Source: Oscillospiraceae bacterium (GTDB lineage Bacteria; Bacillota; Clostridia; Oscillospirales; Oscillospiraceae). Taken from it: 64,000 nt of DNA. The notes beneath the pieces are model-generated. The model saw only the letters and a program-made list of their open reading frames with translations. It was not told the DNA's origin and made no database searches. Shown piece by piece: positions 1-64,000 of the stretch; position 1 is the first letter of the stretch, and the number at the start of each line of letters is the position of its first letter. Where the stretch lies: assembly GCA_009787625.1 (NCBI GenBank), contig WQSX01000007.1, forward strand, positions 1-64,000. Reading direction: 5' to 3'. The translations under genes were made by a program, and so were the position numbers.

Positions 1-21
1 AGATTATGGAGGTGAGATCAG

Positions 22-207
22 ATGGCTAAATGTTCATATTGCGGCAAAGGAGTTTCGTTCGGCATTAAGCTCAGCCACTCCCACAGGCGCAGCAATCGTA
101 TGTGGAAACCGAATGTTAAGCGTGTCGCGGCAATAGTCGATGGCTCCCCTCGTCGCGTTCATGCCTGCACCCGCTGCCTACGCAACGGCTCAGTCATTCG
201 CAAGTAA
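22..207 (+). CDS. rpmB: 50S ribosomal protein L28
   Basis: ORF MAKCSYCGKGVSFG...SHSHRRSNRMWKPNV, typical L28; upstream SD ggaggtg. Confidence 0.95.
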   Translation: MAKCSYCGKGVSFGIKLSHSHRRSNRMWKPNVKRVAAIVDGSPRRVHACTRCLRNGSVIRK

Positions 208-219
208 TTTCGATTGTTA

Positions 220-250
220 AAAACACCTAAGATTTGTGTCTTAGGTGTTT
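220..250 (+). terminator. Rho-independent terminator downstream of rpmB
   Basis: Hairpin aaaacacctaa-gatttgtgtc-ttaggtgtttt followed by T-run. Confidence 0.8.
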
Positions 251-369
251 TTTCATATGGCATAGCTTTTGTATTATTTTTGCAACTGTTCAATACCCTA
301 ATGTCATTCTGCGCGTAGTCGCAGAATCCAACGAGGAAAACTCTATTTTTCAGGTTCGATTACCGCCTG

Positions 370-1422
370 CTAAACAATAAGCATAGCATCTCCAAACGAA
401 AAAAACCTATACTCCTCTTTAACGGCGGTTTCATAAGCGTGCAAGATATTATCTTTCCCCGCAAACGCCGAAACAAGCATTATCAGCGTACTTTCAGGCA
501 AGTGGAAGTTTGTAATCAATCCGTCCATGCACTTAAACTTATAACCGGGATAGATGAAAATGCTTGTATCGCCCGACCCGTGGGGTACTTGACCATTTTC
601 GTGTGCTATGGATTCAAGCGTGCGACAAGATGTTGTGCCAACCGCCACCACTCTGCCACCATTTTTTTTGGTGCGGTTAATTATATCGGCAGTCTCCTTG
701 GAGATTGAATAACTCTCCGAGTGCATTTCATGATCCTCAATTTTTTCAGCTTTGACAGGGCGAAAAGTGCCAAGCCCCACATGGAGAGTGAGGTAACAGA
801 CCTCTACACCTGCCGCCCTCACTTCGTCCAACAGCTCGTGTGTAAAGTGCAGACCCGCTGTTGGCGCGGCAGCCGAACCCGATTCTTTTGAGTAGACCGT
901 CTGATAGCGCTCCGCATCTATCAGCTCCTCATGGATATACGGTGGAAGCGGCATTTTGCCTAAACTCTCCAACACTTCCATAAATATGCCGTCAAAATTA
1001 AATTCAATGATTTTGTTTCCGCCATCGCCTGTACCTATGACCGTTCCGGTGAGCTCTCCGCCCCCGAATATCAGCTTTGTGCCCGGCATCGTTTTCTTAC
1101 CCGGTCTTGTGAGACATTCCCAACGTATTGTGTCGCCGCTTCCCTGCTCCGCCCCTGCCCCCGGAACTTCATGAAGCAAAACTACTTCCACTGCTCCGCC
1201 TGTATCTCGTTTCCCCAAAAGCCTTGCAGGGATAACCCTTGAATCATTCAGCACTAAGCAGTCACCCGGCCTTAAAATCTTTGGTAATTCATAAAAATGA
1301 TGGTGTCCGAGTTCTCCCGTAACTTTATCAATTGTCATAAGGCGGGATTCCTCGCGGTTTTCCAGCGGTGTCTGAGCTATGAGGTGTTCGGGTAATTCAA
1401 ATCCAAAATCTTTTCTTTCCAT
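370..1422 (-). CDS. queA: S-adenosylmethionine:tRNA ribosyltransferase-isomerase
   Basis: Full-length [54 protein letters not shown] motifs. Confidence 0.96.
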
Positions 1423-1507
1423 GTTACTCCTATCGAATTTTTATTTGCTTTTCTTTTTTCCGTATGATACACTAAAAGCCGATAATTTTCAAGGGAATTT
1501 AATTTTT

Positions 1508-2587
1508 ATGACAAGGTATAAAGTAGGTATAGTTGGAGCTACGGGCATGGTTGGACAGCGGTTTGTTTCCATGCTTGCTTCGCATCCTTGGTTTGAGATT
1601 TCCGTCTTGGCGGCAAGCAGTCGCAGTGCAGGAAAAACATATGAAGAAGCTATTGCGGAGCGATGGAGTATGCCTACTCCCATGCCCGGCTCCGTTAAAA
1701 ACATTACTGTATTAGATGCCACAGCTGAAATCGCCCGTATTGCCGACAGCTCGGATTTTGTCTTTTCAGCAGTTGATATGAAAAAAGAAGAAATCAGAGC
1801 CTTTGAAGAACATCTCGCTAAAGCCGAGTGTCCTGTTGTCTCCAACAATTCAGCTTGCCGCAGTTTGCCCGATGTTCCTATGATTATTCCTGAAATAAAC
1901 CCTGAGCATATGGGCGTAATTCCGTTTCAGCGAAAGCGGCTCGGCACATCACGTGGGTTTATTGCAGTTAAGTCAAATTGCTCGATTCAAAGTTATGTCC
2001 CCGCCCTACACCCGCTTAAAGATAAATTCGGGCTTAAAAATGTGCTCGTTTGCACCTATCAAGCAATTTCCGGTGCAGGAAAAACTTTTGAAACTTGGCA
2101 GGAGATGGTTGACAATATCATTCCGCATATAGGTGGCGAGGAGAAGAAGTCTGAGGCAGAGCCATTGACTATATGGGGTAAATTGCTTGACGGCGAGATT
2201 ATTTCGGACAACTCAATCACGATAACCTCTCAATGTGTTCGTGTGCCCGTTATAGACGGTCACATGGCTGCCATTTTTGCAAGTTTCACAAAAAAGCCTG
2301 ATATTGCAGAAGTTAAGAACATTTGGCGAAACTATAGCGGACTTCCGCAGGAACTAAGTCTCCCATCTGCACCCAAGCAGTTTTTGCATTACTTTGACGA
2401 AGAAAACCGCCCGCAAACTCGGCTTGACCGTGAACTCGAAAATGGTATGGCGATCTCACTTGGGCGCTTACGTGAGGATTCGCTGTTCGATTTGAAGTTT
2501 ATAGGGCTGAGCCACAACACAATACGCGGCGCCGCCGGCGGTGCGATTTTAACAGCGGAACTATTATGTGCAAAAGGGTACATTTGA
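1508..2587 (+). CDS. asd: Aspartate-semialdehyde dehydrogenase
   Basis: MTRYKVGIVGATGMVGQRF, SNCSIQ, QAISGAGK; start moved from 1379 to ATG 1508. Confidence 0.94.
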   Translation: MTRYKVGIVGATGMVGQRFVSMLASHPWFEISVLAASSRSAGKTYEEAIAERWSMPTPMPGSVKNITVLDATAEIARIADSSDFVFSAVDMKKEEIRAFEEHLAKAECPVVSNNSACRSLPDVPMIIPEINPEHMGVIPFQRKRLGTSRGFIAVKSNCSIQSYVPALHPLKDKFGLKNVLVCTYQAISGAGKTFETWQEMVDNIIPHIGGEEKKSEAEPLTIWGKLLDGEIISDNSITITSQCVRVPVIDGHMAAIFASFTKKPDIAEVKNIWRNYSGLPQELSLPSAPKQFLHYFDEENRPQTRLDRELENGMAISLGRLREDSLFDLKFIGLSHNTIRGAAGGAILTAELLCAKGYI

Positions 2588-2711
2588 CGCAATTTTAGTC
2601 ATTCCGGGCTTGACCCGGAATCCCATGAATAACACACATCGGGCGTCCCGCATACGAAAATCAGAAAACACAGCAAGACGAATGTATTAATAGAAGGGAA
2701 TGGTCATTACT

Positions 2712-3596
2712 ATGAAAACTCCGGTATTTAAAGGTTCATCGGTTGCCATTGTCACTCCGTTTCGTGACGGAAAAGTGGATTACAAAAAACTTGGCGAGCT
2801 CATTGATTTTCAAATTGCAGGAGGCACTGCAGCCATCACAATTAACGGCACTACAGGCGAGTGTTCAACACAAACCCTGGAAGAATCCGTGCAAACTATC
2901 GACTTCACTGTCAAGCACGTAAACAGCCGTGTGAAAGTTATCGCAGGCACGGGCAGTAATGACACTCAATCTGCACTCTACATGGCACAAGCCGCAGAGA
3001 AATCCGGTGCAGATGCCCTTATGATGGTCACTCCCTATTACAACAAAACTTCTCAGAGCGGGCTTGTTAAGCACTTTAATTTTCTCGCAGACAGAGTAAA
3101 TCTCCCAATCATTTTATACAATGTTCCCGGGCGGACCGGTCTCTCCTTCACAGCCGCCACATATAAGGAACTCTCGAAGCACCCCAACATTAACGGAGTC
3201 AAAGAAGCTTCAGGTAATATCAGCCTTATAGGCACAACTCTTGCAAACGCTGAGGGTAATTTTTTCGTCTGGAGCGGCAATGATGAAGATGTTGTTTCCG
3301 TGATGGCACTTGGTGCGCTCGGTATTATTTCCGTAGCCGCAAATATAATTCCTGCTGATGTCGCCACCGTTGCAAAACTCTGTCTTGAAGGTAATTTCCG
3401 CGGAGCGGCAGAGCTACAGCTTAAAAATTTCGACCTCATAGAAAAGCTGTTTATTGATGTGAGCCCAATGCCCATCAAAGCGGCAATGAACCTCATGGGC
3501 TTCGACGTAGGCGAACCACGTATGCCACTGTGCGAGCTTAGCTCAGCAGATTTGGAAACACTAAAAGCCTCGATGAAAAAAGTTGGATTGCTTTAA
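2712..3596 (+). CDS. dapA: 4-hydroxy-tetrahydrodipicolinate synthase
   Basis: GSSVAIVTPF, NGTTGE, YNVPGRTG, GVKEASG motifs. Confidence 0.96.
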   Translation: MKTPVFKGSSVAIVTPFRDGKVDYKKLGELIDFQIAGGTAAITINGTTGECSTQTLEESVQTIDFTVKHVNSRVKVIAGTGSNDTQSALYMAQAAEKSGADALMMVTPYYNKTSQSGLVKHFNFLADRVNLPIILYNVPGRTGLSFTAATYKELSKHPNINGVKEASGNISLIGTTLANAEGNFFVWSGNDEDVVSVMALGALGIISVAANIIPADVATVAKLCLEGNFRGAAELQLKNFDLIEKLFIDVSPMPIKAAMNLMGFDVGEPRMPLCELSSADLETLKASMKKVGLL

Positions 3597-3611
3597 AAAC
3601 GGAGTATCATT

Positions 3612-4364
3612 ATGCTTAAAATCATAAATTCAGGTTGCAGTGGATATATGGGGCGTGTAGTGACGAATATCGCGGAGTCCGACCCTGAGCTTAAAATAGT
3701 TGCAGGACTCGAAAAAGAAATCACGGCTCAATTTGATTTTCCTGTTTATAAAGACCTACGTGAGTTTCAGGGCGATGCTGATGTCATCGTTGACTTCTCG
3801 CAACCTGAAGCTCTTGATAACCTACTCGCTTATTCTCTCAAAAAAAATGTCCCCTTAGTTTTATGTACAACCGGATATTCGGCGGAGCAAATCGAGGCGA
3901 TTGAGATTGCATCCAGAAAAATCGCCATCCTCCGAAGCGGCAACATGTCGGTTGGGATTAATTTGCTCCTTGACCTTGTAAGGCGTGCCGCTTTAGCTCT
4001 TGGTGATGACTTTGATATTGAAATCGTAGAAAAACACCACAGGCGAAAAGTCGATGCCCCAAGCGGTACAGCGCATATGCTCGCAGATGCCGCCGCTGAA
4101 GGACTCTCGTTTAAACCTGAAAAAATCTACGAACGAGAGAGTGTGCGTAAAGCCCGTGATAAAAATGAAATAGGCATTTCCGCTGTGCGCGGTGGAACTA
4201 TTGTCGGAACTCACGAAATTATTTTTGCAGGACAAGACGAGATAATTGAACTTAGCCATACCGCAGCTTCCAGAGATGTTTTCGCAGTTGGCGCAGTGCG
4301 TGCGGTGAAGTTTATTGCAAATAAGACTCCGGGATTATATAACATGAACGATATTTTGTATTGA
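3612..4364 (+). CDS. dapB: 4-hydroxy-tetrahydrodipicolinate reductase
   Basis: GCSGYMGR, EKHHRRKVDAPSGTA, HTAASRDVFAVGAVRA. Confidence 0.95.
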   Translation: MLKIINSGCSGYMGRVVTNIAESDPELKIVAGLEKEITAQFDFPVYKDLREFQGDADVIVDFSQPEALDNLLAYSLKKNVPLVLCTTGYSAEQIEAIEIASRKIAILRSGNMSVGINLLLDLVRRAALALGDDFDIEIVEKHHRRKVDAPSGTAHMLADAAAEGLSFKPEKIYERESVRKARDKNEIGISAVRGGTIVGTHEIIFAGQDEIIELSHTAASRDVFAVGAVRAVKFIANKTPGLYNMNDILY

Positions 4365-4410
4365 TTTTAGTTTCTGAAAATGGTAAAATAAAAGTGAGAG
4401 GTGATATGAA

Positions 4411-4743
4411 GTGGCAGAATTTACTCAATATGTTAATGTCAACGAGGCGTTAAAACGTATCGGTGGCAGTATGGACCTGTATAAGAGGTTGCTTACGCAG
4501 TTTTCAAATGGCGACTATATTGGACCGCTTGAGCTTGCTCTTAGTTCCGGCGATTCCGAGGAGGCATCGCGCCGAATTCACTCATTAAAAGGTGTCTGTG
4601 CGAACCTCTCTCTCGTCAAACTAACTACTGCATCAGTGAGCCTTGAGAACATCATACATGACGGTGCTGATTATACTGAGAGCCTTGCGGAGTTAAAGAG
4701 TATTTATAGTGAAACATCAGCGCAAATAAGCGAAATTATCTAA
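4411..4743 (+). CDS. Hpt domain protein
   Basis: Small ORF with Hpt signature ASRRIHSLKGVCANLSL. Confidence 0.75.
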   Translation: MAEFTQYVNVNEALKRIGGSMDLYKRLLTQFSNGDYIGPLELALSSGDSEEASRRIHSLKGVCANLSLVKLTTASVSLENIIHDGADYTESLAELKSIYSETSAQISEII

Positions 4744-4804
4744 TCTCTGATATTATTTAATCTTGATTAGTTTAATTTGGCTAGCCTAGGAGTGTGGCAA
4801 TTAG

Positions 4805-5908
4805 ATGATAAGTAAGGATACTAGTAAGGATATCGGCAAAGATATTGTACTAATTGTGGATGATATTGAAATCAACCGCGTAATACTTTGTGAAATTTTA
4901 GGTGACGACTATCATATTGTAGAAGCAGATAGCGGGGAAGCTGCCCTCGATATTATTTTTGAAAGTGACGGCAGTGCTAAGCAAGTATTGCCGACCGCAG
5001 TTTTGCTGGACATTATGATGCCCGGCATTGACGGGTTTGGAGTGCTTGAACGAATCAAGTCACACGATAATACAAAGAATATCCCCGTGCTTATCATCTC
5101 TGCATCGGACTCAGATGAGAATGAATCTCGCGGATTGCTCGGTGGTGCCGCAGACTACATCACCAAGCCGTTTAACTTTGACATAGTAAGAGCGCGTGTG
5201 GATAACCACATCAACCTCGCCAGATATAACCACAACCTTGAAAAACTTGTCTCAATAAAGACCTCAGAGGTAACGCGCACATATGAATCAACCCTTGAAG
5301 TGCTTGCTACTATCATCGAATACAGAAATCTTGAATCCGGTGCTCACATTCGCAGAACAACACTTCTGACTGAGGTTCTTGTTGAATTTATGCTGACTAC
5401 CGAAAAGTTCAAAGAAGCTCTGGAAAAAGAGAACATTTCATCTTTGGTAAAGGCATCTGCCTTGCACGACATCGGCAAGATTGCCATTCCTGACAGCATT
5501 TTGCTCAAACCCGGCAAGCTCACGAGCGAGGAATTTGACGTCATTAAAACACATGCAAGCATTGGCAGCCGCATCATTGACAGCATTTCTGAAAAACTTC
5601 CCGACAATGATTTGTACCTAAAGTATGCCAATGATATTTGTCATTATCACCACGAACGTTGGGATGGGACAGGTTATCCCACAGGACTGAAAGGGGAAGA
5701 AATTCCGCTCTCTGCGAGAATCGTGTCCGTTGTTGATGTCTATGACGCACTGACGAGTGTTCGCTGTTATAAAGATGCAATGTCGCATGAGGTTTCGCTC
5801 AATATTTTAGAGCAAGGAAAAGGTACCCAGTTTGACCCCGATATAATCGACCTTGTTCCGGATGTTGCAGAGGCTTTCAGAAAGATTGAAGAAGAACATA
5901 GAGATTAA
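4805..5908 (+). CDS. Response regulator with HD-GYP output domain
   Basis: REC (VDDIEINRVIL, LLDIMMPGIDGF, ITKPF) plus HD-GYP (HDIGKIAIPD, HHERWDGTGYPTGLKGEEIPLSARI). Confidence 0.9.
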   Translation: MISKDTSKDIGKDIVLIVDDIEINRVILCEILGDDYHIVEADSGEAALDIIFESDGSAKQVLPTAVLLDIMMPGIDGFGVLERIKSHDNTKNIPVLIISASDSDENESRGLLGGAADYITKPFNFDIVRARVDNHINLARYNHNLEKLVSIKTSEVTRTYESTLEVLATIIEYRNLESGAHIRRTTLLTEVLVEFMLTTEKFKEALEKENISSLVKASALHDIGKIAIPDSILLKPGKLTSEEFDVIKTHASIGSRIIDSISEKLPDNDLYLKYANDICHYHHERWDGTGYPTGLKGEEIPLSARIVSVVDVYDALTSVRCYKDAMSHEVSLNILEQGKGTQFDPDIIDLVPDVAEAFRKIEEEHRD

Positions 5909-5920
5909 CCGAAAAAACAC

Positions 5921-5945
5921 AAAAAACGCTCGTTCGAGCGTTTTT
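5921..5945. terminator. Terminator between convergent genes
   Basis: aaaaaacgctcgttcgagcgtttttc hairpin. Confidence 0.75.
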
Positions 5946-5968
5946 CGTATTTTCGTCCCCTACGGGTT

Positions 5969-6916
5969 TTATTCTCCACGTTCGGCTACTTTGGCGCGGC
6001 TTTTTATAATCATTTGGTCAACTACGCCAACCAACTGTGCAATTTCCGGTTTTGCGAGTTGGGCATCTGCGCCTACTTCTTTGCCTTTTAGTTGCATACG
6101 TTCATCTATCAGTGATGAGAATATTACAACAGGAATGTCTCTTAACACAAGGTCGCCCTTTACCAACTTTGTGAGCCTATGTCCGTCCATTTGGGGCATT
6201 TCAATGTCTGTGATAAGACAGGCGACTTTGGAGAGGATATCGCTTGTACCGGAATCTTTAATACGGGTTATGTGCTCCCACGCCTCTTGACCGTTGTTGA
6301 GAATCAGGAGGTTGTGATAACCTGACGTATGAAGTGCCTCTGTGAGCATTTTTCTGAGCAAATCTGAGTCTTCTGCAACGACAATTGGGATATGCTCTCT
6401 GTCTGCACCTGTGTATTCCGTGACAGTTGTTAAATCAATGCCTGTCTCAGGGCTGATGTCGAATGTTATTTTTTCAAAATCGAGGATAGAGATAATTCTG
6501 TCATCGACTTTTGCGATACCCGTGACAACGCCCTCTTGCCCGCCATAGATGACGGAATCGGGTTTTTCTATTTGGTTCCAAGAGATGCGGAAAATGCTTT
6601 CTACCGCATGAACGTGGAAAGCTATGTTCATCTTGTTGAAGTTGCTGATGATGAAGATGTCTGTCGACGGGTCATCTGATGGACCGTGTCCAAGATATTT
6701 TGCGAGGTCAACGATTGTATAAACCTCGTCTCGCGGTTGAAAAACCCCTTCTACACACGGGTGAGAAAGTGGCATTTCTTGAACTTCTTGGATCTGCATC
6801 AGTTCTGTGATTTTAGCTACATTAATGCCAAAGCTGTTTCCTGCGATTTCAAATTCCAGTATTTCAAGTTCATTGGTACCGGTTTCAAGAAGAATATTTG
6901 TATCAACAATTCCCAT
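5969..6916 (-). CDS. cheV: Chemotaxis protein CheV (CheW + REC domains)
   Basis: MGIVDTNILLETGTNELEILEFEI; CheW-like domain then REC (VVAEDSDLLRKML, CLITDIEMPQMDG); start chosen at internal ATG 6916. Confidence 0.88.
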   Translation of the reverse strand: MGIVDTNILLETGTNELEILEFEIAGNSFGINVAKITELMQIQEVQEMPLSHPCVEGVFQPRDEVYTIVDLAKYLGHGPSDDPSTDIFIISNFNKMNIAFHVHAVESIFRISWNQIEKPDSVIYGGQEGVVTGIAKVDDRIISILDFEKITFDISPETGIDLTTVTEYTGADREHIPIVVAEDSDLLRKMLTEALHTSGYHNLLILNNGQEAWEHITRIKDSGTSDILSKVACLITDIEMPQMDGHRLTKLVKGDLVLRDIPVVIFSSLIDERMQLKGKEVGADAQLAKPEIAQLVGVVDQMIIKSRAKVAERGE

Positions 6917-6959
6917 TAAAGTTTCACGCCCTTTCGTTTCTCTGCTCATTATTATAACC

Positions 6960-6992
6960 AAAATCCGCCATTATTGCAATAGCGGATTTTTG
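6960..6992 (-). terminator. Terminator-like hairpin between fliY and cheV
   Basis: aaaatccgccattattgcaatagcggattttt. Confidence 0.6.
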
Positions 6993-7012
6993 AATTTTCT
7001 GTGATGGAGAAA

Positions 7013-8677
7013 TTAATTATTTATTATATCAGTAATTCTCACACCGTAGTTCTCGTCTATGACTACTACTTCTCCTTTGGCTATCAGCCTGCCGTTTACT
7101 ACAATCTCTACCGGATCACCCGCTACTTTTTCCAAAACAACGATTGTTCCCAAGCTAAATTCAAGTATTTCGCTGATTTCTTTTTTTGCCCTACCGAGCT
7201 CAACACTGACTTGCAACGGAATGTTGTAAACCAAGTCTATGCCCTTTGCCTCGCCCGGCAAACTTGGGGCGTCGAATGACTGAAACTGCATTGGAGCTAC
7301 GTCTACCACACGGCCTTGTTGTGCGGGTGGGTGCCCCGGAGGCGGGTATGGTGCTTGCTGATATGGGTATGGCGGTGGTGGGTAGGGTTGTTGTTGGTAG
7401 GGGTTGTACGGATCTGCAGCGGGATATGGCGGTGGGTATGGTTGCTGTGCGGGGGGTACTGCCTGCGGTGGAGGTGGTGGGGGTGCTGCTGCCACCTGGG
7501 GTGGCGGGGGCGGCGGTGGAGGTGCTGCCGCCGGGGGCGGTGGAGGTGCTGCCGCTGCTTGCGGCTCTGGTTTGGGTGCTGCCACTACTCCGCCAACTCC
7601 GACATCGAGGAATTGTTTTGCAAAGGTGCGGCTCACATCGTAAGGCATGAGCTGTATAAGCTCACTTTTGAGCAGTCCCTCAATTTCCATGTCAAAGCTG
7701 ATTTTTGTGACTTTATCTGAATCACCGAGCAGTGTTGAAACATCGAATCCTACGTCAACTGCTGTGCTTTTCGGTGGTGAAATGTCTATCGCCGTTCCGA
7801 GTAACTTTGAGAGAGATGTTGATGACGCTCCCATCATTTGGTTCATGATCTCACTCATTGCACTCAGGTGCATTTCATTTAATTCAATAGGCTGTTCAAC
7901 GATGCCGTCTCCGCCCATGAGCAAGTCTGTTATGAGTGCCGCATCGTCTATTTTAAGTACGAGTAAGTTTGTGCCTTTGATACCTTGGGTGTATTCGATT
8001 GTTGCAACAACAAAGGGTATTTGATACATGGATAAAACGTCTTTTGCGTCAAAAACATGAACCTGCGGGGTTGTGATGCTAACACGTTTATCCAAAAGTG
8101 CGTACATTGTGGTGGCAACTGCGCCCATGCTTATGTTTCCGACTTCTCCCAAAATGTCCACTTCATCATCTGTGAGCATACCTTCGAGCGATGGAACTTT
8201 CGACAGATCTAACTGAACTTTTTCAGGTGAATCTGCTTCCTCTGAGCCTGCGGCAGGAGCATCTGCACTTGCAATCAGGCCGTCTAACATAGCGGCAGCA
8301 TCGCCATCGGATTCATCATCGGAGTCAGCTTCCCCGGCGGCACCATCGAGCAATGCGGCGATTTGCTCAGCAGACATAATATCTCCGCCACCGCCTGAAG
8401 CCGGAGGTGCGTCAACCGGAGCCGCAGGAGCTGCATCTCCTCCACTCGCTCCGGCGAGCATGGCTTCGATTGCTTCGGGTGACATCATATCGCCACCGCC
8501 TGCATCAGCAGGAGGTGGCGCAGGAGCTGCATCTCCTCCACCCGCTCCGGCGAGCATAGCTTCGATTGCTTCGGGTGACATCATATCGCCACCGCCTGCA
8601 TCAGCAGGAGGTGCGCTGTCTTCTTCAGTTGCATCGCCCATCATTAAGGCATTGATTTCATCTTGCGAAAGATTCAT
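7013..8677 (-). CDS. fliY: Flagellar motor switch protein FliY/FliN (CheC-like + SpoA/FliN domains) with N-terminal repeats and Pro-rich linker
   Basis: MNLSQDEINALM; CheC-like EVGNISMGA; C-terminal FliN VELGRAKKEISEILEFSLGTIVVLEKVAGDPVEIVVNGRLIAKGEVVVIDENYGVRI. Confidence 0.92.
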   Translation of the reverse strand: MNLSQDEINALMMGDATEEDSAPPADAGGGDMMSPEAIEAMLAGAGGGDAAPAPPPADAGGGDMMSPEAIEAMLAGASGGDAAPAAPVDAPPASGGGGDIMSAEQIAALLDGAAGEADSDDESDGDAAAMLDGLIASADAPAAGSEEADSPEKVQLDLSKVPSLEGMLTDDEVDILGEVGNISMGAVATTMYALLDKRVSITTPQVHVFDAKDVLSMYQIPFVVATIEYTQGIKGTNLLVLKIDDAALITDLLMGGDGIVEQPIELNEMHLSAMSEIMNQMMGASSTSLSKLLGTAIDISPPKSTAVDVGFDVSTLLGDSDKVTKISFDMEIEGLLKSELIQLMPYDVSRTFAKQFLDVGVGGVVAAPKPEPQAAAAPPPPPAAAPPPPPPPPQVAAAPPPPPPQAVPPAQQPYPPPYPAADPYNPYQQQPYPPPPYPYQQAPYPPPGHPPAQQGRVVDVAPMQFQSFDAPSLPGEAKGIDLVYNIPLQVSVELGRAKKEISEILEFSLGTIVVLEKVAGDPVEIVVNGRLIAKGEVVVIDENYGVRITDIINN

Positions 8678-9671
8678 TTTGTGCTTCCTCCTCGTTTAGG
8701 ATGTCTACGACCTCTAGTGCATATTTTTGACCGAGGGTTCCAACCGTAGCGCGGAATTTTGGAATGTGCTGAACTTTTATCGTGAGTGGGCTGTCAAGTG
8801 TATGGTTTAATTTTATGACATCACCAACTTGTAGGTTAACTATGTCTGCCACTGTTGCAGGGGTTTGCTCGAAATATGCTGTGAGCGGGATTAGGGTGTT
8901 CATGAGGTTTTCTGTGAGAGAAGCGCGTCTTTCCTCGTGTTTGCCATCGTCGCGAAGCCCGCTTGAGAACCACATCTTTGTGTTTAGCTGCTGTGCAACA
9001 GGCTCAATCGCTGTGTGCGGTATGCAAATGCTCATGAGTCCTGATTCTTCGCCCATCGTTACATTTAAAATCACTACCACTACCGGTTCATTGGGGGCTG
9101 TGACTTGTGCAAACTGCGGACTTGTCTCGATTCTGTCAATCTGCATGGATAATCCAATAACCTTATCCCACGCCTCATCGAAAACACTGCATTGTTGGCG
9201 TAAAACTCTTTCGACAAGAGCCAGCTCTATCTCTGTGAATTGCTTTGAGTTCTCACCTGCTCCTGCTCCGCCAAAAAGGCGGCTTATGACCATGTATGCA
9301 TATTCAGGCGACATTTGGATAATGAGCGAGCCATGAAGAGGTGGGGCTGACATTATCGAGAGGATAACGGGGACCGGAAGTGAATTGTTAAATTCGGCAT
9401 ATGAACATTCTTCCAGTGATAATATTTCGACTTCACAGGACACTCGAAGCACGCTTGACAGTGAACTGGAAAGGAGTTGTGCATATGTGTCAAAAACGAC
9501 ATGGAAAGTTCTCATCTGCTCTTTTGGGAACCTGTTAGCCGTTCTGAAGTCGTAACTTTTGACGTTTTTCAGCTCCGAGCCATCGGAATCATCTTCTGCC
9601 GCTTCAGAGTCGCCTGCCATGAGTGAGCCTAATAGCTCATCTATTTCTGCTTGTGATAATATTTCAGACAA
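8658..9671 (-). CDS. fliM: Flagellar motor switch protein FliM
   Basis: MSEILSQAEIDELLGSL N-terminus, SpoA C-terminus; overlaps fliY start. Confidence 0.94.
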   Translation of the reverse strand: MSEILSQAEIDELLGSLMAGDSEAAEDDSDGSELKNVKSYDFRTANRFPKEQMRTFHVVFDTYAQLLSSSLSSVLRVSCEVEILSLEECSYAEFNNSLPVPVILSIMSAPPLHGSLIIQMSPEYAYMVISRLFGGAGAGENSKQFTEIELALVERVLRQQCSVFDEAWDKVIGLSMQIDRIETSPQFAQVTAPNEPVVVVILNVTMGEESGLMSICIPHTAIEPVAQQLNTKMWFSSGLRDDGKHEERRASLTENLMNTLIPLTAYFEQTPATVADIVNLQVGDVIKLNHTLDSPLTIKVQHIPKFRATVGTLGQKYALEVVDILNEEEAQNESFAR

Positions 9672-9802
9672 ACCGTACTCACTCCTTTAAAGTCAAATCG
9701 CAATTTAATCTTAATTTTTACCATTCTCCATTAAACAGGATTTTCACGGATTTGTCAAGCCATTTTGTGCTCTTGTTCTCATTCGTGTACAATATATTGC
9801 GA

Positions 9803-10006
9803 TTACATTGTAAATTGTGTTGCCTTTATTTGTCTTATTTTTTCTTCGCGTATTTTTTCTACTATTTCGATTGCACCTTCACTGACTGTTATTTTTTTTG
9901 CGGTATTCAGCGTGATAATTGTGTCCGGTGTCTCCTCAATGAATTCAATCATATCCTCATTTACATAAAACTGCGATGATTTGTTAAGCCTCGTAACCAA
10001 TATCAT
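9803..10006 (-). CDS. flbD: FlbD family flagellar protein
   Basis: MILVTRLNKSSQFYVNEDMIEFIEETPDTIITLNTAKKITVSE. Confidence 0.88.
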   Translation of the reverse strand: MILVTRLNKSSQFYVNEDMIEFIEETPDTIITLNTAKKITVSEGAIEIVEKIREEKIRQIKATQFTM

Positions 10007-10065
10007 GAGTGTAGTCCTCCCTTTCTTGCAATATTTAGCATGTGCGGAGTTGTTCTTATAAGAAC

Positions 10066-10087
10066 GGGCGACCGAGGACGGTCGCCC
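10066..10087. repeat. Short perfect palindrome downstream of flgE (possible terminator or REP)
   Basis: gggcgaccgaggacggtcgccc. Confidence 0.5.
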
Positions 10088-10100
10088 CTACATTATATCA

Positions 10101-11528
10101 TTATCTTCTTAAGTTTACAATCTCTTGGAGCATCTCGTCCGTAGTGGAGATGATACGGGAGTTTGCTTGGAATCCGCGCTGTGTAACAATCATATCCGTG
10201 AATTGGTCTGCCATATCGACATTACTCATCTCAAGGCCGCCTCCGTTGATTGCGCCTGCGCCGTCAAGTCCTGCCTGACCAATCAGTGCCTCACCTGATG
10301 ATGCTGTCTGACGGAAGATGTTACCACCCGCCACTTCAAGACCTGCGGGGTTAGAGAACATAGCTATTCCAAGCCTTGCAATTACGACGTTTCTGCCGCC
10401 ACTTAGTACTGAAATATCACCGTTATCTGCGACTGCGAAGTTCGGAAGACTTACATCGCCCATAGGAAACTGTCCAAAAAACGCTTCAGCACTTGTGCCC
10501 ATTGAATCCCAGTCAACTACGTAAGCTCCTCTTCCATCGTCAGGAGTTGGGTTTTCCATCCACTCTATTTGAGATAAAATTTCGAGTCCCAGTGGTTGAG
10601 GGATAATCGGAGTGTCGGGCATCATAACTCTTATAGGCGAGAGTACTGACAAATCAGGGTCACCCATAGGTACGAGTCCGAATGTGGGTGGAACTGAGCG
10701 TTGCAAGCTCTGGAGGGCACCTATACCTATGTTGCGAGTCATTGGCAATGGAAGGGTCAAAGGTAGGTCAATACTTGGAACAGGTGGGTCTCCTGCACGC
10801 ACTGTGATTGCTCCTTCTTCCGCTGAAGGCCAAGGATTGCCGTTCACTGTAAAGGTTCCTACAGGTATTACGTCACCTGTTCTGAAGAACCCTCTTGGTA
10901 TTATATTTGGTGACCCATCTGTCGCTACCGGGATTGTAAGCTGAGTTGTGCCCGCAGCCGGTGGCATCGGCGGATCGCCTGTCAGAGGAGCGAGCCAGCT
11001 GCCTCGTGGAATTACCGGATCAGCATCGGGATTGCCGGGGTGAACTTCTGCTGCTGATGGCCATGCCGGTATTTCAGGACGACCTTGATCTACAACGCCC
11101 ATTTCGAGCGGAACAGTGTAGCCCATTACGAAGAAACCTTGTGATGTAACGAGGAACCCTTCGTCGTCAATCGTGAAGTTACCTGCTCTGGTGAAGAAGT
11201 CTCCGTCAGGGCTGCGGACTACAAAGAATCCATCGCCGTTAATCATCATGTCTGTAGGTCTGTCTGTGCGTTGGAACGCTGAGCGTGTGTGAATTACGTC
11301 TATTGTTGAAAGGCTGATACCAAGACCTACTTGAACCGGGTTTGTTCCGCCTTGTACGCCTGAGTTTGCCATACCTGCTGAGATGTTTTGGCTGAAAATA
11401 TCTTGGAAAATTACACGGCTTGATTTATAACCTACTGTGTTGACGTTGGAGATGTTATTACCGATAACGTCCATTCTTGTTTGGTGGTTTCTTAGACCTG
11501 AAACCCCTGAAAATAGTGATCGCATCAT
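10101..11528 (-). CDS. flgE: Flagellar hook protein FlgE
   Basis: MMRSLFSGVSGLRNHQTRMDVIGNNISNVNTVGYKSSRV; C-terminal FTDMIVTQRGFQANSRIISTTDEMLQEIVNLRR. Confidence 0.93.
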   Translation of the reverse strand: MMRSLFSGVSGLRNHQTRMDVIGNNISNVNTVGYKSSRVIFQDIFSQNISAGMANSGVQGGTNPVQVGLGISLSTIDVIHTRSAFQRTDRPTDMMINGDGFFVVRSPDGDFFTRAGNFTIDDEGFLVTSQGFFVMGYTVPLEMGVVDQGRPEIPAWPSAAEVHPGNPDADPVIPRGSWLAPLTGDPPMPPAAGTTQLTIPVATDGSPNIIPRGFFRTGDVIPVGTFTVNGNPWPSAEEGAITVRAGDPPVPSIDLPLTLPLPMTRNIGIGALQSLQRSVPPTFGLVPMGDPDLSVLSPIRVMMPDTPIIPQPLGLEILSQIEWMENPTPDDGRGAYVVDWDSMGTSAEAFFGQFPMGDVSLPNFAVADNGDISVLSGGRNVVIARLGIAMFSNPAGLEVAGGNIFRQTASSGEALIGQAGLDGAGAINGGGLEMSNVDMADQFTDMIVTQRGFQANSRIISTTDEMLQEIVNLRR

Positions 11529-11610
11529 AGTGCGTTTCCTCCTAATTAATTAAATTGAAAGTTGAAAATTGTGTGGGATAGGGGGACGGTTCCTGTGTCC
11601 CAACCCCGGA

Positions 11611-12564
11611 CTATGCGGCGTTTTCGTAGTCTTCGTCGCCCGGTCCGTCACTTGGTGGTGTTTCTTCTACGGGTGGAGTGTCGCCGTTTTCCGGTCCATC
11701 ATTGTCTGCCGGTGGTGTCGGCGGCGGTGCCGGTGTGGTACTTACTTCTGAGAATAACCATCTCCACTGTGTCTCGTTCCAATCCCAACGTCCGATTATG
11801 TTGGCGCCGTCTTCACTCAGTTCAAAGAATCCACCGTTCGGGTCTGCTCTGAAGTTCACTGCATTAGGCGGGCTTTCAGGTTTTTGACCTCTCGGCATTT
11901 CACTGGCGTGGTGGCGAATTTCAACGATTGTATTTACGGGTACAAACCGCGGCTCCCCTCGCCCTATGTCGAGTTCTGCGTACATAGTTCCTCTGTCAAC
12001 GACAATCCCTGTTACTATGCCCACAACATCTGTGCCATCCACCGAGGCAAGCACTTCACGTCCAACGAGACTGTTTGATGTTTGCATCAGTCTGTCTGAT
12101 GTCAGTATATTAGATGTGTTAAAGACTTCCCTTATTGCTGAGATAGGTACTGCATTTTCACCGATTTGGGCAAATGTCACACCGTCTCTCACAAATATGC
12201 TGTCCACTTCACCCGCAATCTCAGTCACTTGGCCGTTTACAACTTGCTCTGCAATTACAAACTTGCCGACCAGGCTGTAGCTCTGCATGCTTGCCATTGA
12301 CTCAAGTGAGTTGTTCATGTTTTGCATTTGCTCAAGTGATGAGAACTGTGCAAGCTGTGATGCAAACTCGGAGTCGCTTGATGGGCTAAGAGGGTCTTGG
12401 TGGCGCAATTGAGCTGACAGAAGCATGAGAAAATCGTTCTTCCCCATTGTTCCGCCTACATTGCGTCCTCTTTCAGCACTCTCTTCAACCTGTCTTGCAC
12501 GATCTGCCGATCTTTGCCACTCAGTTTGATTGTTAAGATTTCTTACTGCATCTAATACTGACAT
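11611..12564 (-). CDS. flgD: Flagellar hook capping protein FlgD
   Basis: KNDFLMLLSAQLRHQDPLSPSSDSEFASQLAQFSSLEQMQNMN. Confidence 0.9.
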   Translation of the reverse strand: MSVLDAVRNLNNQTEWQRSADRARQVEESAERGRNVGGTMGKNDFLMLLSAQLRHQDPLSPSSDSEFASQLAQFSSLEQMQNMNNSLESMASMQSYSLVGKFVIAEQVVNGQVTEIAGEVDSIFVRDGVTFAQIGENAVPISAIREVFNTSNILTSDRLMQTSNSLVGREVLASVDGTDVVGIVTGIVVDRGTMYAELDIGRGEPRFVPVNTIVEIRHHASEMPRGQKPESPPNAVNFRADPNGGFFELSEDGANIIGRWDWNETQWRWLFSEVSTTPAPPPTPPADNDGPENGDTPPVEETPPSDGPGDEDYENAA

Positions 12565-12681
12565 AAAAATACTCCCTTCTTAGCACCGAGTTCAGAAGCT
12601 CGTGCTAATTGGGGGATCCATCCCGTAGTGCATCTTGCACTATATTTTATAGCGAAAAATCCGTTTTCACTATTTAAGTTA

Positions 12682-13998
12682 CTATGCGCTGAACTCTACT
12701 GAACTTAATCCTGCATCCATATAGTAGTCCATTATGTCCGGTAGTGTGGTGTAATATGTTACCCCATCTTTTGCATCTACCTTCTGTTCCCTTCCGCCTG
12801 AGTGTGAGCCTTTTTTCTGCTCTCCTCTTGAATCTCCTGCGGACGTACTGCTGTGGTTGTATTCCATTCCTGTATAAGCTACTTCCACTCCAGCGACTGC
12901 AATTCCCTTGTTTTGAAGTTGTTCTATCAGCGCTGTGAGCTGAGAATTTAACATTCCTCTGACTCCGCTGTCCTCTGCGTTTATCTTCACATGGAGTCCG
13001 GCTGCATCTATTGCTACTTCGAGTGCCACGCTTCCAAGATGTTCAGGGTTTAGAGTTATGGTCATGGCGCTTCTTGTCTCGTTTTGCATTAATTCAACGC
13101 GTTGTACCAGTTCTTGGAATAAGTTTTCCGGTTTCACCGGGGCATTTAATGTTGCTTCCGACATCTGTTGAACTCCTGTGAATTGGTGAGTTTTGATGCC
13201 TTCTGCAATGGGTACTACTGTTTCTGTTGACTGAAGTGGTTCCGAAGTTTCCGTGTTTTCTCTCTGTGTCTCTACATTTCTTGAACCATTTTCATTATCC
13301 AAGGGGCTCGGATTTTCGTTTTCCGAAAATTCTGACATATTCCCGTTATTCTCTTGATTGTCAATTGTTTCCGGCATCCGTGCCTCTACATCTTTTGCGG
13401 TTATTGGGGCTGTGTCGGGTTTTGTCTCTGTAATGTTTAACTGCTCGACACTCGCCGGTCCCGCTTGGTATGTAGTTTTAGTTTCTGCATTTACTGTTTC
13501 AACCACTTGCTTTACTTCTGCCTGCACAGGTTTTTGTGCTTGAATTTCTTCATTTAGCTTTTGTTTAAAATCCTGTGGAATTTCATTTGCGTCAGCTTTT
13601 TGTGATTGAATCGGTATTTCTTCTGAGCTTACAATCTGTTCTTGCGGTATTATCTCTTCAACATTTTGATCATAAGCTATTGCAGTTCCTGTGTTTCCCT
13701 CGATAATAAAAACGATTTCGGTTTGGTTTGCGACAACTCCGGCTGTTTGCATTATTCCATCTAAATCTTCATCGTCATCTATCAGATTTTGCTTCTCTGT
13801 GCTGATAGGTTCTGTTATATCAGTTGGTCTGCGTCCGGCGTTTCGCCTGTTTGAGTCCTCTCTGCCGAGCTCCTGCTCAAAGACTTGTGTGAAGTCTTGT
13901 CCCGTATTCTCACCGGCTCTTCCGCGTGCTTGCCGGCCACCTGCGCCGGGCTCTGTCCGGGTAGTCATGAGGGACATAACATCCATCATCTGTTGCAT
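12682..13998 (-). CDS. fliK: Flagellar hook-length control protein FliK
   Basis: C-terminal Flg_hook domain SAMTITLNPEHLGSVALEVAIDAAGLHVKINAEDSGVRGMLNSQLTALIEQLQNKGI; locus context. Confidence 0.85.
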   Translation of the reverse strand: MQQMMDVMSLMTTRTEPGAGGRQARGRAGENTGQDFTQVFEQELGREDSNRRNAGRRPTDITEPISTEKQNLIDDDEDLDGIMQTAGVVANQTEIVFIIEGNTGTAIAYDQNVEEIIPQEQIVSSEEIPIQSQKADANEIPQDFKQKLNEEIQAQKPVQAEVKQVVETVNAETKTTYQAGPASVEQLNITETKPDTAPITAKDVEARMPETIDNQENNGNMSEFSENENPSPLDNENGSRNVETQRENTETSEPLQSTETVVPIAEGIKTHQFTGVQQMSEATLNAPVKPENLFQELVQRVELMQNETRSAMTITLNPEHLGSVALEVAIDAAGLHVKINAEDSGVRGMLNSQLTALIEQLQNKGIAVAGVEVAYTGMEYNHSSTSAGDSRGEQKKGSHSGGREQKVDAKDGVTYYTTLPDIMDYYMDAGLSSVEFSA

Positions 13999-14124
13999 GG
14001 CTTCACCTCCTATACTCTAAGTATCGTCACATACCCTGCCAAAGATTAGTGTTTTAAGAAATATTTTTTGAAATGTGTAACAAGACAGGGGGACGGTTCC
14101 TCTGTTTTTTAGATCGCGTCTCCC

Positions 14125-14154
14125 TTGACTTTTAATCTGGTATATATGTATTAT
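14125..14154 (+). promoter_or_regulatory. Sigma-A-like promoter for antitoxin
   Basis: TTGACT-N18-TATTAT. Confidence 0.5.
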
Positions 14155-14190
14155 GAAGTTAGTAAAATTTTACGAAAGGGCTGATATTAA

Positions 14191-14433
14191 ATGACTACTG
14201 TACCTGTATCAGATTTAAGAAACTATAATAAAGTGTTAAATCAGGTTTCTTACGGAAATGAAGTAGCGCTCACTAAAAATGGAAAAGCTCAATATGCAAT
14301 CGTTGAAATGGAAGAACTGGAGCGCCTTCGCGCCTTGTGCCTGCTAATGTCGGAGATTAGAAAATCTGAGTTTGATATTGCCGCAGGTCGTGTTGTTACA
14401 CTTGGAGATGCACGCAAGGAATTCGGACTATGA
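14191..14433 (+). CDS. Phd/YefM-type antitoxin (orphan)
   Basis: MTTVPVSDLRNYNKVLNQVSYGNEVALTKNGKAQYAIVEMEE, Phd-like N-terminus. Confidence 0.82.
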   Translation: MTTVPVSDLRNYNKVLNQVSYGNEVALTKNGKAQYAIVEMEELERLRALCLLMSEIRKSEFDIAAGRVVTLGDARKEFGL

Positions 14434-14549
14434 CTGTGTCATTCAAAGTCATAGCAAGAGATAGATATAATTGCATTTCAGAGTGCAAAAAGAACATACC
14501 TAATAATGTAAAACTCATTGAGTATACTGATATATTTAATGTGCCATAA
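14430..14549 (+). pseudogene. Fusion micro-ORF: putative toxin start joined to ATPase 3' end
   Basis: MTVSFKVIARDRYNCISECKKNIPNNVKLIEYTDIFNVP*; tail matches C-terminus of ORF 18085-19482 (SECKKNIPNNVKLIEYADMFNLP). Confidence 0.7.
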
Positions 14550-14568
14550 GCAGAACCGCCCCTCTGTC

Positions 14569-15003
14569 TTATGGATTACCAATGCCTAATGAAGATAATT
14601 CTATATATAGTAGCTCTGTTCGCTCGGTGTCGCGGAAGCTGATGAAAATTGCACTTCCCCTGTGTCTGTCAATTCGAATGGTCGGTGACGAATCCGGCCT
14701 TACAAACAGCAGTCCCGCGGTAAAATTACCTCTCCAGGCTCCACCGTTGTACCCGTTTGTTCTCCTGCCTACGCCTATTTCCCTCATACTCAGGTCTAAC
14801 AGAGCAATATCGGCAATGTTTGTTAACTCAACTCTCGTTCCATACATGGCGCTAATGTGCATACTGTCGCCCTGTATGGTGACAGCTAAAATAATGCCGC
14901 CAAGGTTACCGGTGAAAGCAGCCGCAATCCCCCAAATATTTGCGGCAACAAATCCCAAAAATATCAACTGAATCCACCAATCGAATTTAGCCTTAAACTT
15001 CAT
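14569..15003 (-). CDS. Hypothetical protein with N-terminal hydrophobic segments
   Basis: MKFKAKFDWWIQLIFLGFVAANIWGIAAAFTGNLGG. Confidence 0.6.
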   Translation of the reverse strand: MKFKAKFDWWIQLIFLGFVAANIWGIAAAFTGNLGGIILAVTIQGDSMHISAMYGTRVELTNIADIALLDLSMREIGVGRRTNGYNGGAWRGNFTAGLLFVRPDSSPTIRIDRHRGSAIFISFRDTERTELLYIELSSLGIGNP

Positions 15004-15128
15004 AAAAACTCCCACCTTTCATTTTGCACTTTATACCATTATCTATACCATGTCAATATTTTTTATGCCTTTTGTCTGCGGCAAGCATGGGCAACAAGAC
15101 AAGGGAACCGCCCCCTGTCTTTGCTTCA

Positions 15129-15641
15129 CTAATCAGACAATGGAAACACATCATCCACAAAGAATCCTGCAACAAACCCATCCTCATTGAATACCACACG
15201 TAGGACTACAATAAAATGCTCGTGAATGGTTGTAACAAGGCAGAGGAAAAACTCTTCTGCGATAATGTTCTCAATTTCATCAATGTGATAAAACTCCCCA
15301 ACTTCACCAATAATAGCTTCCCATAATACCTGCATGTCAGCCGCGCCCGCAGCTCCTGCCATTACATCGTCAAACATAGCCACGGCACCGTCAAAATCGC
15401 CTTCTGCCATTGCTGACACAAAAGCTTCGGCACGTTGATTGTAAAATGCCCAATCGACTTCGGTTGTTGCTGTGTCGTTCGTATCCGCTGCATCTATGGG
15501 GATTTCTTCAGCTGCGGTGTCACTTGGCGGGGGCGTATCGACTGCGGTGTCACTGCTGTCGTTTCCGCAGCCTGCGGTGATAAATAGTACCAGCAGTGCT
15601 AAAGATAAAACCGGCAATAGTTTGTTTAATACTTTTTTCAT
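15129..15641 (-). CDS. Putative lipoprotein with DUF3887-like domain
   Basis: Lipobox LFITAGCGN; AEAFVSAMAEGDFDGAVAMFDDVM; start at 15641 with SD aaggagg. Confidence 0.75.
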   Translation of the reverse strand: MKKVLNKLLPVLSLALLVLFITAGCGNDSSDTAVDTPPPSDTAAEEIPIDAADTNDTATTEVDWAFYNQRAEAFVSAMAEGDFDGAVAMFDDVMAGAAGAADMQVLWEAIIGEVGEFYHIDEIENIIAEEFFLCLVTTIHEHFIVVLRVVFNEDGFVAGFFVDDVFPLSD

Positions 15642-15674
15642 GATGATTCCTCCTTGTTTTGTGTTATGATATAC

Positions 15675-15740
15675 ATTATATAAGGCTATTTCTTGTCTGC
15701 GAGTTTTTGCAGTAACTATCATGATTTTTGCAGTAACTAT
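15675..15740 (-). promoter_or_regulatory. Lipoprotein promoter with two upstream direct repeats
   Basis: TATAAT at 15675-15680 (minus); 16-bp perfect direct repeats ATAGTTACTGCAAAAA at 15704-15719 and 15725-15740; no good -35 hexamer. Confidence 0.6.
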
Positions 15741-15804
15741 TTTTTGTGACTTTCACCGCCAAATATGATAAAATTTACAAAGATATATTCATAATTAAAA
15801 TATA

Positions 15805-15931
15805 ACTATTCACCAGGCTGGCAGATGATGGGCAGTTTGCCCTGGTTTTTCGGGAGAACAGCGGTGTAGATCCCGATGGCTCCCGAAAAATCAGGGTGAA
15901 TTGCCCATCATCTGCGAGAGTGATGAATAGT
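15805..15931 (+). promoter_or_regulatory. Large inverted repeat / structured leader upstream of LytTR regulator
   Basis: 52-nt arms (15805-15856 / 15880-15931), 44/52 Watson-Crick, 23-nt loop. Confidence 0.65.
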
Positions 15932-15957
15932 CATTAAAAAGGGAAATGGTCATTATT

Positions 15958-16698
15958 ATGATTCATATAGCAATCTGCGATGACGAAGCTAAAATATGCT
16001 CAGACTTGGAGCGCACATTGACAGACATATTCGACCGAGTGAAGGTTGAATGTGAAATCGACGTGTTGGCAACAGGGGAAGAGCTGTGTCGCATGGTTGA
16101 TACAGGGGCGCACTATGATTTAATTTTCCTTGATATCGAATTTGCTAAAAGTGAAATCAATGGCGTGGATACCGCACGGTTCATTCGTGAGTCTCACCAA
16201 AACCACTTGGTTTCAATTGTCTTTGTTTCTTGGGAAAAGAAATATGCCATGCAACTATTTGAAATTCACCCTATGGATTTTCTCATAAAACCTTTAGAGT
16301 ATGAAAAAGTCGACAAAACTGTGAGGACTTTTCTCAAGATTGCCGGACTCTGGTCTGGAGAATTCACGTATAAAAAAGGTCATGATATATATAAAGTGCA
16401 GGCAAAGAACATTTTATATCTTGAAAGCTCCGACAGAAAATTAATTCTTCATCTAAACGATGGCAAAAAAGAAGAATTTTATGGGTCTTTGAAAGAGGCA
16501 TACAACGAACAGTTGCACAGATTGGATTTTCTGTTTATTCATGCTGCCTATGCGGTCAACTATGACTATGTGACCGTAGTAAAGTTCAATCAACTCATTT
16601 TACCGGGTAATCTACCTGCCTTACCCATTAGCCCCAACAGAAGAAGCGAAGTTAGGGAACGGTATTACGAAATCATTAAAAGGAGGAGAGGCTCATGA
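15958..16698 (+). CDS. LytTR-family response regulator
   Basis: REC MIHIAICDDEAKICSDLERTL; C-terminal LytTR KGHDIYKVQAKNILYLESSDRKLILHLNDG. Confidence 0.88.
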   Translation: MIHIAICDDEAKICSDLERTLTDIFDRVKVECEIDVLATGEELCRMVDTGAHYDLIFLDIEFAKSEINGVDTARFIRESHQNHLVSIVFVSWEKKYAMQLFEIHPMDFLIKPLEYEKVDKTVRTFLKIAGLWSGEFTYKKGHDIYKVQAKNILYLESSDRKLILHLNDGKKEEFYGSLKEAYNEQLHRLDFLFIHAAYAVNYDYVTVVKFNQLILPGNLPALPISPNRRSEVRERYYEIIKRRRGS

Positions 16699-17963
16699 AT
16701 ACGATTGTGCTTTTTATTTCTCATGTTTTTGCTGCTCTTGCCGCGGAGAGGATTATAAGTGCTTTTTTTGAAAAAAGGCGTACACCGCGAGTTGTTTTTA
16801 TTCTTTCATATGTATTGATTTGGGCGTCACTGAATTTCCAAAGCTTGTGGCCGCACCCCGGCATTGCTGTTCCAATTTATTATGTTACATTGTTTATTGC
16901 AACGCTTAACTATAAATCAACAATGACAAGGCGGCTCTGCGCGTTGACGGGAGGTCACCTGATTTTAAACTCGGGTACAATAGTTTTTCAAACATTTGCA
17001 TTTTTTACCTACGGAATGTTTGCTTATATTTTGGAAACAGCTCTCTTAGTTGCTACCGCAATCATTTATATCGCCGCATTTGCTTTGCACGGATACTATA
17101 AAAAGCAGTTAACGCTTACGCAAAATATGCATAAACTAATGATTCCATTTCTGTTTGTGCCTGTTACACAAATTATTCTTATTGCTTTTATGCAAATAGA
17201 TTTTGGTTTTGCCGGTATAATTCAGCTTACTTCCAACGGACTTGGCATTGCGTTTTTGTTCTTTTACTTATACTACAGCGTTTCAAAGTCAAATGAAAAA
17301 GACATAAAATCAGCACTACTCACCCAAGAGAGGGAATATTATTACACCCAATGCAGGCTCATGCAGGAGTCGATGGAGCAGGTAAAATCTCTCCGCCATG
17401 ACATGAAACTGCATTTGGCAACGGTAAGAGATTTTACTCTAAGTGACAAATCAAGCGAGGCAACAAACTATCTCGATGACTTACTGGATAGTGTAGGCGA
17501 AAGCGAGGTCTACAGCGACACCGGAAACATCGCTTTTGACAGCATTATCAATTTTAAATTGAAAGATGTTTTGAGTAGCAGTATTAATTTGCAGGTAAAT
17601 ATCCTTGTACCACCTGAGCTAAGCATTGAGGTGTCCGATGTTGTAACCATTCTCGGCAACCTCTTAGATAACGCTTTTGATGCTGTGGCAAAGGTTGAGG
17701 ACAAGATGATTAAGCTTGATGTTGAATCAAGCAAAGGCAGTCTTTACATCAAAATTGACAATACGTTTGATGGTGAAGTGAAGTACGCAGATGGTGCTGA
17801 CAATGCGGAGGGATTAGACCGGGTGATTGTCTCGCGAAAACCCGCAAACGGACACGGCTACGGCCTGAGCAACATCAGGAAATCCGCGGAGAAATATGAT
17901 GGACATATAGACGTCAGCCATGAGGGAAATATTTTCTCCGTGGGGATTCTACTTTATGTGTAA
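16695..17963 (+). CDS. GHKL-domain sensor histidine kinase (AgrC/VirS-like)
   Basis: Multiple TM segments; SLRHDMKLHLATV H-box; ILGNLLDNAFDAV; GYGLSNIRKSAEKYDG; 4-bp overlap with regulator. Confidence 0.87.
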   Translation: MNTIVLFISHVFAALAAERIISAFFEKRRTPRVVFILSYVLIWASLNFQSLWPHPGIAVPIYYVTLFIATLNYKSTMTRRLCALTGGHLILNSGTIVFQTFAFFTYGMFAYILETALLVATAIIYIAAFALHGYYKKQLTLTQNMHKLMIPFLFVPVTQIILIAFMQIDFGFAGIIQLTSNGLGIAFLFFYLYYSVSKSNEKDIKSALLTQEREYYYTQCRLMQESMEQVKSLRHDMKLHLATVRDFTLSDKSSEATNYLDDLLDSVGESEVYSDTGNIAFDSIINFKLKDVLSSSINLQVNILVPPELSIEVSDVVTILGNLLDNAFDAVAKVEDKMIKLDVESSKGSLYIKIDNTFDGEVKYADGADNAEGLDRVIVSRKPANGHGYGLSNIRKSAEKYDGHIDVSHEGNIFSVGILLYV

Positions 17964-18084
17964 CCACAAGGGGGACAAGACAGGGGGACGGTTGAGCATA
18001 CTGTTTAGTTGAAAACCCCACTTGACAAATCTAAAACATTCGTATAATATAGACTCATGAGTTACGAACTCGTAAGATAGCGAG

Positions 18085-19482
18085 GTGAATGTTTTGTTTG
18101 TTGGCAGAGACAGCGAACTGGAAAAGTTAAACAAAATGCACGCAGGAAGCAAATTTGAGTGTGCTATTATATACGGTAGGCGGCGTGTCGGAAAAACATC
18201 GCTGATTCAGGAATTTATTAAAGATAAAAAAGCAATTTACTTTCTCTCACTTGAAACAAGCGAGAGTATGAACCTTGAAAATTTCTCAAAAAGTGTTTGG
18301 AACACAACCAAAGAACAAATTAAAACTAAACCCCGATTTACAGACTTCATAGACGCACTTGACCTGATTTCCGATTTGGCAGACGGGCAGCGGCTTGTAT
18401 TGGTTATTGACGAATACCCATATCTTGCAAACGCAGTTAAAGTAATGTCATCAATACTGCAAGCTCATATTGACACTAAGCTGAAAAACACTCAACTATT
18501 TCTGATATTATGCGGCTCATCAATGTCATTCATGGAAAATCAGGTACTTGGATATGAAAGCCCGTTATATGGCAGAAGAACAGCGCAGTTTAAGATTCAG
18601 CCACTGAACTTTTTTGAATCTATTGAATTTCACAAGGAATATGATATATTCGACAGTGCCTTAGCATATGGAGTCACAGGCGGCATTCCGCACTATTTAG
18701 CACAAATAGATAGCACCGCGTCGCTAAAGGATAACATTATAGATAACTTTTTCACCCCAAACTCATATCTGTTTGAGGAACCCTCAAACTTACTCAAACA
18801 AGAACTGAGAGAACCGCAGGTGTATAACGATATAATTACAGCAATCGCCACAGGAAGTTCCCGTCTAAACGAAATAGCAACAAAGACAAAGTTGGAGTCT
18901 GCGGTGTGCAGCAAATATTTAAGGTCACTCTTATCACTGGGCATCGTAAAAAAAGAGCGACCGATACTTTCCGATAGCTCCAAAATGACCATATACAGGT
19001 TAGCCGATAACATGTTCCGCTTTTGGTACAGATTTGTGCCACAGAACATATCACAAATTCAGTCAGGTGCAGGAAAGAAGGTCTTTGAAAGCATTGAGCC
19101 GCAAATATCAGCATTTATGGGGAATGTTTTTGAGGAAATTTGCCTAGAGTATCTATGGAGAGAAAACATTGCGGAAAGATTGCCATTTTACTTCAAAGAT
19201 GCAGGGCGATGGTGGGGAACAAATCCACAAACAAAGTCACAGCAAGAGATAGATATAATTGCATTTGAAGATAACCGTGCGATTTTTTGCGAATGCAAAT
19301 GGACAAATGAAAAAGTTAAGCAAGATGTAGTATATAACCTTATAGAAAAAAGCAAAATGTTCAGCTACTCAGAGATGATTTACTATATCTTCTCAAAATC
19401 AGGCTACAGCTCAGAGTGCAAAAAGAACATACCCAATAATGTAAAACTCATTGAGTATGCTGATATGTTTAATCTGCCATAA
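18085..19482 (+). CDS. Archaeal-type AAA ATPase with DUF234 C-terminal domain
   Basis: FVGRDSELEKLNKM, Walker A YGRRRVGKTSLI, LVLVIDEYPYL; DUF234-like EIDIIAFEDNRAIFCECKW. Confidence 0.85.
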   Translation: MNVLFVGRDSELEKLNKMHAGSKFECAIIYGRRRVGKTSLIQEFIKDKKAIYFLSLETSESMNLENFSKSVWNTTKEQIKTKPRFTDFIDALDLISDLADGQRLVLVIDEYPYLANAVKVMSSILQAHIDTKLKNTQLFLILCGSSMSFMENQVLGYESPLYGRRTAQFKIQPLNFFESIEFHKEYDIFDSALAYGVTGGIPHYLAQIDSTASLKDNIIDNFFTPNSYLFEEPSNLLKQELREPQVYNDIITAIATGSSRLNEIATKTKLESAVCSKYLRSLLSLGIVKKERPILSDSSKMTIYRLADNMFRFWYRFVPQNISQIQSGAGKKVFESIEPQISAFMGNVFEEICLEYLWRENIAERLPFYFKDAGRWWGTNPQTKSQQEIDIIAFEDNRAIFCECKWTNEKVKQDVVYNLIEKSKMFSYSEMIYYIFSKSGYSSECKKNIPNNVKLIEYADMFNLP

Positions 19483-19541
19483 GCAGACAGGGAGGCTGAA
19501 AAGCAGCCACTCCACACCTCTCACCTGTTTTATTTTTGATC

Positions 19542-19627
19542 AAACTCAAAAATAACGTAAATAACTCAAAAAAATAACTCAAAAAATCATTGACACTCTT
19601 GACAAATGTTTGCAGATATTTTACAAT
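19542..19627 (+). promoter_or_regulatory. Promoter with upstream direct repeats for secreted-protein gene
   Basis: ATAACTCAAAAA repeats (19561, 19574) plus partial at 19542; TTGACA (19599-19604)-N17-TACAAT (19622-19627). Confidence 0.6.
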
Positions 19628-19741
19628 TGATTTGTACGTTTTATCCATATTTCGAGAGGAAGGGTGTGGTAATTATGAGATGAGTTGTTTTTATCTTAGT
19701 TGGATTAGTTTTAGTTTAATATGTTCAAAAAGGAGTTTTAG

Positions 19742-20434
19742 ATGAAAACACGGATAATTTCTCTGTTAATTTGCATTATTCTGCTCGCAAGTTTCTCAAC
19801 CCCTTCCACATTAGCTGGCGATTTTGTTACAGGTGATATAAGCGCAGAGGAGTTTGCGAAATTACTGGATCAAGCACTTGCTTCCGGTGAACTCACTATT
19901 GATGAAGATGGTTTTATTCACGTAGAAAGCTATACCTACTTTCTCTATGATGTTATTGACAATCGGGTGCATGAAGCAGTTTATTTAGAGGACGACATCA
20001 GCGCAGAAGAATTTGCGGCATTAATAGAAAAAGCTCTTGCTTCCGGCGAGCTTGTTGTTGACGAATATGGTACTATAGTTTTAAATGGCGAACTTACAAA
20101 ACTTTATCCTGAGCCTTCACAAATTAATCCCTTGACACAGAGTTTTCCTTTCACTACCAATAGGGTGCATGGTGTGTATGTCACAATTGGGGGGCAAAGA
20201 ACCAGAGTCTTTGATGCTAGAGTTGCGACAGCGGGGCATCATCACGGACAATTCTTTGTCGTAGAGTGGCACTCTGTAACAAGTCAAAACAATGCATCAG
20301 GTGTTTCAAATGTTTCAATAAACTCTACCGGTGTTACAAATAATGGTTCGACCAGACCCTCAATTCACTTTTCTTTCTCTTTACGTTCAAACGGATCAAG
20401 CGTAACTTCTTCTGCCACATTTTCTGCTACTTAA
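19742..20434 (+). CDS. Secreted protein with internal DISAEEFA repeats
   Basis: Signal peptide MKTRIISLLICIILLASFSTPSTLAG; duplicated DISAEEFAKLLDQALASGELTIDEDG / DISAEEFAALIEKALASGELVVDEYG. Confidence 0.7.
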   Translation: MKTRIISLLICIILLASFSTPSTLAGDFVTGDISAEEFAKLLDQALASGELTIDEDGFIHVESYTYFLYDVIDNRVHEAVYLEDDISAEEFAALIEKALASGELVVDEYGTIVLNGELTKLYPEPSQINPLTQSFPFTTNRVHGVYVTIGGQRTRVFDARVATAGHHHGQFFVVEWHSVTSQNNASGVSNVSINSTGVTNNGSTRPSIHFSFSLRSNGSSVTSSATFSAT

Positions 20435-20469
20435 TCAGAGAAACGTTCACTTAGTTAGTTGGCACAAGT

Positions 20470-20508
20470 TAAGTATAAACTCATCGAATATACTGATATG
20501 ATAATTGC
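20470..20508 (+). pseudogene. Degenerate third copy of ATPase 3' tail
   Basis: taagtataaactcatcgaatatactgatatgat resembles aatgtaaaactcattgagtatgctgatatgttt at ~19438; encodes YKLIEYTDM. Confidence 0.45.
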
Positions 20509-20551
20509 AAGGCAGAAAGACAACTCCTCTGCCCGCTAACCTACAAACATA

Positions 20552-20696
20552 GCAGACAAAAGGTATAAAAAATATTAGCAACCCGACCGACATGAGAAAA
20601 ACCGGTATAAGAAATATGGCGTACTAGTAAACCCATATGCACTGGTGGCAAAGAGGCGGCTGAGTGGTGCTAATATTTTTTATACCTTTTGTCTGC
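20552..20696 (+). repeat. Hairpin element copy A (145 bp, perfect 29-bp terminal inverted repeats)
   Basis: gcagacaaaaggtataaaaaatattagca ... tgctaatattttttataccttttgtctgc. Confidence 0.9.
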
Positions 20697-20701
20697 GGCA
20701 A

Positions 20702-20737
20702 GCGTGAGACAGGGGAGCGGTTCTCCCTGTCTTACGC
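20702..20737. repeat. REP-like palindrome (GACAGGG...CCCTGTC family)
   Basis: gcgtgagacaggggagcggttctccctgtcttacgc. Confidence 0.75.
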
Positions 20738-20746
20738 AACAACTAC

Positions 20747-20778
20747 CAACAAGACACAGGAACCACCCCCCCTGTCTC
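20747..20778. repeat. REP-like palindrome, same family
   Basis: caacaagacacaggaaccaccccccctgtctc. Confidence 0.7.
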
Positions 20779-20790
20779 ATCTCATGATTA

Positions 20791-22149
20791 TCACACCGCA
20801 TCAACCTTCGGCACCCTCCGCGAATAATGCACATACCAGACATAAATCCAAATCCCACGCAATGTCGCACCGAGCGCCAGTGCAATCCAAACTCCATAGA
20901 GCCCCAAGTCAGTGAAATGCACCAATACATAAGCCAAAATAACTCTAGCCACATTCGAAGAAATACTTGAAATCGACGGAGGAACAGTCTTTCCCTGCCC
21001 CCTGAAAACACCCGCCGCAACACCCTCAAGGCACTGTGGAATTTGACAAATCGCAAAAATACGCAAGTTCATTGCGCCAAGCTCCGCAACTTCATCGGAG
21101 ACAAACAGCCCAACCAAAAAGCGGCCACCGAAAATAAGCACCAAAGAAACAATGAGCCCCCATAAAGACATGATACCGGAAGAAACCTTAAAACCACGGT
21201 TTATTCTAGTCCATTTACCTGCACCGAAGTTTTGCCCGGTATACGCAGTCAGCGCAGAAGCAAAACCGCCCCCGATAAGCCACGTAAGGCTTTCGATCTG
21301 AGTGCTGACACGAGTCGCCGCCATGGCACTCTCACCGAAACTCACAATAAGGAGCGACACAAGCATAGTCAGAGCAGTAAAAAAGAAACTCTCTGTTGAA
21401 ACGGGAGTAACCCACTTGAAAATCTGCTTTATTACAGCAACGCTTGCTTTCGGGAACAACCTGAACTTTTCAAACGGACGATTTTTGTAAACCTTAATCA
21501 AAATCAAACCCAGACCTGCCGCAACACCTTGGGCAAATACAGTTGCAAGGCCCGCACCCATCACACCTAAACCCATGCTAAAAATCATAATCGGGGTTAA
21601 AGTCATGTTTACTAAAAACCCACTGCCGCCGATGACCATTGCCGTTTTCGCATTGCCTGAGCCGTTAAAAATCCCCATAATGGAAGCAGACAAAAAGGTA
21701 AATGGAAAACTGAGGCTAACCATAGACAGGTAGTCTTTTGCATAACGCTCAACATGAGCCTCCCTTATCCCAAAGAACGAAACAAAAGAAGAATGGAAAG
21801 TAAAAACAACAATTGACAGCAAAATCCCTAAAACTACGCCAAGTAACACCGCATTTTGAGCAAACTCCTTAGCTTGCGGCAAATCGCCTTTGCCAATATT
21901 CTGTGACACGCCAATTTCCGCCCCCATACGCCCAAAGAGCATGAACGCCATCGACATCCATAAAAATAAGCCCACAGTTCCCGAAGCAGCCACCGCTGAG
22001 TCACTGTGCCGGCCGAGCCAAAACATATCCGTCAAGTTATATGTCATCTGTAAAACTTGAGTCATAATCAGCGGGGTTGCGACAGAAAAAAGTTTCCGCA
22101 CAATCCCGCCTTGCGTCAAATTATATTTATCCAAACTGCTACCTGCCAA
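20791..22149 (-). CDS. MATE family efflux transporter
   Basis: 12-TM protein; PLIMTQVLQMTYNLTDMFWLGR, MAATRVSTQIESLTWLIGGGFASALTAYTGQNFGAG. Confidence 0.9.
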   Translation of the reverse strand: MAGSSLDKYNLTQGGIVRKLFSVATPLIMTQVLQMTYNLTDMFWLGRHSDSAVAASGTVGLFLWMSMAFMLFGRMGAEIGVSQNIGKGDLPQAKEFAQNAVLLGVVLGILLSIVVFTFHSSFVSFFGIREAHVERYAKDYLSMVSLSFPFTFLSASIMGIFNGSGNAKTAMVIGGSGFLVNMTLTPIMIFSMGLGVMGAGLATVFAQGVAAGLGLILIKVYKNRPFEKFRLFPKASVAVIKQIFKWVTPVSTESFFFTALTMLVSLLIVSFGESAMAATRVSTQIESLTWLIGGGFASALTAYTGQNFGAGKWTRINRGFKVSSGIMSLWGLIVSLVLIFGGRFLVGLFVSDEVAELGAMNLRIFAICQIPQCLEGVAAGVFRGQGKTVPPSISSISSNVARVILAYVLVHFTDLGLYGVWIALALGATLRGIWIYVWYVHYSRRVPKVDAV

Positions 22150-22167
22150 AATCTACTCCGCCCCGCC

Positions 22168-22980
22168 CTAATGATTGAGCAAGATTTCTGTTATATGGGC
22201 GGCAAATCTAACGTCCATTGCCGCCATTATGGCGCCTCTGTTGCGCTCAGGCATGAAGTATAGTATTGACGCTGCATCTCGTGGGTCGTGTATTTGCACC
22301 ATGATGTTTGCCGCAATCTCCGGCGCCATTTGGGTGTAGGAGTTGCTTAGTGAGACTATGTCTGCAATCTCGTCCTCGGTCAAATCACGGCGGTGTAGCG
22401 GAATTGTCCTGTCCAGCATCAATTCAATCTGCGCCTCACGGTTGTCAAGTTCAAGCGCGCGTCTGTCGAGCTGTTCTTCAATAGTAAGGAGTAGCGACTC
22501 TTCATATTCAATTTCAACCTCACGAGCGTTAAGCTCATCAATACGCTCACGAAAACGTATCTCTTGCGCCTGCGCTTCTGCTTGTTGACGCATCTCAATT
22601 GTGTTGTAATTTGGGTCAAGCCAAGCAACTAGGTCAAGTAGCGGGTCATTGATTGCATTACCTACAACAATACGTGCTCCGAGCGCGTCAAAGTACAATG
22701 CCGCACCGAATCCACCAAGGAGAATGAATAGTACAAGTGCCATCAGGAGAATTATGCCGCCTGCGCCGCTGCGTTTTTCAGCCTTGACCTTTGGTTCTTT
22801 CCCCTTTTTTCCCTTACCGTCTACGTCTTCAGCACCATCTTTACCTTCGGCGTCAACTATACCGCCCTCTGCATTTTTGGATTTTTTTTCTTTTTTTGCC
22901 CTTTTTTCCTTACCTTTTTTGCCTTTAGGATTATCCTCCGGCGATTCTTCTTCTGTAAGGTCAGTTACTTCTTCTGCCAC
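22168..22980 (-). CDS. MotE-like flagellar protein (MgtE-N-like domain, one TM)
   Basis: Lys-rich N-terminus, TM, coiled coil, C-terminal MAPEIAANIMVQIHDPRDAASILYFMPERNRGAIMAAMDVRFAAHITEIL; next to fliJ. Confidence 0.7.
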   Translation of the reverse strand: MAEEVTDLTEEESPEDNPKGKKGKEKRAKKEKKSKNAEGGIVDAEGKDGAEDVDGKGKKGKEPKVKAEKRSGAGGIILLMALVLFILLGGFGAALYFDALGARIVVGNAINDPLLDLVAWLDPNYNTIEMRQQAEAQAQEIRFRERIDELNAREVEIEYEESLLLTIEEQLDRRALELDNREAQIELMLDRTIPLHRRDLTEDEIADIVSLSNSYTQMAPEIAANIMVQIHDPRDAASILYFMPERNRGAIMAAMDVRFAAHITEILLNH

Positions 22981-23013
22981 TATACTACACCTCCTTTCAT
23001 TTGAGTTTTGTGC

Positions 23014-23463
23014 CTATGCCTCTTCGCTTATGACTTTAAATGAAACCAAGTCATCAATCACCTTTGCCTCTTCTGCTTGTACTTCCATTCTATATGCCTC
23101 ATATTGTTCCTCACGCAGTCTGTCGTATGCTTTAAGTTCTCTCATTGTGGTAATCAGTCTTTCTTGGCATAACCTGACTATTTCCTCAGCCCTTACAATT
23201 TTGCCTTTAACTTCCACGAGAGCATCTCTTAAAAATCTGAAGTATGCATCATGTTCTGCGAGAGCCGCTACAATGTTTTCACCTTTTTCGAGTGCCAGTT
23301 CCAGTGATAGTTCTGTGTCCTTTTGCGCCTGCTGTATTCTCTTTTCCTCATTTAGCAGTAACTGTAGCGCCTGTTGCGCTTTACTAAGCTCTGCTTTTTG
23401 CAGTTTCTCAACGGTGAGCTTGTAGTTATATAGTGACTGCAGGGTAAATTTAAACTTTTTCAT
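23014..23463 (-). CDS. fliJ: Flagellar export chaperone FliJ
   Basis: KFKFTLQSLYNYKLTVEKLQKAELSKAQQALQ coiled coil; follows fliI. Confidence 0.85.
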   Translation of the reverse strand: MKKFKFTLQSLYNYKLTVEKLQKAELSKAQQALQLLLNEEKRIQQAQKDTELSLELALEKGENIVAALAEHDAYFRFLRDALVEVKGKIVRAEEIVRLCQERLITTMRELKAYDRLREEQYEAYRMEVQAEEAKVIDDLVSFKVISEEA

Positions 23464-23482
23464 TTATTCCAGCCCTTGTCCC

Positions 23483-24823
23483 CTACATATTGGGAATTTG
23501 AGGGGCCCCGCTTCCTGCTATTGCTCTCATCATTTCCAGTGTATCTTCATACGAGAAGCTCTCCCTCATGCCTTGCTTTAGAAAAATCGCCAATGGGGCG
23601 TGAAGTTCTACAGCTCTGTCAATTTCGGGGTTTGCACCCTGTTTATATGCTCCGATATTTATGAGATCTTCCGCTTCTTTATATACGGCGAGCAAGTTTT
23701 TTATGGTACCGAAATCTTGAAAGTGTTCGGGGGTCACTATTTCAGGCATTACACGGCTTACACTGCCTAAGATGTCTATCGGAGGATAGTGGTTGCGTTG
23801 GGCTATCGCCCTTGAGAGGATTATATGCCCATCGAGTATGCCCCTGACCGTATCTGAGATTGGCTCGTTCATGTCATCGCCATCGACCAAAACTGTGTAC
23901 AGCGCTGTTATTGAACCTTTGTCCGACATGCCCGTGCGTTCGAGTAGTTTTGGCAGTAATGCAAACACTGATGGGGGGAAACCTCTGGAAACAGGTGGTT
24001 CTCCCGCCGCCATGCCGATTTCGCGCTGCGCCATTGCAAAACGTGTGAGCGAGTCCATCAGCATTAAAACCTTACAACCTTGGTCTCTGAAATATTCAGC
24101 AATCGCAGTGCCTGTCATGGCGCATTTCAATCTAAGCAGTGCAGGTTGGTCGGATGTTGCGATTACCAATACGGACTTTTTAAGACCCTCTTCTCCCAAA
24201 TCTTTTTCTATGAAGTCGCGTACCTCGCGTCCCCTCTCTCCGACCAGAACAATAACATTTATATCGGCAACGGCGTATCTTGACATCATACCGAGAATTG
24301 TACTTTTACCAACTCCCGTGCCTGCAAATATGCCTAGCCGCTGACCTTTTCCCACGGTCAGCATACTATCTATTGCTTTAATACCGAGCGGCAGAGCCTC
24401 TTTGATTCGCTCGCGCTCCAATGGGTTTGGCGGCATATTGTCTGCGGGGTACCATGCGTCGATTTTGTCGTGTTCGCTTCCATCGAACGGGTTTCCCAAA
24501 GCGTCAAGCACCTTTCCAATGAGTGACATACCAACAGGAACTCTGAGCTGTTTTCCGGTGTAAACCACGTAACTTCCGAGACCTATACCTTCAAGACTGC
24601 CAAACGGCATGAGCAAGGTCTGCCCCTCGCGAAACCCTATTATCTCAGCTCGGAGCGATTTATCGTTATTTAATGAGAACATCTCACAGACATCACCGAT
24701 TTTAGCGGGTGGTCCTGTCGCCTCAACCGCAAGCCCGACTATTTTTGTGACCCTGCCCGCACGTTCTATGGTGTCGGATTTGGACAGAGATTCTATATAT
24801 TTTGAAACATCAATCCGGCTCAT
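23483..24823 (-). CDS. fliI: Flagellum-specific ATP synthase FliI
   Basis: GIFAGTGVGKSTILGMMSRY, LVGERGREVRDFIE, MDSLTRFAMAQREIG; start MSRIDVSKYIES at 24823. Confidence 0.95.
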   Translation of the reverse strand: MSRIDVSKYIESLSKSDTIERAGRVTKIVGLAVEATGPPAKIGDVCEMFSLNNDKSLRAEIIGFREGQTLLMPFGSLEGIGLGSYVVYTGKQLRVPVGMSLIGKVLDALGNPFDGSEHDKIDAWYPADNMPPNPLERERIKEALPLGIKAIDSMLTVGKGQRLGIFAGTGVGKSTILGMMSRYAVADINVIVLVGERGREVRDFIEKDLGEEGLKKSVLVIATSDQPALLRLKCAMTGTAIAEYFRDQGCKVLMLMDSLTRFAMAQREIGMAAGEPPVSRGFPPSVFALLPKLLERTGMSDKGSITALYTVLVDGDDMNEPISDTVRGILDGHIILSRAIAQRNHYPPIDILGSVSRVMPEIVTPEHFQDFGTIKNLLAVYKEAEDLINIGAYKQGANPEIDRAVELHAPLAIFLKQGMRESFSYEDTLEMMRAIAGSGAPQIPNM

Positions 24824-25697
24824 ATTGGTTTGCTCTTTCAAATGCAATTTTAACGTACTCCAGTTGTAAGTCAATACTCGCATTGACTGTACCCTCGTCT
24901 GAGTCGATAATCAGCTCGTTTTCGTCCATATTTAAGTCTTTCATGACGGTCGCAGTAACTACGATTCCGTTGTCTAGTTCTATGTTTGCAACTCCCGACG
25001 AGAAGAATCGCTCATACTCTTTCGGACCGATTCTTATAATTATTTTCCCTTCTGTGGACATTTGGCGCAGGGTGTTTTTCACAAGCGAGGTAAAGACTGT
25101 GCCGAGTTCTTCCTCGGCAGGACCTATTATTTTCTTGACTACTTCCAGTGAGAGTCTGACAATTTCTGCCTCAGTTTCGGCTGAAATGCGCTCTTGCTCG
25201 GCATAGAGCTCTTCGAGAACGCTTTTTAATTGTCTATCGTCTGTTTTCAGTTTTTCTTCAAGTGTCTCTTCGCACTCTTTAAGTTTGTCATCGAATGAGA
25301 GTTTGCCCTCTGCCGCGCCTTCGGTATAACCTTCCTGCCAGCCCTCTTTGCGCGCCTCTTCGGCATCTTCACGTGCCGCAAGTTCTATCTGTGCCGCCTG
25401 AACTCGTGCATCGTCTATGAGTGCCTGCGCCTTTTCCTGCATCTCCAGTTCGGCAATCATCATGTATTCGTTCAATTTTTCTTGCGCAAGTATTTCCACT
25501 ACTTCATCTGTGACTGGCGATGGCTCATGTGGCAGGGCATCTTGAGTCTCATCCCCGATGTGTTCAGATTCCGTATCTGAGTCGTGGGGAAGTTCCTCGT
25601 GGGCATCATCTCCCGGCGGGGAATCTGTCTTTTCTGTGTCAAAGATCTGAGGCTTGTGCCTTGAAACCTTGACAAGACTTCTGTCAATTCTAAACAA
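24810..25697 (-). CDS. fliH: Flagellar assembly protein FliH
   Basis: Coiled-coil then EIVRLSLEVVKKIIGPAEEELGTVFTSLVKNTLRQM...IRIGPKEYERF; between fliG and fliI. Confidence 0.88.
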   Translation of the reverse strand: MFRIDRSLVKVSRHKPQIFDTEKTDSPPGDDAHEELPHDSDTESEHIGDETQDALPHEPSPVTDEVVEILAQEKLNEYMMIAELEMQEKAQALIDDARVQAAQIELAAREDAEEARKEGWQEGYTEGAAEGKLSFDDKLKECEETLEEKLKTDDRQLKSVLEELYAEQERISAETEAEIVRLSLEVVKKIIGPAEEELGTVFTSLVKNTLRQMSTEGKIIIRIGPKEYERFFSSGVANIELDNGIVVTATVMKDLNMDENELIIDSDEGTVNASIDLQLEYVKIAFERANQYEPD

Positions 25698-26694
25698 TCA
25701 GGTCATCCCCTTCTCCGCGAGCCACGATAATTTCACCTTCGTCTTCGAGTTTGCGGATGACGTTGACGATTTTTTGTTGCGCCTCTTCAACGTCACGTAC
25801 ACGCACAGGACCCATAACTTCCATATCGTCTTTTATCATGTCTTGGAGACGTTTCGAGATGTTTGAGAAAATTGATCTTGCAACATCTTCACCCGCCATT
25901 TTGAGTGCAACTGCAAGGTCTTGGTTGTTGATTTCGCGCAGAACACGCTGAATGGTGACGTTGTTGAGTTTTGCAATGTCTTCGAATACGAACAGGCGTT
26001 TTCTGATTTCGTCGGCGAGTTCGCTCTCGTTGACATCGAGACTTTCGAGGATGTTTTTCTCCGATGAACGGTCTAGTGAATTTATGATTTCGACTATCGT
26101 GTCGATACCACCGACTATGATGTTTTCGGTGAATCCCATTGATGTTATCTTGCGCTCCAAAATCCGCTCCGCCTCTTTGACGTATTCGGGAGATGTGCTA
26201 CCCATGTTCGAAATGCGGCTTATGATTTCTGTCTGACGCTCATTGGGGAGCGAAGCTATGATTTGTGCCGATTGTTTTGGATCTATGTATGACAGGACGA
26301 GCGCAATTATCTGTGGATGCTCGTTGTGGATAACATTGAGTATTTGGTTTGAATCAACTCTTCTTATAAAGTCAAACGGGCGCACTTGAAGGGAAGATGA
26401 CAGCTTTCGTATCATCTCCTCGGCTTTATCTTTGCCGATTGCTTGCTCTAAGACATCTCTGGCATAGTCTATGCCACCCTCTGTTATGAACTTTTGAGTG
26501 AGGCACATCTCATAAAACTCGTTTATGATCTGCTCCCTTACTTCAGGTTCAACACGGCGGGTAGTGGTTATGCTCAGCGTCATGTCGCTTATTTCTTCTT
26601 CCGACATATACTTATAAAGCTCGGCTGAATATTCCTTACCGAGACTTATAAGTAAAATGGCGGCTTTTTCTTTTGCACTTATATCATTAGACAT
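25690..26694 (-). CDS. fliG: Flagellar motor switch protein FliG
   Basis: KEKAAILLISLGKEYSAELYKYMSEEEI, EHPQIIALVLSYIDPKQSAQIIASLP. Confidence 0.95.
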   Translation of the reverse strand: MSNDISAKEKAAILLISLGKEYSAELYKYMSEEEISDMTLSITTTRRVEPEVREQIINEFYEMCLTQKFITEGGIDYARDVLEQAIGKDKAEEMIRKLSSSLQVRPFDFIRRVDSNQILNVIHNEHPQIIALVLSYIDPKQSAQIIASLPNERQTEIISRISNMGSTSPEYVKEAERILERKITSMGFTENIIVGGIDTIVEIINSLDRSSEKNILESLDVNESELADEIRKRLFVFEDIAKLNNVTIQRVLREINNQDLAVALKMAGEDVARSIFSNISKRLQDMIKDDMEVMGPVRVRDVEEAQQKIVNVIRKLEDEGEIIVARGEGDDLIV

Positions 26695-26735
26695 ATGCGT
26701 AACCCTCTGTTTTTATTGCTTTTGATTTAGTATTA

Positions 26736-28355
26736 TTATGACTCGTCTGACAGCCAGTTTCTGAGAAGTTGTGCCACAGATCCCGGATCTCTGTCTATGA
26801 ACTTTTCGACCTGCTCAAGTCCGGGGGATTTTGTATTTATGTCGATGTCCTCATACTCCACCTGGTCAGCTTGCATATCATCATCATCGGTGATTAGGTA
26901 GTCGATGCCGTCAGCTCCTGCCGCAACCAACATTGGTTCAGGCTCAGGTTCGGGCCTGAGTGCTTTGACGATTGTTCTGCCGAGCAGAAATACCATCACG
27001 CCAAGCAGGATAATAACCGCGTACATAACTATCATTTCGATGAGGTCTCGTGTTCTCTGTGCCGCTGCCGCCGCTTCCGCCGCCGCAATTGCATCGGCAA
27101 GCGCCGTATCTTCGTATGCAAACGGAAGTAGTTGAACTCTGACGTTGGAGAGAGGCACTCCGATCGCGGTAGTGACGAGATCTGCAACCTCTGCACTGAA
27201 ATCGTCCTCAATGCCTTCTGTTTCACTGTTTATGACCACTGAAAGCATAACAGTTTCGATAATACCGTATTGGTGTTGTATCTGCCTTCTCGTCTCATTT
27301 ATCTCGTAGTTGAGGCTTTCGACATTGCGAAGCCATGTGTCTTGGTCATCAAATTCGCCCCATGGATATTCTATTGAACCCATTGCATTTGAATCCGTGC
27401 CGGGTACACCTTCCGCCGGCGACCATCTTCTTGACCTCTCATGGACACGTTCAGAACTACGGACTATACCTCCGGTTTCACCCGGAATAGGCGGTGCAAA
27501 TTCTACTTGCTCTGTGACTATTCTGTCAAAGTTGAGCCTGACTGTCGGTTGAACTCTAAGATTGCTGAGCCCAAAAATAGGTGATAAAAGCTGTTGAATT
27601 TGGGTTTGAAATTGTGCGCTCAACTGATTTTCAAGAGCTATGCGGTCTATAAATTCAACATCTGTGTCCAGAGCTTGGTCGCCGACAGGATAGTGGTTTA
27701 AGTTAGAGTCGATGATGTGAATATTCTCAAATTCAATGCCGGGCACACCACCTCTGACTGCCTCAGCGACAGCTTGCACTTCTGCCTGTGTGAGCCTTTC
27801 TCCTCCCGCAACTGTTATTTGAACTGAGGCCGTAGGAGGTCTGAGGTTTGTGGCGAGCCTAAATGGCGAGGTTTCTCCCTCATTTACAATAACGAGTGCG
27901 TTTTGTATCCTCGGGGCTTGAATAATTTGCATTCTGATGTGCTCGCCGCGTTGTGCTTCAGACATCTGGCGTGCAAAACTTTCGGTGACACCAAATCCGG
28001 TCGCACCTTCGAGCATTCCCCAGTCGAAACCGGGAGGCCCTATAAGCCCTTGACTCATAAGCCACATTTGAGTTGTGCCGTGTTCTTGTTCAGGGACTTC
28101 GAGTTGTATACCATCCGGGGAGACCCTTACTGTAAAGCCTTGTTCGTTAAGTGCTGCGTAGATATCTGCCGTGCTTACCGGGTCGCCTGTGCCCTGCAAC
28201 ACTACCCAATTTGTCCTCGTGAGAAGAACCGTCGCAACTATGGCAAGTGTCAAAACAAAGAGTGTAAGGACACCAAGTTGTATCTTGGTTTTCCTCGGCA
28301 GCGTTGTCATATATTCTCTGAATCGCGTGAGCATTTTTTCAATTGTTTCTCTCAC
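26736..28355 (-). CDS. fliF: Flagellar M-ring protein FliF
   Basis: YAALNEQGFTVRVSPDGIQLEVPEQE; NALVIVNEGETSPFRLATNLRPPTASVQITV; two TM segments. Confidence 0.94.
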   Translation of the reverse strand: MRETIEKMLTRFREYMTTLPRKTKIQLGVLTLFVLTLAIVATVLLTRTNWVVLQGTGDPVSTADIYAALNEQGFTVRVSPDGIQLEVPEQEHGTTQMWLMSQGLIGPPGFDWGMLEGATGFGVTESFARQMSEAQRGEHIRMQIIQAPRIQNALVIVNEGETSPFRLATNLRPPTASVQITVAGGERLTQAEVQAVAEAVRGGVPGIEFENIHIIDSNLNHYPVGDQALDTDVEFIDRIALENQLSAQFQTQIQQLLSPIFGLSNLRVQPTVRLNFDRIVTEQVEFAPPIPGETGGIVRSSERVHERSRRWSPAEGVPGTDSNAMGSIEYPWGEFDDQDTWLRNVESLNYEINETRRQIQHQYGIIETVMLSVVINSETEGIEDDFSAEVADLVTTAIGVPLSNVRVQLLPFAYEDTALADAIAAAEAAAAAQRTRDLIEMIVMYAVIILLGVMVFLLGRTIVKALRPEPEPEPMLVAAGADGIDYLITDDDDMQADQVEYEDIDINTKSPGLEQVEKFIDRDPGSVAQLLRNWLSDES

Positions 28356-28507
28356 CCTGATACCCCCTTAGAATCCCTCTTTCGCTTTTCTATATATCAC
28401 ATCAGAGTTTAACATTTCCTGAATCTATTTGCAAGAGTTTTTTCAAAAAATATACATTATTTAGTGTTTTGGTGGTTTAAGTTTCCTGTATCTTGTGGGA
28501 TATAGCC

Positions 28508-28538
28508 AACAAGACAGGAACCGTCCTCCTGTCTTGTT
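28508..28538. repeat. REP-like palindrome (12-bp perfect stem)
   Basis: aacaagacagga-accgtcc-tcctgtcttgtt. Confidence 0.8.
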
Positions 28539-28552
28539 ACGTAAAACGCAAA

Positions 28553-28698
28553 GCAGGCAAAAGGTGTAAAAAATATTAACAACCCGACCGACATAAGAAA
28601 ACCAGTATAAAAAAAGCAATCGCATTAGTCAAATCCATGTGCACTGGTGGCAAAGAGGCGGCTGAGTGGTGTTAATATTTTTTACACCTTTTGCCTGC
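28553..28698 (+). repeat. Hairpin element copy B (146 bp, perfect 29-bp terminal inverted repeats)
   Basis: gcaggcaaaaggtgtaaaaaatattaaca ... tgttaatattttttacaccttttgcctgc; compensatory changes relative to copy A. Confidence 0.9.
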
Positions 28699-28718
28699 GG
28701 CCCCACCCCGGATCACAA

Positions 28719-28748
28719 AAAATAGCGACTTTACAGCCGCTATTTTTG
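28719..28748 (-). terminator. Terminator downstream of csrA
   Basis: aaaatagcgactttacagccgctattttt hairpin. Confidence 0.7.
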
Positions 28749-28761
28749 TTATTATTGTGTT

Positions 28762-28998
28762 TTACTTTTTATCAGGTTTTTTCTTGATTTTTGATAAATC
28801 GAATGAGACTATTGGGGCGTCTAGGGCTTGGACGTTTGTGCTTCTTGTCGCCTCTAGGAGTTCTTCTCTGAAAACTTTGACGTCCCGCGGGGCATCTACG
28901 CCCAGTTTTATTTTGTCTCCATCTATGCCGAGCAGAGTGATGCGGATGTTATCGCCTATTACGATGGTTTCGTTGACCTTACGTGACAGAACTAGCAT
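28762..28998 (-). CDS. csrA: Carbon storage regulator CsrA
   Basis: [47 protein letters not shown]. Confidence 0.95.
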
Positions 28999-29458
28999 CG
29001 TCTTCACCCTCCTCCCTTGCAACTAACTTGCATATTTCTTGGAAGATAGGTACACGGACATTATACTCACTGCCGCTGAGCATTATCTGCTTTGCTTTTC
29101 CGCTGGAAGTGTTGATGATGATTGGGGCGGCGAGGTTCACCGTCATGCCTGAAATTTCGTCCGGAATGACCACGACACTCACGACAAATAAATCATCGGG
29201 TTTTGTGAGCTGCAGCCTTTTTACATCTGTCTCATCAATATCAAAAACATAGTCCGGAAGAACCGAAAATGTGTCAAGCACAGGCAAGCAAATCCCTGTC
29301 TCTTCCGTGGATTGCAACCAAACCAGTGGATAGCTCTCCTCAAATTGAAGCAATGCATATGTGTGATATTGTTCAAGGCCGGGAACGCCTTCTTCGAAGT
29401 CTAAGAACTTCGCCTCATCAACTTCGACATTCCCAAACCGCAGGGTATCAATTTGCAT
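28979..29458 (-). CDS. fliW: Flagellar assembly factor FliW
   Basis: [47 protein letters not shown]; overlaps csrA. Confidence 0.93.
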
Positions 29459-29516
29459 CTCTGTGTATCTCCTTTTGGTATAAGTGGTTGTATCATATCA
29501 CACTTACTTTGCTCGG

Positions 29517-30095
29517 TCAAGCATACAGTGGTACTGCCGTTATATCCATGTGTGGCGGAGTTTGGTAGAACGTACTCACTGAATGCTGTGGGGTCAGCGA
29601 TACCTGTGCAAGATTTGTCGGGTCTGTGTTTACCGACAGGCTGTGTGGTGTGAATCCAATTTGAAGCCTGTTTACATGCCATGTAAAATGAGGTGAACTG
29701 CGTGGCATGAGTCCTATATTTACCGGAATCGGCCCGAGCCTTGCGTTTGCGTTGTTCCGTGCAATCATTGGCATGGGGTCGACACCTCGCACTTGAGCGT
29801 TTGCCATCTGGTCGCCCTCTCTTGCTCTGCGACCTATGCCCTGCATCGCCGCCTGCCTGCCTGCGTTTGCGAAATCTTGGGCAAATTGTCCCGATGTGCT
29901 TAATCCCATATCGCGCCTGACAGCTGAATGGTCAGCGGTGAATGTCGGTTGTTCCGAGTGGATTTGCACTTGTGAGCGTTGGTCGTTTATCTGAATAGCC
30001 GCACTGGGGTTGTTGATATTGAGATTCGAGCGAGTTATGTTCAGCCCGATTTGGGCACGTTGCTCATTTATGTTTATCCTCATAAGTACAGACAT
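29517..30095 (-). CDS. DUF6470-like flagellar operon protein
   Basis: RININEQRAQIGLNITRSNLNI...QVQIHSEQPTFTADHSAVRRDMGL; between flgL and fliW. Confidence 0.6.
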   Translation of the reverse strand: MSVLMRININEQRAQIGLNITRSNLNINNPSAAIQINDQRSQVQIHSEQPTFTADHSAVRRDMGLSTSGQFAQDFANAGRQAAMQGIGRRAREGDQMANAQVRGVDPMPMIARNNANARLGPIPVNIGLMPRSSPHFTWHVNRLQIGFTPHSLSVNTDPTNLAQVSLTPQHSVSTFYQTPPHMDITAVPLYA

Positions 30096-30235
30096 CGTCG
30101 TCACCGCCTTCCTTGGCTGGATTCAATGCGCTATTGTACCACAAATTACAGGAAAAGTCAATTGCAGGGGCGATTATTAATCGCCCGTTGTGACAAGACA
30201 GAGGAATCGTCAGAAACCCCTGTCTTACATACCAC

Positions 30236-30312
30236 GTCATTGCGGCCTCCGAGCCGCAATCCCATGAATAATGAGCATATCTTCGGGGATTGCGGGTCGC
30301 GCCCGCAATGAC
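30236..30312. repeat. Nested palindromic repeat (GTCATTGCGG ... CCGCAATGAC)
   Basis: Two inverted GTCATT-type palindromes. Confidence 0.7.
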
Positions 30313-30429
30313 GAGTTTTTTGATTGCTATTTTCAAGCGCAGACCAAGACAGAGGAACCGTCCCCTTGTCTTACAGACTAGCGGAGCAAATAACCCACCC
30401 TCTGCGGGAATTCACGAAACGCTAAACAC

Positions 30430-31569
30430 CTACCTCAAAAAGTCCATGAGTGTCGGTTGAATCACCCTGGCGCCTGCTGATAGAGCGGCTTGGTAGATTG
30501 TCTCTGCCATGCGTAGATTCATTATTACCTCTGCAAAATCCGCATCTTCGGCGCGTGAACGCATTTCCTCGTAGTTGATGAAATCTTGGTCGAATCTCGC
30601 GTCTATCAGCTCAAGTCTGCGCTGTCTGCCACCAATCTCTGCCGTTCTTGCGAGCAGGTGGTTTTGCGAGTCTTGCACTTGATTTATTAGCATTGTCATT
30701 TCATCTGTAGTAATAGTGCGGGTTCCCGGATAATTCGGCTCGCCCGGCTCGATAGGCCTTCTGCCGTTTAGCCCTTCGTATACCTCTGTGAGCACGCTAA
30801 ACGCATTGCGAAAAATCTCACTGTTCGAGCCATCATTTGATTGAGTTCTGAACATAATGAGGTCAATACCATTCATGGTCACAGGCATCATTATTCCGGG
30901 CCCTACTTCAAACTGAATCACACTGTCATTCAGTTGCCGTAATTGCGGAACCTCCGTGGTTCCTCCGGGATAGCCGGGCTCACCCGGGATTGCCGGTACT
31001 AATCCGTTTTCCATAGCGTTACGAAATTCATCAGCAGACAAATTATCAAAACGCGACATGTTAAACCCGTTAAAAAGTAGGTTTCCGGAGGTGTCCATGG
31101 TGAACGGACGAGTCTGAGTCGGAGCATTTTGTGCAAAGTCACCGGGAGTATTGAATCCACCAAATACAAACCTATCACCAAATGTTGTGTTTAAAGTATC
31201 TAAGAAGTGATCTCTCATTTGACCTACAACTCTCGATAGGTTTAGCCTATCTGTGTCAGTCATGGTACTTCCTGAACTGACCATTTGCTCATAGACATGA
31301 CCCACCGTTTCCTGTAGTTCACGCACACCCGACTCAGCTTGGGTGAGCCAGTTTTGTGCCGTCCCGATGGATTGCTGAAAATGCTCGATGCGAGTGATTC
31401 TGTTACGCGCAGCTTGCCCGAAAATCAACGCAGATGGGTTGTCGCTTATGTGCGCCCACTGCCTGCCGCTCGAAAGCTGATTTTGCAGTCTATCCATTCT
31501 TCCGAGATTATTATTCACATTGTTTAGAAGTGTGTTTCTGAGCATTGCATTAGTTACTCTTGATACCAT
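30430..31569 (-). CDS. flgL: Flagellar hook-associated protein FlgL
   Basis: MVSRVTNAMLRNTLLNNVNNNLGRMDRLQNQLSSGRQWAHISDNPSA; start at 31569. Confidence 0.92.
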   Translation of the reverse strand: MVSRVTNAMLRNTLLNNVNNNLGRMDRLQNQLSSGRQWAHISDNPSALIFGQAARNRITRIEHFQQSIGTAQNWLTQAESGVRELQETVGHVYEQMVSSGSTMTDTDRLNLSRVVGQMRDHFLDTLNTTFGDRFVFGGFNTPGDFAQNAPTQTRPFTMDTSGNLLFNGFNMSRFDNLSADEFRNAMENGLVPAIPGEPGYPGGTTEVPQLRQLNDSVIQFEVGPGIMMPVTMNGIDLIMFRTQSNDGSNSEIFRNAFSVLTEVYEGLNGRRPIEPGEPNYPGTRTITTDEMTMLINQVQDSQNHLLARTAEIGGRQRRLELIDARFDQDFINYEEMRSRAEDADFAEVIMNLRMAETIYQAALSAGARVIQPTLMDFLR

Positions 31570-31762
31570 TGTTTTTCCTCCTATTAGTGTTTCACAAAAC
31601 ACTAGTATTTCATTTTTTAAATAACTTCCCAAAAATTGTGGTAGATTTTTGCGGCTGCCTAGGAAAAAGCCGCAGGAATGCCCAGGCATTTCAAGGTTTT
31701 TTGACAACGGCAGACACAAAAAGATGCCGCAAGGTTTGGGGAGGAATTTAGAAAATGGAATA

Positions 31763-33760
31763 CTAGATTCCTACTCTGCCTGTGCCGTTTATCAGCCTGT
31801 CAAGTGCCTCGTCTATCGCTGTTATGATACGAGCTGCGCCGTTGTATGCGTGTTGGAATCTGACTAGTCCTACCATTTCTTCGTCCAACGAAACTCCGGC
31901 GATGGCTGTTCTTTGGTTATTTGCCGAAAGCGTGAGCGCCCTGCTTGTCCTCGCGTTTTGGTGAGCAGTGTGCAAGGTATTTGCGACATTAAACCTTATA
32001 ACCGTTCCATAGTCATCAAATGTTCCTATTTCTCTTGTTCTTTCACGCCCATCCGGACCGATTATCGTAACCGATATGCCCGTCTCCCCGAAAAGGCTGT
32101 ACAGATCGTTCATGTTTTCGTTGTTACCCCTCTGCAGTTCAATAGGGGTTCCGTCGGTTCTTCCAATACGCTGTGAAGAGGAAGCTATATTAAACTCACT
32201 TGCCATAATTTCATCGCTGACATTGAAATTTAAAGCTGTGACATGTGCCAGTTCTTCAGGAGTCACTTCAAACCTTGTACTGGCTATATTAGCGGAACCT
32301 TGACTGTATCCGAGAAATGTGCCACCTTCATCATAAAACCTTATATATGTCGCTTGAGAACTGCTGAAGTTCGGGGCGTTGGGATCTAAGGGGTCGCCAT
32401 TAGCATCTAAAAATACTGTATTATCTGCGTATATTCTCGTATCATCATTACTTACAACCTGAAGCTCATCGCCGTCTGAATCATAGAATACTACACGCCC
32501 AATCGGATTTCCGTTCGGTCCTATTGCTCTGAAGAATTTAATGCCTGTTTCCGAGCCGTTCGGGTTATCACTCCAACCTTGCACGTGTTGCTGATTTATC
32601 TGAACAAACAGCGCACGGGCAAGATCATTAATCATTTCAAGGTAGTATGGAATACCTCTTGATATACTATCCGGAGTATCACCAATTCCGTCGCGGACAC
32701 CCATGTGTGCTTTGATTTCACCACCGGTGATTCTTCTCATGTCTACTGCAGCGGCTTCCACAGCCCAATTATATAGGCGCATTGCATTATCAAAAGCAGC
32801 TTGCCTTTGACCTTCAGGAAGATTGAGAAAGTCTTCCCACCTCGGCACAGATGAATCATTTCCTGACATCAGCGGAAACGGTGCACTCTGTGATGGTGTG
32901 AAGTCTCTTGGCATACGTTCTGCCCAAATCGGAATCGCAACGAGTGAATCTACCCCTCGAACCGGGTTTTCTACCCAGCCCACACTCATGGTCATGCGTC
33001 TATCGTGGTGAACTGCTGTCTCGCCTGCAATGGTGAGGCTGAACACGCTGTTGCCGAATTGGTCCTCACGCTCATCCCAGTCAATGTCAATGAGCTGTGC
33101 CAGTTCATCAAGTTCAAGGTTACGCCTGTCACGAAGGTCGTTGGCGATAAGACCGGTGACTTCGAAGTTGTAAATTTGTCCGTTTAATAGACGAATGTTT
33201 TCAAGGCGTCTGTTTACTTCACCTGTTTTTGTAACAACTGCCCTGTTTTCTGATTCTTGCAGACTCACGAGACCCGTGTGGTTCATGCGGAGCATTGCAG
33301 TAAGGTCTTCCGCTGTTGTACGCATGAGTACACGCGGAGCACCTGAAACAGGATCTTCCGATGCAACTTTCATAGAGCGAAAGAACTCAGACATTGCACG
33401 GTTGATGCTGGTAGCTTCGTTTACATTGTCAAAAAACGACTCGACATGTGAAAGACTCTGCGATCTGGTGTTCCAAAATGCATGGGTTGTACTTTCACTG
33501 CGAAAACGCCTGTCCAGATATGATGAGCGAATTTGCTCAAGAATCTGTACACGCGTACCTTGACCAACGCTCATATGTGATACAGGCGCAAACATTCCAA
33601 CCTGTTCGAATGGGCTCAGGTTAGCTTGCCTTGCATGTTGACGAGTGAATCCTGCTGTATCCACGTTGGCTATATTATGGCCTGTTACTTCCAGCCCAAA
33701 CTGAGCTGTGCTGAGTCCTGACCTACCAATTTCAAGTCCGAAGAAAGATGATCTTATCAT
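31763..33760 (-). CDS. flgK: Flagellar hook-associated protein FlgK
   Basis: MIRSSFFGLEIGRSGLSTAQFGLEVTGHNIANVDTAGFTRQ; C-terminal EEMVGLVRFQHAYNGAARIITAIDEALDRLI. Confidence 0.94.
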   Translation of the reverse strand: MIRSSFFGLEIGRSGLSTAQFGLEVTGHNIANVDTAGFTRQHARQANLSPFEQVGMFAPVSHMSVGQGTRVQILEQIRSSYLDRRFRSESTTHAFWNTRSQSLSHVESFFDNVNEATSINRAMSEFFRSMKVASEDPVSGAPRVLMRTTAEDLTAMLRMNHTGLVSLQESENRAVVTKTGEVNRRLENIRLLNGQIYNFEVTGLIANDLRDRRNLELDELAQLIDIDWDEREDQFGNSVFSLTIAGETAVHHDRRMTMSVGWVENPVRGVDSLVAIPIWAERMPRDFTPSQSAPFPLMSGNDSSVPRWEDFLNLPEGQRQAAFDNAMRLYNWAVEAAAVDMRRITGGEIKAHMGVRDGIGDTPDSISRGIPYYLEMINDLARALFVQINQQHVQGWSDNPNGSETGIKFFRAIGPNGNPIGRVVFYDSDGDELQVVSNDDTRIYADNTVFLDANGDPLDPNAPNFSSSQATYIRFYDEGGTFLGYSQGSANIASTRFEVTPEELAHVTALNFNVSDEIMASEFNIASSSQRIGRTDGTPIELQRGNNENMNDLYSLFGETGISVTIIGPDGRERTREIGTFDDYGTVIRFNVANTLHTAHQNARTSRALTLSANNQRTAIAGVSLDEEMVGLVRFQHAYNGAARIITAIDEALDRLINGTGRVGI

Positions 33761-33898
33761 AGTTGTCTCCCTGCTGTAAGCATCTAAGCAGATGCTAACG
33801 GGAGAATCCATTCTCGCTGTTAGTTGCAATCCTTTGCTTTTGTTAATGCTGTTATATATTTGGGTGTAAGTTAGTTACACTATTCCTTACATTATGTA

Positions 33899-33925
33899 TT
33901 ATCGTGTTTTTCCAATGATTCTTGA
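33899..33925 (-). promoter_or_regulatory. Candidate sigma-28 promoter upstream of flgK
   Basis: Minus strand TCAA-N15-CACGATAA. Confidence 0.5.
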
Positions 33926-33963
33926 GTGTTTTTAAGGAAAAAAAGGAATTATTTAACGTATTT

Positions 33964-34068
33964 GTCATTCCGCGTGCAGTCAGCAGAATCCAAAAAAGAA
34001 AAATGAACTCTAATTAGCTTGAGTTAAGTCCTGAAAGTCTGGATTCTGCGACTTGCGCGCAGAATGAC
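33964..34068. repeat. Inverted pair of GTCATTC..AGAATCC palindromes
   Basis: gtcattccgcg..cagaatcca ... tggattctgcg..cgcagaatgac. Confidence 0.7.
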
Positions 34069-34103
34069 AAAGGATTTGTAGTTGCCCGTAAACAATAACA
34101 AAA

Positions 34104-34146
34104 ACAACAACCCGCAACACAAGCAAAGGTTGCGGGTTGTTTTTTG
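34104..34146. terminator. Terminator downstream of flgN
   Basis: acaacccgcaac ... gttgcgggttgttttttt hairpin. Confidence 0.7.
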
Positions 34147-34164
34147 AAATTTTATAACGAAAAT

Positions 34165-34671
34165 CTATGCGTGACCATCGTAGAATCCTGTAGACTTTTT
34201 TCGTTCGGTTGCGGCTTTCCCGTCACCGCCGTACATGTTGTTCAGCGGATCTTCCGCGCCAACCATCAGTTCTAACATAGTGTCTGAATACTCAATGTGA
34301 GATTTTATCAGTTCACGATTTTCCGCATTTATGGCTGTGTGTTCAGCAATTAGAGCAGTAATCTGATTTTGCAAGTTTGACAGATTGACTCTTTCGTTAG
34401 GGTCGGAGGTCTCTAAAATAGCTGTGATGGTTATCTGAGACTCAGGAATTGCTGATTCCTGAGATATAGTTTTGTTAATCTCGGTACGCTTTCTCTCTAG
34501 TGCGCCGAGCTTGTTGAGCTGTTTAATCTGAAGTTTGATTATAGCTTCAAGTTTCCCTGATTCACCTGCAACAATGACCTCCCGCTCCTCTTTTGCAAGC
34601 TCCAGCAAACCTTTTACGATAGTTTTTTCATCTTGCAAAATCGAACATAAATCAAGGATTGTCTGTCTCAT
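34165..34671 (-). CDS. flgN: FlgN family chaperone
   Basis: LCSILQDEKTIVKGLLELAKEEREVIVAGESGKLEAIIKLQIKQLNKLGALERKR; next to flgM. Confidence 0.82.
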   Translation of the reverse strand: MRQTILDLCSILQDEKTIVKGLLELAKEEREVIVAGESGKLEAIIKLQIKQLNKLGALERKRTEINKTISQESAIPESQITITAILETSDPNERVNLSNLQNQITALIAEHTAINAENRELIKSHIEYSDTMLELMVGAEDPLNNMYGGDGKAATERKKSTGFYDGHA

Positions 34672-34967
34672 CAGCGAGCTCCAAGAACACTTGAAAGAAT
34701 TCTGTCCGCGATATCCTCACTGCTGACGGAGTATGTGCCGTTTTGTACAGCGGTTCTAATCGCATCAATTCTATTCATATCTTCAGGTGTGCGTGCTTCG
34801 ACTGATTCCCTTGCTTCTTGCAGTGACTTTTGGAAGCTCAGAGCTTCTGCTGAGAAAGTCACCTCATCGCGACCTGCTTTTGGCGATTGAGGGGATGTCA
34901 AGCTGCGAGTAGAATTAGCCTGATAGCTCCTTGTGATATTCGGATTCATAATTGGATTGATCTTCAT
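34671..34967 (-). CDS. flgM: Anti-sigma-28 factor FlgM
   Basis: DEVTFSAEALSFQKSLQEARESVEARTPEDMNRIDAIRTAVQNGTYSVSSEDIADRIL. Confidence 0.9.
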   Translation of the reverse strand: MKINPIMNPNITRSYQANSTRSLTSPQSPKAGRDEVTFSAEALSFQKSLQEARESVEARTPEDMNRIDAIRTAVQNGTYSVSSEDIADRILSSVLGAR

Positions 34968-35067
34968 TTGTATTCACCTTCTTTAAGCCATGATTCTATG
35001 TCTCTGATAGGTTTAGTAATATGTTATCAAGAGTATATTGCTGTGCTAAAATCCTTTGATATTAATA

Positions 35068-35095
35068 TTATCGTAACAAGTGCCTGTTTACATTA
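35068..35095 (-). promoter_or_regulatory. Candidate sigma-28 promoter upstream of flgM
   Basis: Minus strand TAAT-N16-TACGATAA. Confidence 0.45.
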
Positions 35096-35102
35096 GCTTT
35101 TT

Positions 35103-35522
35103 TTATTGTTTTGTGCCAATTTTTGCTGAAGCTTTTAAATCTTGCTGTGCACTTGCGGATTTTTGAGCTGTATTCCCACCGGAAACATTCTTGTCAAGAG
35201 ACGTTGCAACCTTACCGGTGCAGCCTTTACAGAGCCTTCCTGTGCTTATGGATTTTTTACACATTTCGCACTGTAAAATCCCACCACCGTCTCCATCAGG
35301 GCTGTCGATTATGAGTCTGCCCTCTTTTAGGAGATATAATATTATTTGCTTTGAAACTTCAGTTTCTTCTGCCACAACGTCGATATTGGTCTGCTTGTGG
35401 TCATAGATATAGTCACGAACTTTTATAAAGTCCTGATCTATTTGCGTTAAACATGCAGGGCACACCTTGCCTCTCAGACTTGCAAACGGCTTTTTACAGA
35501 ATTGACATTGGATAATATTCAT
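35103..35522 (-). CDS. YvyF-like (TIGR03826-type) flagellar operon zinc-ribbon protein
   Basis: CQFCKKPFASLRGKVCPACLTQIDQDFIKVRDYIYDH and second CxxC pairs. Confidence 0.82.
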   Translation of the reverse strand: MNIIQCQFCKKPFASLRGKVCPACLTQIDQDFIKVRDYIYDHKQTNIDVVAEETEVSKQIILYLLKEGRLIIDSPDGDGGGILQCEMCKKSISTGRLCKGCTGKVATSLDKNVSGGNTAQKSASAQQDLKASAKIGTKQ

Positions 35523-35574
35523 GCAGGTGACCCCCTTAATTTAATTTATTTAGAGTACATATTTCACCATTATA

Positions 35575-36354
35575 CTACCGTCTCATGTTATTTGCAACAC
35601 CTTCCATCTCATCCGCCAAAGTTAATGCGCGTGAGGCGAGTTGGAAAGCTCTCTGAGTCCTGATTAATCGGGTCATTTCGTCTGCTATATTGACATTTGA
35701 ACCTTCTAACATTCCTTGGCGGACAAGGGTGCCCGCCCCCACGGGGAGTCGTTCACCCGCCGATTCTGCGTGTCTGAAAAGCCCGTTGCCTGTCTGCTCG
35801 AGACCTTTTAAGTTTACGAATGTGGCTAACCCAAGTTGTGCCGTGCCCACTACTTCAGAGTTGCTTATAAAGTATATCTCACCCGTGTCACGGACATCAA
35901 TGGAATCTATGCCAAAAGGTATTTCTATACGTTCACCATCCGGGTCAAGTACATACAGCCCGTTGCCGTTTACTAAGAATGTCCCCTCATCTTCTACACT
36001 CAACGCAAATGAGCCATTTCTTGTGAATACTTGTTCACCATTCACGTCTTGCAAGACAAAGAATCCTTCACCCTCAATTGCAAAATCCAAATTTCTTTCG
36101 GTTCTTTGGAAATTTCCGGTTCGCCAATCTCTGGCTATACCCGCAATCAAAACACTGTGACCTCGTTGGTTGTGCTCTTCGGGTGACCTCGGAAAACTTG
36201 GGTTCAGACCCGTCGTATAAAGTGCAGTCTGAAAGTCCAGTCTCGGAGCTTTAAACCCTGTTGTATTCACGTTTGCTACGTTGTTACCGATTACTTCCAA
36301 TCTGGTTTGTTGCATACGTAGCGCAGTTGCCGCTATTGCTTTTGCTCCAAACAT
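35575..36354 (-). CDS. flgG: Flagellar basal-body rod protein (FlgG/FlhP-like)
   Basis: MQQTRLEVIGNNVANVNTTGFKAPRLDFQ; GSNVNIADEMTRLIRTQRAFQLASRAL. Confidence 0.85.
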   Translation of the reverse strand: MFGAKAIAATALRMQQTRLEVIGNNVANVNTTGFKAPRLDFQTALYTTGLNPSFPRSPEEHNQRGHSVLIAGIARDWRTGNFQRTERNLDFAIEGEGFFVLQDVNGEQVFTRNGSFALSVEDEGTFLVNGNGLYVLDPDGERIEIPFGIDSIDVRDTGEIYFISNSEVVGTAQLGLATFVNLKGLEQTGNGLFRHAESAGERLPVGAGTLVRQGMLEGSNVNIADEMTRLIRTQRAFQLASRALTLADEMEGVANNMRR

Positions 36355-37163
36355 TATCTCAATCTCCCTATATCATTAACCGCTCTGCCTAATGTCTCAT
36401 CTATCATTGTCAGTATTCGCTGATTTATCTCATATGTTCTGAACATCGCCATCATATCTACCGTTTCACGCGCTACATCTACGTTTGACAATTCGATAAA
36501 GCCCTGTGCTATGGTGAATTCATGCGGCTCTGCAAGTGGGGGCTCTGTTGCAAAAAACAGATTCAAACCTTCTCTTCTGAGTGTCGTGTTATCTTCAAAG
36601 GAAGCCACTCGTATCGTGTCAATTAGTCCATCTTCATTAAATACATTGCCCTGCTGATCAACATGGAAGTTTAATCCGCCCACGTTAATCGGGCCATTTT
36701 CACCGAGCAGGAAGTTTCCGTTGCCGTCCACTAAGTATCCCTGGCTGTCCAGATAGAATGCGCCTGCTTTTGTGAATCTCTCGCCGTCTTCTGTCTGTAC
36801 TACAAAGAATGCATCTCCGATAAGCGCAAGGTCTGTCGGACGCTCTGTTGATTCAAGATTCCCCATTTGGAAATCTGTGTACAGGTGGTCTACTTGTACG
36901 CCGAGCCTCATTGGCCCGACCCTCGGTATTCCGAACTGCGACTCTTGCAATCGTATCCGCTCACCGTCAGCTCCCGTACCCCATCTCCAATTGCCGCCTT
37001 GATCATTTATCCGCCTGACGAGTACGTCATCAAAGCTGTGGGAAATGAAGTGGTCTTTTTTAAAGCCGGTTGTGTCGGCGTTTGCTATATTATGTGTAAT
37101 GGTCTCCATTCGCCTGCGTTGCAACAACATTCCCTGCCCTGCCACGTAAAGACTTCTTAACAT
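36354..37163 (-). CDS. flgF: Flagellar basal-body rod protein (FlgF/FlhO-like)
   Basis: MLRSLYVAGQGMLLQRRRMETITHNIANADTTGFKKD; ELSNVDVARETVDMMAMFRTYEINQRIL. Confidence 0.83.
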   Translation of the reverse strand: MLRSLYVAGQGMLLQRRRMETITHNIANADTTGFKKDHFISHSFDDVLVRRINDQGGNWRWGTGADGERIRLQESQFGIPRVGPMRLGVQVDHLYTDFQMGNLESTERPTDLALIGDAFFVVQTEDGERFTKAGAFYLDSQGYLVDGNGNFLLGENGPINVGGLNFHVDQQGNVFNEDGLIDTIRVASFEDNTTLRREGLNLFFATEPPLAEPHEFTIAQGFIELSNVDVARETVDMMAMFRTYEINQRILTMIDETLGRAVNDIGRLR

Positions 37164-37219
37164 AACTTAAACTCCAATCGAGTAAAAATAATTGAAAGCA
37201 AAACTTGCTCATACTTAAA

Positions 37220-37246
37220 TTATCGTGCTTTTTTAAGGAAACATTA
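37220..37246 (-). promoter_or_regulatory. Candidate sigma-28 promoter upstream of flgF-flgG
   Basis: Minus strand TAAT-N15-CACGATAA. Confidence 0.5.
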
Positions 37247-37563
37247 GAGGGAATTACAAACTTCTCTCAGCGTGTGTAAGTCCATTAATGCCAAGTCAAA
37301 TACCACAGTCACACAAATTGCAGAGGGTAAGGTTTTGCAACAATTTTCCTTACTTTTTGTGTTTGCAACGTTTCTAACTTTAAAATTACTAACACTAAAA
37401 TCACTAATACGACAATTGCAAAGCAAGGAGTGCTGCTACTTCTTAGTTTTGATAGCTTGCAAATAAGGCGACACAGCGTATTTTGGGTTTTGCCTAATAA
37501 TTCTTGCTTTGCCCAAATTATTATGATAGAATACGTATATAATTATTCAAGGAGGTGATTGTC

Positions 37564-37833
37564 GTGCTAATAAAGCCATCTACCGCACTTCGTAACGAGT
37601 ACAACAGCATTTCCGAGCTATGTAAGGAAAAAAGTGAACCTGTATTCCTCACAAAAAACGGTGAGGGTGATTTAGTGCTTATGAGCATTGAAGCCTATCA
37701 ATACCGTGAGGAGATGCTTGACTTGCGCGAAAAATTGCTCTCGGCGGAAGCAGGCAGATTATCGGGCGCAAAAACCTACACCATAGCGGAAGTGAGCGAG
37801 CGGCTGCGAGGGCTTATTGATGGAAACCTATGA
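37564..37833 (+). CDS. Phd/YefM-type antitoxin
   Basis: KPSTALRNEYNSISELCKEKSEPVFLTKNGEGDLVLMSIEAY; GTG start after aaggaggtgatt. Confidence 0.88.
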   Translation: MLIKPSTALRNEYNSISELCKEKSEPVFLTKNGEGDLVLMSIEAYQYREEMLDLREKLLSAEAGRLSGAKTYTIAEVSERLRGLIDGNL

Positions 37834-38149
37834 TGTCCGGTTTTTGCATGAAGCGTTGGACGATTTAGAGGAAATCGTCCTGTATATTGCACAAGATAGC
37901 CGCCACGCCGCACTCCGAATGCACGATAAAATCATCGAAAAGGCCAACGATTTGTCGGTATTCCCAAAACGAGGGCGGCTTGTACCTGACAGAAAAATGG
38001 CGGCGGCAGGATATAGAATGTTTGGGATTAAGCCGTATGTCGCTTTTTACCGTATTATTGAGCGAAATGTGTTTATTTACCGTGTACTGCATGGAGCTAC
38101 GAATTACCCGCTGCTCTACGGAAAGATGGTGCAAGATTTAGACCGGTAA
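37820..38149 (+). CDS. RelE/ParE-family toxin
   Basis: YDVRFLHEALDDLEEIVLYIAQDS...GRLVPDRKMAAAGYRMFGIKPYVAFYRI; overlaps antitoxin. Confidence 0.88.
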   Translation: METYDVRFLHEALDDLEEIVLYIAQDSRHAALRMHDKIIEKANDLSVFPKRGRLVPDRKMAAAGYRMFGIKPYVAFYRIIERNVFIYRVLHGATNYPLLYGKMVQDLDR

Positions 38150-38172
38150 TTTATAGGAATGGAGATTAATAA

Positions 38173-39180
38173 ATGAGTTGTTGCTTAATTCCGCAAGGAT
38201 ACAAATCTATCCTTACTGCATATCAAACGCAAAGAGCTATCGGACGGCTTAAGCGCGTTTTTGAGGATACGCTTTCTATGGCGCTCAACCTGCACCGCGT
38301 ATCTGCGCCGCTGCTTGTTGAGCCTCACACCGGGCTTAATGACGACCTCACAGGAGTTGAGCGCCCCGTAGAATTCGATGTACCCGAAACTCAGCACACA
38401 GCACAAATAGTCCATTCTCTTGCAAAATGGAAGCGAATGGCACTACACAAATACGAGTTCTCACCGGGTGTTGGTCTATATACAGATATGAACGCCATCA
38501 GGCGTGACGAGGTAATGGATAATTTACATTCCATCTATGTTGACCAGTGGGATTGGGAAATTGTGATAAACCAAAATCAGCGAAATGAAAACTTTTTAAA
38601 AGACACTGTAAAAAGAATTGCGGAAGCGATTTATACCACGAACGAGCGCCTTCAGTGGGATTACCCCGAATTGCCTGTTTCACTTAAAAGAGATGTAACC
38701 TTTATAACCACACAGAAACTTGAAGATTTATACCCTTCACTTACACCTGAAGAGCGAGAAAAAGAGTTCACAAAAGAGCATAAAACGGTTTTTGTTATGA
38801 AGGTTGGCGGAAAGCTTAAATCGGGCGTGGTGCATGGCAATAGAGCTCCGGATTATGACGATTGGAACTTAAATGGCGATTTAATTTACTGGCATGATGT
38901 TTTAGACTGCGCTATCGAAGTATCTTCAATGGGCATTCGAGTAAATCAAGAGTCACTTGACGCCCAACTCACAGAGGCAGGCTGTGACAACCGCCGAGAA
39001 ATGCCGTTTCACAAGGCACTACTTGCAGGAGAACTGCCGCTCACACTGGGAGGCGGCATAGGTCAATCGCGCCTATGTATGCTATTAATGTCAAAAGCCC
39101 ACATCGGCGAAGTACAAGTTTCTGTATGGGATAATGAAACCCTAAAAACATGTGAATCGTCAGGTGTTAAACTGCTGTAA
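38173..39180 (+). CDS. asnA: Aspartate--ammonia ligase
   Basis: LNLHRVSAPLLVEPHTGLNDDLTGVERPVEFDVP; AKWKRMALHKYEFSPGVGLYTDMNAIRRDE; GGGIGQSRLCMLLM. Confidence 0.95.
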   Translation: MSCCLIPQGYKSILTAYQTQRAIGRLKRVFEDTLSMALNLHRVSAPLLVEPHTGLNDDLTGVERPVEFDVPETQHTAQIVHSLAKWKRMALHKYEFSPGVGLYTDMNAIRRDEVMDNLHSIYVDQWDWEIVINQNQRNENFLKDTVKRIAEAIYTTNERLQWDYPELPVSLKRDVTFITTQKLEDLYPSLTPEEREKEFTKEHKTVFVMKVGGKLKSGVVHGNRAPDYDDWNLNGDLIYWHDVLDCAIEVSSMGIRVNQESLDAQLTEAGCDNRREMPFHKALLAGELPLTLGGGIGQSRLCMLLMSKAHIGEVQVSVWDNETLKTCESSGVKLL

Positions 39181-39193
39181 AGGAAGGAAAACT

Positions 39194-39406
39194 ATGCCAT
39201 TTTATGATTTACGTTGCATTAAATGTAACAAAGAGCACAATATCCATGCGTCGATGTCCGACAAAACGGAAAACCGTATCCCATGTCCGGATTGCGGCTC
39301 ATTAGAGCTTGAAACTGTATACAACGGCGCACCCGGAATAATCAAAGGCGTATCTGCACCCCCATCATGCCCCAATAGGCAAACCTGCGGCGGTTGCCAC
39401 GGGTAA
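39194..39406 (+). CDS. FmdB-family zinc ribbon protein
   Basis: MPFYDLRCIKCNKEHNIHASMSDKTENRIPCPDCGS. Confidence 0.85.
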   Translation: MPFYDLRCIKCNKEHNIHASMSDKTENRIPCPDCGSLELETVYNGAPGIIKGVSAPPSCPNRQTCGGCHG

Positions 39407-39503
39407 AGCCCCCTGCTCCGGCGTCTTTCGCCTCTCGTCAATCATAAGTCAGTCCACGCTATTTTCCTATCCTATACCGGACATGCCATAACAAGTTCTG
39501 AAC

Positions 39504-39549
39504 AATAAGTCAAGAAAAATCAAAATATTTTGATTTTTCTTGACTTATT
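39504..39549. repeat. 46-bp perfect AT-rich palindrome
   Basis: aataagtcaagaaaaatcaaaat|attttgatttttcttgacttatt. Confidence 0.85.
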
Positions 39550-39725
39550 TCTCAAAATAGGCAACTTTAACAAAAATTTCCTAAACTCTTCTCGAAAACT
39601 TCAAGACATTACAAATCGTTAGATGTACCATATAAAGTACGAATTTGTTGAAAATTATGCAGAAACAAGAGGCGAATGGTTGCTTTGCAGTATTCGCAAT
39701 CAATCAAAATTTGGAGGTAAAGGAA

Positions 39726-41762
39726 ATGAATCAGAAAAAAGTAAAGAGCCTGAACAAGAAATTAACCTTCCGAGTAATACTAATCGCTTTGGCAATACTT
39801 GTAGTAGCAGTCGTCGCAACACAGATTTCTTCAAACGCATCGTTTTGGCGAGCAACCGAAGAATCTATAGAGCGTTCTACGTCCATAGCGGCAAGAGATA
39901 TTAGCGCAGTGTTTACACAAGCAGAGACATTATTAAAAACAGTTTCAAACAACATCAGCTTCATGCCATACTCTGACCCGCAGGTTATGCAAGAATTTCT
40001 GTATAATGCCAGAGCACCATATCCCTTTGTAAGTGAAATTTACATGGGGATTGCAGAGACGAACCTATATGTGGACGGTGCAGGTTATGTGCCACCGCCT
40101 GAGTGGATTTTAACACAGCGCCCATATTATATCGGGGCGATGGGTACAGATGGGATTTTTTATCAAGACCCCTATCTTGCCAGTACCGGGGAAATATTCT
40201 CGTCAATTGCCATAAGGCTCAATAATGCACAGGGTGAAACCATTGGCGTGACGGTCTTAGACCTCTCACTTGCCACATTGCTTGATTTGCTTGACAACTC
40301 CACCATTCCGGGAACAACAGCAGGTGGTTTCTTGCTCGACAGCAATCACCGTATTCTTGCACATCGTAACAGTGATTTCATGCCATCTGTGCAAGGCGGA
40401 GAAGCTGTCTATGTGGACTTTGGTTCAATCGGCATTTCTGAAACCGAGACTATCACAGAGGGTTCCGGTTATGAGCCGAGACTTGTCAGAGCCGTAGACT
40501 ATGATGGAGTTGAGAAATTCATAAGCACGGTCATACTCCCCGGCTCAGGTTGGACTTTTGGTTTTGCAGTGCCCGTGAGCGATTTTGCCGCCAATCTGCA
40601 CACCAGCTCCACGCTTGCCATGTATGGCGCAATCATAATTGTTGCGCTTGTCGGCATATTTTTTGCCACACAGTTTCTTCTAATCCGCCCACTTAAACCT
40701 ATAGGGAGCATTGTCGATACAGCAACAATGCTTGCGGTAGGAAAAACACCTGAACCACTCAATGTCAAAACCGATGATGAGTTGGGTGTATTGGCTGATG
40801 ATTTCAATAAATTCATCAAAAGTACGCAGGAGCAGGTGTCTGTTCTGAGTAAAATGGCAGATGGCGACCTCACGTCAAATGTTACACCAAAATCAAAAGA
40901 CGACATATTGAGCAATGCAATCAACCGTGTGACAGGTAACACGAGAATGCTTATAACTGAAATTGCATCATCTTCCGAGCTTGTTTCTTCAGGGGCAAAG
41001 CATGTTTCAGGCGGAGCGACATCTCTTGCACAAGGTTCTACAGAGCAAGCAGCTTCCATTGAACAGCTTTCAAGCTCTATTTCTCAGATAGCCGAAAGAA
41101 CAAAAGCAAACGCAAAAACTGCTGAAGAAACGTCAAAGCTGTCGTCTACAATCAAAAACAGCGCCGAAAAAGGCAGCCATCAAATGGATGAGATGATAAC
41201 CGCTGTTGGAGATATTAACGAAGCGAGCAAGAACATCAGCAATATCATAAAAACAATAGATGACATTGCCTTTCAAACAAATATTCTCGCCCTCAATGCC
41301 GCCGTTGAAGCGGCGCGTGCAGGGCAACACGGTAAAGGATTTGCTGTTGTTGCAGAGGAAGTTCGTAATCTGGCTTCAAAAAGTGCGGATGCCGCCAGAA
41401 ATACCGGCGCTATGATTCAAAACTCCATGGAAAAATCAGAGCTGGGTGTCCGCATAGCGGAAGAAACCGCTACAAGCTTTAAGGAAATCGTCACAGGCAT
41501 AAATGAAGCAAGCCGCCTCATCGACGGCATAACAAAATCCTCAGAGGATCAATCTGAGGGCATAGACCAAATAAATATCGGCATAGACCAAGTTTCACAG
41601 GTAATCCACCAAAACAGCGCAACGGCAGAAGAATCCGCCGCCGCTTCGCATGAGATGAGTGACCAGTCTGATGTGCTGTCACAGCTCATCATGCAGTTTG
41701 ACCTCGGCGGTAATGACCAACTGTTACTGGGAGCAGCCACCAATCGAAGCAATAGCTTTTAA
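39726..41762 (+). CDS. Methyl-accepting chemotaxis protein (dCache-like sensor, HAMP)
   Basis: Two TMs, HAMP, and signalling tip [53 protein letters not shown]. Confidence 0.93.
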
Positions 41763-42394
41763 CGGGTCAATCTCGTAATTAATTGAACCTCATTTCTGGT
41801 TATACCCAACTTGCTGGCTATCTCCACATCGGTTTTTCCTTCTTTTGCCAGCGCCATGATTTGATCATTTCTTGACGGTGTTCCGTTTTTGAGCTCAAAC
41901 TCTTGCGGGGGACCGTCAGCGGCATCATCAAAGAATTTTTGGAATACCCCTGCATTTTGTGCAGGGGGTTCCTGCTGTGGTATCGCAACCTCTTCATTTA
42001 CAATTAAATCATGTTTAATAATCCGCTCAGCACGGTCTAAGACCTCTCCTGCGGCTCTGATTCTATTTGCTGTCAGCGGCTCTGTTCTTGGAATTTGAAC
42101 TTTGTCTAAAACTTGCTCTTTTCTCTCCAGCTCCGGTGGCAACTGAAACGCCGCTATTTGAGATGTTGCACGATATTCTAAGGCTTTTATCTCGTCCATG
42201 GAGACTTTAACTTGGTCGCTAAATTCTTCCATTATTGTTTCAATTGTGTTGTACAGGTGGAGAATCTGTGTTTCACGCTCATCGAGCATTCTCTGCTGCC
42301 GCTTTACATTTGAAAAAAGCACTTTAAAAACAAGTGCCACAATACAGACAAGTGCGGCAATAAACAGCGCAAATACGTAATATTCAATACCCAT
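41759..42394 (-). CDS. DUF6115-like membrane-anchored protein
   Basis: N-terminal TM, coiled coil, C-terminal HTH-like [33 protein letters not shown]. Confidence 0.6.
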
Positions 42395-42413
42395 GAATAG
42401 ATTGCTCCCTCGG

Positions 42414-42755
42414 TTAAACAGTAATATCTATTAGTGACTTATTGCTACTGCTGCCAACTCGCAGTTCAGAATCTTTGCTTTGGTTGTAGCTGTCTCCGTC
42501 CTCCTCAGCGTCTGAGCCTCTACCACCGCCGCCTGCGGCACCGTTGCCACTGCCGTCTTCGTCAGTTTTAATGTTTTCCATCTCTGCCTCTGTGGTCGCC
42601 AAAACTTTGGATTGATTTTCTGCGGATTCTCGCATTCCCATGTTTGCAAGTTGCGCTTGGAAGGTTTCCGGGTTTTTGAGCAAAGGACTCGCTTCCCTTA
42701 CCATATCTGTCGTGCGTGCCACCATCATCTGTGTGTCTATAGCTCTGATTGACAT
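42414..42755 (-). CDS. Small flagellar-operon protein of unknown function
   Basis: MSIRAIDTQMMVARTTDMVREASPLLKNPE..., Gly/Asp-rich tail; conserved context. Confidence 0.55.
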   Translation of the reverse strand: MSIRAIDTQMMVARTTDMVREASPLLKNPETFQAQLANMGMRESAENQSKVLATTEAEMENIKTDEDGSGNGAAGGGGRGSDAEEDGDSYNQSKDSELRVGSSSNKSLIDITV

Positions 42756-42820
42756 GGTTTGTACCTCCTTTTTAGCAAAACACCCGCCGCCTGCGGGCGG
42801 CACCCGTCTTTCGCAAATAC

Positions 42821-44599
42821 TTACTTGCTGCTTGTTTTTTCGCAGGGAATAAATTTTATTTCACCTGCGGATGAGAGGAATGTTGCAAAGTCTATTTCAT
42901 AATTTATTTTGTATGAATTCGAGCCTATTGTTATGCGTGAGCCTGAGTGAATTGTGTTTAGAACATGTACCTTGCTCTCTGATGCGTGTGACAACTCCTC
43001 TTTTAATTGTGCAAGTTCAGCGGTGTATGCCTCTTTTTCATCGGTATGTACTTTTCTGTTTTCAAGACCTGAATAGTGGAGTTTATCCCACATCGCCTGA
43101 TCCATATTCCCCATTGATTTTTCGAGATATGTGTCGAGCTGGTCAAGTTTTAGTAAATCAGCATTAAGTCGCTCTAACTCTTTTTCCAGGAGCGTAATGC
43201 GTGTGCGTTTTCTGGGCATAAATCCAACTTCAACTTCGGTTTTTGTGTTTGAAATGGCTCCTATATAGTTTGCTGTTATATCGCCTGCCGCCGCTGCATT
43301 TCCTCCGATAATAGCCCCTCTTTTGCCTGATGCCGTGATAGTGCTTCCGGTCTCAAGGCGGCTATGAATGCAGACATCAAACTTTATCGGACCGTCTGCT
43401 AAAATAGAACCTCGCTCAACGTATAGAATCGAAACACTTCCGCCTGCTTCGATGAGGCCTTTGCTTGCGCCTTGCAGACCTCCCTTTACTTCAATATTGC
43501 CCTCTGCCACGAGTGTTGCGGCTTCAACACTTCCGTCAACCGTAATTCTGTCTGTGGCTTTTATTGTATTGCCTGTCCGAACACTGCCTGTTACATGGAC
43601 ACTTCCATCAAAGTCGATATTGCCGACACTCATGTCGCAATCGCCGTCAACTTTGTATAGGTTTGAGACGTTGACAGAGTTATTTACATAATCCACCATT
43701 CCCGAACATGCCGCATACATCTCTGTCTTTTCGTTGTTTGTTGTGATGTTTTTTCCTCTTGGCAGTGATATCTCTTTTCCCGGGCGTTGGCGAATGGGGT
43801 TTCCTTTGACAGTAATGCCGGGTGTGCCCTCTGTCGCAAAAGTTTTTGAGATTAGAAGTTGACCTTCTGTGACGGGCTCATATAAATCGAGCGAACGGTA
43901 ATCAACTCTTCCGTGACCTATTTCCCGCGGAGCTCCTGTCCGCTCGTCTGTTGAAAAGTTGAAAATGAGTTTTCCATCATCGCCGTCAATCGGCTCTGTT
44001 GCTCTCGCCACAAGTGTTTGTTTCGCATATGTTTTAGACTCAAGCAACTGTGCAACGGCAGCTTCGTCTACGCCGTGATTAACGCCTGCTTTTGCGATTT
44101 TTTGTTTTGCAGTTTCAAGAGCCATGGGCTCACCACCGGGTTCAGGTGCCAAAAGTGTGGCGAGTGCTTCTCTTTCATCGCCTGTAACGGCGACGCTTAT
44201 ATCTTCACCGTATATAAATTCGTCTTGTGGTGGGGCTATAATCGCACTGCCATAACCTGCTTCGGTAAGTTTCTGTACAGCCTTTATATTTAACCCGCTT
44301 ATATTTTTGCGTCCTAAATGACGTGATAAAATTTTACTATCAAACTCTTCACCTCTGCCGCGCTTTGCATATAATTCCAGATAAACTCCGTCTTGCTCGT
44401 AGAATAATTTATATGATGCGCTGAGATTCGACGTTCTGTTTGGTTCACCTTGTATTGCCAGTATTTCCCAAGAATTTGCCTCTCCGCCCTCTTTTATGGT
44501 GTCGATTGTAAGCAAAGTCAGTTCACATGCAAAATACTCTGCTGCAAGCTGCTTAGCTCGCTCGAGAGTTTCGGCTGCAAAATACTTAGCGTTCAACAT
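42821..44599 (-). CDS. FapA/DUF342 family protein
   Basis: FATEGTPGITVKGNPIRQRPGKEISLPRGKNI; right-handed beta-helix-like repeats GNIDFDGSVHVTGSVRTGNTIKATDRITVDGSVEAATLVAEGNIEVKGGLQG. Confidence 0.88.
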   Translation of the reverse strand: MLNAKYFAAETLERAKQLAAEYFACELTLLTIDTIKEGGEANSWEILAIQGEPNRTSNLSASYKLFYEQDGVYLELYAKRGRGEEFDSKILSRHLGRKNISGLNIKAVQKLTEAGYGSAIIAPPQDEFIYGEDISVAVTGDEREALATLLAPEPGGEPMALETAKQKIAKAGVNHGVDEAAVAQLLESKTYAKQTLVARATEPIDGDDGKLIFNFSTDERTGAPREIGHGRVDYRSLDLYEPVTEGQLLISKTFATEGTPGITVKGNPIRQRPGKEISLPRGKNITTNNEKTEMYAACSGMVDYVNNSVNVSNLYKVDGDCDMSVGNIDFDGSVHVTGSVRTGNTIKATDRITVDGSVEAATLVAEGNIEVKGGLQGASKGLIEAGGSVSILYVERGSILADGPIKFDVCIHSRLETGSTITASGKRGAIIGGNAAAAGDITANYIGAISNTKTEVEVGFMPRKRTRITLLEKELERLNADLLKLDQLDTYLEKSMGNMDQAMWDKLHYSGLENRKVHTDEKEAYTAELAQLKEELSHASESKVHVLNTIHSGSRITIGSNSYKINYEIDFATFLSSAGEIKFIPCEKTSSK

Positions 44600-44623
44600 T
44601 CACACATCCTTTCAAAAGAGAGA

Positions 44624-45388
44624 TTACATTACCTTTTCCAACTTTGTGCGCATTTTTGTCAGAACTTTAGAGTGAATTTGTGACACTCTGGATTCCGTAA
44701 CGTGCAGGATATCGGCTATTTCTTTTAGTAACAATCCGTCGTAGTAGTAAAGGGAAATCACCATTCGCTCCTTTTCCGGAAGGGCGTCTATTACGTCTAC
44801 AAGAATTGTTTTCTTTTCTTTTTCCAGCAGTTCCTCTTCCGGAGATTTGTCGTCAACTGCCCTTATTTCCGCCTCGCTGCCACCTGAACCCAAAGCATCT
44901 TCAAAGTTAATCAGGTTAAACATGTGTGACTGGTTTAGGACTTTATGAACTTGCTCAACGGGCAATCCGACTTTATCTGCTACATCTTGGTCTACTATCT
45001 GACCCGGTTTTTGAGCTTCAAACTCGTCATATGCGCTCGTTATCGCACTGATTTTTTTTCTAAGACTTGGTGAAGCCCAATCTTGCGAACGCATATAGTC
45101 AAGTATTTCACCTCGTACACGAGTTACTGCATATGTCTCAAATTTCACCTCGTGCTTAAGCGAGAATTTGTCCATAGCGTCAATGAGCCCAATAGTGCCG
45201 CAACTGACTAAATCGTCATACTCGTTGTAGTCATTGTATTTAGGCATCATGCGCCTGACTATCCACTTTACCAGATACCCGTAGTGAATCAGCAGTTCGT
45301 CTTTTGCCTCCTTATTACCATGCTCTTTGAAAGCAATCCACAACTGTCCTATTTCTTCGGGTGTCAGCTTGTGATTTGTTTCAGTCAT
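44624..45388 (-). CDS. fliA: RNA polymerase sigma-28 factor FliA/SigD
   Basis: DDLVSCGTIGLIDAMDKFSLKHEVKFETYAVTRVRGEILDYMRSQDWASPSLRKK; VISLYYYDGLLLKEIADILHVTESRVSQIHSKVL. Confidence 0.95.
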   Translation of the reverse strand: MTETNHKLTPEEIGQLWIAFKEHGNKEAKDELLIHYGYLVKWIVRRMMPKYNDYNEYDDLVSCGTIGLIDAMDKFSLKHEVKFETYAVTRVRGEILDYMRSQDWASPSLRKKISAITSAYDEFEAQKPGQIVDQDVADKVGLPVEQVHKVLNQSHMFNLINFEDALGSGGSEAEIRAVDDKSPEEELLEKEKKTILVDVIDALPEKERMVISLYYYDGLLLKEIADILHVTESRVSQIHSKVLTKMRTKLEKVM

Positions 45389-45443
45389 ATAAATGACCAT
45401 TCCTTTCGAAAAATCTTTAGGCACAAAACGTCTAGTCAGCCTC

Positions 45444-46220
45444 TCACTTGAGTCTTCTTTGATTTTTTATTTGCTTTTGCTGTTCTATCAAAACAAATCT
45501 GGCAATTTGTTCACTTACTTTTTTTGTTTCGTCTAAAAAGGCAAGTCCGACGTGATTTATTTTGTTCTCGTTCATCGGTACACATCTTCTGACGACAGAT
45601 TGTAAAATAAGTGCCGGTGTTTTTTTCATGCGCACAATCCCACCTATTATTTCCGCCGAATTTTCAAGGTCCATGCCTACAATGTACTTATCGCCTATAG
45701 TGTACGTCTTTTTACTTGATATTGCCACGCCTTTTATGCTGATATCCCTGCTGAGTACGGTCTCCATTACCGTTAAGTTTTCAACAGTGAACGCATCTTC
45801 TTCCTGCTCTTCTTCTTGCTCTCCCGGCATGTCCTCACAAAGCCTTGTAAATTTTTCATCGTAATTATATACAACAATCCCCATGCTCACAGGTAGGCGA
45901 TACGCTTCCCTGCGTTGATTCCTCTGCGCTCTGGTCTCCTGTAACAGCCACATGTAGCGAATTGCCCCTCGTTTTTCGAGTGCTAACACTTTCATCTGTG
46001 CGATGTATCTGCCGCCCTCTCTATAGAACACAACGTAGATTACATCATCTTTTGAGACATACATATATCTACCTTTTCGATGAGGAACACTGACGAGAAA
46101 AGGCCCGTCATTTAACCTGTCTTCTATCATTGATCTGTAAACTTGTCCATCCTCAGAAACAATATCGACTCTATCTCCAACTAAAAGCATGTCTTCGGTG
46201 ATTTCTTTTTTTGCAGCCAT
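45444..46220 (-). CDS. PilZ-domain flagellar brake protein (YcgR-like)
   Basis: RNQRREAYRLPVSMGIVVYN (RxxxR), VLSRDISIKGVAISSK (DISxxG). Confidence 0.85.
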   Translation of the reverse strand: MAAKKEITEDMLLVGDRVDIVSEDGQVYRSMIEDRLNDGPFLVSVPHRKGRYMYVSKDDVIYVVFYREGGRYIAQMKVLALEKRGAIRYMWLLQETRAQRNQRREAYRLPVSMGIVVYNYDEKFTRLCEDMPGEQEEEQEEDAFTVENLTVMETVLSRDISIKGVAISSKKTYTIGDKYIVGMDLENSAEIIGGIVRMKKTPALILQSVVRRCVPMNENKINHVGLAFLDETKKVSEQIARFVLIEQQKQIKNQRRLK

Positions 46221-46249
46221 TCTGATCAATCCTTTGTTTAATGTGTTAG

Positions 46250-47140
46250 CTAAGAGGTGTGATGTGGTGGTGCTTGTGAATGAATATCATTTCTGCGGGA
46301 TAACATTTTTGAAAAAACCCTTGAGAGAATCCCTGCTGGTTGATTTTCCATCGGCATTTCCAATATGGCTCTCGCTATGGTTTTTATTTCTCTTGATGTG
46401 ACGCCGTTTGGGTCGCTGACTGTAATCGGCACTTGTCGTTTTATTGTTGCCGTGATGTTGTGGTTGTAGGATACCAGCCCCAAAGGATTTATGTTTTTTC
46501 CGAGATGTCTGCCGCATACCTCAACAAAACCTGCCTGTACACTCTGCGCCTCTTTCATGTTTTCACATTTATTTGCCAAAACATGCAGTGGGTGGGTGGG
46601 GCTGTTTTTAACTATGGTTTTTACCAAGGCATATGCGTCAAGCACTGATGTGGGTTCCGCCGTTGTCACAACGATTGTCTCTGACGATGCAAGCAATACT
46701 TGCATAATTGTGTTGCTGACACCTGCACCTGCATCCATTATGATGAGGTCAATTGGAGCATCGATGTGGATAATTTTTGAAAGTAGTTCGGCGAGTTGAT
46801 TGTCGCTCATGTTTATGAGGTCTCCAACACCACTGCCGCCCGAAATGAAACGCACCCCTTCATGTCCCGGCTGAATAATCTCGTGAAGGGTTCTTTCACC
46901 TCTGAGGAAATAACTCAAATCAAGCCTTGTTGTAATACCTAACATGACGTCTACATTGGCAAGTCCGAAGTCGGCATCTATGATGAGAACGCGCACTCCA
47001 AGTCTGCTCATTGTTATGGCAAGGTTTACAGCCAGACTGGATTTTCCAACACCGCCTTTACCTGATGCTATGGATATAACCCTGACATCTCGGCTTCTTC
47101 CCATAAGGTCTCTTAAATTTTGTGCTTGATCTGTAACCAT
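46250..47140 (-). CDS. flhG: MinD/ParA-like ATPase FlhG (YlxH)
   Basis: VISIASGKGGVGKSSLAVNLAITMSRLGVRVLIIDADFGLANVDVMLG. Confidence 0.92.
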   Translation of the reverse strand: MVTDQAQNLRDLMGRSRDVRVISIASGKGGVGKSSLAVNLAITMSRLGVRVLIIDADFGLANVDVMLGITTRLDLSYFLRGERTLHEIIQPGHEGVRFISGGSGVGDLINMSDNQLAELLSKIIHIDAPIDLIIMDAGAGVSNTIMQVLLASSETIVVTTAEPTSVLDAYALVKTIVKNSPTHPLHVLANKCENMKEAQSVQAGFVEVCGRHLGKNINPLGLVSYNHNITATIKRQVPITVSDPNGVTSREIKTIARAILEMPMENQPAGILSRVFSKMLSRRNDIHSQAPPHHTS

Positions 47141-47189
47141 AATTATACCCTATTTGTAACCAATTTACCACACTTTTTTCAAATTTCAA

Positions 47190-48338
47190 TTATCTTGTGA
47201 TTTTCTTTACGATTGAATCTATATCAATAACCTCAATATCGTCGGGTACATTTTGCCCTGTGGTCACATAGGCAAGTGGTTTGCGGCTGTACCAACTGAT
47301 GTTCAAAAGTGCTCCCCTGTAGCGGGTTTCGTCGATCTTTGTCACCATGATTCTGTAGTCATTGACAAAATCATACGTGTCCACAATCTCTTTAACCGAG
47401 GCAAATCCTGTCGCGGCGGAAAGGCAGAGCAAAATGTCCTCGGGCCTCAAGACCCTGATTAATTCCAGCAAATCTTCCTTGTGCTGTTCGTCTCCCGGTC
47501 TTTTCCCTGCCGTATCTACGAATATTATGTCTCTGTCTGACATGCTTTTGAGGGTTTCTTCAAGTTCATCGGGGTAATATACAATCCCAATCGGCACACC
47601 TAAAATGTCGGCATATGTCTGAAGTTGCTCCTGCGCACCGATGCGGTATGTGTCGGTGTTGATAATTCCCACTTTTTTGCGCTGTTTTACAGCGAAATCT
47701 GCCGCGAGTTTAACTATGGAAGTTGTCTTACCTACACCTGTCGGCCCTACGACTAAAATCACTTTTTGCGTAAACTTTTTATGGAGAATCGGCTCAGATT
47801 TCCCCATATTTTCATGCATCAAATGCTCTAGGATTTCCCTTGCACTTGTACCCTGTTGTTCTCGAAGCATGTGCTCGGTTTCCTTAGCCAGTGAGTGCGC
47901 AAGTTCCTCACGCACCTGCTCCTCAAGCATCTTCGTGAGCAGTTCCTCCACTTCCTCTGTGTAGTCGTATGTCACATCGCGCTTTATGAAAGTGAATTTT
48001 TCCATAAAATCTGTGAGTGTTCGCTCAAATGAATCCATGCGTTTTTCTAATTGCTGAGTTCCGGCAATCGGGGTCGCCGCTTGCACGGGTTTGTCGTACC
48101 ACTTCGGTCCTGGTGTTGGTGTATAGTCCGTGCTCAGCTTGCTCTGCTTAACTGCTGAGGGTGCTTTTGCAGGGTCGTAGGCAAACTGCACTTCTATCAT
48201 GGGTTTGCCGAACATATTTTTAAGCCCCTTTTTACGGACTTTGGTGCTGCTAATCATAACCGCATCTGAGCCGAGTTCTCGGATTGCGGCATCCATAGCC
48301 TGTTTCATATCATTGGCACGATAGCGTTTCATTTGCAT
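47190..48338 (-). CDS. flhF: SRP-like GTPase FlhF
   Basis: MKRYRANDMKQAMDAAIRELGSDAVMISS; LVVGPTGVGKTTSIVKLAADFA; DTAGKRPGD. Confidence 0.93.
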   Translation of the reverse strand: MQMKRYRANDMKQAMDAAIRELGSDAVMISSTKVRKKGLKNMFGKPMIEVQFAYDPAKAPSAVKQSKLSTDYTPTPGPKWYDKPVQAATPIAGTQQLEKRMDSFERTLTDFMEKFTFIKRDVTYDYTEEVEELLTKMLEEQVREELAHSLAKETEHMLREQQGTSAREILEHLMHENMGKSEPILHKKFTQKVILVVGPTGVGKTTSIVKLAADFAVKQRKKVGIINTDTYRIGAQEQLQTYADILGVPIGIVYYPDELEETLKSMSDRDIIFVDTAGKRPGDEQHKEDLLELIRVLRPEDILLCLSAATGFASVKEIVDTYDFVNDYRIMVTKIDETRYRGALLNISWYSRKPLAYVTTGQNVPDDIEVIDIDSIVKKITR

Positions 48339-48373
48339 TGGTCAGACCTCGCCTTTTTGTTTGTAATTGAATT

Positions 48374-50422
48374 TTACAGCGTCACTGTACCCTCTGAAAG
48401 AACCTCTACGCCACTGTCGATTTCGTTGTATGACAGCACTGCAAGTTCGGGAGATATCTGCTCTGCTATTTTTCTAAACTGTCTGCGCACCAGAGGTGAT
48501 GTGAGGATTACAGGAGTTCTACCTTTGTTTTTCATGTTTTCAATTATTGCTCTGAGTTTATCGAATATCGAATGGACCTGCACAGGTTCAATGGCGAGAT
48601 ACGAGCCGTGTTCCGATTGTTTTGTACTCTCTATTATAAGCTGTTCGAGATTTGGGTCAAGTGTTATTACATATGCGACATCTTCCGGAATGAAACGCTT
48701 TGAAATCGAACGTTTGAGAGCCTGGCGTACATATTCTGTAAGCATGTCCGGGTCTCTTGTGAGAGTTCCGTAATCGCCGAGTGCTTCGATGATGGATGCC
48801 ATGTCGCGGATTGGGATATTTTCTGAGAGAAGATTTGCAAGAATTCTTTGAATCTCACCCAGTGAGAACAGCTTTGGAACAACTTCGTCAACGAGTGCGG
48901 GCTGAGTTTTCTTGAGGTTGTCGATGAGGGTTTGCACTTGCTGACGGTTGAGCAGTTCGTGTCCGTAGCGTTTGATGATTTCTGTGAGATGGGTGGCTAT
49001 TACGGATGGTGGGTCAACGGTTGAATAACCGAGCACTTCCGCCTCATCACGGTCGCTCTTTGGAATCCAAAGTGCAGGCAGTCCGAATGTCGGCTCAACT
49101 GTGGGGATGCCGTAGATTTCCTCTTCAACCTCGCCGGAACTGAGTGCAAGCAGGTGGTCTGCCATGACTTCACCTTTTGCTATTTCTACGCCCTTGATTT
49201 TAATCGAATACTCATTTGTGCCGAGCTGAATATTATCTCTGAGCCTGATAGCGGGAACTATAACACCCATGTCAATGGCGCATTGCCGCCTAATCATAAC
49301 TACTCGGTCGAGCAAGTCTCCGCCCTGTGAGACATCAACCATCGGCACGATTCCGTAACCAAATTCGAGTTCAATCGGGTCAACTTGAAGCAATGCCGTA
49401 ACACTCTCAGGCTTGCGCTTTTCTTCCGCCGCCTCTTCTTCTGCCGCTTCGAGTTGCTGATCCTCAGCGACTTCAGGCTCTTTTTGTCTGGTGGTCATTA
49501 TATAACCAATTATCATGAGAACCAACGCAACTGCCCACATAGGTATTGTCGGCAATCCCGGCATGAGGCTTACAAGAACAAGTAACGCACCACCCATAAT
49601 CAGTGCATAAGGCTGAGACAGGATTTGCTTTGACATTTCAGCACCGAATGTTCCCTCACCCGCCGTGCGTGTGATTATGATACCTGATGCTGTGGAAACA
49701 AGCAAGGCAGGAATTTGTGTGATTAGACCGTCACCTATTGTTGCGAGGGTGAAAATCTCCGCAACTTCTCCAATATCTGCGTCCATCGTGAGGATTCCCA
49801 TTACAATACCGCCGACAGCGTTTATGAATGTGATAAGAAGCCCGGCGATTGCGTCACCTTTGATAAACTTACTGGCACCGTCCATTGCTCCGTTGAAGTT
49901 CGCTTCGTCTTGAATTTTTTGACGGCGCTCACGGGCTGTGTTTTCGTCGATAAATCCGCTGTTGAGGTCGGCATCTATAGCCATTTGTTTACCGGGCATC
50001 GCATCGAGTGTAAATCTTGCGCTGACCTCTGCAACGCGCTCGGCACCTTTGGTGATAACCATGAACTGAACTATAAGAATGATTATGAATGCAATGATAC
50101 CAACGGCGAGATTACCGCCGACAACGACTTCGCCGAACGCTCTGATGACTTCCCCCGCGTCACCTTGGTTTCCAAGGATAAGACGCGTGGACGCAAGGTT
50201 AAGTCCAAGCCTGAATACTGTGATAAACAAAAGAACTGTCGGGAAAACCGAGAAGTCAACAGGGTCTTTTATGTAGAGCGAGAATAGAAGGATAATAATA
50301 CAAACCGCCATGTTGATAATGAGCAAAAAGTCCATCAGCATAGTATTTGGCGGGAATATTATGATGACAAGAATAGCAAGCAATATCAAAGCTATTGCAA
50401 CGTCAGATATTTTAAACTTCAA
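48374..50422 (-). CDS. flhA: Flagellar biosynthesis protein FlhA
   Basis: FPTVLLFITVFRLGLNLASTRLIL; RFTLDAMPGKQMAIDADLNSG. Confidence 0.96.
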   Translation of the reverse strand: MKFKISDVAIALILLAILVIIIFPPNTMLMDFLLIINMAVCIIILLFSLYIKDPVDFSVFPTVLLFITVFRLGLNLASTRLILGNQGDAGEVIRAFGEVVVGGNLAVGIIAFIIILIVQFMVITKGAERVAEVSARFTLDAMPGKQMAIDADLNSGFIDENTARERRQKIQDEANFNGAMDGASKFIKGDAIAGLLITFINAVGGIVMGILTMDADIGEVAEIFTLATIGDGLITQIPALLVSTASGIIITRTAGEGTFGAEMSKQILSQPYALIMGGALLVLVSLMPGLPTIPMWAVALVLMIIGYIMTTRQKEPEVAEDQQLEAAEEEAAEEKRKPESVTALLQVDPIELEFGYGIVPMVDVSQGGDLLDRVVMIRRQCAIDMGVIVPAIRLRDNIQLGTNEYSIKIKGVEIAKGEVMADHLLALSSGEVEEEIYGIPTVEPTFGLPALWIPKSDRDEAEVLGYSTVDPPSVIATHLTEIIKRYGHELLNRQQVQTLIDNLKKTQPALVDEVVPKLFSLGEIQRILANLLSENIPIRDMASIIEALGDYGTLTRDPDMLTEYVRQALKRSISKRFIPEDVAYVITLDPNLEQLIIESTKQSEHGSYLAIEPVQVHSIFDKLRAIIENMKNKGRTPVILTSPLVRRQFRKIAEQISPELAVLSYNEIDSGVEVLSEGTVTL

Positions 50423-50462
50423 AGCGGTTCACCTCCTTCAGCAATAATTTTCCATTTTCAAT

Positions 50463-51542
50463 TTAACGAAGTTTCCCCTTCTGACGATACACAAACACCA
50501 AAATATCTGCTACTGCTTGGTATAGGTCGCTCGGTATTTCGTCGTCCACGTCGCAGGCCTTAAACAACGCCTGTGCCAGTGGCGGGTTTTCTACTATATG
50601 CACGTCGTGCTCCATTGCAGTTTCTCTGATTTTTCGTGCGATGTAGTCTTGACCTTTTGCAAGAACTTTTGGCGCACCGAACTTTTTATCGTCATATCCG
50701 AGTGCCACTGCAAAGTGGGTCGGGTTTGTAATAACAACATCTGCTTCCGGAACTTGGCTCATCATGCGCATTGCGCTCATTTGCATTTGCTTTTGCCTGA
50801 TTTTTCCCTTAATCTTAGGATCACCCTCGGTGTTTTTATGTTCGTCTTTGACTTCCTGCTTTGTCATTTTTAGGTCTTTTTCGTACTTCCACCACTGGTA
50901 CAGAAAGTCTGCGGCTGAGATAAATACCATTGCTATACACATTCTGAGTGCCATCATAAAGGCGTCTTGCAGTATATTTATAAACGATGCCTCAACATCA
51001 AGTCCTATGTATGCTGCAAATGAATCGAGCATTGCCATGTAGTCATTATATGCCACTAAGCCGACAATTATGATTTTTGCAAGATTTTTGGCGAGTTCTA
51101 TGAGTTTTTTCGGAGATATCATCTCCTTAAAACCGCTGATGGGGTTTAGTTTGTCAAATTTCGGCATTAAGGGTTTTGTTGTGAACAGAGTTCCTACTTG
51201 TATTAAATTTATTGTTACACCTGCAACCATCGCTACAGCCAAGAGCGGGAATACCGCTCCGAACAGGGCGAGCATCATACGGACTATAACTGAAATCGCC
51301 TCATATACAGTGAGTGTAGCATCTGTTCCCACAAAGTTTTGCGGACTCAGAAACTCAGTATATGCAGACTGCATCTGTTCAACCCACCACCCGGTCAGAA
51401 TGAATAACAATCCGAACATTATTATTGTGCAAAAAGTGGTGTTGACCTCAGTGCTACGGCGCACCTGACCTTTCATCCGCGCATCTCTGCGCTTCTTCCC
51501 GGTCGCCTTTTCAGTCTTTTCTCCACCGCCACCTTGGCCCAT
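50463..51542 (-). CDS. flhB: Flagellar biosynthesis protein FlhB
   Basis: EKTEKATGKKRRDARMKGQVRRSTEV; NPTH autocleavage motif VVITNPTHFAVAL. Confidence 0.95.
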   Translation of the reverse strand: MGQGGGGEKTEKATGKKRRDARMKGQVRRSTEVNTTFCTIIMFGLLFILTGWWVEQMQSAYTEFLSPQNFVGTDATLTVYEAISVIVRMMLALFGAVFPLLAVAMVAGVTINLIQVGTLFTTKPLMPKFDKLNPISGFKEMISPKKLIELAKNLAKIIIVGLVAYNDYMAMLDSFAAYIGLDVEASFINILQDAFMMALRMCIAMVFISAADFLYQWWKYEKDLKMTKQEVKDEHKNTEGDPKIKGKIRQKQMQMSAMRMMSQVPEADVVITNPTHFAVALGYDDKKFGAPKVLAKGQDYIARKIRETAMEHDVHIVENPPLAQALFKACDVDDEIPSDLYQAVADILVFVYRQKGKLR

Positions 51543-51567
51543 CTACCTCACCACCTTATTGTTTCCC

Positions 51568-51594
51568 GTCATTGCGGGTCTAACCCGCAATCTC
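51568..51594. repeat. GTCATT-type palindromic repeat
   Basis: gtcattgcgggtctaacccgcaatctc. Confidence 0.6.
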
Positions 51595-51631
51595 ACGAAT
51601 CATACGCACTAATCTCAGAATAGCAAATTCC

Positions 51632-52432
51632 CTATGGGGAGTATTCGGGATTTGCGAAGGCTCCGAACATCAGTTCTATGCCATTCCATAACTCCGTGAA
51701 TACTCTGTTAGTAAATCCGGCAAACACCGGCAACGTAACAGAGAAAACAAATAATCCAACGATGATTTTTAGCGGCATACCAACAACAAACATGTGCAGT
51801 TGCGGTACAGCTCTCATCATCATGCCGAAACCAATTTCGAGAGTTAGCCCCGAGGCTAAAATCGGAAGTGCCATCATAACTCCCAGTACAAACGAACGCG
51901 TAAACACTTCAAGTGCCGTCATTCCTACTGCTCCTGATATTACAAGTGTGCCAATCGGCATACGTTCAACGGTGAGATATACTATTTCAATGAGCCTCAG
52001 ATGTCCGTCAACCAGGAAAAACAATATGAGCGTCATTATGTTGAGGACGTTACCCATCATTGGGACCTGTGTTTGGTTTTGCGCATCAAACACGTTGACG
52101 ATACCAAAACCTATTTGCATATCTATGAGCTGCCCTGCCGTGAACGCAGTCACAGAGAAGAATATGTTTGTAGTAAAGGCGAGTGCGACTCCGAGTAAAA
52201 GCTCACCTGCGCAAAGCAAAAGGAATCCAACCAACGTGGTGTAGTGTAAATCAACTTCCTGCGGAAAAGTTATAAAAAACAGAAATCCTAACGACAGGCA
52301 TAGCCCGATTTTTGCAATTTGCGGTACGTTTACCCTACCGAAAATAGGTGAACTTATCACAAGACCGCTCACTCTGAACATTATGAGTATAAAATAGTCT
52401 GCATGTGCTAATATCAGATTTGCTGCAGGCAT
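51632..52432 (-). CDS. fliR: Flagellar biosynthesis protein FliR
   Basis: FRVSGLVISSPIFGRVNVPQIAKIGL; multi-TM; order fliP-fliQ-fliR. Confidence 0.93.
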   Translation of the reverse strand: MPAANLILAHADYFILIMFRVSGLVISSPIFGRVNVPQIAKIGLCLSLGFLFFITFPQEVDLHYTTLVGFLLLCAGELLLGVALAFTTNIFFSVTAFTAGQLIDMQIGFGIVNVFDAQNQTQVPMMGNVLNIMTLILFFLVDGHLRLIEIVYLTVERMPIGTLVISGAVGMTALEVFTRSFVLGVMMALPILASGLTLEIGFGMMMRAVPQLHMFVVGMPLKIIVGLFVFSVTLPVFAGFTNRVFTELWNGIELMFGAFANPEYSP

Positions 52433-52496
52433 ACTTTTGCTCCTGTCGTTGGTTGTTATCGGGCGTAGACTTGCCGGACTTTGAAAGTGTCGTCCG

Positions 52497-52772
52497 CTAC
52501 GAGATTGTCATGGTGTTTATGGAGTCAAACAGTCTCACGACAAAGCCCCCCACTGTGCTGAATATAAAACTGCCGAAAATAATGAGTGCCAGCATGACCA
52601 GAACTATCTTAGGTACAAATGCGAGAGTCTGTTCGTTGATTTGGGTTGTAGCCTGAAATATAGATACAATCAGACCAACAACCATTGCCACTATAAGCAT
52701 CGGTGCCGCACTAACTACGACCGTTGTAACAGCTTGGGTTATAATGTTTATTACATCACCTGATTCAATCAT
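52497..52772 (-). CDS. fliQ: Flagellar biosynthesis protein FliQ
   Basis: APMLIVAMVVGLIVSIFQATTQINEQTLAFVPKIV. Confidence 0.94.
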   Translation of the reverse strand: MIESGDVINIITQAVTTVVVSAAPMLIVAMVVGLIVSIFQATTQINEQTLAFVPKIVLVMLALIIFGSFIFSTVGGFVVRLFDSINTMTIS

Positions 52773-52894
52773 GGCTGTTCTCCTTTAGCTCCATCCCTCT
52801 TTAGTAAAGAGGGTGGCCCCACAGGGCCGGGTGTTTTGCTACTTAAGTTTTCGCAATCGCTGTATTCTCGGTCGGTACGGGGGTGTCAGCCCCG

Positions 52895-53590
52895 TCAACC
52901 AAATGTTCCTATTAGTGAGCCTATAATTAGTTGCCAACCGTCTACCATTACAAATAGCAAAACTTTAAATGGAAGCGAAATCATAGCGGGCGGAAGCATC
53001 ATCATACCGAGTGCCATCAACGTACTTGCTACAATCATGTCAATTACAATAAATGGGAGATATATGAAAAATCCTATGAACATTGCGTGCTTTACTTCAC
53101 TTGTGATAAAAGCGGGAATCAATATGGAGTTCGGTATATCATATACATCGTCAAAATCCTCACCTGAAAGTCCTATGAAAAATTCCAAGTCTGAGTCAAA
53201 CACTTGTGAGAGCATAAATTCACGCATGGGTTCCATAGCAGCTTCCATGAACTCCTCTTGGGTCATTTCTCCTGCAGTGAAAGGTACGTAAGATTCCTCA
53301 TAAACTCTTGCAAATATGGGTTGCATTACAAAAAATGTGAGAAATAACCCTAGGCCTATAAGAACTTGGTTTGGAGGGGTTTGTTGCATACCGAGGGCTT
53401 GGCGGATAAACGATAAAACTATAATGATCCTAGTGAATCCCGTGAGCATCATCAGGATTGACGGCAAAAGCGTGAGTATCGTGAGAAGTATGACAATGTC
53501 TATCGCTTGCGCACCTTCGCCGAAAAGCGTGTTAACTATTTCATTTAACGTGCCTACGTCGGTTTGGTCAATATCTATAGGCATCAGCAT
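52895..53590 (-). CDS. fliP: Flagellar biosynthesis protein FliP
   Basis: ILTLLPSILMMLTGFTRIIIVLSFIRQALGMQQTPPNQVLIGLGLFLTFFVM. Confidence 0.95.
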   Translation of the reverse strand: MLMPIDIDQTDVGTLNEIVNTLFGEGAQAIDIVILLTILTLLPSILMMLTGFTRIIIVLSFIRQALGMQQTPPNQVLIGLGLFLTFFVMQPIFARVYEESYVPFTAGEMTQEEFMEAAMEPMREFMLSQVFDSDLEFFIGLSGEDFDDVYDIPNSILIPAFITSEVKHAMFIGFFIYLPFIVIDMIVASTLMALGMMMLPPAMISLPFKVLLFVMVDGWQLIIGSLIGTFG

Positions 53591-54138
53591 TCCTCCCGAT
53601 CTTCCGAAGCTGTGTCCGGAGCATTGTCAGTGCCGGGAGTATCAGTATCTGTGCAGGTGGCTTCGTCTTTTTCCGTCGCCTCACGAAACCTGTCTGAAAA
53701 GTTGTTATCTGCGGTTTCAGTATCCGTGGTGTTTTGCTCGGTCGGCAAGTCCCTGCCTGACCTTGAGGCTATAAATGCCACTAGACTTTTTGTCAGTTTG
53801 TTTCCATATCGTCCCACGGGAGTATTTCCCCATGGAGTCATTGGCACTCCACCGCTATCTTTAATAAGCTCGTGAAAATCCGCTGCATCGAGCGAGTCGA
53901 GCAACGTCATTGAGTTTCCTGTAACGCCCACAACATAAACCTTTCCTGCTATTTCCACAACACAAAAACTTGCGTTTCTGCTTATTGCAAAACGGTCATG
54001 CAGGCTTATATTTCGGTTACGCATAGTGCCTATCTTCTGCCCGGAGGCTTTTGTGCCTATAAAATAGGTCACATAATAAGCACCAAAAAGGATAACAATT
54101 GTTCCGATAATAAATACTACAACTTGTCCGGGTTCCAT
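53584..54138 (-). CDS. fliO: Flagellar biosynthetic protein FliO/FliZ
   Basis: Single TM then NRNISLHDRFAISRNASFCVVEIAGKVYVVGVTGNSMTLLDSLD; upstream of fliP. Confidence 0.85.
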   Translation of the reverse strand: MEPGQVVVFIIGTIVILFGAYYVTYFIGTKASGQKIGTMRNRNISLHDRFAISRNASFCVVEIAGKVYVVGVTGNSMTLLDSLDAADFHELIKDSGGVPMTPWGNTPVGRYGNKLTKSLVAFIASRSGRDLPTEQNTTDTETADNNFSDRFREATEKDEATCTDTDTPGTDNAPDTASEDREEC

Positions 54139-54192
54139 AACTTCTCTACCCTCATGATGTCCCCTTCGCTGGCGGCTGTGGGACGGTGTATT

Positions 54193-54528
54193 TTACATTT
54201 GCATTCTCATTATTTCTGTGTAGGCATCTATGAGTTTGTTTCTGATTTGCAATGCGAACTGTAGTGCGAGCTCCGCTTTTTGAGCGTCTATCAAAAGCCC
54301 TGAGAGGTCGTCTGTCTGGTCTGTGAGCAGTTCTAACATGGATGTTCTGTCGGCATGATTTGTTGCATTTACGTTATCAAACGCCGCCGAGAGTATGTTT
54401 GCAAAACCTCCGGTGAAATCACCCACCGCACCTGTGGTTGTGCCTTGCCTCAACCTTGTGGGCGCAGCTGATATAGCAGTTGGGTTCAGGAGATGTGTGA
54501 GGTTGGCTGAAAGTGGATTAGGATTCAT
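54193..54528 (-). CDS. fliE: Flagellar hook-basal body protein FliE
   Basis: FANILSAAFDNVNATNHADRTSMLELLTDQTDDLSGLLIDAQKAELALQFALQIRNKLIDAYTEIMRMQM. Confidence 0.92.
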   Translation of the reverse strand: MNPNPLSANLTHLLNPTAISAAPTRLRQGTTTGAVGDFTGGFANILSAAFDNVNATNHADRTSMLELLTDQTDDLSGLLIDAQKAELALQFALQIRNKLIDAYTEIMRMQM

Positions 54529-54556
54529 AAAAATGACCATTCCTTTCGAAAATCCG

Positions 54557-54991
54557 TTAGCGTCCTATTTCTAAGGTGCGTGTCGCCATGTCTTTGAATA
54601 TGTTCAGAGCGTTTATGTTTGCCTCGTATGCACGAAACGCCGACATCATGTCTACCATCTCTTGAACGACTTCAACATTAGGCATTGCTACCATACCGTT
54701 TTCGTCTGCATCGGGGTGGGTGGGATTGAAGTCGTATGTGAAATCAGACATGTCCGTACCTATGTGGACAACCCGCACACCGCCCGGGGCTTGTCTCGCA
54801 CGGTTAAAAAACGAGGCAAACTCTCTGTCTGTGGCTCTCTCTTGGAAAACTACGAACCGCCTGCGATAAGGCTCTCCGGTCTCTGTTCTTGTTGTGCTGC
54901 TATTGGCAATATTCTCAGCAATGACATCCATGCGGAGCCTTGTAGCCGTAAGCGCAGATGCGCTGATATTCATTGAACTTAAAAATGACAT
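54557..54991 (-). CDS. flgC: Flagellar basal-body rod protein FlgC
   Basis: MNISASALTATRLRMDVIAENIANSSTTRTETGEPYRRR. Confidence 0.94.
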   Translation of the reverse strand: MSFLSSMNISASALTATRLRMDVIAENIANSSTTRTETGEPYRRRFVVFQERATDREFASFFNRARQAPGGVRVVHIGTDMSDFTYDFNPTHPDADENGMVAMPNVEVVQEMVDMMSAFRAYEANINALNIFKDMATRTLEIGR

Positions 54992-55017
54992 TTTAATCTA
55001 TACCTTTCTATTAAACC

Positions 55018-55142
55018 TAACTTTTAAAAGAGTGCGTGCAGTGCGAGGCGGCAAGTGCCGCAAATGAGGGAGCGTACTTTTGTACGTGACCGATTTTGCA
55101 AACGCAGCCAACGAAGAAATGTGCGTGCTATTTTAAAAGTTA
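55018..55142. repeat. ~125-bp repeat-like element between flgB and flgC
   Basis: 12-bp terminal inverted repeats taacttttaaaa ... ttttaaaagtta. Confidence 0.65.
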
Positions 55143-55553
55143 GCGGCCCTCCGCTATGGCTGTTCTCAGTCTGCGAATCTCACCGTTTAGCTTTTCTGTG
55201 ACTGTGTTGTAAAACAGACTGTTCTGGGCAAGTGCGACATTTTCGGATTCGATGTCTACATTGTTGCCGTCCAGACGCATTGAAAGCGCTCGGGACTGGT
55301 AGATGTGGGGCTGGACTGACATGATATCACCTCTGCCCCTGAAATCTCTGTGCCCTGGATGGGTCATTGAGTTTCTAAAGCCGGTAGTGTCGCGTATGGT
55401 TCTTGCTAAAATTGACTCAAACTCTAACCTTGAGGCTTTGAATCCCGGCGTTTCGATGTTTGCTATATTATTTCTGATGACTGCATTGCGGTGCCAAGAT
55501 GCGGAAAGGCTTCTTTGCATAACGTCCATGGACCTGAACATTCTATCCCACAT
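55140..55553 (-). CDS. flgB: Flagellar basal-body rod protein FlgB
   Basis: SASWHRNAVIRNNIANIETPGFKASRLEFESILA. Confidence 0.93.
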   Translation of the reverse strand: MWDRMFRSMDVMQRSLSASWHRNAVIRNNIANIETPGFKASRLEFESILARTIRDTTGFRNSMTHPGHRDFRGRGDIMSVQPHIYQSRALSMRLDGNNVDIESENVALAQNSLFYNTVTEKLNGEIRRLRTAIAEGR

Positions 55554-55719
55554 AGTGATTCCTCCTTTAAAACAAAGCAGCCACAGTACTGATTTTCTGC
55601 ATTCAGAAAATTATACCATGGCGGCTGTAGTTTGTCTATCTTTTTCTTGTAAAATAACGCAACATATAGCGTTTTTATGAGATATCTTAGTTTTTATCTA
55701 CCCTATATCGTGTTTGTCG

Positions 55720-56532
55720 TCATTTCATTTTCCTGTAAATTGACGGTGATACTTGTTGGAATTCTCCTTGGATTCCGCTGAGTGTTTCGCTCAATCCTAT
55801 GAACAAGTAACCGCCGACTTCAAGTGCATCGTAATACCTTTTTGCGAGAGCTTGTTTTGTCGGTGAATCAAAATATATCATGACGTTTCGGCAAAATATG
55901 ATGTGAAATTTCTTTCTGAATCTGCTAAAACTGCCCATAAGATTAAATTGCCCGAACTGCACACCTTTAGCCAATGTATCTTTAACCTTGTATTTATCTT
56001 CACTGAGCTTTGTGAAATATTTATCTCTCCATGCGGGCGAAAGTTTTTCAAAGTGTTCTAAGGGGTACACACCTTCTCTTGCCATTTCCAGAACCCTGAC
56101 CGAAATGTCTGTTGCGAGGACTGTGGCCTCCCATTCCCTGATCTTCGGACCAAACCACTCATTGAGAACCATGGCTGTTGTGTATGCCTCTTCTCCCGAG
56201 GCACAACCTGCGCTCCAAATGCGGAGATCTTTTTGGCGGAGAGATTGAGTCCAGTATGGCAACGCCACATCTTGCATGAACTTATAGTGGGTTTCTTCTC
56301 GCATGAAGTATGTATAGTTTGTGGTAAGTTTTGTCATCAAGGCGTTAATCTTACCACCGCTTTTATCGCTGAATACGTCGTCTAAATAGTCAGTGAAGCC
56401 TTCAAACCCCTCTTGGATTATGTAGTTTGACAGGCGCCCTTCAATCAAAGTTTTCTTTTTTTCAAGGTTGACTCCAAAATTCGACTTTACGTAGGTGTAT
56501 AACCGAACAAAATCCTTTTCTGTAATTGTCAT
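55720..56532 (-). CDS. cheR: Chemotaxis methyltransferase CheR
   Basis: TNYTYFMREETHYKFM; IWSAGCASGEEAYTTAM; FHIIFCRNVMIYFDSPTKQAL. Confidence 0.94.
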   Translation of the reverse strand: MTITEKDFVRLYTYVKSNFGVNLEKKKTLIEGRLSNYIIQEGFEGFTDYLDDVFSDKSGGKINALMTKLTTNYTYFMREETHYKFMQDVALPYWTQSLRQKDLRIWSAGCASGEEAYTTAMVLNEWFGPKIREWEATVLATDISVRVLEMAREGVYPLEHFEKLSPAWRDKYFTKLSEDKYKVKDTLAKGVQFGQFNLMGSFSRFRKKFHIIFCRNVMIYFDSPTKQALAKRYYDALEVGGYLFIGLSETLSGIQGEFQQVSPSIYRKMK

Positions 56533-56608
56533 CGTTAACACGTCCTTTTCGTTGCGAACCCGCATAAAATATCAGTAAGGTGCAACCTGAAGTTCTATAA
56601 TGCCGGGG

Positions 56609-57094
56609 TTATTCAACTCCCATTTCAAATACTCTATAGACATCAATAAGTTGCATAACTTCTCCGGCTGATAAACCAACGGCTTTTATGAAGTGGTTTT
56701 TAACTGAGTTGCCTGTTGTTTGTGGTGGGTCTTGAATGTTATCGTCTTCTATGTCTGTAACGTCACGCACACCGTCTACGAGAATTCCAACACTCATTTC
56801 GTCCATACTCAAAACAATGATACAGGTCTGCTCTGTGTATTCAATCTCTTCCCCGCCGAACCTCATACCCATATCTATAACCGGCACAACTGTTCCGCGG
56901 AGATTGATAATACCTTTTACGTATGAGTGTGTGTGCGGCACTAAGGTAATATCTTGTACGCTGATAATTTCAACAACATAGCTAATTTCAATGCCGTATC
57001 CAACATCATCTACAAGAAAAGTCAGATACTTCCCGTGCATTACGTCCTCAGTAGTTAAGCTTACATCAATAATATCGTGCATTGTTTGTGTCAC
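56609..57094 (-). CDS. cheW: Chemotaxis protein CheW
   Basis: KYLTFLVDDVGYGIEISYVVEII; GIINLRGTVVPVIDMGMRFG. Confidence 0.93.
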   Translation of the reverse strand: MTQTMHDIIDVSLTTEDVMHGKYLTFLVDDVGYGIEISYVVEIISVQDITLVPHTHSYVKGIINLRGTVVPVIDMGMRFGGEEIEYTEQTCIIVLSMDEMSVGILVDGVRDVTDIEDDNIQDPPQTTGNSVKNHFIKAVGLSAGEVMQLIDVYRVFEMGVE

Positions 57095-57109
57095 CTTCCT
57101 ATACTTAAT

Positions 57110-57568
57110 CTATAGCATCATGTCAAGTAAGAGCCCTCTTATGTCGTCTATTGCGTTTAGAACTTCAAGTTGGTCTGATTGTTCTTTCATAACCTCTTTT
57201 GCAAGTTCGTCTAAACGCTTGTCGATAACCCTTACTGTGGCTATATATCGATGCCTTCCTCGGGAAGCGTATGAATCTTCCCTAGAGAAAGTATATCCGT
57301 TACTGACGATTTCGTCAAGAAAATCTCTTATTAATCGACGATATTTTTCAAATTCACGTACATCAACCCTGTCACCAAGCTTCTTTCCCTGCTCTTCTAT
57401 CTGCTCACGCATAGTGGCGAGTTTTTCATTGTGCATCTCGTTTGTGAGCTGTGTGAGTGTTCTGCTAAACACCTTGGTGTCGCCGTCACCCTGACCACCC
57501 GCATCGGTACTGCGTACCGCTACAGTTCCCGTCTCGGTGGCTTTTTGCCCTTGAACTCTCATGCTCAT
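57110..57568 (-). CDS. YaaR (DUF327) family protein
   Basis: FEKYRRLIRDFLDEIVSNGYTFSREDSYASRGRHRYIATVRVIDKRLDEL. Confidence 0.82.
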   Translation of the reverse strand: MSMRVQGQKATETGTVAVRSTDAGGQGDGDTKVFSRTLTQLTNEMHNEKLATMREQIEEQGKKLGDRVDVREFEKYRRLIRDFLDEIVSNGYTFSREDSYASRGRHRYIATVRVIDKRLDELAKEVMKEQSDQLEVLNAIDDIRGLLLDMML

Positions 57569-57618
57569 TGTATGTTACCATCCTTTTGTGTCAACACTAT
57601 GTCAAATTTATGTCAAAT

Positions 57619-58068
57619 TTATGTCTTTTTGTCAAACATTTCAGAGCTTGTCGGCACTGCCTGTGCATATCCGCCGATACCTTTTCTCTGCGCACTCTGC
57701 TTTCCGATTTTTTCTTTTTGTGTTGTGGACTTATGACTGAGCATTTCAATATTTCTCTCATTTGACTCTTTGCAGGTTTGCAGAAGATATTTTATTTCCT
57801 CTTTGAGGTTTTCTATTTCGCGCACCGGTTTAAGGCTTGATGAAGAAACGTAGGATTGCATCAGTTCTTGTGATTCCTGATGCAATCCATTGATTTTTTC
57901 TATGAGTTCCTGCCTACGTTCGAGCAGTTTTTCAAGTCCGTCAAACTCATCCATTTCAATTTGCCGAGTTTGCTCATCCGTGAGCTCTTTTATGTTCTCT
58001 AACAGTTTTAATTCATCGTCAAGCAGTTTTGTAAGTCTCGTCGCTTTTTCAAAAAAGTTATCGCTCAC
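57619..58068 (-). CDS. FlgN/FliT-like flagellar chaperone
   Basis: Coiled-coil ORF between fliS and yaaR; LLERRQELIEKINGLHQE. Confidence 0.6.
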   Translation of the reverse strand: MSDNFFEKATRLTKLLDDELKLLENIKELTDEQTRQIEMDEFDGLEKLLERRQELIEKINGLHQESQELMQSYVSSSSLKPVREIENLKEEIKYLLQTCKESNERNIEMLSHKSTTQKEKIGKQSAQRKGIGGYAQAVPTSSEMFDKKT

Positions 58069-58487
58069 GCTAACTCCTCTCCAAGCTTAACAGTACCTCT
58101 GTTCATTGTGCTTATTTGTTTCCATGCATCCCTGATGTTGTCAACCATATCTATTACAGAGTCTAAAGCCTCAGCTTCTTTTCTCGTGTTTGCCTGAACC
58201 AACGTGGTCAAAGCGTAGTCGTAAAGGCTCATGAGTTCTTTGGATATGTCGTAGCTCATGTCAAGGCTGTTAATCAGTTCTGTGACAATCAGTTGCGCCT
58301 TAACCAGATGCTTGTGAGCGAGGGCAACATCTTTTTTTACGATTCCGCGTTTTCCAAGTATGACGTTTTTCTTCAGAGCATCATACAGCATAACTATCAG
58401 ATCAACAGGCCCGGCTGTCAATACGTCTTGTTTTTTGTATGCATCTTGCGGACGCGTGTTTAACATTACCATACCTTGTTGTTGCAT
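58065..58487 (-). CDS. fliS: Flagellar export chaperone FliS
   Basis: DAYKKQDVLTAGPVDLIVMLYDALKKNVILGKRGIVKKDVALAHKHLVKAQLIVTELINSLDM. Confidence 0.93.
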   Translation of the reverse strand: MQQQGMVMLNTRPQDAYKKQDVLTAGPVDLIVMLYDALKKNVILGKRGIVKKDVALAHKHLVKAQLIVTELINSLDMSYDISKELMSLYDYALTTLVQANTRKEAEALDSVIDMVDNIRDAWKQISTMNRGTVKLGEELA

Positions 58488-58548
58488 ATTTCACCTATTC
58501 CTTGCAAATTTACCCTCTTATTCCCAAACGAGGAACACACTCTAAAGC

Positions 58549-60633
58549 TTAGCCCATGCCGAGCATTGAATTGAACCACTGTCCTTGATTTTGCATATTT
58601 GACATTGCCACTTCCATCGCCGCAAACTGTCTGAAGAGTCTATCCTCTTCTGCGAACATTCTCGCTTCCATTCTTTCAATCTGCTCGTTAGTACGTCTTA
58701 ATGAATCTTCAAGACCTCTCAGCGAATCGGGTTGAGAAACATTCACAAATTGACCGAAGAGGCTATCAAGCCTGTGTATAAGTCCAACACCTTGGGGACC
58801 GTCAGGTCCTGATTCGATTCTTGCAAAGATGTCTGCAACCATGTCGGGATCACTTTCGAGAGCCGCTCTGAGCCTATCTTCGTCGATGATAATTTGCCCG
58901 CCGGTTCCCTCTGAATGTCTGCCGGTTGAGAGACCGATTTGTGATGCGCTCATTCCCATGCCTTGTATTTCGTCAAAGAACGCTCTGCGTATGCTTACAG
59001 TGAGTCTTTCGAGGGAAGGATCGTTACGCATGATACCGATTCTTGCAACTGAGTTCCAGTCCTCGATTTCCCGCTCGGACATGTTAGCCATTTCATCACG
59101 AGTCAGCGGTCTGTATGTGCGTTGCGCTCTTGACTGCCGCTCAGATGTGAGAGTTTCAAGCCTTTGAACTATTTCATTGTAAGCATTGATGAAATCCCTG
59201 ATTCTGTTGAACGGTTCTTCAGCATCACGTCTGAAAGATACATTGATTGGGGGGTCATCGGCTCCTGTTGTCTCGTTGAGTGTAATTCTGACTCCGCGGA
59301 AATCTATTGTGTTGCTGTAGCTCATGATTGTTTCACCGTTTATTGTGACACTTGCTCTACTTCCGTCTTGTGTGTCGAAATTCGCGGGAGCTGATAAATC
59401 ATCAGGGTCGACTCCGGCAAGCAGTCTCATGAGGTCTCCGGGGGCATTTGCTCCATTTTGAACACTTATTGTAGAAGTATCACCTATTGTGTTTGATTCA
59501 AATGTGAATCTGTCGGTGAGTCTGTCATATGTCATTGTGACTCCGGCGCCACTTCTGTTGACCGCAGTGGTCATTTGATTGATTGTATCGTGTGAGTTGA
59601 TTGTGACATTAACAGCATTATCGCCCGTACCAAAGGTTAGCGACGTTTGGAACGCAAGGCGAGTACCTTCCATGTTGTCGCCAAGTCTGATGTTATCGGT
59701 GCTTCCGGTATTTGCCATTCTTGTTATTTCGGTCGTTTGGCGAACTCCATCTTCGTATAAAGCCAAACCATCCGGACCATACAGACCAACCGTTGCGGTT
59801 TGTGTCCATTGCACTGCATTTGAATTGATGTTGACCGAGAAAAGGTTTGCATTGTTTGCGTCCGGATCTGCGCTGGCAAGTTCAGTCACAGAGACCGTGC
59901 CATCTTCCGCCCTTGCCAACATGAAATCTCGACCATCCCACTCAAAGTTTTCGATTGCTTCACCTGAGTCCGCCGGCAACTCAACAAAGTCACCGTCCCC
60001 GGGTCCAAAGGTCAGGCGAATGATTCCACCATCACGTTCAAGTTGCGGATGGACTGCATCGGGATCACCTGAAGGGATATTTAACGTGGCTGTCGCATTG
60101 CTCCATGTTGCGTTTCTTACCGAATCTAAGCTGACAGTATTGCCGCCGCCTACGTCTGCATTAAACTCTATTCTTTGATTTCCCGCAAATGTCAGACTGT
60201 CAAGTCTCGCTTGCGGATTAAAGCCCGTGCCGCCTTGAGACACCGCACGGCTTGAAGCCATAGATGCGCCTCTGGCAAGGGAGTTTACTCTGTCAATACG
60301 AAGGTTACCGGGGGATGAACCCGTCAAGGTTGATACCGAAACAGCACTTGCATTGGCTCCTGTAACCGTAGATGTTGTAGAGTTAAATGCGTTGCGGTTT
60401 ACAAGCGGGCTTGAACCCAGGTTTGACATGAACGTCCGTCTCAGGTTCTCAATATCCTGGCGGAGACTGTTGTGTGTCTCTTGGCGCCATTGAACCAACG
60501 TCCTGTCACGCATTCTGTTGTCAATTCTAAATTGATGTAGTCTGAGTGTTTGTTGGACAATCATATCTGTGTCCATACCTGACGCCAAACCCATCATCCT
60601 TATCGGAGTATGTCTGTTCATTGAATTAATCAT
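58549..60633 (-). CDS. fliD: Flagellar filament cap protein FliD
   Basis: IRMMGLASGMDTDMIVQQTLRLHQFRIDNRMRDRTLVQWRQE; FINAYNEIVQRLETLTSERQS. Confidence 0.93.
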   Translation of the reverse strand: MINSMNRHTPIRMMGLASGMDTDMIVQQTLRLHQFRIDNRMRDRTLVQWRQETHNSLRQDIENLRRTFMSNLGSSPLVNRNAFNSTTSTVTGANASAVSVSTLTGSSPGNLRIDRVNSLARGASMASSRAVSQGGTGFNPQARLDSLTFAGNQRIEFNADVGGGNTVSLDSVRNATWSNATATLNIPSGDPDAVHPQLERDGGIIRLTFGPGDGDFVELPADSGEAIENFEWDGRDFMLARAEDGTVSVTELASADPDANNANLFSVNINSNAVQWTQTATVGLYGPDGLALYEDGVRQTTEITRMANTGSTDNIRLGDNMEGTRLAFQTSLTFGTGDNAVNVTINSHDTINQMTTAVNRSGAGVTMTYDRLTDRFTFESNTIGDTSTISVQNGANAPGDLMRLLAGVDPDDLSAPANFDTQDGSRASVTINGETIMSYSNTIDFRGVRITLNETTGADDPPINVSFRRDAEEPFNRIRDFINAYNEIVQRLETLTSERQSRAQRTYRPLTRDEMANMSEREIEDWNSVARIGIMRNDPSLERLTVSIRRAFFDEIQGMGMSASQIGLSTGRHSEGTGGQIIIDEDRLRAALESDPDMVADIFARIESGPDGPQGVGLIHRLDSLFGQFVNVSQPDSLRGLEDSLRRTNEQIERMEARMFAEEDRLFRQFAAMEVAMSNMQNQGQWFNSMLGMG

Positions 60634-60712
60634 AATAATAACACCTCAAATCCTTTTGATTTTAGTTTTTTTGGTCAGTCCTCCTTGACAGACGCAACTA
60701 TCTCTGTATCTT

Positions 60713-60740
60713 TTATCGGAATAAGTGTAATGTTTCTTTA
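60713..60740 (-). promoter_or_regulatory. Candidate sigma-28 promoter upstream of fliD
   Basis: Minus strand TAAA-N16-TCCGATAA. Confidence 0.5.
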
Positions 60741-60758
60741 GCTTTTTTTTAATCTTTT

Positions 60759-62141
60759 TTAGATTTTTTTTCCAAACTTAACTAAAATGCCGTTTAACGT
60801 GTCCATATCGGCATAAACTTGCCCCGACCATGAGCCGTATTCGTAGCTGATATCAGCGTTTGCACCAAGCTGCGGCCCTGCGTTTTTCTTTATCGTGTCA
60901 ACCAACCTGTGCAGAACCGCCTCTGCATTTCTTTTTCCGAGTTCTACATACATTATTGCGAACACTCCGTCTCCCGCATAGGATGGCACGTCAACTTCTC
61001 TGATTGTTGCGCCGATGGTCTTTGCTGCGCTTCGGAGCAGTTCCGCTTGACCTGTGTTGTTTTTATCGCCGCTTTTTACGGAAATCGCTGCAAATGTCAT
61101 GGAGTTGCCGTAGCGGCGCTGTCTGTAGAGTTCTCTGTTTACTTGCTTTTTGAGACCTTCAAGGTTGAACATGTCATATTCAATGTTGAAGCCTGCTATA
61201 TATTCTGCCCACCGCTTTTCGACTTCGCTCTCTTTCTTTGATTTAAAACGCTCGTCAAACGTGCGCGTCAGCTCTGTAACTTCTTTATATCCGAGGAATA
61301 CTCCCCATTTTCCTGCTTCGTTTATAACGAGCTTGTCTACTTCTCCGGACTGCTTCTTGTTGTCGGCGTGGTCGTCCTCTGTGACTACAACGCGAAACTT
61401 TCTGGCGTTAAATGACTTGCTGCCGCCCCATGTAATTACGGCAACCGACGAACCGCCGGCTATGCGGAATTCCCGCATTGGGTACAGCCTTGCAACAGAC
61501 TCACGCCACTCTTTGAATGCTTCAAGGGTGATATTTTTTTTATCGTAACCGCATAAAAAACTATATGCTTTTGCATAATCGAATGCGTTTAAGGCTACAA
61601 AATAGCCCCGTAATGCTTCTCTTGCGTCTTTTTCCGTCTCTTGGCTAACCGTGACCCGCTCCGCTGTTCTTTGTCTCTGTGCTTCTGCGGCTTGTCTCCT
61701 GTGTGCTTCTGCGGTTTGCCTTCTGTGTGCTTCTGCGGCTTGTTTTTTCTGTGCTTCCGTGGTTTGTTGTCTCGATTCCTGCCTGCCTGTAGGCGGTGGG
61801 GGCGGCGGCGTTTTAGGTGGGGGCGGAGGTTGAGTTGGGGGTTTTTTCCACTGTGGAGGCGGTTGCCCGGGTCTTGTGTCTTGGGAGGGGTATCTTTTCA
61901 CAGGGCGGGTGTATGCTTGGCGATTTCTAAAACTCTCTTCCCGCTTGAATTTTTCTCTGAGGACTGTGTATGCGATGTTGATTTGCTTCATCATGTCCTC
62001 AGCGTCAGGGTCGTCACTAATATCGGGGTGATATTCCCTGCAAAGTTTCTTATATGAAGAAGTGACGTCGGACAGTTCAGCACCGAATTTCACTCCCAAA
62101 ACTCTATAAGATTCGAGTAAATTACTCATGTTAAAATCCAT
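60759..62141 (-). CDS. J-domain protein with Pro-rich/Ala-Glu linker and C-terminal degenerate GGDEF-like domain
   Basis: J-domain with HPD (YKKLCREYHPDIS); C-terminal NRELYRQRRYGNSMTFAAISVKSG...IREVDVPSYAGDGVFAIMYVELGKRNAEAVLHRLVDTI. Start could also be Met5 (62129). Confidence 0.75.
   Translation of the reverse strand: MDFNMSNLLESYRVLGVKFGAELSDVTSSYKKLCREYHPDISDDPDAEDMMKQINIAYTVLREKFKREESFRNRQAYTRPVKRYPSQDTRPGQPPPQWKKPPTQPPPPPKTPPPPPPTGRQESRQQTTEAQKKQAAEAHRRQTAEAHRRQAAEAQRQRTAERVTVSQETEKDAREALRGYFVALNAFDYAKAYSFLCGYDKKNITLEAFKEWRESVARLYPMREFRIAGGSSVAVITWGGSKSFNARKFRVVVTEDDHADNKKQSGEVDKLVINEAGKWGVFLGYKEVTELTRTFDERFKSKKESEVEKRWAEYIAGFNIEYDMFNLEGLKKQVNRELYRQRRYGNSMTFAAISVKSGDKNNTGQAELLRSAAKTIGATIREVDVPSYAGDGVFAIMYVELGKRNAEAVLHRLVDTIKKNAGPQLGANADISYEYGSWSGQVYADMDTLNGILVKFGKKI
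61660..61770 (-). repeat. 24-bp tandem repeats inside J-domain protein gene
   Basis: gcttctgcggyttg..(t)ctgtgt repeated about 4x, encoding AEAHRRQ(T/A). Confidence 0.85.
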
Positions 62142-62265
62142 TCCTTCTTTTATAAAAACTATACAATTATCTCATAATGATGTTTCTTTTTCAACATATA
62201 TATTTTAAATTTCGCATAATTTACAGTATCGTCATTTATTCTGTTCAGGAAATCAGTTTTTGCTC

Positions 62266-63015
62266 TCAAACAATTAACCCGACAGGACAATGGTCGCTAC
62301 CGTATATATCCGGTAAAATAAAGGCATTTTTAACCGATTCGGTTAATCTGTTTGAGCCCAGAAAGTAGTCAATGCGCCACCCTACATTGCGCTCCCTTAT
62401 GCCGGGCATGTATGACCACCATGTATAGGCATCTGTTTTGTCCGGGTTTTGATGCCTATAGAAGTCGGTAAACCCACTGTCCAGTAAAATAGTGAATTTC
62501 TCCCGTTCTTCTTTTGTGAAGCCTGCATTTTTTTCGTTTGACTTCGCATTTTTGATATCTTTTTCTGTATGGGCACAGTTTAGGTCTCCGCAAATCAGCA
62601 CGGGCTTCACTTCGTCGAGCTTTTTCAAGTAATCTCTGAAGTCATCTTCCCACCTCATTCGGTATTCAAGGCGCGCAAGTTCTCGCTGTGAGTTTGGAGT
62701 GTAGACATTTACCAGGTAAAAATCCTTATACTCCAATGTTATTATTCTTCCCTCTTTATCATGCTCTTCTATTCTCATTCCGTATGTGTCGGCTATTGGC
62801 TCTTCTTTTGTGAATATGGCTGTGCCTGAGTAGCCTTTTTTCTCGGCACTGTTCCAATACTCTTTATAACCGCTCAGGTCAATTTCAGCCTGCCCTTGTT
62901 GCATTTTGGTTTCTTGCAAGCAGAATATATCTGCATCTATTTCCTTAAACGACTCCATAAAGCCTTTTTTAAGACACGCGCGCAGTCCGTTTACATTCCA
63001 TGAGATTAGCTTCAT
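62266..63015 (-). CDS. exoA: Exodeoxyribonuclease III / AP endonuclease
   Basis: MKLISWNVNGLRACLKKGF; DIFCLQETKMQ; CGDLNCAH; GWRIDYFLGS; YGSDHCPVGL. Confidence 0.95.
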   Translation of the reverse strand: MKLISWNVNGLRACLKKGFMESFKEIDADIFCLQETKMQQGQAEIDLSGYKEYWNSAEKKGYSGTAIFTKEEPIADTYGMRIEEHDKEGRIITLEYKDFYLVNVYTPNSQRELARLEYRMRWEDDFRDYLKKLDEVKPVLICGDLNCAHTEKDIKNAKSNEKNAGFTKEEREKFTILLDSGFTDFYRHQNPDKTDAYTWWSYMPGIRERNVGWRIDYFLGSNRLTESVKNAFILPDIYGSDHCPVGLIV

Positions 63016-63314
63016 CTTTGCATTCCTCTCCGTACTTTTTCTCCGTAGGATTTATCCATTTCGCTGACGAAGGCAAGCACCTTTGCCACTGCATCATACA
63101 TCTCGGGGGCTATTTCGTCACCCACGCTCAGGCTTGATAGCATATTGGTGAGTCCCGGCTCGTGCATAACAGGCACCCCTGATTCTCGCGCAACTTCAAC
63201 TATTTTATCGGCAAGATGACCCTCGCCAAATGCCGATAATATCGGGACATCTGATTCACCGGGATCATAGCTGATTGCTGCGGCTCTCTGTTTTTTTCGT
63301 GGCATTCCTGACAT
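63012..63314 (-). CDS. FlhB C-terminal-domain-like protein (YlqH-type)
   Basis: AAAISYDPGESDVPILSAFGEGHLADKIVEVARESGVPVMHEPGLTNMLSSLSVGDEIAPEMYDAVAKVLAFVSEMD. Confidence 0.85.
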   Translation of the reverse strand: MSGMPRKKQRAAAISYDPGESDVPILSAFGEGHLADKIVEVARESGVPVMHEPGLTNMLSSLSVGDEIAPEMYDAVAKVLAFVSEMDKSYGEKVRRGMQR

Positions 63315-63340
63315 GTTTCACCTGTTGACCTATTCGGTCA

Positions 63341-63997
63341 TCACCATTTTATATCTATTCCGGTTTGCGTTTTCCCTTGGTAGCGCTCTACTGCATTTAG
63401 GGCTGTGAGCGGAGTTGTCTCCTCGCCCAATAGCTTTATGTTTGTGCCTACGAGCTTAAAGCCATCTTCGTCCAGCAGACGGTGGAGCATTACTGTGTTT
63501 TCGTTGAAATGCTCTTTTTCTCTTTCGCCCCGCACTTCCATATTCAGGGTAACTTCTTTACCTTTTATGTTCAGCAGAGCTTCCCAGCGGCCCATAAACT
63601 CTAAATCAATCGCCATGAGTATATTAACATTATCGGGGTCAACCTGTCTACGCCCTTTTCTCTTAAATATATATAAATCTGCCGATTTTTGTTGATCATT
63701 AACAAGCACAGGCATTTGCATATACACAAACTGCTCAATGTTATTTAGCGTGCGAACATGATCCATAAGCCTGTGCGTCTGAGATAAAAGATCCGTTCCT
63801 CTCTGCTGTGCCGAATTTGAAATAGCCTCTTCGAGCATGGCAAGTCTTGCAAAAAGCTCTTCTCTCGCTTGCCTCAAATGAGTTCCCGCATCTGCATCGC
63901 CGACACCTATTCTTGTGAATAATTTTTCAAGTTGCATTTCAAGTGTCTCACCCTCTGTTGCTCCGCCGAACATGTCTCCGGCAACTCTCAGCAGCAT
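63341..63997 (-). CDS. FliK C-terminal-like (YlqG-type) protein, probably truncated by the window edge
   Basis: NILMAIDLEFMGRWEALLNIKGKEVTLNMEVRGEREKEHFNENTVMLHRLLDEDGFKLVGTNIKLL; paired with FlhB-C-like gene. Confidence 0.6.
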   Translation of the reverse strand: MLLRVAGDMFGGATEGETLEMQLEKLFTRIGVGDADAGTHLRQAREELFARLAMLEEAISNSAQQRGTDLLSQTHRLMDHVRTLNNIEQFVYMQMPVLVNDQQKSADLYIFKRKGRRQVDPDNVNILMAIDLEFMGRWEALLNIKGKEVTLNMEVRGEREKEHFNENTVMLHRLLDEDGFKLVGTNIKLLGEETTPLTALNAVERYQGKTQTGIDIKW

Positions 63998-64000
63998 TTC

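Follow-up and report, generated by a model that had tools for sequence, protein, structure and literature searches.

MITEs such as bcr1, NEMIS and ERIC are palindromic intergenic elements of ~100–170 bp, a description which also fits the hairpin family reported here, and classical MITEs possess constant termini. The present family is multi-copy, non-coding and bounded by terminal inverted repeats, yet differs from classical MITEs in that the outer arms are copy-specific in eight of its fifteen copies and that no clear target-site duplication was found, the 15 copies together presenting one 4-bp direct repeat. It also resembles REPINs of the REP/RAYT system (PMC3116915), these being short, dispersed, extragenic and non-autonomous palindromes with a single-strand hairpin, but comprises one long hairpin, the loop of which bears a conserved core, in place of two REPs, and is not accompanied by a RAYT-type Y1 transposase.

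The closest known kind of element is TwoAYGGAY (RF01731; PMC2864571, PMC4333381), a catalogued candidate RNA for which CsrA binding has been hypothesized (PMC4333381). Both families possess a nearly perfect outer stem of 25–35 bp, the outer part of which is copy-specific and the inner part A/T-rich, and a conserved interior of ~60–85 nt; both occur in several copies per genome in the same bacterial genus, and both exhibit a strand bias of their wobble pairs. As in TwoAYGGAY, a conserved interior is closed by a long stem, whereas the two hairpins with AYGGAY loops that define TwoAYGGAY are not present, no such loops occurring in the alignment of 15 copies. The initial annotation had recognized no known RNA family, and the Rfam check was in agreement: no match at the gathering threshold was obtained in the window, TwoAYGGAY in particular was detected neither in the vicinity of copy A (E ≤ 10) nor in the genome as a whole (E ≤ 0.01), and a search with the family-1 model recovered no TwoAYGGAY copy. 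Because the defining loops are missing and no Rfam family matches, this is, as judged from its sequence, a new family and not a member of TwoAYGGAY, albeit one that is built like it, with a similar anatomy and a different core. Hammerhead, twister and other known ribozymes were considered and set aside as they lacked Rfam support.

The window, i.e., the whole stretch of 64,000 nucleotides that was analyzed, contains copy A (20552–20696), copy B (28553–28698) and a solo right arm, the last of which is probably a deletion remnant (Table 1). The perfect 29-bp arms described in the initial annotation were recovered in both copies exactly as claimed, as were the three positions at which the arms of A and B differ, each with the complementary change in the opposite arm, and the boxes acccgaccgacat and gcactggtggcaaagaggcggctgagtgg common to the two copies. 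Folding energies of −60.5 (copy A) and −57.2 kcal/mol (copy B) were obtained (z = −9.0 and −8.0, respectively), and none of 200 shuffles folded as well; the fold of the window copies is far beyond chance. The genes adjoining copy B (28762–29458) are of the csrA and fliW types, FliW being identified by Pfam, and are of relevance to the CsrA binding proposed for TwoAYGGAY.

Table 1. Positions of the hairpin copies and associated features in the window
Feature	Position	Strand	Remarks
Copy A left arm	20552..20580	+	29 bp, F1 type, GCAG terminus
Copy A left conserved box GACCGACATGAGAAA	20585..20599	+	Near-invariant in 15 copies
Copy A right conserved box GTGGCAAAGAGGCGGCTGA	20645..20663	+	Matched exactly 16 times genome-wide; no variants with 1–2 mismatches
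Copy A right arm	20668..20696	+	Perfect complement of copy A left arm
Copy B left arm	28553..28581	+	29 bp
Copy B left conserved box GACCGACATAAGAAA	28586..28600	+	A at the variable site
Copy B right conserved box GTGGCAAAGAGGCGGCTGA	28647..28665	+	Exact box match
Copy B right arm	28670..28698	+	csrA-like ORF ends ~60 bp beyond
Solo right arm	15055..15079	+	GGCAAGC 3' flank, as in copy A
csrA-like ORF	28762–29022	minus	Named by sequence recognition

The initial annotation had proposed a search for further copies in the host genome, and these were indeed found: the family is represented there by 15 distinct full-length loci, one truncated copy (L016, on contig C79) and one solo arm. The 16 exact matches of the right box correspond to 15 loci as contigs C45 and C52 share a 7.5-kb overlap of 100% identity, while the sole match with three mismatches sits in unrelated sequence. 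The flanks of the 15 loci are unrelated to each other. An assembly artefact is unlikely, since a single contig of 75 kb contains both window copies and other genomes display the pattern as well. Copies sit between tandem or convergent genes, usually at gene ends, and in no case between divergent genes, with mixed orientation relative to their neighbours. No family copy was detected by BLAST in the 18 congeners, by a box search in 400 genomes of the taxonomic family (one chance match only), by a covariance-model search with a weak prefilter in 250 other genomes of that family, or in viral contigs, plasmids and phages; in a 17-mer scan of genome contigs, none of the matches listed possessed arms or the left box. 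At two copy sites for which orthologous places could be compared, the element is missing from five congeners (G005, G006 and G014; G004 and G018).

The element spans ~145 bases, in which arms of 29–39 bp enclose two near-invariant boxes, GACCGACATSAGAAA and GTGGCAAAGAGGCGGCTGA, with a mean identity of 98% in the boxes as compared to 70% in the middle of the interior; in the 15-copy alignment, copy B alone has an A at the variable site of the left box. The most divergent copy, located between what we take from sequence to be ParE- and ParC-like genes, has preserved the two boxes but hardly anything more of the interior. Copy L002 could be read as encoding a short peptide (ATGAGAAA...TGA), a reading that was rejected as frames and stops vary among copies. 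Watson-Crick pairs account for 464 of the 470 arm pairs (~99%), the remainder being four G.T and two A.A, with two additional G.T pairs further out in the arm of L002. Among the 15 copies, 19 of 24 counted arm pairs exhibit two-sided change and one-sided change is limited to two cells; the arm covariation score is 0.510, versus a shuffled mean of 0.160 and at most 0.149 for slid controls. The 6-bp inner helix of the initial annotation exists in copies A and B, but does not extend to the family as a whole and was rejected as a general feature, since it is broken in several copies, has 81% of its cells paired versus 97% in the arms, and displays two-sided change at none of its five counted pairs.

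Three types of arms were distinguished. The F1 copies (the window copies, L002, L004, L005, L007 and L016) possess GCAG...CTGC ends at which pairing halts, and their flanks are asymmetric (left CAAA, right GRCAA), which suggests that interiors of this type have flipped little. Eight copies, assigned to F2 (L006, L008, L009, L011 and L012) and F3 (L010, L014 and L015), share no more than ~22 bp at the inner end of the arm, while their outer 8–17 bp are unrelated among copies and yet complementary inside each copy. For example, identity between F3 copies, counted from the core outward, is 100% at positions 1–19 and ~33%, i.e., the level of chance, from position 23 on, whereas Watson-Crick pairing within each copy remains at ~100% out to positions 30–35; the F2 profile is similar. 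The outer arms of L009 and L011 extend over the final codons of a host gene, and the opposite arm is in each case the inverse copy. As chance-level outer arms adjoin fully conserved inner arms and all of these are paired, stepwise mutation followed by selection is excluded and copying of arms is required; on the sequence evidence, one of the two outer arms must have been produced by inverted copying of the other. Base pairing had been proposed at the outset to be 'selected or actively copied', and the copy-specific outer arms, together with the two-sided changes, substantiate the copying part of this proposal.

We therefore favour, with modest confidence, the explanation that the family is a non-autonomous dispersed hairpin element, similar to MITEs or REPINs, which carries an asymmetric conserved loop core and is remodelled by template switching. 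Such switching is inferred because arm homogenization, arm extension and interior inversion are its known footprints: at inverted repeats it homogenizes the arms, inverts the spacer and lengthens the arms, as in one yeast gene in which the arms grew from 5 to 16 bp in a single event (PMC8604942), and a role in the creation and maintenance of RNA hairpins has been suggested for it (PMC8794818). Published cases concern RNA genes and short scattered inverted repeats, while here template switching would act on dispersed copies that share a conserved core. The nascent strand would fold back at the inverted repeat and copy the other arm, which would restore perfect arm complementarity; copying that ran past the arm into host DNA would generate a copy-specific outer arm, and the interior could be flipped between the arms. 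What is selected or recognized during spread would be one of the strands in its folded state, either RNA or single-stranded DNA. Profile searches of the genome, the assembly of which is 95% complete, returned no Y1 transposase (PF01797), with controls detected as expected, and no reverse transcriptase (PF00078); no autonomous partner was thus found within these two enzyme classes. This negative result counts against the explanation, as do the lack of a clear target-site duplication, the fact that no empty site was encountered in the same species, the flank asymmetry of the F1 copies, and the near-invariant core, the identity of which, when set against that of the interior middle, points to a function beyond passive spread.

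Inversion of an interior was observed in TwoAYGGAY, between species, and not in the present family. TwoAYGGAY matches were found in seven of 19 genomes of the genus at E ≤ 0.01, two of them above the cut-off, and a long inverted-repeat scan of sampled stretches of six congeners revealed hairpins of the same anatomy in G015, G010 and G002. The G002 element was assigned to TwoAYGGAY with 44.4 bits (gathering score 43), and was not listed in a later whole-locus scan with fast filters. The TwoAYGGAY copies of G002 have mostly unrelated outer arms that are perfectly or almost perfectly paired around a conserved interior, and the present family apparently evolves in a like manner. Furthermore, loci L355 (G008) and L356 (G009) represent one orthologous TwoAYGGAY locus, with 86% identity over 2.9 kb and immediate flanks that are 77% and 87% identical, at which a 113-bp interior match of 100% identity occupies the same place in inverted orientation relative to the flanks; alternatively, this arrangement may have arisen from another, independent insertion at that site.

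A multi-copy structured RNA, be it a small RNA or a 3'-UTR element like TwoAYGGAY, whose transcript is selected to fold and whose compensatory changes arise by ordinary mutation, appears rather unlikely, even though it would account for the near-invariant core and for an anatomy identical to that of a curated candidate RNA in congeners, to which the CsrA hypothesis (PMC4333381) also attaches. The wobbles are in its favour. With core orientation fixed, G.T exceeds A.C among arm mismatches by 6:0 in this family, by 39:4 among the G015 hairpins and by 9:1 for TwoAYGGAY, a direction that is consistent in all three and for which the pooled p is about 2e-11, a value that is too small as the copies are related and non-independent. 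Random single transitions in a palindrome are expected to yield equal numbers of G.T and A.C on a given strand. Because the mismatches are strand-biased, one strand appears, from these sequences, to be kept foldable, either as RNA or as single-stranded DNA, and the selection part of the initial proposal is thereby hinted at, such that copying and selection both seem to act on the arms. However, wobbles amount to just ~1% of arm pairs, the core offers no GGA loop to CsrA, orientation relative to neighbouring genes is mixed, no promoter-like site was found near copy A, and sequential mutation cannot yield outer arms of chance identity beside inner arms of 100% identity with both paired.

The copy-specific and symmetric outer arms would also be expected if the element had inserted precisely at the midpoint of perfect palindromes or cruciforms that were already present, the outer arms then being old host palindromes, yet we consider this improbable: zero-loop palindromes would be needed for all eight F2/F3 copies, two of them overlapping gene ends, whereas the genome is poor in hairpins whose arms reach 12 bp or more and whose loops do not exceed 14 (seven in 179 kb), and no such palindrome is present at the congener loci of two sites. 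A phase-variable inverton, in which a site-specific recombinase flips the interior and switches neighbouring genes, is very improbable despite the inverted repeats around an asymmetric interior and the inversion between species at the TwoAYGGAY locus, since the arms differ among copies and hence provide no common recombinase site, no promoter-like match was found, and copies lie mostly at gene ends and never between divergent genes.

Returning to the dispersed hairpin remodelled by template switching, we tentatively suggest a wider class that would include both the present family and TwoAYGGAY, in which a species- or lineage-specific core stays fixed, whereas the arms are rewritten again and again by template switching, which also draws host flanking sequence into them and flips the core, so that arm covariation would largely reflect mutational copying and not RNA selection. 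A functional RNA stem is ordinarily proved by compensatory changes, and here many such changes in the arms must come from DNA copying; Rfam TwoAYGGAY accordingly merits re-examination as a dispersed element with a possibly invertible interior. The present family offers a clean test set on which selection can be separated from templated copying, selection being marked by strand-biased tolerance of G-U.

The G015 hairpins constitute a family of ~145 bp (L286–L305, L172) with the core GCAGTCCTGGAACACAAATTT...AGACGTGACTGACG, 13 copies of which were measured in ~290 kb, and have no Rfam match. Long-arm hairpins with the box CACAARTTTTGCCGATAAT, which resembles part of the G015 core, were found in G010 (L336:11003–11144, L345:10296–10435 and L345:15362–15502). 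Kinship of the present core with the G010/G015 core (GGCAAA) was rejected, as the folded strands inferred from wobbles conflict and model R1 finds none of these hairpins.

A second and far larger hairpin family in the genome is characterized by the 23-nt loop CCATCGGGATCTACACCGCTGTT, found at 15857–15879 in the window and at 135 other places (136 loop matches, the 100 listed all being exact; loci L206–L235), and was not encountered within three mismatches in the 18 congeners. Its arms are variable, with the GCAG...CTGC ends that are also found in F1 copies, and one idea prompted by these shared ends is that a single mobilizer may serve both. Its mismatches (26 A.C versus 7 G.T in the CCATCGGGATCTACACCGCTGTT orientation) indicate that the opposite strand may be the folded one. 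In G005, locus L163, after a permease stop, carries arm sequence of this second family around a different 22-nt loop, CAAGGTAATCTTCGCCCCTATT, a comparison which suggests that loops may be species-specific and arms shared. Repeats of the AAGACAGGGGGACGGTTCTCCTGTC type occur at 28508–28538 in the window and in the flanks of copies A, B and L002, as well as in congeners G002 and G010. Finally, a perfect 46-bp palindrome with a spacer of 0 is located at 39504–39549 in the window.
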